Below are positions 1-32,672 of a stretch of DNA of 32,672 bases, piece by piece. The stretch is taken from IMG/VR virus record IMGVR_UViG_3300004463_000125, positions 1 to 32,672 of that record. The stretch is one strand, 5' to 3'. The position numbers and the translations under genes were made by a program. This DNA comes from a virus. Position 1 is the first letter of the stretch; each line of letters begins with the position of its first letter. Below the pieces are notes generated by a model, which saw only the letters and a program-made list of their open reading frames with translations, was not told the DNA's origin and ran no database searches.

Positions 1-2
1 CA

Positions 3-119
3 GATGCGACACGCGAGCTTATCGGCTACGCAACCTTCGACACGGCTCTTGCACCTGCGGGCGGCACGCTTCTGATCGACTTCGGAACCACCGGCTGGGC
101 ACTCGTGGACTACACCTAG
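3..119 (+). CDS. 3' end of an unidentified phage protein (partial)
   Basis: The reading frame is open from the left edge to a TAG at 117-119 and gives the last 38 residues of a protein that begins outside the window. The visible end alternates short beta-strand-like hydrophobic stretches with glycines (LIDFGTTGWALVDYT at the C-terminus). Similar endings occur in small phage tail-fibre or virion surface proteins, but the piece is too short to identify. It is followed 19 bases later by the next gene on the same strand, so it is probably in the same late transcript. Confidence 0.5.
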   Translation, partial: DATRELIGYATFDTALAPAGGTLLIDFGTTGWALVDYT

Positions 120-138
120 GTCGACGAAGGGGTCTTCA

Positions 139-363
139 ATGGCCCACGCTCGTCAAGCGGCCCGAGTATTCGTGTATTCGTTTCTCGGGTCGCTCACCAC
201 ATTGCTGATCGGTGGTCAATTCTTCATTGAGACATCGATCGAGGGATCGACGGTTCCAGACTGGAGCCTGATCGATGACCTGATCATATCTGCGTGTATC
301 TCCGGTCTGGTTGGATTGATGCAATGGGGAATGCTGATTCTGGAATCTGACAAAGGGGAATAG
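139..363 (+). CDS. Small two-helix membrane protein, holin-like
   Basis: The 74-residue product has two hydrophobic segments, about residues 11-29 and 47-67, separated by an acidic linker containing PDW. The N-terminus is basic and the C-terminus short and charged (ESDKGE). This layout, with an R-x-F segment before helix 1 and a DW before helix 2, resembles small phage holins of the r1t type, which would permeabilise the inner membrane at lysis. A purine-rich ribosome site (GAAGGGG) lies about 8 bases before the ATG. The gene sits far from the endolysin at 25881, so the lysis role is inferred only from topology. It could instead be an unrelated small membrane protein. Confidence 0.55.
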   Translation: MAHARQAARVFVYSFLGSLTTLLIGGQFFIETSIEGSTVPDWSLIDDLIISACISGLVGLMQWGMLILESDKGE

Positions 364-365
364 CA

Positions 366-983
366 ATGGCTCGATACGCGACTGCATCCGATTTCTTCGG
401 CGGGGCGATGTACACCGAGTACAAGCGCTTCCAGTTTCACATCGATCGTGCTGTGTGGATTCTCCAGAAATGGCCTCAGATCGTTGGGCAGAAGGTAGCG
501 ATCATCGGATGTGGTCCCGGTGCATATCTTGTCGAAGAGCTTGTCAATCGTGGTGTCGACGCTTACGGTCTTGATGGATTCACCAAGAATGCAGGTCATG
601 GATTTGTGACCATCTCTCCTGCTCCCGCTATTGCTTCGCGCTGCCTACTTGATGTCGATGTGACCAATAATAGTGATGTCTCTCGATTCAGGCAGTTGAC
701 AGGCACAACGGGCAATAGAAAGTTCTATCTGGCTGTCAGTGAGGATGTGCTGAGTTGCCTCACCTTGCAGGAGGCGGGGTTCGCCGTTGCGGCAATGCAG
801 GCGCGATCTGATCGAAACCTGCATATTCTGACCTGCAATCGGTCGCCCGACGGACCTGACCCAGAGCGCGATACGACGATGGGGCTCAATTGGTTCACGC
901 AAGCCGCATGGCGAACCCTCATCAATCAGGCAGGGGGATCGACTCACATCTGTCTCGACGTGGAGACGTGGCAGGAGTTTTAG
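366..983 (+). CDS. Class I SAM-dependent methyltransferase
   Basis: The 205-residue protein carries a clear motif I, AIIGCGPGAYLVEEL (about residues 45-59), followed by an acidic residue at the end of strand 2 (GLDG, about 69-71). These bind S-adenosylmethionine in Rossmann-fold methyltransferases. The rest of the domain continues through SEDVLSCL, where the family has its motif IV region. The C-terminus has D-x-x near FTQAAWRTLINQAGG, similar to the end of small-molecule or protein methyltransferases. No NPPY or PC motif typical of DNA methylases was seen, so the substrate is open. The gene starts 2 bases after the holin-like gene and ends 3 bases before the fibre gene. Virion protein or glycan modification is a reasonable guess. 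Confidence 0.75.
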   Translation: MARYATASDFFGGAMYTEYKRFQFHIDRAVWILQKWPQIVGQKVAIIGCGPGAYLVEELVNRGVDAYGLDGFTKNAGHGFVTISPAPAIASRCLLDVDVTNNSDVSRFRQLTGTTGNRKFYLAVSEDVLSCLTLQEAGFAVAAMQARSDRNLHILTCNRSPDGPDPERDTTMGLNWFTQAAWRTLINQAGGSTHICLDVETWQEF

Positions 984-986
984 GCC

Positions 987-3900
987 GTGGCCCTGCCCGC
1001 GTCTCTTGATAGCAGCCTCGCGTGGTCCGCGTTCAAGAATGGACGCGCTGGCCCGTTTTATGTGGCCAGCGCCTCTTTCCCCTCAGCATTTGATACACAG
1101 CAACTTCTCGCCAATCAAAGTCTGACTGTAGGCAACGCAAGCACGGCAGAAGCACGAGCGCAATCGTTCACCCCCTCCGGTAGCATTTCGCTTGCAGGAA
1201 TCAATTTAGGAGTTGCGAAAAGCGGATCACCTACTGATAACGTTTATGTTGAGATACATGCAGATAGTTCGTCTCTTCCATCGGGGACCGTGCTCGGCAC
1301 GTCTGATGTCATCGCTGGCGCCAGCGTCCAGACCGAGGCAGTGGGAAGTATTCAGACGTTCACGTTTTCATCCCCGGTATCCCTCTCGGCATCAACGCGG
1401 TATTGGTTCGTTTTGCGGCGATCCGGCTCGGTAGACGCATCAAACTATTTCCTCATTCGCAATTACAACGGCGCCGATGCGCCATACGCATCACATGGGC
1501 TATCTACCCTGAATACCGGTGTATGGTCCGCTGAGAGCACGGTCAACGATCTTCAATTTCAACTGATTACCGCATTCTATACAGGGTCCGCCCTTTTTGG
1601 CATCTTCTTCGACGCTACAAACAACATGCTCGAAGCATGGGGTTCTACCAACTCTGGTGATTCATGGACAGAGATCGGCTCATACGGCCACCCGGCAGCC
1701 ACGGACGCGGGGTCAACCTACGAGACGTACGACGTGGTGCAGGATGGCAGCATTCTTCACGTTGCGTATCTCAACGCCAGCGAGCAGGTTGTCGTTCGGC
1801 AGTTCGATATGTCTACCGGGCGATGGGGTGCGGTCACTGGTGGGACGCCAAGCGCGGTTGACCTCACTGCAAATGTCGATGTTCACGTCACCGGAACCGC
1901 TGCGCTCATGCTGGCTCGTCGTTCAGACGGCGACTATATCGTGCTGCGGCAAGGCGATGCCGACGCGATCATGGGTACCAGTTATCGGCGCGTCGTCTAT
2001 TCGCGGTACGAGGCGGGTTCTTGGACAAACGAGGTTGCGGTTATTCCGGGCGCGGACCAGTCGCATTTTGACCTTAGAGCCATTGCAATTGATGCGTCTG
2101 ATCGCACATATTTCATCTTTACAAACAGCGTGGCGGGACTTTCATCGAGTGTCCTGACATCGGCGAATAGTTTGTCGTCTAATCAGACAATTGACTCTAC
2201 CATTCAGGCTGGAAACTATACCGCCGGTCATGCAGCTTGGGTTGACGACTCGACAGACAGGATCGTTGTTCCCTATATCGATTCTGGCGGAGATACGCGC
2301 CTAGCCTATGCCAACGTGGCGGATACACCAACGTGGTCAACCACCGCTATAACCTCAACTAATGATGCCGAGTACACCAACAGCAACGCAGGCAGCATCG
2401 CCGTCAATGGCACGACTATTCATGTTCTATGGCCTGACGACAGTACACAGGACTTGTGGACTGACTCATGTGTCGCTGGAACATGGACATTCGGCACCGA
2501 CACTGAACTCCTCGACGCCGTCACCATCAATGGCATCAGCGCCAACTACCTAAGCGGCATCGGCAGCGGTGGCGTTGGTTACTTCTATTTCGACGGCTCG
2601 ACGGTCAAGTACAACGGGCCAGCAGGAGTCGTTGGAGCAACCGGAACAGTCAGTGCTGGAAGTCTGAGCGTCAATGGTCAGTCAATCCCTGCCACATACA
2701 ACGTTACAGGATCAATGTCTACCGGCTCTCTCGCTGTGTCAGGGCAATCGATTGCTGGGACGATCACAGTTCCAGCGACTGGAACGGTGTCATCAGGTTC
2801 TCATGCTGTCACTGGTCAATCAATAAGCTCCACAACTGGTGTTGACGGTGATGTCAACGCTGGAAGTCTTGCTGTATCCGGGCAATCGATAACTGCACAA
2901 ACTGGTGTTGACGGAGACATTGACGCCGGATCGCTTGCTGTCTCTGGACAGTCAATTCCTGCGACCATTGGTGACACTGGCGCTATCACAAACGGCAGCA
3001 TGGCTATTTCTGGTCAGAGTATCTCTGGAACCTCTGATGCCACTGGCGCGATGTCGACTGGAAGCCATGTCGTCGCCGGTCAGTCAATCTCTTCCGACCC
3101 TGCGGTTTCAGGAGCTATCGCTTCGGGATCAATGGTAATCAGTGGGCAAGGCATCGCTTCAACCACAGGCGTTGATGGTGATGTCAATGCGGGGAGTCTC
3201 GCTATCTCGGGACAATCAATAAGCGCAACAACTGGCGTTGTTGCCGATATTGTGGCCGGAGTTCTCGCCATTCTGGGTCAATCAATATCTGGGACGATAA
3301 GCGTCACTGGTGATATGACGAGCGGCTCGTTTGTTATATCTGGGCAGTCAATCTCGGCTGATCCAGCCGTTACGGGATCGATAGCAAGCGGTTCGCTGGT
3401 CATTTCAGATCAGAGCATTACTGGCACTGGTGGTGCTGGTGCTGGAGACACAGGCAGTGTGAGCACAGGCTCTCACGCAATTTCCGGCCAATCGATTTCT
3501 GGCATCGTTTCAGTTGACGGGGTCTTTGTTTCAGGTGTGCTTGTGATCTCCGGTCAGAGCATTGCCTCAACAACAGGTGTCACAGGCATCGTCAATGCTG
3601 GCGAGTTACTAGTGGCAGGACAGTCACTCTCGGCTAGCACCGGCACAACGGGAGTGATTGTCTCTGTCGAGCTGACCGTCTCTGGTCAGACGATTTCGGG
3701 AATCGTTGAGGTCACTGGCGTTATATCCAGTGGATCGTATGTGATCTCGGGACAGTCCATTGACGCCTCGGCCGGAACGTCTGCAACGATCTCCAGCGAG
3801 GAATATGAGGTTCAGGGGCAATCGATCGTCTCAGCGTCGGCGGCTGACTCGATCATTCTGACAGGGACTCTTGCGGTTACAGGCCAGTCAATAAGTGGCG

Positions 3901-4688
3901 TGATCAGCGTAGCCGGGATAATGACAAGCGGATCACTGGTCGTCGACGATCAGGACATTAACGGTCTTGTGTCAGTCGATAGTGTCATTGCCTCTGGTTC
4001 TCATGTCGTAGCGGGACAGAGCATATCGTCAAGTTACGGGATAACCGGAAACATCAGCAGCGGAACGCTGACTGTTGAAGGCAACGCAATCATCGGTCAG
4101 GACACTGGTGGCGAGCCTGTAACCGGAAGCGTCTCTAGCGGCTCGCTTGTCGTGAGTGGTCAATCAATCTCAGGTGTATGGGGTCACGAAAGTTCTGTGT
4201 CGACGGGAACGCTCGAGATTGGCGAACAAACAATCTCGGCAGAAACCGGAGTCACAGGAAATATCAACTCAAGCACGATCGTAATTTCAGGTCAAGTTCT
4301 ATCCGGAGCTACCGGCATCTCGGCACAAATCAACGGTGGAACCCTAAGCATTGACGATCAGACATTTCTTGGCGGCTCTGGTACTGGCGCATCGATAGGA
4401 ACAGGGCAGTTCGTCGTAGAGGGTGGATCGATTGAGGCATATGGCGATGTCGTTGGTGTGATCGACGCTGGGATTTTGTCCATCATCGATCAGTTGATCA
4501 ACGCCATTGATGGTTCAATCGCACCGGCATATATTCTCTATGCTGTGGCTCGGGCGCTACACTTCTTGGCAGTCGATCGTGATCTCTCGATTCAGTCTGT
4601 CGAGCGAGTGATTGACACCGTCGCAGCCGAGCGTGATCTCACCATTCAGGCCAATGATCGCGTCCTAACTCTGGCAGGAGTTCCGTGA
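987..4688 (+). CDS. Long repetitive tail fibre / virion surface protein
   Basis: The GTG start at 987 is preceded by AGGAG and gives 1233 residues. Residues about 35-195 form a beta-sandwich-like domain (for example SFTPSGSISLAGINLGV and RYWFVLRRSGS) that has a recognisable counterpart in the tail protein at 21037. Residues about 200-545 are beta-rich with recurring aromatic blade-like motifs (such as NSGDSWTEIGSYG), resembling a BNR or sialidase-type propeller. Residues about 547-1176 are some 28 copies of a 22-residue repeat. The last 45 residues contain two or three copies of an ER/DR-D-L-x-I-Q motif, often seen at the ends of phage fibres. The likely role is a fibre for host recognition with an elongated beta-structured shaft. 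Its place before the protease gene is unusual. Confidence 0.75.
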   Translation: MALPASLDSSLAWSAFKNGRAGPFYVASASFPSAFDTQQLLANQSLTVGNASTAEARAQSFTPSGSISLAGINLGVAKSGSPTDNVYVEIHADSSSLPSGTVLGTSDVIAGASVQTEAVGSIQTFTFSSPVSLSASTRYWFVLRRSGSVDASNYFLIRNYNGADAPYASHGLSTLNTGVWSAESTVNDLQFQLITAFYTGSALFGIFFDATNNMLEAWGSTNSGDSWTEIGSYGHPAATDAGSTYETYDVVQDGSILHVAYLNASEQVVVRQFDMSTGRWGAVTGGTPSAVDLTANVDVHVTGTAALMLARRSDGDYIVLRQGDADAIMGTSYRRVVYSRYEAGSWTNEVAVIPGADQSHFDLRAIAIDASDRTYFIFTNSVAGLSSSVLTSANSLSSNQTIDSTIQAGNYTAGHAAWVDDSTDRIVVPYIDSGGDTRLAYANVADTPTWSTTAITSTNDAEYTNSNAGSIAVNGTTIHVLWPDDSTQDLWTDSCVAGTWTFGTDTELLDAVTINGISANYLSGIGSGGVGYFYFDGSTVKYNGPAGVVGATGTVSAGSLSVNGQSIPATYNVTGSMSTGSLAVSGQSIAGTITVPATGTVSSGSHAVTGQSISSTTGVDGDVNAGSLAVSGQSITAQTGVDGDIDAGSLAVSGQSIPATIGDTGAITNGSMAISGQSISGTSDATGAMSTGSHVVAGQSISSDPAVSGAIASGSMVISGQGIASTTGVDGDVNAGSLAISGQSISATTGVVADIVAGVLAILGQSISGTISVTGDMTSGSFVISGQSISADPAVTGSIASGSLVISDQSITGTGGAGAGDTGSVSTGSHAISGQSISGIVSVDGVFVSGVLVISGQSIASTTGVTGIVNAGELLVAGQSLSASTGTTGVIVSVELTVSGQTISGIVEVTGVISSGSYVISGQSIDASAGTSATISSEEYEVQGQSIVSASAADSIILTGTLAVTGQSISGVISVAGIMTSGSLVVDDQDINGLVSVDSVIASGSHVVAGQSISSSYGITGNISSGTLTVEGNAIIGQDTGGEPVTGSVSSGSLVVSGQSISGVWGHESSVSTGTLEIGEQTISAETGVTGNINSSTIVISGQVLSGATGISAQINGGTLSIDDQTFLGGSGTGASIGTGQFVVEGGSIEAYGDVVGVIDAGILSIIDQLINAIDGSIAPAYILYAVARALHFLAVDRDLSIQSVERVIDTVAAERDLTIQANDRVLTLAGVP
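2625..4514 (+). repeat. About 28 tandem 66-bp (22-residue) coding repeats
   Basis: Inside the fibre gene the translation repeats every 22 residues with a core of G-S-L/H-x-V/I-S-G-Q-S-I-S/T followed by a variable hexapeptide and a V-T/D-G step. Units are degenerate at DNA level but some pairs, such as those around 2840-2905 and 3165-3230, are nearly identical, suggesting recent duplication. Two units carry a 4-residue insertion (near 3430 and 4105), and the last five copies are the most diverged. Regular spacing of short beta strands fits a beta-solenoid or similar fibre shaft. Repeats of the GSF-x-L-x-G-Q style are known in phage structural proteins. Confidence 0.9.
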
Positions 4689-5029
4689 TGATTCAGTGGC
4701 ATAATAACGACCTTCTGACGAATCCTCAGCGAGTGCAGATGAGCAGGAGCGAAACGCTTCCTCTTGGCTGGGACATGACTGCGATTCTGGATGAGGGAGA
4801 CGACATCACGTCGCCTGTGATTACGGTCACAAAGGTGAAGCCCGGACCCATCATTGACGTGACAGATGATGCCGTTTCCGGAGCCGCGTTCGTCGATCAG
4901 AATATCGTTACGCAGACCATCGATGGAGCCGCCTTGACACGTGGTCATCTGTACGAAATTCTTGTCACCTTCGAGGCTGCGACAGGCAAGAATATCAGTG
5001 TTATGACAATGCTGGAATGCCTCGCATAG
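4688..5029 (+). CDS. Small fibre-associated protein (possible fibre-tail adaptor)
   Basis: The ATG at 4688 shares its A with the TGA of the fibre gene, which indicates translational coupling; AGGAG lies about 10 bases upstream. A GTG three bases earlier is also possible. The 113-residue product starts with a polar segment, has LGWDMTAILDEGDDITSP in the first third, and ends with a strand pattern around LTRGHLYEILVTFEAATGK. This arrangement recalls small beta-rich phage proteins that lie next to fibres and are annotated as fibre-tail adaptor proteins. The match is by pattern only. Confidence 0.6.
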   Translation: MIQWHNNDLLTNPQRVQMSRSETLPLGWDMTAILDEGDDITSPVITVTKVKPGPIIDVTDDAVSGAAFVDQNIVTQTIDGAALTRGHLYEILVTFEAATGKNISVMTMLECLA

Positions 5030-5057
5030 TTGACAAAAAGATGGAAAAAGCCATGAT
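5030..5057 (+). promoter_or_regulatory. Candidate sigma-70-type promoter after the fibre module
   Basis: A perfect TTGACA begins one base after the stop codon of the fibre-associated gene. A CATGAT hexamer (4 of 6 matches to TATAAT) follows after 16 bases. Transcription would start near 5064, at the first of the palindromes that follow. The -10 match is weak, so this is tentative. Confidence 0.3.
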
Positions 5058-5062
5058 AGCAT

Positions 5063-5137
5063 ACGAAGCCAGCTTCATGACGAAGAATTCTTCACCCCCC
5101 GAAGCTGGCTTCGTGTTGGACCCGAAGCTGGCTTCGT
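5063..5137. promoter_or_regulatory. Cluster of four palindromes in the gap between fibre and head genes
   Basis: Three copies of an imperfect palindrome, CGAAGC-NN-GCTTCG, start at 5064, 5100 and 5123. The first has CA in the centre and one arm mismatch; the other two have TG. A fourth perfect palindrome, GAAGAATTCTTC, lies at 5082-5093. Copy 1 is also the reverse complement of copies 2 and 3, so it can form a 14-bp stem with 5101-5114 (loop 24 bases) or alternatively with 5124-5137. No T-run follows. The element could be a terminator, a repressor operator array or an RNA switch. Together with 5138-5219 it makes up the 190-base gap without an evident gene. Confidence 0.7.
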
Positions 5138-5138
5138 C

Positions 5139-5167
5139 TAGAAACATCATAGAAACGTCAATATACT
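5139..5167 (+). promoter_or_regulatory. Candidate promoter for the zinc-ribbon and head genes
   Basis: TAGAAA (4 of 6 to the -35 consensus) and TATACT (5 of 6 to the -10 consensus) are separated by 17 bases. The pair lies directly after the palindrome cluster and about 50 bases before the zinc-ribbon gene. A small palindrome, CTGAC-TAC-GTCAG, overlaps the predicted start point just downstream. Confidence 0.35.
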
Positions 5168-5219
5168 GACTACGTCAGAATGAATCTTTCTTCTCGACAT
5201 AACGAAAGTGCCATGATTG

Positions 5220-5411
5220 ATGACTCAGAGACTTCGGAAACCATCCAAGAAAGACAGCCTGATCCTGTGTGAGAAATGCGGGGCACCAGCACGTATTGAT
5301 CCAGACTCGGCGAAGATTGTCTGCATGAACGATCAGTGCTCGTTCATCAGCGACGGCAGGAGAAGCCGGTGGAAGATGCCGGTTGCAAACAGATTCCAGA
5401 AGCCGATCTAG
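5220..5411 (+). CDS. Small zinc-ribbon protein
   Basis: The 63-residue basic protein has a Cys-x2-Cys pair (CEKCG) and a second Cys-x4-Cys pair (CMNDQC) spaced about 15 residues apart, a typical zinc-ribbon pattern. Lysine and arginine are concentrated at both ends, which suits nucleic-acid binding. The ATG at 5220 is chosen; an in-frame TTG lies immediately upstream at 5217 and no strong ribosome site is visible. An out-of-frame ATG at 5213 would give only 19 residues. The gene stands alone between two regulatory-looking gaps, just before the head genes. Function is unknown; it may be a regulator of late genes or a cofactor of packaging. Confidence 0.65.
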   Translation: MTQRLRKPSKKDSLILCEKCGAPARIDPDSAKIVCMNDQCSFISDGRRSRWKMPVANRFQKPI

Positions 5412-5417
5412 TCAATT

Positions 5418-5430
5418 ACGGAATTTCCGT
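5418..5430. promoter_or_regulatory. Short palindrome before the protease gene
   Basis: ACGGAA-T-TTCCGT is a perfect 13-base palindrome 7 bases after the zinc-ribbon stop codon and 38 bases before the protease start. It may be a small hairpin or a protein-binding site. A GATACT hexamer directly follows at 5431 but no good -35 partner was found. Confidence 0.35.
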
Positions 5431-5468
5431 GATACTGTACGCGTTATGAACAGTGCTGAGGGAACGCT

Positions 5469-6872
5469 ATGAGTGCCAAGCAACTGCATGAGGATGTTGG
5501 ACCGTCGCGAATGATGCGCGGTCTTGTTCATGTCCGAGACACGAGAGACGTTGAAATCGGCTCGATCAATGTCAAGGAGCACATCATCTCTCTGGCTCGA
5601 GAGCGAGCAATCGATCCTGATGTTTTTGGTACTCGTGAGCCGTATGCATGGATCGCCGAATCCTCAAGCAACGTCATCGACTTCTACGGCACTCGCATGA
5701 CTCCCGGCACTCTCGATAACTTCCAGCAGAATCTTAAAGACGGCATTGGCTTCATGCAGTCGCACAGCACAAAGGACTTCGTTGGTCGATCTGTGGACGG
5801 CTGGCAGGTTCAGGAGCAGAAAGACGATCGAGACAATCTGCTCATTGGTGGCTTCTACACCGTCCGTGGCCTCAAACTTGGCGCTATCGACACTGACAGT
5901 TTCATCGACGGTATGCGCTCGGGCATCATCAGTGATGTCTCGGTGGGATTCTTCTCCGACGATGTCCGATGCTCCATTTGCGGCAAGCAAATCTTCGACT
6001 GGTGGAACTACTACATCGATCCCGAAAACTATTGTCCGCACGTCCCGCTCGAGGAATACGAGAAAGTCGACGAAGACGGCAGGCCCATCCTCGACGCCAA
6101 CGGTGACCCAGTAATGGAAATGGCGATTGGTGATGTGTATGACGGGATGCTTGCAGAGGTATCTGGAGTGTATGATGGTGCTGCGCCCGGTGCGCAGGTT
6201 CTCAAGGCAGAAGCATTCGCACGTCAAGGCAAACTTTCCGAGCAGTCAATTCGCAGGCTCGAAAAGCGTTACCGCATGCGTCTGCCGGAATCTGAGGCGA
6301 AGAATACATTTCGTGTTTCCGTGCCAGCGCAAGATTTCGGTCGGATTATCGACAGCTCTGGATATGGGTATGGGACGATAGGCAATACAGTCAGCGTGTC
6401 ATCGAATACAACGACACATGGGGGTAGCACAGTGACCGAGCAAACAATTAGCGCGGCGTTGCGAGAGTCTTTGAAAGAGCGAGGGGTGAAGGGTGATCTG
6501 GTGTCACTCAATGAAGACCTTATCGCTCGTATTCTTACCGGCTGGGATGACGACAAAGACAAGATTGAGGCACTCCAAGTCGATGCCGATATGGGTGTCC
6601 AATACAAGAACGATCTTGTCGAAGATGCGCTCAAGGCTGGTGTTCGGGCGAAGGGTCAGGACTTCAAGGCCGATCGATACGAGACGATTCTTCGCAGTCT
6701 CGACATCGATTCGATCAAAGACATGCGAGATGACTGGCAGCTTGAAGGCGATCATCGCCTTGCTGGCAGCGGGGAAGAGCCTGCTGGTGGTCGAAAGACT
6801 ATCGAGGGCGGCGATCCCATCAGACTCTCGGACCGGAAGTCATCTCGTGATGACATGGCTCACCTCGGGTAG
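5469..6872 (+). CDS. Prohead maturation protease fused to a scaffold-like C-terminus
   Basis: The 467-residue protein has the layout of herpesvirus-assemblin-like phage proteases: a histidine in FMQSHS (H99), a serine in DVSVGFF (S158) and a closing LAEVSGVYDGAAPGAQV element (about 228-244) that normally ends the domain. Between these lies a zinc-knuckle-like insert, CSICG (C168, C171) and CPH (C189, H191), which related XkdF-like proteases also carry. After residue about 300 the sequence becomes polar and then helical (about 330-430), consistent with a scaffold that guides capsid assembly and is then cleaved. The order protease-decoration-capsid that follows supports the call. GAGGGA precedes the ATG at good spacing. 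Confidence 0.85.
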   Translation: MSAKQLHEDVGPSRMMRGLVHVRDTRDVEIGSINVKEHIISLARERAIDPDVFGTREPYAWIAESSSNVIDFYGTRMTPGTLDNFQQNLKDGIGFMQSHSTKDFVGRSVDGWQVQEQKDDRDNLLIGGFYTVRGLKLGAIDTDSFIDGMRSGIISDVSVGFFSDDVRCSICGKQIFDWWNYYIDPENYCPHVPLEEYEKVDEDGRPILDANGDPVMEMAIGDVYDGMLAEVSGVYDGAAPGAQVLKAEAFARQGKLSEQSIRRLEKRYRMRLPESEAKNTFRVSVPAQDFGRIIDSSGYGYGTIGNTVSVSSNTTTHGGSTVTEQTISAALRESLKERGVKGDLVSLNEDLIARILTGWDDDKDKIEALQVDADMGVQYKNDLVEDALKAGVRAKGQDFKADRYETILRSLDIDSIKDMRDDWQLEGDHRLAGSGEEPAGGRKTIEGGDPIRLSDRKSSRDDMAHLG

Positions 6873-6886
6873 CAGGAGATACGGAA

Positions 6887-7321
6887 ATGGCTAACCCTCG
6901 AAACATCATTTCCCACAGAGGGGTTTTTCGCAAAACAGAAAAGTTCATCATTGACGGGACGAGCATCCAGTACGATGCCGACGAAGAGCACGGCTGCGCT
7001 CTGGCTGGCCCTGATGATGGCGTTGCTGTGACGGTTTCTGACAACGTCATCTCCACTGCCGCAGATGCAGAGGGAGTTCTTGGCAAGCTGATCCTTGTCG
7101 AGTCGGACGGCAAAGCGACTGTGCAAGTCGGTGGATTCATGATGTTGCCGAAGGGCACTGGCGCAACATTCACGATGGGCGGTGGAATCGTCGGCGATCT
7201 GCTGACTGCTACCGAGGGCTACGTTCGCGGAGCCGCTTCCGGTCAAGCAGCAGAGCTTCTCGTCGCGTTTGGGCGCGTTGTTGATGACTCCGACACTGAC
7301 TATGTCGAAGTTTTGTTCTAA
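6887..7321 (+). CDS. Head decoration protein (lambda gpD-like)
   Basis: The 144-residue protein is beta-rich with glycine turns and lies between the protease and the major capsid gene, the usual position of capsid-stabilising decoration proteins. The stretch GKLILVESDGKATVQVGGF and the following G-D-L-L-T-A block resemble proteins of the HDPD/gpD type, which clamp the capsid lattice after expansion. The start has AGGAG about 9 bases upstream. The assignment rests on position and overall pattern. Confidence 0.7.
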   Translation: MANPRNIISHRGVFRKTEKFIIDGTSIQYDADEEHGCALAGPDDGVAVTVSDNVISTAADAEGVLGKLILVESDGKATVQVGGFMMLPKGTGATFTMGGGIVGDLLTATEGYVRGAASGQAAELLVAFGRVVDDSDTDYVEVLF

Positions 7322-7333
7322 GGGAGTTGAGAC

Positions 7334-8581
7334 ATGGCTGGTCTGAGAAATGGTGAGCAGCGGCTCTCTCCTAAAGAGCTGTATGAGCGCAACAAAGATG
7401 GTTCACTGACATACAAGGCTATTGAGGCGGGAATGAATCTGTCTCGATTCCTTGAGGAAGCAGACCCAAGCGAAGAGTACGGTAATGGAGAGGTTCTCGA
7501 TGCCTTTGGCCGTCAACTCAAGGTTGCTGGCATTAAGACGAACTCCGATCCGGCAGTTGGTATGTGGGCAGACGAATTCCGAGTCTTCTTTGAGGACGAG
7601 AATCGCGCTCTTGCTTCCGAGTTTATTGCTCGACAGTGGCGTGCGGCTCGCTTCCGCCGATCACCAAGCACTCGTGCAATTGGTGCTTCGCAGAAGTTTG
7701 ATCGCGACGTTTTCACCAGTGTCGACGAGGCGCTGAACACCATCTTCCGCCCATACTCTGACGCTTCTGATGTTCGTGCCCCCCGGCGTGTTCTTCCGCT
7801 CACGCTTGATCGTCTGGTCGCTGTGACGACCTCGATCGATAGCGATGCCTATCGCGCTGCATATATGACCGAGCCGAGTGAGGACAGCATGCGGATGACC
7901 CGAGTCACTGAACTCGGTGAAATTCCAATGGCTTCCATCACTCAGGGAAGTCAGGAAATTCGACTGCACAAGTACGGTCGCGGTTTCGAGCTTTCGTATG
8001 AGGCTATTCGCCGCACGAAGATCGACAAGGTGGCCTTCTGGGTTCAGCGCACTGCTATCCAGCAGGAAGCCGACAAGGTCGCTCATGCTCTTGACGTTCT
8101 GGTCAACGGCGATGGCAACAACAACGCTGCCACTGTCCACGATCAGACTACTCTTGACTCTGGATCGTCTGCTGGCACCCTCACCTTTGAGGCATGGCTC
8201 GCGTTCAAGGAAACGTGGGGCGATGCTTACATGATGGACTTGGCAATTATGCCGGGTGCGACGAAGGTCGAACTGTTGATGCTGGACACTGGCTCTGGTA
8301 ACAACATGGCCTACACGCTGTCGTTCATGGGTGGCGTGAATGACACCAATGGTCGGCTTGGCGACACCGTCGACGTTGCTTCCTACAGTGGCGTTGCTGC
8401 TGATACCATTATTGGTATCGACACAACTGCGGCGCTGGAGCACGTGATGGAGATTGGTTCGGATATTACCGAAACCGAGAAATTCATCACACGCCAGTCA
8501 AACGTTATCGTGATGAGCGAGGTTGAAGGATTTGCGGTTCTTGATGAGAACGCCACTCACATCCTCGACATCGGAGCTTAG
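7334..8581 (+). CDS. Major capsid protein (HK97-fold)
   Basis: The 415-residue protein has the size and order expected of an HK97-fold capsid subunit. The charged N-terminal helices (about 1-120) are followed by a long loop region, a central spine helix around YEAIRRTKIDKVAFWVQRT (about 220-240), and a C-terminal part with AIMPGATKVELLMLD and TETEKFITRQSNVIVMSE that fits the A domain. Such ends are usual for phage capsid genes following a decoration gene. The start follows a GGGAG ribosome site by 5-6 bases. Codon use is the same as its neighbours. Confidence 0.85.
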   Translation: MAGLRNGEQRLSPKELYERNKDGSLTYKAIEAGMNLSRFLEEADPSEEYGNGEVLDAFGRQLKVAGIKTNSDPAVGMWADEFRVFFEDENRALASEFIARQWRAARFRRSPSTRAIGASQKFDRDVFTSVDEALNTIFRPYSDASDVRAPRRVLPLTLDRLVAVTTSIDSDAYRAAYMTEPSEDSMRMTRVTELGEIPMASITQGSQEIRLHKYGRGFELSYEAIRRTKIDKVAFWVQRTAIQQEADKVAHALDVLVNGDGNNNAATVHDQTTLDSGSSAGTLTFEAWLAFKETWGDAYMMDLAIMPGATKVELLMLDTGSGNNMAYTLSFMGGVNDTNGRLGDTVDVASYSGVAADTIIGIDTTAALEHVMEIGSDITETEKFITRQSNVIVMSEVEGFAVLDENATHILDIGA

Positions 8582-8594
8582 TGAGGATTGGAAC

Positions 8595-8921
8595 ATGGCA
8601 GAGTACATCTACGTTCAGGCAGGCAAAAAGACGAAGCGCGGTCGAGTGGCGATTCTTGAGGAAGACAAGCGGCATCCTCTTGACGAAGCGACCAATACGC
8701 ATCGTGTCTTTGTGAAGTTTGGCTCCCCTCCAACCAAGGTCGCCATTACCGAGTTGGTTGCTGCTAAATTGCAGAACAGCGAACTCATGCAGGTAAGGGA
8801 CTATGATGATGCCGAGGACGGCGGGGAGCTACCTCGAAGCGCGAAGCGGGGCGGAAAAAAGACGACAACGACACCCGCGCCAGAGGCCGATGCCGAGGCG
8901 GATAGCGACTCTTCTGAGTAG
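8595..8921 (+). CDS. Head-region protein with acidic tail, function unknown
   Basis: The frame is open further upstream, but the ATG at 8595, preceded by GAGG, avoids an overlap with the capsid gene and gives 108 residues beginning AEYIYVQAGKK. The N-terminal 75 residues alternate charged and hydrophobic residues. The C-terminus is a low-complexity linker: a lysine/threonine-rich stretch followed by an acidic D/E/S tail. It lies directly after the capsid gene, where small head proteins or adaptor precursors are common. I do not recognise its family. Confidence 0.6.
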   Translation: MAEYIYVQAGKKTKRGRVAILEEDKRHPLDEATNTHRVFVKFGSPPTKVAITELVAAKLQNSELMQVRDYDDAEDGGELPRSAKRGGKKTTTTPAPEADAEADSDSSE

Positions 8922-8934
8922 CAGGAGCTAGACA

Positions 8935-9579
8935 ATGGCCCGAAGACCTTCTACGAGTTTTGGGAATATCACATCTGATTCTCTTGACACTCGCCCTCAA
9001 AGCGCGGTGGCTGGATTTGATGATATTGTTCGGGCTGACCCTGTGAAGCTCAGTTGGTCGGCAGCCGAGGCTGCGGCTGCCGACACCGATGCTGTCCATG
9101 CGGCTGCGACTTCTCTGAATAGCGGCCCTACGACATGGACCACTGGATTCACCGACCCTCCATGTCCTCGTAATATCACTGCGACAAGCGGCGGAACTGC
9201 TGGCGACATCGCCGCTGGCAGCGTTGTCGTGAATGGCACAGACATCAACGATCAGGTGATTCAGGAAACTCTGCCAACATTTACGCAGGATTCAGGGACA
9301 ACTGTCGTTGGGTCGAAGGCATTCAAGACCATCACGTCTGCGGTTATTCCTGACATGGACGGAGCTGCGGCTTCTGTATCTCTGGGATTTGGTGACAAGC
9401 TCGGTCTTCCGCTGCTGCTCCCGGCAACTGTGCATCATCTTGCGACGTACATCGACGGCACAGTAGAGGCAACGCCTCCTACTATTGCCAAGAGTGCATC
9501 GGTTCTTTCAAGCAATACACTTGATCCTGACACTGCCCTTGCGGGTGATGCGGTTGTTACATATCTGATTCCGGTGTAA
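8935..9579 (+). CDS. Putative head decoration or head-fibre-like protein
   Basis: The 214-residue protein is rich in Ala, Thr, Ser, Asp and Gly. It has repeated strand-turn patterns, including NITATSGGTAGDIAAGSVVV and VIQETLPTF, followed by a glycine-flanked FGDKLGLPLLLP. It is compatible with a beta-sandwich virion surface protein. There is no signal peptide or membrane segment. It lies between the capsid gene and the head-tail connector, with AGGAG before its ATG. A structural role is likely; the exact one is not shown. Confidence 0.55.
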   Translation: MARRPSTSFGNITSDSLDTRPQSAVAGFDDIVRADPVKLSWSAAEAAAADTDAVHAAATSLNSGPTTWTTGFTDPPCPRNITATSGGTAGDIAAGSVVVNGTDINDQVIQETLPTFTQDSGTTVVGSKAFKTITSAVIPDMDGAAASVSLGFGDKLGLPLLLPATVHHLATYIDGTVEATPPTIAKSASVLSSNTLDPDTALAGDAVVTYLIPV

Positions 9580-9581
9580 CC

Positions 9582-10016
9582 GTGGCAACCTCGCCCTTCA
9601 TAGACGCGACACACTTCGATAGTGTCAGAAGGGCAATCGATGTCGATTTGACGCCCGAGGATTTGAGTGACGATGTCATTGGTGATGACATCTATCTCAC
9701 TCGGGCGGCGAATCAAGTCCTCGCTCTTGATCCTGACGCTGAATCCAGAGAGAACGAAGCAGAGGCCGCTATCCAGCGAGCCACGATATTTCTGCTTGCC
9801 GCTCTGCTGATTCCTGCTATGCCTCAGATTGTCAGTGAGCAGTACGTCGACTACCGTGTGAAGTTTGATCAACTCACACAGGCTGAGAGAATCCAAGACC
9901 TGCGCAATCAAGCTGCTGCTGAGATTGCTCTCGCGATCGGTGACGAAGAGCGCGGAGCATATCCCCGCATGCCCGGATTCTCTCTGGCCCGAGGCGGGAG
10001 ACGTGCAGCATGGTAA
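9582..10016 (+). CDS. Head-tail connector (adaptor) protein
   Basis: The GTG start at 9582 lies 2 bases after the preceding stop and has no strong ribosome site, so translation is probably coupled. The 144-residue product is almost all helical: an N-terminal helix with D-L-T-P-E-D-L, a middle part with AAIQRATIFLLAALLIP, and YVDYRVKFDQLTQAERIQDL. This size and helical profile, just after head genes and before a stopper, fit the adaptor ring that extends the portal (HK97 gp6-like). The last bases overlap the next gene. Confidence 0.65.
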   Translation: MATSPFIDATHFDSVRRAIDVDLTPEDLSDDVIGDDIYLTRAANQVLALDPDAESRENEAEAAIQRATIFLLAALLIPAMPQIVSEQYVDYRVKFDQLTQAERIQDLRNQAAAEIALAIGDEERGAYPRMPGFSLARGGRRAAW

Positions 10017-10378
10017 GGATGATGCTGGATCGTGCCATCAAGCGTTCGATGGGTTATATGAAGAGTCAGTGTGAGATTGTCGATCCATCGCATACACCTG
10101 ATGAATATGGTGGATGGTCGTCAGACAACGAAGGCCCAATTCTGTACAGTGGCCCATGTTTTGCCTCACCCGGAAACATGTGGCCCTTTGAGATTCCAGA
10201 GGGCAATGTGCGACAAGGTCGCGGAGACCTGCTTTTCTACATACCTCGGCACTTGCAAGGAATGACAATCGAAAGCGTCATTCACTACAATAACGAGGAA
10301 TTCGAGATCATCGGATACGCCAATGATGTCACGGCTGCGGCGGCAACCATGATTACAGCAAGGAGAGTACGAGTATGA
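10010..10378 (+). CDS. Head-tail stopper / head completion protein
   Basis: The 122-residue protein starts in an ATG that overlaps the connector stop. It has a short helical N-terminus followed by a small beta barrel-like domain: GPCFASPG, then a charged turn, DLLFYIPRHLQGMTIES and HYNNEEFEIIGYAND. This is the pattern of small head-completion proteins that close the connector after packaging (SPP1 gp16-like). Position between connector and the gp10-like protein fits. The assignment is by order and fold-like pattern. Confidence 0.65.
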   Translation: MVRMMLDRAIKRSMGYMKSQCEIVDPSHTPDEYGGWSSDNEGPILYSGPCFASPGNMWPFEIPEGNVRQGRGDLLFYIPRHLQGMTIESVIHYNNEEFEIIGYANDVTAAAATMITARRVRV

Positions 10379-10581
10379 AGCGCGTGATCATTCAAGATGA
10401 CGCCGGTCGCGTTGTGTCTGTGCTTGCAGAAAACGCCAAGAAGTCTCAGATTATCGCTGATGATGCTCCGCATGGAGAGTCAGGTCGAGAGGTATCTATC
10501 AGCCAGCGTCCTGATCCTGAGCCGAAGAGCAAGAAGAATGAGGACAAAACCGAGACAACAACGACTGTCGCTCCAGCATAG
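10375..10581 (+). CDS. Small head-tail junction region protein, function unknown
   Basis: The 68-residue protein overlaps the stopper gene by four bases (ATGA) and has a good AAGGAGAG upstream. It begins with a compact beta-like segment (MKRVIIQDDAGRVVSVLAEN), then becomes a polar lysine/glutamate/threonine-rich tail. Its coupling to both neighbours shows it belongs to the connector operon. I recognise no family. Confidence 0.55.
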   Translation: MKRVIIQDDAGRVVSVLAENAKKSQIIADDAPHGESGREVSISQRPDPEPKSKKNEDKTETTTTVAPA

Positions 10582-10589
10582 GTGATGTC

Positions 10590-10946
10590 ATGCAGGTCTA
10601 TCTGAGAAGCAATCTCAAAGTTAATTTGCTGCCTCGTGCCGCATACAATCTTCCGAGGGTGGCACAGGAAGACCTGCGTGATGTTGCAGATTTTATTGCT
10701 GCTCGAGCAAAAGAGTACGCGCCTGTGAGAACCGGCGCACTGAGAGACTCCATTCACGTTGAAGAGCGTGGCCGTGGATTCGCGATCATCGCAGGAAACA
10801 ATCAGGTAGATTACGCAGTCTTTCAGGAATATGGCACGATCCATCATGGCCCTCACCCATTCATGAGACCTGCGGCGATCGATGGAATGTATGCTGTGAA
10901 TGCTTTGGTCGGTGCCGACAACTGGGAAGGAAGATTGCTTGCATGA
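10590..10946 (+). CDS. HK97 gp10-like tail completion / neck protein
   Basis: The 118-residue protein has the hallmarks of the HK97 gp10 family. These are a central helix before APVRTGALRDSI, then a beta region ending YAVFQEYGTIHHGPHPFMRPA. The APxRTGxLR and EYGT...PFxRPA blocks are the conserved core. Such proteins sit at the head-tail junction during tail attachment. The gene lies in the expected place after the stopper and overlaps the next gene by four bases. Confidence 0.85.
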   Translation: MQVYLRSNLKVNLLPRAAYNLPRVAQEDLRDVADFIAARAKEYAPVRTGALRDSIHVEERGRGFAIIAGNNQVDYAVFQEYGTIHHGPHPFMRPAAIDGMYAVNALVGADNWEGRLLA

Positions 10947-11389
10947 CAGAAACGGCGATTGGGCGACCGTCAATTCTCAAGGAACTGATTACACTTCTTA
11001 CGGCAATTCCGGAAGTAGCGGCTCTAGGACCGGGTCATATCTGGGCACGAGAGGCACCCGGAGACGCAACAGGAATGCAGATCGTGATCAATCAAATTGG
11101 TCCCGGTCGAGGAATTGCACCGATAGGCGGACAGGTTGTTGCGGCGAATTATCGGTATCAGTGGAGAGTCGCAACGATCGGCGGAAGCATTGAGCCACTC
11201 ATTGACATTGCACGAGCAATCCATGCGGCATTTCAGCGAGTGACGATCACCACAGATGCAGGCGATGGCATTACAATCATGACGGTAAACACTGATCTTC
11301 CGGAGATTCCTCTTGACGATAGTGGCCGTACAATGGAAGAGCTAGGCGGCGAAATTGAGATTCACGTGAGTTGGAACGTTAGCCCGTAG
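10943..11389 (+). CDS. Tail terminator / tail completion protein
   Basis: The 148-residue protein starts within the stop region of the gp10-like gene (ATGA). It has an N-terminal helix (ILKELITLLTAIPEVAAL), then alternating strands, and YQWRVATIGGS followed by a helix IEPLIDIARAIHAAFQ. This alpha-beta layout and position, just before the tail-tube gene, match tail terminator proteins of the gpU or DUF3168 type, which cap the tube and join it to the head. The family assignment is inferred from context. Confidence 0.65.
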   Translation: MTETAIGRPSILKELITLLTAIPEVAALGPGHIWAREAPGDATGMQIVINQIGPGRGIAPIGGQVVAANYRYQWRVATIGGSIEPLIDIARAIHAAFQRVTITTDAGDGITIMTVNTDLPEIPLDDSGRTMEELGGEIEIHVSWNVSP

Positions 11390-11401
11390 GAGCAATCTGA
11401 G

Positions 11402-12715
11402 ATGGTTCAATTGCAAGAATCTTTTGTTAATCAGGGATTCTATCTCGGTAAAGAGAGTACGTATGCCACCGCTGTTGCGGCTAACAAGCGACTCCTGACA
11501 ATCTCTGCGCCTTTTGCGCCGATGATCGAGACAGAAGCCTTCACACCGTCTGGAGACACCGCTCCGTCGATTGTGGTCATCAATGATGAATTCACTGCCG
11601 TCGACGCTACGGGAAAACCAGACTTCAATGCCATGCCGTACTTCATGGCTTCCCTGTGGGGAGACGAAACGCCAACAAATCCCGGTGCTGGTCTTCTCTA
11701 TCATTGGGCCTTCCAGTACGACGGTCGAACGCCACTTGCCCCTGTCAGCTACACAGCAATCTACGGATCGGTCAATAGAGCGCGTCAAGCTGCCGGTTTG
11801 ATCTGGACACAATACGGAATGTCCGTTTCTCGAACAGGCATCGAGTTCACTGCCGCCGCTCTTGCAAAAGAGATGGAGCAGGGGATTGTCGCATACCCGC
11901 GCAATGAGAAACAGACCGTCGAAATCACGTATGACACCGTTCCCTCTGGTGGTGACTTCACTCTGACATATTCAGCGCAAACCACTGCCGCCATTGCCTA
12001 CGACGCCGCTGCTGCTGCGGTTCAGTCAGCGCTCGAGGCTCTGTCCAATATTGCCCCCGGTGAAGTGACTGTCACCGGTGGACCCGGGCCATCAACTCCG
12101 TGGGTTGTGGAATTCTCTGGCGGCACACTCGATCTGACCGACGTTGTCCTGATGACAGCCAATGCAGCCGGATTGACAGGTGGCACAAACGTTGCAGTCG
12201 TAGTCACCGAGACTCAGAAGGGTGGCACTTCAACCGACATTGCGGCCAAGGCTCTCTTTCCCGGTTACTTTGATGTCTATCTCGATGATACGTGGGCGAA
12301 CCTCGGTGATACGAAGTTGCTGTACTGCTACGACTTCTCGCTTGAGACAGCAGAGCGCATTGCTCGCACACGTCCGATCAATAGCACTAAGTCCAGCGAT
12401 GGCTTCGTGGAGACTGAGGATCAGACAACCACGGTGACAATGACGCTGGGCATCGACGCCACTCAGGAAGCTATTGTGGATAGCATCCGCGCTGGTGAGA
12501 AGATGTTCGTCCGACTCGACGCAATTGGGGCGGATATTGATGCAAATGGACCGTACATGGTCCGACATGATATGTGCATTCTGGGCACAGAAGTTGGTGC
12601 TTTCGAGTCCAGCGACAATGTCCACGTGCTGCAAGTCACCGGGCGATTGGCTCGTGACGAAACATCTGGTCTCGCCCTTGAGGCCACGGTCGATAATACG
12701 ATTTCGGCGCTGTAG
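11402..12715 (+). CDS. Major tail (tube) protein with an inserted Ig-like domain
   Basis: The 437-residue protein occupies the tube position, after the terminator and before the chaperone pair. N-terminal motifs such as GFYLGKESTYATA and DTAPSIVV suit tube proteins that begin with a sample-like G-x-E-S-T-Y-G/A-T. Residues about 171-275 form a distinct module that starts VEITYDTVPSGGDFTLTY, with an A-rich helix AYDAAAAAVQSALEAL and a glycine-rich GGPGPS loop. This module occurs in many phage virion proteins as a surface decoration. The tube fold resumes after it. Start by AGGAG at 11389-11393. Polymerises around the tape measure protein. Confidence 0.8.
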   Translation: MVQLQESFVNQGFYLGKESTYATAVAANKRLLTISAPFAPMIETEAFTPSGDTAPSIVVINDEFTAVDATGKPDFNAMPYFMASLWGDETPTNPGAGLLYHWAFQYDGRTPLAPVSYTAIYGSVNRARQAAGLIWTQYGMSVSRTGIEFTAAALAKEMEQGIVAYPRNEKQTVEITYDTVPSGGDFTLTYSAQTTAAIAYDAAAAAVQSALEALSNIAPGEVTVTGGPGPSTPWVVEFSGGTLDLTDVVLMTANAAGLTGGTNVAVVVTETQKGGTSTDIAAKALFPGYFDVYLDDTWANLGDTKLLYCYDFSLETAERIARTRPINSTKSSDGFVETEDQTTTVTMTLGIDATQEAIVDSIRAGEKMFVRLDAIGADIDANGPYMVRHDMCILGTEVGAFESSDNVHVLQVTGRLARDETSGLALEATVDNTISAL

Positions 12716-12729
12716 TCGGGGAGTAAACA

Positions 12730-13161
12730 ATGGCAAAGGTTTCGGATTTCGTGCGTGATGAGGCAATGTGCACGATCAGCATTGGCGATGAAAAGGCTTA
12801 CATCACTTATCGACCATCTCAGATGACCGCTGCGGCTACTGAAAAGTTGCAGCGGTACATCGATGAACGAGACTCATTGGCGTTCGCACGTCACTTCGCG
12901 GAGATTGTTCTGCAATGGGATATTGAGGGTCCGGTCTACGGAGACGTCCCGGTCAGAGACGAGTATGGCGATGTGATGTACGACGATGACGGCAATGAAG
13001 TCACTGAGCGCAAGACGATTGTTGAGGTCGGAGAAATCGTTCCGTTGAAGCCTAACGTGCTCCAGTATGTGCCACAGGCATTGCTGAGCCACGTCTATCA
13101 GGAACTCAACAACGATCTAGGCCCAAACCAGACGACAGGGAGAGGATCGCGAAGGCGATAG
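12730..13161 (+). CDS. Tail assembly chaperone, short form (gpG-like)
   Basis: The 143-residue acidic protein lies between the tube and tape measure genes, the standard position of the lambda G chaperone. It is mostly charged helices with a repeat of acidic turns (DEYGDVMYDDDGNEVTE). GGGGAG precedes the ATG. Near its end, at 13122-13128, lies a slippery heptamer in the correct frame. Most ribosomes would finish here at TAG 13159-13161; a fraction shift to the -1 frame. The short form is expected to bind tape measure protein during tail assembly and not to enter the virion. Confidence 0.8.
   Translation: MAKVSDFVRDEAMCTISIGDEKAYITYRPSQMTAAATEKLQRYIDERDSLAFARHFAEIVLQWDIEGPVYGDVPVRDEYGDVMYDDDGNEVTERKTIVEVGEIVPLKPNVLQYVPQALLSHVYQELNNDLGPNQTTGRGSRRR
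13122..13128 (+). promoter_or_regulatory. -1 ribosomal frameshift slippery site CCCAAAC
   Basis: The heptamer reads C CCA AAC in the frame of the upstream gene, an exact X XXY YYZ site. Both tRNAs can re-pair as CCC and AAA. The -1 frame is open from 13056 to the stop at 13410-13412. Seventeen bases downstream is a small hairpin, ATCGC-GAAG-GCGAT (13146-13159), that could stimulate slipping. It lies where lambda and many siphophages place the G/GT shift. Confidence 0.85.
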
Positions 13162-13412
13162 GGAATCCATACCACGACATCAACGTCGAGCAAGGCTTGG
13201 AAGAACCCCTCCCGGATTACATTGGCTATCTCGTGGCGGCTGAGGAAAACAACTGTCCGCCGTGGGAATTCTTTGAAGGAATGACTTACCAGCCTCCCCG
13301 AATATTCTGGGCTGAGGCTGGTATGATTCTTTCAGGGGCTAGAGCAGACGCACAAGACAGTCAGAGAAAGAAGGCCGAGAAGAAATCGGCTCAGGCATCT
13401 AAGGGTAGATAA
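13128..13412 (+). CDS. T domain of the frameshifted tail assembly chaperone (gpGT-like)
   Basis: This segment is read only after the -1 shift and adds 94 residues to the first 133 of the upstream gene, for a product of about 227 residues. Its first residues (PDDRERIAKAIGNPYHDINV) continue smoothly in the new frame. The middle contains two short helices around EEPLPDYIGYL and NNCPPWEFFEG, and the end is a basic tail (KKAEKKSAQASKGR). There is no convincing ribosome site before the in-frame TTG at 13197, which also argues for frameshift expression. The domain likely recruits the tube protein to the chaperone-tape complex. Confidence 0.8.
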   Translation, partial: PDDRERIAKAIGNPYHDINVEQGLEEPLPDYIGYLVAAEENNCPPWEFFEGMTYQPPRIFWAEAGMILSGARADAQDSQRKKAEKKSAQASKGR

Positions 13413-16400
13413 GTGGCTACTGTTGCTGAACTGACTGTCATGATCAACGCGGACACAGCGGGTGCTGAACGAGGGATTGCTCTCGTACAGGACAAGCTGT
13501 TTCGTTTTGCTATCGGCATGGGTGGCATCGGAACCGCTGTCAGTGGCGCGTTCGTGGGCTTCCTGACAAGTGCAATCGACCTTGAGACTGCGATGCAGAA
13601 CGTCAACTCGATCGCGCAGGTTAGTCAGGAGCAAATCGCTGAGTGGACTGATGAGATTCAGCGGCTTGGCGTGGCTTTCGGCGAAGACCCGGTGAAGCTC
13701 GCCCAAGGTATGTACGAGATTCAGTCGGCTGGCTTTGCGGCTGCCGATGCTATTGAGATTCTGGCTTCTGCGGCAAAGGCTGGTCGCGCTGGACTCTCCG
13801 ACACAGGCACGGCAGCCGATGCCGTGACCTCGATCATGAACTCGTATGCTGGCACGCTCGATACTGTCTCCAATGCCTACACCAATCTGAGCACGAACGG
13901 CGAAAGAGCCGAGTACATTCAGAACGTGCTCTTCCGCGCAGTCGACCGAGGCAAGATGACCTACGACGAACTCGCAGGATCAGTCGGTCGTGTCGGTGCC
14001 GTGGCTGCTTCTGCCGGTGTGTCGATCGAAGATATCGGCGCTGCCTTCGCCGTTATGACTCAACAAGGTCTTAATGCCGACGAATCTGCGACTTCTCTGT
14101 ACAACACCATCAACGCTCTGATCAAGCCGAATCAGGCTATGGTCGATGTCTTGCAGCAACATGGCTACGAGTCAGGTCAAGCGGCTATCGCTGATCTGGG
14201 ATTCGTCGGTGTCATGGAAATGCTGGAAGAGGCAACTGGCGGTTCTGCCGCTGAGATTGCCAAGCTCTTCTCGAATATCCGTGGTCAGAGAGGCGCAACT
14301 CTCCTGATGACTGGGGATTTCGAGGAAATGGTGCAGGCGATGCTCGATGCACAACCTGTGATCAATGAAACAACTGGCGAAATTGAGCGTATGGGCGCTA
14401 TGGACATGGCGCTGGCTGAGCAGACGAAAGCTGCCAGCTTTGGCATCGATCGCATGAAAGCCGCAATCCTTGCCTTTGGTCAGGACATTACGCAGGTCTT
14501 CCTCGGACCAATCGCCGACGTGACAAACGGGATTGCCGATCTTTTCGCCGCATTCCTTGATCTTCCGAAGCCTGTCAAGGATTTCCTCGGACTCGTGTTG
14601 GGACTGACCGGAGGGATGATGGCTCTGGCTGCGGCAATCGCAATCTTTCTGGCGATTGTTGGTCCGATTCTTGGGTGGCTCGTTTTGGCGACAGCGCTGT
14701 TCACAGGTCTGTCAGCGGCAATCGCAGTCACGATTCTGGCGTTCAAGGAATTTGGCGCGCCCGGATTTGTACAGAACTTCTTCGACAAAGTCAGCGATTC
14801 AGCGAATGAACTCGGTGACAGTCTGGATCGAGTGGCATCTCGTGTAAAGGGATATTGGTCCGGTCTTCAACAAATGAATGTCAACTCATTTAGCGCGGTC
14901 CTCGCGACCATTGGCGCATTCTTTCAAGGGTTGGCTCGAGAAATCCCGTTCCTCAATAAACTCGACCCTCTCCTGATCCGCATCGGTCAGGGCTTCAAAG
15001 ACATTGGTTTTGCGGTCGAACGCGGTCTCGACACCTACCGCAAGTATCGCGACGAACTCAAGCAAATAGGCACAGAACTTCAAAAGCCAGAGTGGACGAC
15101 AGGCATTATGGCGTACTGGGCGGGTGATCTTAGCTCTGGCACAAAAGTCATCGCAATCATGGACAGAGTCTTCGGCAGTATGCACATTTGGAGACGCGGC
15201 ATTCAGGGCATGGCTGCCGAAATGAAGGAGTCGTTCCCGCAATTCACTGCATTTTTCGACAATCTCTTCAAAGCGGCAGATGACTTTGTGGAAATGCTTA
15301 TTGCGATAGGACAGGGAGATTGGAGTCGCGCATGGGAAATGCTGTGGTCAGCGGCCTCAGAGTCTCTAGACGCGCTAGGAGACCTCGCAGGACACATTCT
15401 GGATGCACTTGAGTCTGCGATCCGTAACGTCAACTGGGCGCATATCAGAGACATTCTGGTCGATGCTCTAATTGACATCTGGAACTTCATATCAGATCAG
15501 GCAATTCCGTGGGTGATGAACACTGCCATTCCGACAATCGGTGGATGGATTGCCTCCGCCGCTGGCGCTATATGGGACTTCATCGTCGCCTCATATCCGT
15601 ACATTATCGGGTGGGTGAGTGATCTCATTGAGTGGATAGCTGACTTCGCCGCACCGGAAGTCGGCGGATGGTTCCTCAGATATGCGGGTGGAGTTTGGAA
15701 CTGGCTCGTCAACAATGGATGGGGAATTGTCTCGGGATGGACATCTGATGCGATTGAGTGGATTGCAGACTTTGCCGCGCCGGAGGTTGGTGGATGGCTT
15801 AAGACATGGGCTGGGAATCTCAGCACATGGCTGAATTCAGTGCTCTTTGGCGGTTTCAGGGGAAGCGCCATGGAAAGCTCAGCGGGCGTGAGCGGAAGTC
15901 TAATCGCAAATATCGGGAATTGGCTTCTCAATTTTCTTCCGCCATCGGTCGAGGGGTGGATCAAAGAATGGGCTGGCAAGATTGGCGACTTCATCAAGGG
16001 ACAACTTTTCGGCGGATCAGGTCCGGGCAGGGGTCCCTCGGGTGGTGGTGGATTGATTGCCAAAATAGAGGGATGGACTTTGGATATACCGAGTCCAGCA
16101 GAGGTCATTGGGTGGATTGAAGAATTCGCCGCGAGTCCGTGGGAGAAGATTAAGGGATTTTATAGCAACGTTGAGGGTTGGACATCGACCGCTATTACGT
16201 GGACGCTCAGCACTGGCGGTCCACTGGCAATCATTGGATGGATCGAAGAATTCGCTGCGAACGCGTGGACGAAGATTAAGGGATGGTTGCCAACTGTTGA
16301 GGGCTGGACGTCAGATGCAATCACCTGGGTGCTTAACACGGGAATACCCTCAGCGATTATTGGCTGGATCATGGAGTTCGTGAACGATCCGTGGGGGAAG

Positions 16401-18431
16401 ATTAAGGGATGGTATGCGGCTGTTGAGGGATGGACAGCCAATGTTGCGATGTGGATTCTTTCGCTAGACTCGCCTAGCGACGTTCAGGGATTCTTTGACG
16501 ATTTTGGTGGAGCCGCAAGTGATCTAGGGAGTTGGATCGAGTCGCAATATATCGATAATGAAACATTTTCAGTAGACGTTCCTCTCACCATTGTTCTCAC
16601 TGGCACAGACTTTGAGTGGAGTCCAGACCTCAGTGTTTCGATTAATGACAATATTGCGGCCCTAGGAGTGATTTTCAGCGAGTTGCGCGAGTGGATGATC
16701 ATTCTTATAGGTGGACAAGATAATGTCATGTCGCTGACAGGGATTAGAGCAGCAATTGAGGGATACATCAAGGTTCAACTGGGAATCGGTGGTTTCTCCG
16801 TTGTCGCTCTATTGAAATTGTTCCCATTGATCGTGGCAGGTGGCAAGAGTATCAGCGATGCCATGCAGGACTATGTGAAGAATGAGACACCAAAGACTGG
16901 CATACCTATCTTTGACCTTGCGCTCAAGATTATGTCTTGGGGCATATCGTCTCTTGGCTCTTTGCCATTCTTGCTCCATATGTGGGTTATGGGACAGATT
17001 GGCGAAGCCTCTTACAGTATCTACGACTTTCTGATCAGGATTATGACGTTTAAGGTTGATTTTCCAAATCCGCCAAGTGGTGGATCGTGGGCAGAATGGC
17101 TTTCCGATCAGGTCGGAGGGCTATTTGAGGGATTCTTGCTGCCGATTGATGTTGGCGCAGAGGGTGAGGGGGCCGAGCCAGTTCTCGATGCCGCTGCGAT
17201 GGCTGATCACATCAACAATGCCGTTGCCACGGCGGTCGACAATCTGTCAGGGGCTTCTCTGGCTCGCGGTCTCCAGCAATGGGTTGCACGTGCGTTTCAG
17301 ATGGCTCCGATCGATGCTGGGCCGTCTTCGCAGGCGTTGGCAGAGAAGATCAATCTTGCTGTTGCTTCTGCTATGGACTCCATGAGTGGTGCTTCTCTTG
17401 GTAGGGGCGTACAGCAGTGGGTGGCTCGAGGATTGCAGCAAGCTCCGATCGATGCTGGGCCATCGGCGCAAATACTTCTGGAGAAGCTCAACAATGCTGT
17501 TGTCATTCAGCTTGGCACATTCAGTGGCGAGAGTCTTGGCGCTGGAATCTCGAATTGGTTCCAGAAGGCGATTGAGACTGCGCAGATTGAGCAGGCTGGT
17601 CTTGATGCTGGCACGAAATTCCAGCAAGGTCTTGCTCAGGGGTTGATTCTGGCTATGGAGTCGACCCGCAACTTCGTCTCTCTGACCATTGCTCGATTCA
17701 CTCAGTTCGCAGCCGACCTGCGCACGCACGGACTGACCGCAGGAACGAACTTCAATCTGGCATTGACAAATGGGTTGAAGGCTGCTGATGTGAATACGCA
17801 GATTCAGATTGCCAACATTAAGACGAAGCTCACGAATTTCAACAATGATGCTCGATCGGCTGGATTGACTTCTGGCCAGAGTTTCAATACGGCTCTGACA
17901 CAGGGGCTTAGGGCCGCTGTAGCGAATACGCAGATTCAGGTCGCGGCAATTAAGAGTGCGATGACCTTCAATGCATCAGCGCAAGGTAATCAGGCGGGTG
18001 TCTCGTTTGGCGCTGGTGTTGCGAACGGTCTGTACTCTATGCAGGATGCGGTCTTCGCTGCTGGGCAGGCTCTTGCGATTATGGCGAATGCGGGATTCAA
18101 CAGCATCTCCAAGCCGGGTTCTCCATCGAAGCTCGGTATCGAATCAGGTTCTCTCTATGGAGAGGGTGTTGTGGTCGGCGTGGAGAACTGGATCAGGAAG
18201 GCATTCGCGGCAGGAACGATGCTGGCGAATTCAGTCGCTCAGCCGATAGGGGAGCCTTCTCGTTTTGGCAATATGGCAACGGCTGGACGGTCAACGACTG
18301 TCAACAACTACTTTGTGCTGACTCCGGAAGAATTGCAGCGTACTATGAGGGAAGCGTCCGAGGGATCGGACTTCGCACGCACATTTGGCTTCAATAGCAG
18401 CGCCAAGCTGGCTTCTATCCACGAGAACTAG
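13413..18431 (+). CDS. Tape measure protein
   Basis: The GTG start lies one base after the T-domain stop. At 1672 residues it is the longest gene here, and by the usual rule of about 0.15 nm per residue it predicts a tail near 250 nm. The N-terminus (AELTVMINADTAGAERG) and the following region, with SAGFAAADAIEILASAAKAG, match TP901-type tape measure proteins. A long hydrophobic block at about residues 382-445 is a likely membrane-insertion segment. A tryptophan-rich repeat region covers about 700-1023, two further repeat sets follow, and the C-terminus has SKPGSPSKLGIESG, a motif common at tape measure ends. No peptidase or lysozyme domain was recognised. Confidence 0.9.
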   Translation: MATVAELTVMINADTAGAERGIALVQDKLFRFAIGMGGIGTAVSGAFVGFLTSAIDLETAMQNVNSIAQVSQEQIAEWTDEIQRLGVAFGEDPVKLAQGMYEIQSAGFAAADAIEILASAAKAGRAGLSDTGTAADAVTSIMNSYAGTLDTVSNAYTNLSTNGERAEYIQNVLFRAVDRGKMTYDELAGSVGRVGAVAASAGVSIEDIGAAFAVMTQQGLNADESATSLYNTINALIKPNQAMVDVLQQHGYESGQAAIADLGFVGVMEMLEEATGGSAAEIAKLFSNIRGQRGATLLMTGDFEEMVQAMLDAQPVINETTGEIERMGAMDMALAEQTKAASFGIDRMKAAILAFGQDITQVFLGPIADVTNGIADLFAAFLDLPKPVKDFLGLVLGLTGGMMALAAAIAIFLAIVGPILGWLVLATALFTGLSAAIAVTILAFKEFGAPGFVQNFFDKVSDSANELGDSLDRVASRVKGYWSGLQQMNVNSFSAVLATIGAFFQGLAREIPFLNKLDPLLIRIGQGFKDIGFAVERGLDTYRKYRDELKQIGTELQKPEWTTGIMAYWAGDLSSGTKVIAIMDRVFGSMHIWRRGIQGMAAEMKESFPQFTAFFDNLFKAADDFVEMLIAIGQGDWSRAWEMLWSAASESLDALGDLAGHILDALESAIRNVNWAHIRDILVDALIDIWNFISDQAIPWVMNTAIPTIGGWIASAAGAIWDFIVASYPYIIGWVSDLIEWIADFAAPEVGGWFLRYAGGVWNWLVNNGWGIVSGWTSDAIEWIADFAAPEVGGWLKTWAGNLSTWLNSVLFGGFRGSAMESSAGVSGSLIANIGNWLLNFLPPSVEGWIKEWAGKIGDFIKGQLFGGSGPGRGPSGGGGLIAKIEGWTLDIPSPAEVIGWIEEFAASPWEKIKGFYSNVEGWTSTAITWTLSTGGPLAIIGWIEEFAANAWTKIKGWLPTVEGWTSDAITWVLNTGIPSAIIGWIMEFVNDPWGKIKGWYAAVEGWTANVAMWILSLDSPSDVQGFFDDFGGAASDLGSWIESQYIDNETFSVDVPLTIVLTGTDFEWSPDLSVSINDNIAALGVIFSELREWMIILIGGQDNVMSLTGIRAAIEGYIKVQLGIGGFSVVALLKLFPLIVAGGKSISDAMQDYVKNETPKTGIPIFDLALKIMSWGISSLGSLPFLLHMWVMGQIGEASYSIYDFLIRIMTFKVDFPNPPSGGSWAEWLSDQVGGLFEGFLLPIDVGAEGEGAEPVLDAAAMADHINNAVATAVDNLSGASLARGLQQWVARAFQMAPIDAGPSSQALAEKINLAVASAMDSMSGASLGRGVQQWVARGLQQAPIDAGPSAQILLEKLNNAVVIQLGTFSGESLGAGISNWFQKAIETAQIEQAGLDAGTKFQQGLAQGLILAMESTRNFVSLTIARFTQFAADLRTHGLTAGTNFNLALTNGLKAADVNTQIQIANIKTKLTNFNNDARSAGLTSGQSFNTALTQGLRAAVANTQIQVAAIKSAMTFNASAQGNQAGVSFGAGVANGLYSMQDAVFAAGQALAIMANAGFNSISKPGSPSKLGIESGSLYGEGVVVGVENWIRKAFAAGTMLANSVAQPIGEPSRFGNMATAGRSTTVNNYFVLTPEELQRTMREASEGSDFARTFGFNSSAKLASIHEN
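15598..16480 (+). repeat. Tryptophan-rich repeats in the tape measure gene
   Basis: The translated region contains G-W-x-x-D/E-x-I-x-W motifs at regular spacing. Two copies of a 43-residue unit (EWIADFAAPEVGGW at about 15630 and 15759) are followed by a diverged copy. Three copies of a 42-residue unit, with GWIEEFAA or GWIMEFV, start at 16110, 16236 and 16362, exactly 126 bases apart. The repeats are protein-level and probably lengthen the tail by whole units. Confidence 0.8.
17241..17960 (+). repeat. 46-residue and 44-residue repeats in the tape measure C-terminal half
   Basis: SGASLARG, SGASLGRG and SGESLGAG head three units whose starts lie exactly 138 bases apart (17244, 17382, 17520). 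Each runs through QQWVAR, PIDAGPS and a helical segment. Further on, GLTAGTNFN and GLTSGQSFN head two units 132 bases apart (17730, 17862), each with NTQIQ and an alternating helix. The different periods, 46 and 44 against 42-43 upstream, show independent duplications in one gene. Confidence 0.75.
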
Positions 18432-18433
18432 CC

Positions 18434-21040
18434 ATGACGTACTACGGTCGATTCTCCACTGACTACGAATCAAACAGAGAGACGGTCATCTCCAATGAGC
18501 TTGCCGTCTGTGTATTCAATCGACCGTCTACGAATCGATGGGCGAGGCGTATCGGCTTCTACGCAGGAAAATCAGGCGGGACCAACGCTCAAACCAGAGG
18601 GATTGTGTACAACACGAACTCAAGCATGAATCCCGTTGATCTTCTTGCGTATGGAGAGGCGATGACGGTTTCGGCATCGGCCAATTATCCAAGTGGCGGC
18701 AATGATTACGAATCAGATTTCGAGTGGGCATACGATGGCAATGAAAAGGGCTTGCAGCTTTGGTCCGGAAACCGATATGCAGTAGGCGTTCACAATAAGA
18801 CCGCAACCATACTCATGTCATCCGTCGATGACAGCAGCATCAGTGCTGACAATGAGAAGGTTTACTACAAGGGTTCTATTTCAAGTCCGCCAAACCCCAT
18901 AGGTTCTTATGCCTCCACGCCAGATGGTCATCTCACTGTCTGGCTTAAATACGATTTGAACTATGCGCCACAGACCCCCTCAAACGATCTCGCTCCGTCT
19001 GGTGTTGTTACGACAGTCACACCCACGATCACAGCGGACTTCGATGACAAGAATGGTCTTTGGGGCGCGAGCAACGGTGGTTCTGATGCCGGAGACGCTC
19101 TGACCTACTATCACATTCAGGTCGTGAGAGTGTCCGACAACTTCCTGATGTGGGATAGCGGCAATCTCGTGCCCACATCAGGAGAGAAATCTGCCAACGC
19201 TGTATCTCGTGTCTATGCCGGAAGCGCTCTGGTTCGTGGCACTGAGTACAAGTGGCGAATCCGTATGGCGGATAAGTTCAATGCGTGGTCTGCTTTTTCT
19301 GCGTACACAAACTTCACGTCTGCCGAACTGGGATTCGTCACAACTGGCATTCAGCCGGTTGATAAGATCGAAGAAACGACGCCTGACTTCGATGGAGTCT
19401 GGACACACGAAGATGCTCTTGACACCAACCGTGTGCAGGTTCGTATCCTGAATGCAGCAGGGGCAGTTCTCCAGACTGGATCAGAGGTCACAAAGACAGT
19501 CAATGACACCGATCAGTTCACGATTACGTGGGCCGAATCAGGACTGACTGACCTTGGCTGGAATCAGGACTTGCAGTACCAGATTCGCGGTCGTGACACG
19601 AATAACATCTGGTCAGATTGGTCTGCTCTTGAGCCATTCCGGACAAATGCCGCGCCGGAGATTCCGTCGACACCAACGTCGAGTCTCGGCAACATCGTTG
19701 CTTCATACCCAATCATCAGAACAACGGTGTTCGATGAAGACGATGAAATGACCGAGGTATTTATCGATCCTCCACTCGAGGTGAAGCTCCGAATCAAAGA
19801 CGATGTGGGTGCGGTTCTCTTCACGAGAGACATGGAGTGGGTTTCTGGCCTGACGTGGGAATATCAGATCACGTCTACTGACTTCGCTACATTTGATACC
19901 TATCGACTCGATGCCTATGCGAGTGACTTCACTCTCTGGAGCGGAGAGGTTGCCTACGCATCGGAGTCCAGTGCGCTCAAGTCTGGTGAACTTAGCGTCA
20001 TCTACGCTGATGGTCCTGACGTGACGATGGACGAGCCTGATGACTCTGACACCCTCACGTCATCATCATTCAGCGTTGATTGGACCGTGACGACTCAAGC
20101 CAAGTATCGAATCAAAATTGCTCTTGCTGATTCTTCGACGTTTCTTTATGACACGGGGGATGTCATCGACACCGTCTTGAGAACCCATGCTGTTCCGGGT
20201 GGGATCATAAGGAATGGTTACTTCTACGACGTTTATTTGTACATCACAGACAACACGCCGCTGACAGCGCTCACCGTCCATAGGGTCGAGGCTCTGTTTA
20301 CTACTCCAGACGCTCCTACGGGCTTCCAGGCGATTCCTGTGGCACTTGGGAACGACCCATTCGAGACATCGGTCGAATTGCAGTGGGAGCAGACCACTGT
20401 TCCTCTCAATCAATTCGTCAGGTATGAGATTTGGCGAACAGGAGTCGGGATTGCTATCAAGCTGGCGAATCTCACATCGCCGTTCCAAGTTTCATACATT
20501 GACTATGAGCCAGTGTCGGACATTGACTATCAATATGAGCTTATCGTGGTCACTCTGGACGGACTGGATTATCTCAGTAGTGATGCGGTGTCTGCGGCGG
20601 CAGTTGTGTCACTGAGAGGTGCTGTTCTCGTCTCAGTAGAGACTCCGGAAGCTCACCGATCGGTTCTGCATCTCGCTGATTCTCGGAAATTCAGCCGCAA
20701 GGATCAAAGCTCCCGCTTCGTGCCTCCGGCTGGTCCCGTTGATCCAACCAGCGGATTGAGGCTCCCCGCCCGGCCAATTACCATCCGTGCGCAGAGTCGG
20801 TGGTTCGAGTGGGAGATCGTGGCTCAACTGGTCACATGGAACAACATCACGGCCAAGCAGAGGTATCAGGAGCTTCTCGATCTTGATGAGCATGGCGGCA
20901 TATTCTCCTATCGCGATGATCGAGGCAGACTATTCTATGGCACGATTGAATCTCTGGAAACAACTGATGTTCGACCGGCTCGATACGAAGTGTCGGTGAG
21001 CATGGTTGAAGAGACGTTTCTTCCGGAGCTTGTGCCGTGA
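18434..21040 (+). CDS. Minor tail protein with fibronectin-like domains (distal tail region)
   Basis: The 868-residue protein follows the tape measure gene, where distal tail or tip proteins lie. Residues about 1-190 form a beta-sandwich with RIGFYAGKSGG and LQLWSGNRYAVGV, of the same general style as the domains at 1090 and 21270. Several fibronectin type III-like modules follow (for example RGTEYKWRIRMADKFNAWS and a second YQIRGRDTNNIWSDWS). The C-terminal about 120 residues, with IRAQSRWFEWEIVAQLVTW and YRDDRGRLFYGTIESLETT, resemble the ends of actinophage minor tail proteins. It probably forms part of the tail tip ring and surface. A weak ribosome site lies before the ATG at 18434. Confidence 0.7.
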   Translation: MTYYGRFSTDYESNRETVISNELAVCVFNRPSTNRWARRIGFYAGKSGGTNAQTRGIVYNTNSSMNPVDLLAYGEAMTVSASANYPSGGNDYESDFEWAYDGNEKGLQLWSGNRYAVGVHNKTATILMSSVDDSSISADNEKVYYKGSISSPPNPIGSYASTPDGHLTVWLKYDLNYAPQTPSNDLAPSGVVTTVTPTITADFDDKNGLWGASNGGSDAGDALTYYHIQVVRVSDNFLMWDSGNLVPTSGEKSANAVSRVYAGSALVRGTEYKWRIRMADKFNAWSAFSAYTNFTSAELGFVTTGIQPVDKIEETTPDFDGVWTHEDALDTNRVQVRILNAAGAVLQTGSEVTKTVNDTDQFTITWAESGLTDLGWNQDLQYQIRGRDTNNIWSDWSALEPFRTNAAPEIPSTPTSSLGNIVASYPIIRTTVFDEDDEMTEVFIDPPLEVKLRIKDDVGAVLFTRDMEWVSGLTWEYQITSTDFATFDTYRLDAYASDFTLWSGEVAYASESSALKSGELSVIYADGPDVTMDEPDDSDTLTSSSFSVDWTVTTQAKYRIKIALADSSTFLYDTGDVIDTVLRTHAVPGGIIRNGYFYDVYLYITDNTPLTALTVHRVEALFTTPDAPTGFQAIPVALGNDPFETSVELQWEQTTVPLNQFVRYEIWRTGVGIAIKLANLTSPFQVSYIDYEPVSDIDYQYELIVVTLDGLDYLSSDAVSAAAVVSLRGAVLVSVETPEAHRSVLHLADSRKFSRKDQSSRFVPPAGPVDPTSGLRLPARPITIRAQSRWFEWEIVAQLVTWNNITAKQRYQELLDLDEHGGIFSYRDDRGRLFYGTIESLETTDVRPARYEVSVSMVEETFLPELVP

Positions 21041-23187
21041 TCCCGGCTGGAACGAACTACTTCATCAATCCATCGCTGGAAACATCACGAGAGTTTGATG
21101 CAACACGAGCAACACTATCGTTAGACACCACTACTGTCTACAGCGGCGATCAATCACTGTTAATTACTCCAACAACGGTTGATGAAAGCTCCATTGTTCA
21201 TTTTCGCAATGGCGCCGTCATGGAGTTCACAAACTACAATGCCGCATCTAACTACGGTCAACCGTTTCTGGCAACAATGGTCGCTATGAGTTTCATCCCG
21301 ACAGAGGATGTTCTCATAAACAGCGTCCAGTTTAATCTGACCAAAGTCGCCTCTCCAGTCGACAATCTTTTCGCGTCTGTCTGGGAGGAATCGGGATCGC
21401 TAACACCCGGCACTCTTATTGACACATCGGCATCGGTATCTGGTGCCAGTCTTACCGGGACGCCAACATGGATCATGTTCTCATTCGATGATCCCATAGA
21501 GCTTTCTGGCGGGCAGAAGTATTGGGTGGGATTTCAAAGAAGCGGTGGCACAGACGGCACTAACTACTACACATACAGTACCAATAATACGAACCCACTC
21601 GCGAATCAGGGAAGAAGTCTTTACAACGCTGGATCATGGAGTGCGCAAAGCGGAACTACCGAGGTTGTGTACATCATAGGAGTCGCCGAAGATCATCCAG
21701 TCGCGGTCGCTGAGGATGACGAGATCAACGCTTCCGCAAGGGTTCTTTCTGAGCAGGAAGATGGTGAGGCAAGGATCATCATCGACTTCTACACTGACGA
21801 CTCTCTTGTTTCGCAGGTGGGATCGAGCAATAACGGCGAGTGGACCACTCTATCAACCAATACGTATGAAGAGGTCAAAATAATTGACCTTACTGTTCCG
21901 GCAACTGCCACCGTCGCTGTGGTCAGTGTCGAGGTCAACACGATGACCGGCACATTGACAAGTGATCGATTCAGAGTTGATGCCATATCTTTTCGTCGTA
22001 ATGAAGCTCTTGATACCTACATAGATGGCGATCAGGGCAGCGGATATGCATGGGTAGGCGATGCTCACTATTCCATATCAACAAGAGCTGAGGGGGCTGG
22101 CGAGATTTATCGTCGTGATTATGATGCGCCTCAGATCATTGTCTCGTGGGAAATCTGGAAGTCTGATGTCGACGGTCAGAAAATCACTGACATCACGCAC
22201 TATGTTTCTCAGGGATTTATCGAAGGCAAGGGTGATAGAGCGATCGTCGCTCAGGGCCAGATCGAGCTTACCGATGCCACAGTTCTTGACCCTCTTGGTG
22301 ATTACGTACTACTTGAGATGACCGTCACCATTCCCCCGGATATTGAGTCAACAACATACTCAATGGGACTCTATGAGGTTGGCATCCCGAGCGTAACGGC
22401 GTACTGGATGAATCCAGAAGGTATCTTTGCTCTCAGGGATAAGTCGATCATCATTGGCGAGGCCGCGCTCACTGACTCCGTGACCTACGAAGAATCAGAC
22501 AACATCGTGGATTCAGCGGAAATACTGGCAACTGACTATGGCATGGATGCCAATTTCCCCTCTGTTTCCACGACATTCCCGGTTGACATGTCACTCCCCG
22601 TTGGAGATGGCGTTCTTGCGTCGGTGAACAAGATTCTCGAGGCCGCCAACTGCTATCCGGCATGGATGGACTTCTCCAGTCATAAGCTCGTGACTTTGCC
22701 GATTAAAGACATCAATCTCGCAACATCATGGGGAACTTACACGCCTGATATGCTGCTGGAAACACCGAAGTTGAAGGTCGACAACCCGATCATTCCGAAC
22801 GTAGTGCTGGTCATCAAGTCGAATAGCGATGAAGCCCCGATTGTCGGAGAAGCTCGTAACGATAGCGCTGTCAGTCCGATCTCGACCGTTTCTCGAGGCA
22901 GGGAGATTAGCCATGTCATCAAAGACAGCAATGTCGCCACTCTGACTGAGGCAAATGCTCTTGCCGCAGCCAAGCTGCAAGAGATGTCGTCTCAGCAAAC
23001 ATCGCTTGATCTCGTGGTCTTGCCAACTCGACCGCCGAGCACTCATGACACGTTAACCTTGACATATCACACTGATGAAGGTTACTGCCTGTGTGGCAAG
23101 TATTGGATCAACTCGTTCCGATACGATATTCTCGGTAGCTCCGCCTTGAAGCTGGCAGTCAGTCGAACGAAGGAGATTGCTCACTAA
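21037..23187 (+). CDS. Tail tip protein with hub-like C-terminus
   Basis: The GTG start overlaps the previous stop by four bases (GTGA). The 716-residue product begins with a beta-sandwich segment (NYFINPSLETSREFDATRAT) like carbohydrate-binding modules. A second beta module at about 70-215, with GGQKYWVGFQRSGGTDGTNYY, matches the pattern of the fibre domain at 987. The C-terminal half, from about residue 370, has DVDGQKITDITHYVSQGFIEG, then alternating strands and helix-turn segments ending with an STHDTLTLTYHTDEGYCLCG region. This half resembles tail hub or tail-associated proteins (gp27-like), which form the tube closure ring. It likely couples host binding with the tip. Confidence 0.65.
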   Translation: MIPAGTNYFINPSLETSREFDATRATLSLDTTTVYSGDQSLLITPTTVDESSIVHFRNGAVMEFTNYNAASNYGQPFLATMVAMSFIPTEDVLINSVQFNLTKVASPVDNLFASVWEESGSLTPGTLIDTSASVSGASLTGTPTWIMFSFDDPIELSGGQKYWVGFQRSGGTDGTNYYTYSTNNTNPLANQGRSLYNAGSWSAQSGTTEVVYIIGVAEDHPVAVAEDDEINASARVLSEQEDGEARIIIDFYTDDSLVSQVGSSNNGEWTTLSTNTYEEVKIIDLTVPATATVAVVSVEVNTMTGTLTSDRFRVDAISFRRNEALDTYIDGDQGSGYAWVGDAHYSISTRAEGAGEIYRRDYDAPQIIVSWEIWKSDVDGQKITDITHYVSQGFIEGKGDRAIVAQGQIELTDATVLDPLGDYVLLEMTVTIPPDIESTTYSMGLYEVGIPSVTAYWMNPEGIFALRDKSIIIGEAALTDSVTYEESDNIVDSAEILATDYGMDANFPSVSTTFPVDMSLPVGDGVLASVNKILEAANCYPAWMDFSSHKLVTLPIKDINLATSWGTYTPDMLLETPKLKVDNPIIPNVVLVIKSNSDEAPIVGEARNDSAVSPISTVSRGREISHVIKDSNVATLTEANALAAAKLQEMSSQQTSLDLVVLPTRPPSTHDTLTLTYHTDEGYCLCGKYWINSFRYDILGSSALKLAVSRTKEIAH

Positions 23188-23984
23188 TGAGTGACAATGC
23201 CAGTCTTGCGATGACATGGATCGAGCGCATCGTGCGAGAAGAGGCCCAGAAGCATGAGCTTTTCATCGCTGAGGCTACCTCTGTCTCAAATGGGAAGATA
23301 GCGATAACGAGGCTTGGCGCAACAACTCAGGAGAAATACTACGGTCGACTGAGGGGGTTCGCCGTTGCTGTCGGTGAGTATGTCATCTGTGCGAGGCTTG
23401 GCTCGGAGATCGTCATACTAGGCGCTCTGCAAAACACGCTGCCAGAAAGTCTTATCACCGAGGCTCCGGTGACAAATGACTGGATGCCCACGCTGCGTAC
23501 GATGCAGGGTCTTTCTGACTACGATGTCAACATCAATCACACTAGCACACAAAGCAAGGCGCACTACATAGGCAGAGCGACCGCTGAATACACAAATGTT
23601 CAGGTCGCTCTGAATATTCCTACTGGTGGATCAGGATTTACATGGGCAGAAGTAGCGGTCGGAACTTCCCCTGATTGCGACATCAACACCGATGCTGCCA
23701 TTACGACTCGTGGCTACACCAGCGTGACGACGCCATTTGGCTCCAATGGTCAGAAGAGCATCGCTGTCACTGTCTCGGGGATCAATGTTGGTGATCATCT
23801 GTGGGTCATCATCGGCGCTCAGGCAACCTCGATGCCGCAATTTGCCGGTCGTGGATCGGATTTCACAAGGGCAGGGTCGATGCAGATAGCTACGGCACGT
23901 CCCTCAACATGGAGTCCGCCTCAAACATTCTCGGCATCTTCTACATCAGTTGCGCCAATCGCATTCTCATGGCAAGGAACATAA
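23187..23984 (+). CDS. Baseplate spike-like protein with OB-fold N-terminus
   Basis: The ATG overlaps the TAA of the previous gene by one base. The first about 90 residues of 265 contain an N-terminal helix and a small beta barrel, with GRLRGFAVAVGEYVICARLG and SEIVILGAL, as in OB-fold domains of phage spike proteins. The rest is beta-rich with GGSGFTWAEVAVGTSPDC and a fibronectin-like middle. It lies directly after the hub-like gene. A central spike or needle that caps the tube is the best guess. Confidence 0.55.
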   Translation: MSDNASLAMTWIERIVREEAQKHELFIAEATSVSNGKIAITRLGATTQEKYYGRLRGFAVAVGEYVICARLGSEIVILGALQNTLPESLITEAPVTNDWMPTLRTMQGLSDYDVNINHTSTQSKAHYIGRATAEYTNVQVALNIPTGGSGFTWAEVAVGTSPDCDINTDAAITTRGYTSVTTPFGSNGQKSIAVTVSGINVGDHLWVIIGAQATSMPQFAGRGSDFTRAGSMQIATARPSTWSPPQTFSASSTSVAPIAFSWQGT

Positions 23985-23985
23985 G

Positions 23986-24237
23986 ATGCCTCGCATTGAC
24001 TACGATCAAGTTGTAGGATCGGATGGAGAGATCATCAGCGAGACGATCGTTGTGAGGCCTACTAAGGTCATCAGCGAAGAGCAGATGCAACAGATCAGAC
24101 AGACATTGAAGGGATATTTGCAGGACTTTTATCCAGGCGGGGTTCCCACTGGCACGCCAACTGCGAATCAACAGAGGAATGCAACTATTGCCATTATCGG
24201 TGCATTGCAATACCTTGATAACGAGATGGATGGCTAG
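23986..24237 (+). CDS. Small tail-module protein, function unknown
   Basis: The open frame extends upstream to 23950, but the ATG at 23986 begins just after the preceding stop, giving 83 residues. The N-terminal half is acidic with strands (DGEIISETIVVRPTKVIS), followed by an amphipathic helix (EEQMQQIRQTLKGYLQDFY) and a flexible PGGVPTGTPT loop. It has no membrane segment. It closes the tail block and may be a small tip accessory. Confidence 0.5.
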   Translation: MPRIDYDQVVGSDGEIISETIVVRPTKVISEEQMQQIRQTLKGYLQDFYPGGVPTGTPTANQQRNATIAIIGALQYLDNEMDG

Positions 24238-24288
24238 TGGTGTACGATCACTGTGTCGGACTGCGAGTAAGGCGAGGTCGATAGATGA

Positions 24289-24579
24289 ATGGACGGAGGG
24301 ATCGATACAGCCACCTTTCTAGTCATCGTCTCCGCTATGGGTGGAGCCATAGTAGCCCTAGCAGGGCTGTTATGGCGCGAACGAGACGCACGTGCGAAGG
24401 CGGAGATTGCCTTAGCAGCCTACGAATCAAACGCGCCCGAGCTTGTAGCCGTTATCAAAGACTTGATAGCAGTTTCGAGGCGCTCCTTAGACGTATCATC
24501 GTCATCCAAAGGGTCACAGACGCCCTTACGTCATTCGTCTCGAAGAATCTCTCGCCCTCCGAAACGAGAAGGCCAATGA
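24289..24579 (+). CDS. Single-span membrane protein (possible lysis protein)
   Basis: The 96-residue product has one N-terminal transmembrane helix (about residues 8-27, rich in V, A, G and L). A charged helical stretch with WRERDARAKAEIALAAYE follows, then a helix to about residue 65. The last 30 residues are low-complexity serine and arginine with no obvious fold. The same DNA is also open in the -1 frame (24285-24767), and the natural-looking protein may switch frame near 24455-24475. Such one-span proteins with a charged cytoplasmic tail are seen as holin accessories or spanins. Function here is a guess; see findings. Confidence 0.5.
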   Translation: MDGGIDTATFLVIVSAMGGAIVALAGLLWRERDARAKAEIALAAYESNAPELVAVIKDLIAVSRRSLDVSSSSKGSQTPLRHSSRRISRPPKREGQ

Positions 24580-24767
24580 GATTGTTGGATGTCTTCAAGA
24601 GGGGTTCCACGTTCGACTCCGAGCTTCACCGCAAAATCAATGAGGACTTGCGGGAAATTAAACATGAGGCTTATCAGGAGATACGCCGAAGGGAGTTAAT
24701 TACCGGCATGATCATCGGGGAGAAACACGGGACCACAAAAGAACCGGAGCATATGCCAGATGATTGA
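24576..24767 (+). CDS. Small helical protein, start overlaps previous stop
   Basis: An ATG at 24576 overlaps the TGA of the preceding gene by four bases and is preceded by GAGAAGG at short spacing. The 63-residue product (MRLLDVFKRGSTFDSELHR at its start) is highly charged, almost all helical, and ends acidic. The frame is open upstream, so it could be the end of a longer protein joined by a frameshift. No known family. It overlaps the next gene by 8 bases. Confidence 0.45.
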   Translation: MRLLDVFKRGSTFDSELHRKINEDLREIKHEAYQEIRRRELITGMIIGEKHGTTKEPEHMPDD

Positions 24768-25182
24768 CTCATTGAAACGCTTGTTCAGCCCACTCGTGCC
24801 AGTGATTTGTGTCTGGGTCGCATTGCTGGCATTCGCTTTGTGGAAAGACGGCGACTGGCCGAATGACAGGCATTATGTGTGGGGAACACTGGCGATTATG
24901 GCGACTTTTCTCATTTTGGTGGCGACCTTAATGATCAGAAATATGGATGGCTTCGACTGGCTTACGGTTTCTTTGGCGTTTGCCTTTGCATCGTCGTCGT
25001 TGATGCCCTTCTATCTCATGGCGAGCGTGTTGTGGCGAGACTTTTTCATCCACCATCGTTCTCACCTGCTCATAGGCACATGCATTCTTATCATTACGCC
25101 TTGTGTTCTTGCCATCTTCATGCTTCTCCATTCCGGGGAAAATGGATATGCGCGAAGGCACAGGAATCGAGAGTATGAGTAA
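24760..25182 (+). CDS. Four-helix membrane protein, function unknown
   Basis: The 140-residue product is largely hydrophobic with about four predicted membrane spans (around residues 11-28, 41-60, 67-88 and 101-122) and polar loops. The C-terminus is basic then acidic. It overlaps the preceding gene by 8 bases, suggesting joint expression. Positively charged residues near several spans are consistent with an inner-membrane protein. It could be a holin or an immunity-type membrane protein, but no specific motif supports either. Confidence 0.5.
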   Translation: MIDSLKRLFSPLVPVICVWVALLAFALWKDGDWPNDRHYVWGTLAIMATFLILVATLMIRNMDGFDWLTVSLAFAFASSSLMPFYLMASVLWRDFFIHHRSHLLIGTCILIITPCVLAIFMLLHSGENGYARRHRNREYE

Positions 25183-25208
25183 GCGATTCAGGAGTTAGGT
25201 GCAGTCGA

Positions 25209-25655
25209 ATGAATATCTCGTTCAGTTGGACATCAGCGGCATTGCTGGCTGGCAAGAAGACCGTTACGCGACGTGATTGGCAGTGGCCGCATTACCGGAA
25301 ATTCACAATAGGAGATGAAGTCACCGCATACGATTTTAACCCTCGCAACAAAGGCCAGAAGATAGGCTCGATCCGGATCGTGTCACTCGACAAGCAGTTC
25401 ATGAGTGATATGCCTGATTCAGATTATGAATCCGAGGGATTTGCATATCTGCATGATTTGTATGGCGGGTATGCAACCTCGTGGGAGTCGTTTGAGCGCT
25501 GGAGAGATACGGGTGGTGCGCTCTATGTCGTGCGATTCGAGCCGGTACAGATGCGCACAGAGTTATTGCTCGACGAAGAGTGGATGGAGAATTACCGGCG
25601 TCGGTCGCTGGCGTCACTTGAGAAGAAGTTTGTCGACTTGAAGGTGGTGTCCTGA
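25209..25655 (+). CDS. ASCH-domain protein
   Basis: The 148-residue protein opens with strand-rich MNISFSWTSAALLAGKKTVT followed by RRDW, then KFTIGDEVTAYDFNPRN and KIGSIRIVSLD. The K-T-x-T-R-R motif and the G-D-x-V-x-A strand are typical of ASCH domains, a PUA-like beta barrel that binds nucleic acids. One bacterial member hydrolyses N4-acetylcytidine. The C-terminal third is acidic and helical (LLDEEWMENYRRRSLASLEK). AGGAG lies about 15 bases upstream. The gene lies between small membrane proteins and the endolysin, which is not where an RNA-binding enzyme would be needed, so it is likely an accessory gene. Confidence 0.7.
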   Translation: MNISFSWTSAALLAGKKTVTRRDWQWPHYRKFTIGDEVTAYDFNPRNKGQKIGSIRIVSLDKQFMSDMPDSDYESEGFAYLHDLYGGYATSWESFERWRDTGGALYVVRFEPVQMRTELLLDEEWMENYRRRSLASLEKKFVDLKVVS

Positions 25656-25691
25656 CCATCGGGACAAGCGACAGACGTTTCTCCCGATGGT
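25655..25691 (+). terminator. Hairpin directly after the ASCH stop codon
   Basis: The last base of the stop codon and the next nine bases (25655-25664, ACCATCGGGA) pair perfectly with 25682-25691 (TCCCGATGGT), giving a 10-bp stem with a 17-base loop. No T-run follows, so it is not a classic intrinsic terminator, but it may stop or slow transcription or protect the upstream mRNA. Confidence 0.5.
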
Positions 25692-25791
25692 GAGGCAATG
25701 CCTTGAAGTCTCACGTAATGGTGGCGGTCGGGCGATGTGTGGTCGGCATCGTCGGTACGTGCCAGCGATCCACTGATCGTCGTCGGAACCA

Positions 25792-25842
25792 GCCGGGACA
25801 GCAATCGCCCCTGTCCCGGCGACCATCTCTCTTGTGTATAAT
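25792..25842 (+). promoter_or_regulatory. GC-rich hairpin followed by a TATAAT box, before the endolysin
   Basis: A 9-bp perfect stem (25792-25800 GCCGGGACA with 25812-25820 TGTCCCGGC, loop 11) is followed 16 bases later by an exact TATAAT at 25837-25842. I see no good -35 hexamer at the right distance, because the stem occupies that place; an activator could replace it. The start would be about 25849, giving a short leader to the ATG at 25881. The 225-base gap 25656-25880 contains this element, the hairpin at 25655-25691 and a weak 5-bp stem around 25733-25751, and no gene that I could find. Confidence 0.45.
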
Positions 25843-25880
25843 GCAATTATGGTCAATCGGGGCGATAGGAGATATGACCT

Positions 25881-27398
25881 ATGACGATAACTCGATCGTC
25901 AGAGTGGCGAAATCTGGGCGATGTCAGCTACGAAACGTGGCGAGATGCGATCACACGAGCCAGCGGTCCGTCTGATTTAGCGGCAAGAGCTTCATGGGAA
26001 GCAGCTAGACCGCACAGTGCATTGCTCCTGAACAAGCTCAGAGCCGAGTCCTCATTCGGCACGGTTGCGAATCGAAACAATCCCACAATTACCCGCAATC
26101 CATTCTCACTCCGCAAATACAATGAAGATGGCACTCCTGATTCAGAGAATGAGGGCAACCCATCAGGCTATCTCCACTTCGCTACATGGGCAGATGGCGT
26201 TCGTGCGGCGAGAGAGCGAATAACTGATCCGCAGGCATTCGCCGATCAGACGTACAATGCGTACAACCCGTACCCCGCTACTCGATCTCTCAGTGATCTT
26301 GTCTATGCCTACAGTCCTCCCGGTCCGGGTGGATCGTGGAATGACACAGAGGGGATCATCAGAGAATCAGTGTCGTATATCAATCACATTACCGGCGAAC
26401 AGGAGCATCCAGTGGCAGAACTGACGTTTGGACTAGTCCCAGAACCTCCGTATATCGACATGATCGTGCGCAAGGATCGACCCGGTCAGGGATATGATGT
26501 TTGTCCGCCACGACATAACATCGGCCTTGTCCCTCATGAGACTCAGGGCGATCCTGCTGGAGAGGGGATTGTCGAGCTTGAATGGTATCGACGCTTCTTC
26601 TCCTGCCCGAATGGGGAGAGATGCGGAGATGCGCTCGTGGACTGGTGTTGCGCACGTGATGGGACAGCGGCTCGATTCAATGATCCCAATGGCACAAGGG
26701 AGCCTTGGGCGAGCGGTGGACCGGCGAACTGGTCCGATCCAGAGGGGGCTGCGTGGAACACTCGATTCAATCCCAGTAAGCGCAATGAGATTCTGGAGAG
26801 CGTGGAGTTTATCAAGACGGACTCCGCACGCATGACAGCGGCGCAGATTGCGTGGGGCGCTGCTCGATGTGCCTACATTGCGGATCAGGATGGTCAGCCG
26901 TGGCACGAATATCCCTATCCGTCGAAGCACGGCAAGACGAATCAGAATTGCGAGCACAGGCAACTGTCCAAGACAAGCTGTGGTCAGCATCCTGACGATC
27001 TCAGTGCTATGAGAGCGCAGACCCGATCGATCATGAAGCGGTATCAGGAGAGTGGCGGAACCAATACGACTCAGCCACCCGCTCCGGATTCTTATGCGAA
27101 ACCTGTCCCGATCAAGGAACTCGAAGCATATGCCGACATGAGCGATGACGAAGTCCCCGCTACCGTCGTCGTCGGTCGAAACGAATTCATTTTCGTGAGT
27201 GATCAGGTCAAGGCTAAGGTCGACACACGTCGCAGACAGTATGCTGATGACGATGCTCGACCGATCGGTCCTGACATCAGGGCAGGTGCAGATTTCTACG
27301 TCCGATGGTTAGTCGAGGCTGGTGACGGAAAGGAGTATTACATCACGCCCTACTGGACTCGCGTTCTGGTGTCAGACACGGAGCGCGTCAGCGACTAG
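25881..27398 (+). CDS. Endolysin, two-domain peptidoglycan hydrolase
   Basis: The 505-residue protein begins with a domain like glucosaminidases and lytic transglycosylases (about 1-175). It has a likely catalytic Glu in KLRAESSFG (E56) and a later YLHFATWADGVRAARERI, typical of such domains. Residues about 185-385 resemble zinc amidases of the N-acetylmuramoyl-alanine amidase type: NIGLVPHETQ supplies a zinc histidine, and SKHGKTNQNCEHRQLSKTSC supplies the distal His/Cys/Lys group. A proline-rich linker (about 393-412) leads to a C-terminal domain of about 90 residues, possibly wall-binding. It would cut the wall at lysis. The start has GGAG nine bases upstream. Confidence 0.75.
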   Translation: MTITRSSEWRNLGDVSYETWRDAITRASGPSDLAARASWEAARPHSALLLNKLRAESSFGTVANRNNPTITRNPFSLRKYNEDGTPDSENEGNPSGYLHFATWADGVRAARERITDPQAFADQTYNAYNPYPATRSLSDLVYAYSPPGPGGSWNDTEGIIRESVSYINHITGEQEHPVAELTFGLVPEPPYIDMIVRKDRPGQGYDVCPPRHNIGLVPHETQGDPAGEGIVELEWYRRFFSCPNGERCGDALVDWCCARDGTAARFNDPNGTREPWASGGPANWSDPEGAAWNTRFNPSKRNEILESVEFIKTDSARMTAAQIAWGAARCAYIADQDGQPWHEYPYPSKHGKTNQNCEHRQLSKTSCGQHPDDLSAMRAQTRSIMKRYQESGGTNTTQPPAPDSYAKPVPIKELEAYADMSDDEVPATVVVGRNEFIFVSDQVKAKVDTRRRQYADDDARPIGPDIRAGADFYVRWLVEAGDGKEYYITPYWTRVLVSDTERVSD

Positions 27399-27406
27399 GA
27401 GACGTT

Positions 27407-27469
27407 ATGTACATCAGTGCGGGGGCATTCATTATCATCGTCCTGCTGATCATCATCTTTCTGGTGTGA
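27407..27469 (+). CDS. Tiny single-span membrane peptide (20 residues)
   Basis: The ORF begins with ATG 8 bases after the endolysin stop, with AGGAG overlapping that stop at proper distance, and ends TGA at 27467-27469. The peptide MYISAGAFIIIVLLIIIFLV is almost entirely hydrophobic, with one membrane span. The ribosome site, the position directly after the endolysin and the two-base spacing to the next small membrane gene make it likely real. It may be a lysis accessory such as a holin modulator. It is below usual annotation length limits. Confidence 0.6.
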   Translation: MYISAGAFIIIVLLIIIFLV

Positions 27470-27471
27470 TC

Positions 27472-27582
27472 ATGGCAACAACGATGATTCCAGTCTTGTA
27501 CATGCAGTTTGGTCTATCATGCCTTGTGGCATATCTCTTGGGAATGTTGACGATGATCGTCATCGCCTGCATCTTTGAGTAA
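27472..27582 (+). CDS. Small membrane peptide (36 residues)
   Basis: The ATG at 27472 begins 2 bases after the previous stop, suggesting coupled translation, and the frame ends at TAA 27580-27582. The product has a hydrophobic stretch from about residue 6 to 34 that could form one span or a tight pair, and a Cys on each side of a G-M-L-T turn. It lies in the tight run endolysin, 20-residue peptide, this peptide, holin-like protein. Function unknown; a lysis role is plausible. Confidence 0.55.
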   Translation: MATTMIPVLYMQFGLSCLVAYLLGMLTMIVIACIFE

Positions 27583-27593
27583 CGGAGAAAGCA

Positions 27594-28091
27594 ATGAAGA
27601 ATCTGTTGTTCGCGTTTGTTCTGGCCTTCATGGCCGCGTTGATGATCGGCGGTGTAGCTGTCGCTCAGGTCGATGAGGATACTCTTGAGGATGCGGCGGC
27701 AACCGAGGAAGCCGCTGAGACGACCACTGACGAATCGACGGTCGACGAAGTAGGAGACGAGCTTGACGAAATCTCCCCGATCGAAACATGGGAACTTCTC
27801 GCCGGTATCATCATTCCGCTGATCGTCGGTGCAATTAACCGTCAAGGGTGGACTGTTCAATACAAGAACGGAGCCTTGTTCGCAGTCTCGGCAGTCATGA
27901 CCGCAATTGGTCTGTACTTCCAAGGCGATCTCGATCAGGTTGAGGACTGGGTGACAACGCTGATGACACTCGCTCTGATGTCGTATGCCACCTACAACAC
28001 GCTTTGGCAATTCCTGCCTCTTCCGCAGCGCATTGAGGCCGCAACTGGCGGCGATCCGATTGCTACGTCGAAGTATCTTCGCTCTCACTAG
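27594..28091 (+). CDS. Signal-peptide-bearing membrane protein, holin candidate
   Basis: The 165-residue protein starts with a typical Sec signal or first span (MKNLLFAFVLAFMAALMIGG, with A-x-A-Q near residue 23-25). A strongly acidic threonine/glutamate-rich stretch follows (about 26-62). Two or three hydrophobic spans come next (about 67-82, 94-110 and 120-136, with a GWTVQYK loop). The C-terminus is polar and basic. The motif IIPLIVGAINRQ resembles the PILVGLVT-type start of holins known in actinobacterial phages. Directly after the endolysin and small peptides it fits as a holin or periplasm-linked lysis regulator. CGGAGAAAG precedes the ATG. Confidence 0.65.
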   Translation: MKNLLFAFVLAFMAALMIGGVAVAQVDEDTLEDAAATEEAAETTTDESTVDEVGDELDEISPIETWELLAGIIIPLIVGAINRQGWTVQYKNGALFAVSAVMTAIGLYFQGDLDQVEDWVTTLMTLALMSYATYNTLWQFLPLPQRIEAATGGDPIATSKYLRSH

Positions 28092-28095
28092 ACGG

Positions 28096-28177
28096 TATAC
28101 TTTCAGTGGTCAGGGGTGTGTTCTTGCAGGATGCTGATGTGTCGTTCCCGGACGAATGCCACTCTCCCCTGACCACT
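28096..28177 (+). promoter_or_regulatory. -10-like box followed by a 12-bp inverted repeat before the ParB gene
   Basis: TATACT (28096-28101) is followed 3 bases later by AGTGGTCAGGGG (28105-28116), whose exact reverse complement CCCCTGACCACT lies at 28166-28177, a 12-bp stem with a 49-base loop. If the box is a promoter, the transcript starts inside the left arm and its 5' leader would be capped by this stem before the ParB ribosome site (GAGG near 28184). No convincing -35 was seen. It might equally end the lysis transcript or bind a protein as two half-sites. It fills most of the 102-base gap 28092-28193. Confidence 0.5.
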
Positions 28178-28193
28178 CTCACTCGAGGCAGAC

Positions 28194-28751
28194 ATGGCGA
28201 AATTCAAATCACGCATCGTCGGGCATGAGGACGTGCCGCCCGATCAACTCTTGGCGAATCCTCTCAATTTCAGAGTCCACTCAAAACAACAACAAACCGC
28301 CATGAAATCGATGCTGGAGTCGATTGGCTGGCTGGATGAAATCATTGTCAACTCTCGCACAGGCCATGTGATCAATGGTCACATGCGAGTCAATATCGCC
28401 ATGCGAGACAATGAACCCACTGTGCCGGTTCGCTACGTGGACTTGACTCAGGAAGAAGAGAATCTTGCACTCGCAACCTTTGATCCCATCTCCGGACTGG
28501 CCTCTCACGACAAAGATGTGCTGGAATCCCTGCTCGAAGACACCGAGGCTCCCAGTGACATTCTTGAGCAATTCCTCTCGAAGCTCCTGCCTGCTGGCGG
28601 AAAGGGCGGAGAAGATGCCGGTGATCAGGAAGACGAGCTTGGCGAAAGCCGCTACATGATTCTGATCGACTGCGAAGATGAAGACGATCAGGTCAGATTG
28701 CTGGAGAAATTCACGAATGAGGGAATAGCGTGTCGAGCACTAAGTTCCTGA
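28194..28751 (+). CDS. ParB-like nuclease/CTPase-fold protein
   Basis: The 185-residue protein has an N-terminal ParB/sulfiredoxin-like domain. A proline-asparagine start (LLANPLNFRVHSKQQQ) precedes a helix and GWLDEIIVNSRTGHVINGHM, the G-H-x-R-like core that coordinates nucleotide in this fold. A following EEENLALATFDPIS completes the domain (about to residue 105). The C-terminal part has an acidic linker and a small alpha-beta segment (ESRYMILIDCEDEDDQVRLL). The gene lacks the helix-turn-helix of plasmid ParB. Similar phage proteins are near DNA-modifying enzymes. It overlaps the next gene by 22 bases, so the two are translated together. Confidence 0.75.
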   Translation: MAKFKSRIVGHEDVPPDQLLANPLNFRVHSKQQQTAMKSMLESIGWLDEIIVNSRTGHVINGHMRVNIAMRDNEPTVPVRYVDLTQEEENLALATFDPISGLASHDKDVLESLLEDTEAPSDILEQFLSKLLPAGGKGGEDAGDQEDELGESRYMILIDCEDEDDQVRLLEKFTNEGIACRALSS

Positions 28752-29857
28752 TCGAGCGGCACGTAGACATCGAGAAAACACCCCGCGTTTTGCAGCTAGA
28801 GGGATTGTTCGATGTTCCACCGTCAGAACGAAGCTCCGAACGTTGGGAAGTTACCCTTGATCTTGATTTCGATTGGAACATCGGGCTTGTGGTCGGACCA
28901 TCTGGCTCAGGAAAGACGACACTGGTTAACGAGCTTTTCCCCGGAGAAGTCGTGGACGGATGGCAATGGCCGGACAGCAAGTCTGTTCTGGATGGATTCC
29001 CTCCCGGAATGCCAGTCCGAGACATCGTCGACCTCTTGTCCTCCGTTGGATTCTCTTCCCCTCCCTCCTGGCTTCGGCCTTATCGAGTTCTCTCCACAGG
29101 AGAGAAGTTTCGAGTCGATATGGCTCGAACACTCGCTGAGAAACCTGCTTTCTCGGTTGTCGACGAGTTCACTTCCGTTGTGGATCGGACTGTTGCGCAG
29201 ATAGGGAGCGCGGCAATAGCAAAGTCAGTGCGCAGGAGAGGCCAGAAGTTCATCGCCGTCTCCTGTCACTATGATGTCATCGACTGGTTGTGTCCAGACT
29301 GGATTTATGAGCCTCACACCAACCGGCTAGAACGGGGGTCACTTCGGCGACGCCCAGACATCACGCTGGTCATCCAAAGGGTCCATCACTCGGCGTGGGA
29401 GTTGTTCCGCAAGCATCACTATCTAGATACATCGCTCCACAAGAGCGCTCATTGCTTCGTAGCGACGTGGAATGATGTTCCTGTAGCGTTTAGCTCTTGG
29501 CTCGCGTCTCCGGGCCATAGAGACGCGTACAGAGAGCATAGGACTGTCTGTCTCCCAGACTATCAGGGTGTCGGGATAGGAAATGCGGTTAGTGATGCCT
29601 GCGCATCGATCGTAAAAGCCGTTGGCAAGCGTCCAATAAGCGCGACATCACACCCGGCGATGATTCGATCTCGGGCAAGGTCGAAGAATTGGAAGCTCGT
29701 TCGTAGCCCATCAATGACCAAACGGGGTGGGAAATTGTACCTAGAGTCAGGCCTTGGGAAACGTTCGGCGATGACGAGATTGACTGCTGGCTTTGCGTAT
29801 GTAGGTCCGGCAATGGATCGATCCTTGGCAGCGTGTTTATGGGCGTCAGAGAAGTGA
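28730..29857 (+). CDS. Fused ABC-ATPase and GNAT acyltransferase (COG2401-like)
   Basis: The GTG start at 28730 has GAGGG 6 bases upstream and lies in the end of the ParB gene. Residues about 25-205 form a soluble ABC ATPase: Walker A GPSGSGKT (56-63), signature LSTGEKFRVD (121-130), Walker B with the acidic pair FSVVDEF (141-147), and a switch histidine in VSCHYD (H180). There are no membrane segments. Residues about 215-370 resemble a GNAT acyltransferase: FVATWNDVPVAFSSW strands, then LPDYQGVGIGNAVSD (acyl-CoA loop, about 275-289) and ATSHPAMIRSRA. The combination matches COG2401, an ATPase fused to a predicted acetyltransferase. Substrate unknown; a nucleic-acid modification is plausible with the ParB partner. 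It is the last plus-strand gene. Confidence 0.8.
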   Translation: MSSTKFLIERHVDIEKTPRVLQLEGLFDVPPSERSSERWEVTLDLDFDWNIGLVVGPSGSGKTTLVNELFPGEVVDGWQWPDSKSVLDGFPPGMPVRDIVDLLSSVGFSSPPSWLRPYRVLSTGEKFRVDMARTLAEKPAFSVVDEFTSVVDRTVAQIGSAAIAKSVRRRGQKFIAVSCHYDVIDWLCPDWIYEPHTNRLERGSLRRRPDITLVIQRVHHSAWELFRKHHYLDTSLHKSAHCFVATWNDVPVAFSSWLASPGHRDAYREHRTVCLPDYQGVGIGNAVSDACASIVKAVGKRPISATSHPAMIRSRARSKNWKLVRSPSMTKRGGKLYLESGLGKRSAMTRLTAGFAYVGPAMDRSLAACLWASEK

Positions 29858-29886
29858 CGTTGGCGATGATCGCAAAGAGTTCATCC

Positions 29887-30453
29887 TCATTCATTTCCGC
29901 CAAGCATCGTGTCGATAAAGACGGTTTCTGGGGTGGCACTGGTTTCCTCACTCCATGACTCATTGACGACAACAAGATATTGCCCGGTCGCAATTCTCTC
30001 GAGAAGGGCGGCGATGCTCCCGCTTCTTGCGTTCCATCCCTGACCGCCAACCGCCCCGATCTTGAACGCAATGTCGATGCAACGCTGGTATCCAAACTCT
30101 GAGATTTTGAGCTTCATTGGGTGGGTTTTTTTCGGTCTTTGATCCGATCTCTTGCCCAGGTGATCGCTAATTGTCTGTTTCGTCACGCCATATTTCGCGG
30201 CAATGTCGACATCCATCATTCCCTGCTTGCGAAGCTCTCTCCACTCATTGAGGGGCAGTCTTTTCGTCTTATCCTTGTGCAGCTTGTGCTGACCGCCTGA
30301 TTTCAGGCTTCGACGATAGGGATCAGACCATATTTTTGCAATGGTCAGGCTAATCCCGAGGTCTGCCGCGATTTCCTCTGGCAATCTACCGGCTTGGGCG
30401 AGTGCTATCGCTTTCTTTCGTACTTCCAGAGCTTCGTTGTCAATATTAGCCAT
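29887..30453 (-). CDS. Protein with two helix-turn-helix segments, likely DNA-binding regulator
   Basis: The 188-residue protein contains two HTH-like regions. The first is EEIAADLGISLTIAKIW (about residues 26-42) and the second DIAAKYGVTKQTISDHLG (about 83-100), the latter a clear recognition helix pattern. A basic stretch (KRSDQRPKKTHPMKLK) follows. The C-terminal part has RSGSIAALLERIATGQY, seen in some phage and mobile-element regulators. It starts near the stop of the 25-residue peptide upstream and ends 29 bases from the convergent ABC-GNAT gene. No terminator beyond a 4-bp stem lies between them. It may control early or late transcription. Confidence 0.7.
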   Translation of the reverse strand: MANIDNEALEVRKKAIALAQAGRLPEEIAADLGISLTIAKIWSDPYRRSLKSGGQHKLHKDKTKRLPLNEWRELRKQGMMDVDIAAKYGVTKQTISDHLGKRSDQRPKKTHPMKLKISEFGYQRCIDIAFKIGAVGGQGWNARSGSIAALLERIATGQYLVVVNESWSEETSATPETVFIDTMLGGNE

Positions 30454-30462
30454 GCTCTGTTC

Positions 30463-30540
30463 CTAGAGCACCGCGACCAGCGCAACCGCTGTGAATATGC
30501 TCAGAATAATGATCCACTTGATGATCTGCTCAGTCTCCAT
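30463..30540 (-). CDS. Tiny membrane peptide (25 residues), minus strand
   Basis: The ATG at 30538-30540 lies in the end of the upstream gene (stop at 30530-30532), and the ORF ends with TAG at 30463-30465. The peptide METEQIIKWIIILSIFTAVA plus five hydrophobic residues has a short acidic start and one membrane span. It fills the gap that otherwise would lie between two genes, and the regulator start follows it by 9 bases, with a purine-rich AGGA at its stop. It is below normal annotation size, but the overlap layout is the same as for its neighbours. Confidence 0.5.
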   Translation of the reverse strand: METEQIIKWIIILSIFTAVALVAVL

Positions 30541-30922
30541 AGTCTTTTTCTCTCGCCTCCACCGATCTCCATGCATCTGTCGCCATTCTGCCCCAGTACG
30601 CTCGCTCTTTCATGGTTCCCACGTTGTTTTTGTCCATCAGCCTCAGTAAATCGTGCTGGAAGTCGTTGATTTCGCCTCCAGCGTTGCGATACGCCGGGAC
30701 AATGCTCTCCAGAGCCTTCATAGCGTCCATCTTGGCCTCAAGACGAAGCTGAGCCTTCTGTAACGCTGGATATGCTCCTGCTGCAATGTCTCGCTTGATC
30801 GCAACCTCGATCACCGGAATGGCGAGCTTCATCACTCGCATTCTTCGACCGTAATTGCCTCCCCTGATTGTTCTGATGTCATACAGCTTCAATGCTGACA
30901 CCATTCTCGTGAATATAGTCAT
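30530..30922 (-). CDS. Helical early-region protein, function unknown
   Basis: The 130-residue protein is mostly helical and basic in its first half (YGRRMRVMKLAIPVIEVAIK) and amphipathic later (QKAQLRLEAKMDAMKALESI). Its end is a tryptophan/tyrosine-containing charged tail. The ATG has GGAG 7 bases upstream and lies 44 bases inside the upstream GNAT gene. No motif was recognised; nucleic-acid binding or an internal accessory role is possible. Confidence 0.55.
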   Translation of the reverse strand: MTIFTRMVSALKLYDIRTIRGGNYGRRMRVMKLAIPVIEVAIKRDIAAGAYPALQKAQLRLEAKMDAMKALESIVPAYRNAGGEINDFQHDLLRLMDKNNVGTMKERAYWGRMATDAWRSVEAREKDYGD

Positions 30923-31211
30923 CTGTGTACTCCGTCACGCCGCATTTCTCGTAAACACGAGCCATGGCAGGGTTCAGCGCTACAGAGCCGCCAAATGCGA
31001 AGCCCTTTGACTCATAGTGCTCTTTGATTTCAGTCAGGAGCTTGGTGGCATGACCTTTGTTCTGATCTGCGCTCAGGATGAAGTAGAGAGTCGCCCACTT
31101 GCCGTCAGACTCATCGCCCGTAGCGACATCTGCGACACAGTCGTATCCCTCCCATCGATCCATCGTGCCTTCCATGAAGCTGTTTCTGGATTTGTGCATT
31201 GTCGCGCTCAT
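30879..31211 (-). CDS. Small GNAT-family acetyltransferase
   Basis: The ATG at 31211 overlaps the previous stop by four bases (ATGA), which is preferred over an in-frame ATG 12 bases upstream; the product is 110 residues. YFILSADQNKGHATKLLTEI holds the acetyl-CoA loop (Q-x-x-G-H-A). NPAMARVYEKCGVTEYTD is the following beta-alpha element, where an N-x-x-x-x-x-Y-x-K-x-G motif ends the GNAT fold. The domain is short, missing some N-terminal strands. The substrate cannot be read. It lies in the minus-strand operon. Confidence 0.7.
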   Translation of the reverse strand: MSATMHKSRNSFMEGTMDRWEGYDCVADVATGDESDGKWATLYFILSADQNKGHATKLLTEIKEHYESKGFAFGGSVALNPAMARVYEKCGVTEYTDDYIHENGVSIEAV

Positions 31212-31645
31212 TCGATCCCCCATTTTTCAGGCAATTGCCATATGTGTAGCGTGTGCTCGTGAACGTTGATGTAGACCTCTTCCTCGGGAAGGAGCATCAC
31301 GGCTGCGACATCATCAGGGAAGAAGAGTCTCTTGAGTCCAATCATGATCTCCCACGGCGGAAGATGCTCGGCGTGCGATACAGACAGATGCAGGAGATAA
31401 CCATGCTTGCTCCTGTCAAGACTGGCGATGATCCCGTAGTTTTCTACATCGTAGACTCGATACTCACTGATCCATCGCTTCTTTACCGACGCCTCCAGAT
31501 TTGGCAACTGAATATAAATCCTCGTGACCTCGTGATTCTTTCCATCGATCTCAATCGACGAGAACGCCGGAATGTCGATCTTCGGTGTCCATGCCTTTGT
31601 CGGCATCCGCCCTCGTTTCCTTGCTCTCTCAATCGTTTTATTCAT
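31208..31645 (-). CDS. Phage protein resembling DUF7694, function unknown
   Basis: The 145-residue protein has a basic N-terminus (ERARKRGRMPTKAW). A beta-rich middle follows, with HGYLLHLSVSHAEHLPPWEI, then GLKRLFFPDDVAAVMLLPEE and NVHEHTLHIWQLPEKW. The order of histidine-rich strand, PPW motif, FPDDVAAVMLLP and H-x-x-W end resembles small early phage proteins of the DUF7694 type; this is from memory of the pattern. The start overlaps the regulator stop (ATGA), and the end overlaps the GNAT gene. Confidence 0.6.
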   Translation of the reverse strand: MNKTIERARKRGRMPTKAWTPKIDIPAFSSIEIDGKNHEVTRIYIQLPNLEASVKKRWISEYRVYDVENYGIIASLDRSKHGYLLHLSVSHAEHLPPWEIMIGLKRLFFPDDVAAVMLLPEEEVYINVHEHTLHIWQLPEKWGIE

Positions 31646-31974
31646 GCAGAGAATCGCTCCAGCATTGCGTCCAATTCAGCCACTCTGCCGCTTGTCCAGT
31701 CGACCTCTCCGATCAATGTCTTTGATTTTCTTGGCAGCGACCTTCTTTTTCTGGCGTTTCTAATGGCCTCCCATACCTCTTCTTCTGATAGTCCAAGAGC
31801 CTCTCTGATCTTGGTCATCGAAGTCGTGGTCGGGACAGAGATTCCACCTATCCAGTGAGAAACAGCGGACTGACTCACACCTATGGCTTCGGCGAATTCA
31901 TCCTGGCCTCGATACTCAGAGTCGCGAATCTTGTTATCCAGCCACTTGTGAAATGGCACATATGTCTCACTCAT
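31642..31974 (-). CDS. Cro/CI-type helix-turn-helix regulator
   Basis: The 110-residue protein has an N-terminal HTH of the lambda-repressor family. FAEAIGVSQSAVSHWIGG (about residues 27-44) is followed by PTTTSMTKIREALGLSEEEV, the third and fourth helices of the fold. A basic linker (NARKRRSLPRKSK) and a short C-terminal helical region follow. The length is nearer to small transcription factors than to full repressors with peptidase domains. The start overlaps the upstream stop. It may set the early or lysogenic switch, although no integrase is visible. Confidence 0.8.
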   Translation of the reverse strand: MSETYVPFHKWLDNKIRDSEYRGQDEFAEAIGVSQSAVSHWIGGISVPTTTSMTKIREALGLSEEEVWEAIRNARKRRSLPRKSKTLIGEVDWTSGRVAELDAMLERFSA

Positions 31975-32170
31975 TGTCTTCGCTTTCTCTCTGCCTCATT
32001 TCCAATGCTCGTAGACAGTGCAAACACACATCATACCTATCATTCGGCGGAGAATCTCCGTCATGATGGTGATATGCGTGAACAACGGGGAATCCGCAGA
32101 ACGTTACCAATTGATTCCTCGCAAGATGCCATTTCCCAGTTTTGCTGTCTTGCCTTAGCCACTTGTTCAT
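31967..32170 (-). CDS. Small HNH-like or zinc-binding protein
   Basis: The ATG at 32170 shares one base with the preceding stop; an upstream GTG at 32173 is also possible. The 67-residue product has FCGFPVVHAYHHHDGD and DVCLHCLRALEM, that is a Cys, four closely spaced His, and a C-x2-C pair. These could bind one or two metal ions. The size and pattern recall truncated HNH endonucleases or zinc fingers. No firm family assignment. Confidence 0.55.
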   Translation of the reverse strand: MNKWLRQDSKTGKWHLARNQLVTFCGFPVVHAYHHHDGDSPPNDRYDVCLHCLRALEMRQRESEDNE

Positions 32171-32628
32171 CACGACTCCGATCGTTCAAAGGAAACCCAG
32201 TTAGGGTTTTCCTCATAGAGAGAATGTCGGCCTACTTTCCAGTGCTTCATCTGTCTCTTGAGTGCCTGATTTGGCATGATCGATCCCTTTCCTGAAATAA
32301 GACGTGCCTCACCCTTTTGATGCTTGCACTTCTCAATAATCAACAGGTCTGGAGATTCCATCGCAAGCATGACGTACGACGGATATGACATGATCTTTTG
32401 AACCTGCTCCGGAAGATAGAGAGCGCCAATAGGGTTGACGCTGATGAACAGGTTGATATTGCTGCTGTATCGGAAGTCCTCCGGCGAGTAATTCGTTTTC
32501 TTGAGTCGCTCAATCTCCGCCTCTTCATCAGATTTTTCGCGTTTCCTGCCAGCAATCACGTCCTGATAGGCAATATGCCTGTACTCAGGATCGCCGCATA
32601 GCTCTTTGATGAAGTTTGATTCCCTCAC
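32170..32628 (-). CDS. Early-region protein, function unknown
   Basis: The GTG start at 32628 overlaps the preceding stop by four bases (GTGA). The 152-residue product has a charged helical first third (DEEAEIERLKKTNYSPEDF). A middle alpha-beta part follows with NLFISVNPIGALYLPEQVQ and YVMLAMESPDLLIIEKCKH, and then a polar C-terminal segment. There is no signal peptide or membrane segment. No family was recognised. It is part of the tightly coupled minus-strand gene run. Confidence 0.55.
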   Translation of the reverse strand: MRESNFIKELCGDPEYRHIAYQDVIAGRKREKSDEEAEIERLKKTNYSPEDFRYSSNINLFISVNPIGALYLPEQVQKIMSYPSYVMLAMESPDLLIIEKCKHQKGEARLISGKGSIMPNQALKRQMKHWKVGRHSLYEENPNWVSFERSES

Positions 32629-32672
32629 GACGGCTCCCTCTTTACGATGTCATAGCCAATGGCATCCAGAAT
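32625..32672 (-). CDS. 3' end of an unidentified gene (partial)
   Basis: Reading from the right edge on the minus strand, the frame encodes ILDAIGYDIVKREPS and ends at TGA (32625-32627), overlapping the next gene start by four bases. The coupling layout matches the other minus-strand genes, so this is taken as the last 15 residues of the next early gene. Confidence 0.5.
   Translation of the reverse strand: MLDAIGYDIVKREPS

Follow-up and report, generated by a model that had tools for sequence, protein, structure and literature searches.

A phage gene pair encoding a ParB-fold protein and an ABC ATPase-GNAT fusion as a probable DNA base-modification system

Described relatives of the gene pair

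The idea that proteins combining an ABC ATPase with a GNAT domain acyl-modify DNA has already been published: according to a statement on these proteins in Iyer et al. 2021 (PMC7824862), a GNAT joined to an ABC ATPase was predicted by the same authors in 2013 to acylate a DNA base, and Tenacibaculum phage pT24 is named there. The pT24 gene is a homologue of the ABC ATPase-GNAT fusion gene (ABC-GNAT) described here, with ~40% identity and the same domain pair, and its predicted function is the one that we propose for our cassette. The pT24 locus differs in that its annotation splits ABC and GNAT into two genes and that no upstream ParB was detected with the profile used here.

Several described phage base modifiers are associated with ParB domains. 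These domains occur fused to phage DNA methylases, where they bind ATP, CTP or GTP, and one bacterial ParB-acetyltransferase fusion binds GTP (PMC12704722). The phage DNA methyltransferases with such a fusion (phrog_498) have the same ParB/Srx core as the ParB-fold protein of our locus (1.4e-18), but here a separately encoded ABC-GNAT stands in the methylase's place. ParBc proteins, 1,660 sequences in all, also lie in the neighbourhood of CmoX, an experimentally proven cytosine modifier (PMC12783734). Loci of this carboxymethyltransferase therefore resemble ours in having a phage base modifier near ParBc, whereas CmoX uses carboxy-SAM and is not a GNAT. The Mom protein of Mu, a methylcarbamoylase (PDB 8bv8), belongs to the GNAT superfamily, as does the GNAT domain of ABC-GNAT. 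Mom has conserved ELxR and SFAD motifs and, unlike ABC-GNAT, neither a QGxGxG CoA loop nor an ABC domain. The MetaGPA paper contained no relevant mention, and our literature search returned no relevant paper naming COG2401, whose proteins have this fusion according to the first-pass annotation.

The locus and its two proteins

The window (the whole stretch of DNA analysed, a 32,672-base IMG/VR virus record) has on its + strand a capsid gene (7334-8581) together with genes for tail and tape-measure proteins. The parB and ABC-GNAT genes form the end of this + strand gene run, after the tail genes, and the next likely genes downstream lie on the - strand. Neither a terminase gene nor a parA gene adjoins the cassette in the window. 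The pair had been described as two genes overlapping by 22 bases behind a leader of their own; the coordinates proved exact and the open reading frames real. A ribosome-binding-like AGGG lies within the 3' end of parB, just 5' of the ABC-GNAT GTG. The features of the locus are as follows.

28092-28193, + strand: leader of 102 bases, between the stop at 28091 of a small membrane-protein-like gene and the parB ATG at 28194
28105-28177, no strand: leader inverted repeat with arms at 28105-28121 and 28161-28177 (17 nt, 88%), outer 12 bp perfect
28194-28751, + strand: parB, ATG start, 185 aa, ParB/Srx-fold protein
28650-28748, + strand: ParB C-terminal tail, ending DCEDEDDQVRLLEKFTNEGIACRALSS, from the alignment of ABC-GNAT partners
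28730-28751, + strand: exact 22-base overlap of parB and the ABC-GNAT gene
28730-29857, + strand: ABC ATPase-GNAT fusion gene, GTG start, 375 aa
28895-28918, + strand: Walker A GPSGSGKT, residues 56-63
29090-29104, + strand: ABC signature LSTGE, residues 121-125
29156-29188, + strand: Walker B and D-loop VVDEFTSVVDR, residues 143-153
29267-29269, + strand: H-loop histidine H180, in the near-invariant CHYDVIDW that starts at residue 179
29357-29854, + strand: GNAT domain, residues 210-375
29414-29425, + strand: HHYL motif early in the GNAT domain, residues 229-232, H230 and Y231 near-invariant
29564-29581, + strand: acyl-CoA pyrophosphate-binding loop QGVGIG, residues 279-284, Q279, G280 and G282 invariant

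The inverted repeat in the leader is a possible operator or RNA-level control element. No other perfect copies of its arms occur in the window, and an equally good repeat arose in 1 of 30 shuffles. The folding energy of the leader RNA was not unusual (z -0.5). We rejected the repeat as a conserved control element, since strong repeats were found in a minority of relatives and had no common motif. Further downstream, a 114-aa open reading frame near a DUF7694 gene (30879-31223, - strand) gave a weak GNAT match (Pfam 0.0015) and is possibly a truncated acetyltransferase.

The 185-aa ParB protein matched phrog_620 (3e-15) as well as phrog_498, which places it in the ParB/Srx fold; no match was obtained in Pfam. 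When its structure model (pLDDT 90) was searched with Foldseek, the best solved relatives were CDP-bound ParB (6sdk) and sulfiredoxin, and equivalents of box I (N25) and box II (G62-H-M-R65) could be assigned. The protein does not have the marks of a ParABS partition ParB: no parA gene lies beside its own, and neither a helix-turn-helix (HTH) nor a C-terminal dimer domain was detected in the 185 residues. In the alignment of ABC-GNAT partners, E163, Q166 and G177 of the C-terminal tail exceeded most of the ParB core in conservation, and the tail is a putative dock for ABC-GNAT.

ABC-GNAT itself is a full-length match to phrog_11143, a family of unknown function (E 2.5e-106, residues 8-362), and hits ABC_tran (2.9e-7) and Acetyltransf_1 (1.1e-4) in Pfam, both past the curated cut-offs. 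Its AlphaFold2 model was confident nearly throughout (pLDDT 92.1, pTM 0.86). Among the matches listed, the homologue from Leptospira phage LE4 was the only full-length one in the viral structures, and those in the PDB (Foldseek) were ABC ATPases. The earlier description of a soluble ABC ATPase with Walker A, signature, Walker B and H-loop, joined to a GNAT with an acyl-CoA loop, was borne out: all motifs are intact, and in 49 aligned homologues the key residues of these motifs and of the D-loop show little or no variation, and the same holds for the block CHYDVIDWL.PDW.

Assigning the C-terminal domain to a more specific GNAT family gave a mixed outcome, in that no particular protein or small-molecule acetyltransferase family was matched and neither was Mom at a significant level. 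Searches of NCBIfam, PHROGs and PDB profiles returned generic GNAT or phage acetyltransferase models only, and the rimI and AAC(6') models each matched 1 of 20 ABC-GNAT members. RNA cytidine acetyltransferases of the TmcA/NAT10 type also join an NTPase to a GNAT and act on nucleic acid; their NTPase is of the helicase type, not ABC, and in the PDB profile search they reached just E 0.5. This marginal similarity, together with Pfam matches of the C-terminal domain to generic GNAT models only, would fit a reading in which ABC-GNAT serves host takeover or shut-off by acylating a protein or RNA of the host (for instance RNA polymerase, the ribosome or tRNA) and ParB is an unrelated nucleotide sensor. 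GNATs are common as protein modifiers in phages, an example given in Iyer et al. (PMC7824862) being Rac, which acts on RNA polymerase. We consider a host target unlikely, however, because ABC-GNAT alternates with mom in one slot, the ParB core is common with DNA modifiers, and the cassette sits at the late/packaging boundary and not among early takeover genes.

Kinship with Mom was likewise not detectable. Profile similarity between the two GNATs was not significant (hhalign P 0.26-0.42), and a Mom HMM run against 167 ABC-GNATs gave a best value of 8e-5 (Leptospira LE3), with all others at 0.5 or worse. We therefore rejected the GNAT domain as a Mom family member, as it has no significant profile match, lacks SFAD and carries the canonical QGVGIG; the link to Mom is one of context. 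The invariant HYS of Mom may correspond to HHYL near the start of the domain, by a weak hhalign placement. ABC-GNAT has an intact CoA loop where Mom has none, which suggests that it carries out a genuine acyl-CoA reaction; the chemistry may thus differ from that of Mom.

Distribution of the cassette and its exchange with mom

The cassette is common in phages, and the pair in the window is one more member of the predicted ABC-GNAT kind. Using tblastn, we found relatives of ABC-GNAT in 69 of 50,697 phage records, including phages of Gordonia, Lactococcus, Streptococcus, Leptospira, Pseudomonas and Porphyromonas as well as jumbo phages. Two IMG/VR scans based on conserved peptide patterns yielded 118 and at least 597 relatives, respectively. 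After the loci had been made non-redundant at 90% identity, ParB was directly upstream of ABC-GNAT in 107 of the 121 loci with enough upstream sequence, compared with 16 of 1,113 other genes (at least 200 aa) in the same fetched loci, indicating that the pair is not due to chance. The overlap had the same length of 22 bases in 43 of these 107. Two adjacent open reading frames encode ABC and GNAT separately in pT24 and in phages of Lactococcus, Streptococcus and Oenococcus. ParB is absent before ABC-GNAT in the Porphyromonas gingivalis phages and in Komp_PAO1_1, and thus is not essential everywhere.

We also inspected the genes that follow ABC-GNAT. A formyltransferase (PF00551) came directly after it in 7 of 132 non-redundant loci, among them a Gordonia phage and Komp_PAO1_1, and also follows it in P. 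gingivalis phages 008a and 011a; with so few loci, and absent from the window, it was discarded as a core component. When the longest gene was taken from the 3 kb downstream of each locus, terminase and portal families dominated: of 87 such genes, 13 matched PF04860 portal alone and 12 the phrog_2 terminase alone, and further families came on top. Terminase or portal genes thus frequently come right after the cassette, an arrangement that a role in DNA packaging or segregation might produce, with ParB and an ABC clamp handling the DNA and the GNAT modifying terminase, portal or another packaging protein. That reading seems very unlikely to us, as a long distance separates the cassette from the terminase genes of the P. 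gingivalis phages, in the window it comes after the tail genes, the P. gingivalis sibling 010a does without it, and it has no ParA partner.

The best evidence for base modification is comparative, namely the exchange of mom and ABC-GNAT in one slot. A search with Mu Mom led to Porphyromonas phage 014a, whose right end carries a Mom-like gene in the position taken by ABC-GNAT and a formyltransferase in phage 008a. The two genomes are 95-96% identical over ~28 kb, a value that falls to 86% in the final 3 kb of tail genes; their homology picks up again at the right end past the slot. Searching with the neighbouring tail genes yielded ten related Mu-like P. gingivalis phages that share this slot. 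It holds a Mom-family gene in four (012a, 013a, 014a and 015a; HMM-checked), ABC-GNAT in five (006a, 007a, 008a, 009a and 011a; by tblastn, with an HMM check in 008a and 011a) and no annotated gene in 010a. The mom locus of Mu-like phages is thus occupied by ABC-GNAT in relatives of the window cassette, not in the window itself. In Pseudomonas phages, a 280-bp segment of 73% identity lies just upstream of mom in PAN70 and of ABC-GNAT in Komp_PAO1_1, on one flank only. The exchange establishes an interchangeable position and not the same chemistry, and accessory genes of differing function can share slots. The near-isogenic P. gingivalis set (mom, ABC-GNAT and empty) is a natural control series for nucleoside analysis.

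Like ABC-GNAT, Mom-type enzymes exist in forms preceded by ParB. An HMM trained on the ParB partners of ABC-GNAT detected ParB directly upstream of Appa-type Mom in 39 of 39 testable non-redundant loci, a sample biased by a query that was itself a ParB-linked Mom, and in 0 of 19 loci of the Mu/Porphyromonas-type Mom clade. Such a pair is seen in gp46-gp47 of Microbacterium phage Appa, an isolated example. The ParB core HMM matched the Mom-associated ParBs with E values down to 1e-45. They have the common core and carry a zinc-ribbon-like CPxC (CPHC) tail instead of the DExxQ tail of the ABC-GNAT partners. Mom-type GNATs preceded by a CPHC-tailed ParB make up a large phage clade. ParB may therefore be a DNA-delivery subunit common to base modifiers.

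A third alternative appears highly improbable, namely that the cassette serves defence or superinfection exclusion by damaging or marking the DNA of competitors. ParB/Srx proteins can nick DNA, according to a statement cited in PMC12839542, and weak PADLOC matches pointed to the defence-system genes mad3 and mad8, but the cassette has no nuclease domain and PADLOC returned nothing past partial ATPase matches and one ParB-methylase.

Proposed mechanism and divergent forms of the cassette

Together, ParB and ABC-GNAT probably constitute a DNA base-modification system. The first-pass annotation had proposed a possible modification of phage nucleic acid and named Mom as background; the alternation with mom, the ParB common to Mom-type enzymes and the published prediction speak for that function, while the profile kinship with Mom did not materialize. 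The invariant ABC and GNAT catalytic motifs, the neighbourhood of packaging genes and the ParB domains fused to methylases or lying near CmoX also count in favour of base modification. We infer a mechanism in which the cassette would be expressed late and ParB, in its NTP-bound state, would bind or encircle DNA as the loading subunit. ABC-GNAT might then dock on the C-terminal tail of ParB, which would bring the acyltransferase to DNA. ATP-driven dimerisation of the ABC domain could grip or distort the DNA, so that the fused domain would serve as a nucleotide-driven clamp or distorting module and thereby expose or license the bases to be modified. The GNAT would take an acyl group, or a related one, from CoA as the donor and pass it to an exocyclic amine of a base in the phage DNA, and the modified genome may be shielded from restriction, as by Mom in Mu. 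In a speculative further step, a PurN-like formyltransferase, in the loci that have one, could formylate the transferred group on a free amine.

A wider reading is conceivable, and we regard it as rather doubtful. Here, ParB/Srx proteins would be general NTP-gated loaders for phage base modifiers, with tails specific to each enzyme: a methylase fusion, a zinc-ribbon-like tail for Mom and DExxQ...GxxCRAL for ABC-GNAT. ABC-GNAT would install an undescribed base that is further formylated in loci with the PurN-like gene; an N-glycyl base whose free amine receives the formyl group is one example. Returning to base modification by the cassette as such, if it does modify DNA, a new phage base would be hidden in plain sight in laboratory phages. 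The cassette is present, for instance, in Gordonia phages Ligma and Axumite, Rhodococcus phage Jace and Lactococcus phage P335.

Divergent forms of the cassette were also encountered. A family search within Planctomycetota recovered a split form consisting of ParB, ABC and a short GNAT, which adjoins the terminase large subunit in 3 of 3 loci tested. In two related Planctomycetota, ParB and a fused ABC-GNAT lie beside a PIG-L deacetylase gene in seemingly conserved chromosomal surroundings, and a cellular role is thus possible for these two copies. Finally, in an SSU5-like phage-plasmid, an operon just before the terminase combines two ParB-like genes with a solitary ABC gene and another gene whose annotation is an ATPase with an acyl-CoA N-acyltransferase domain.
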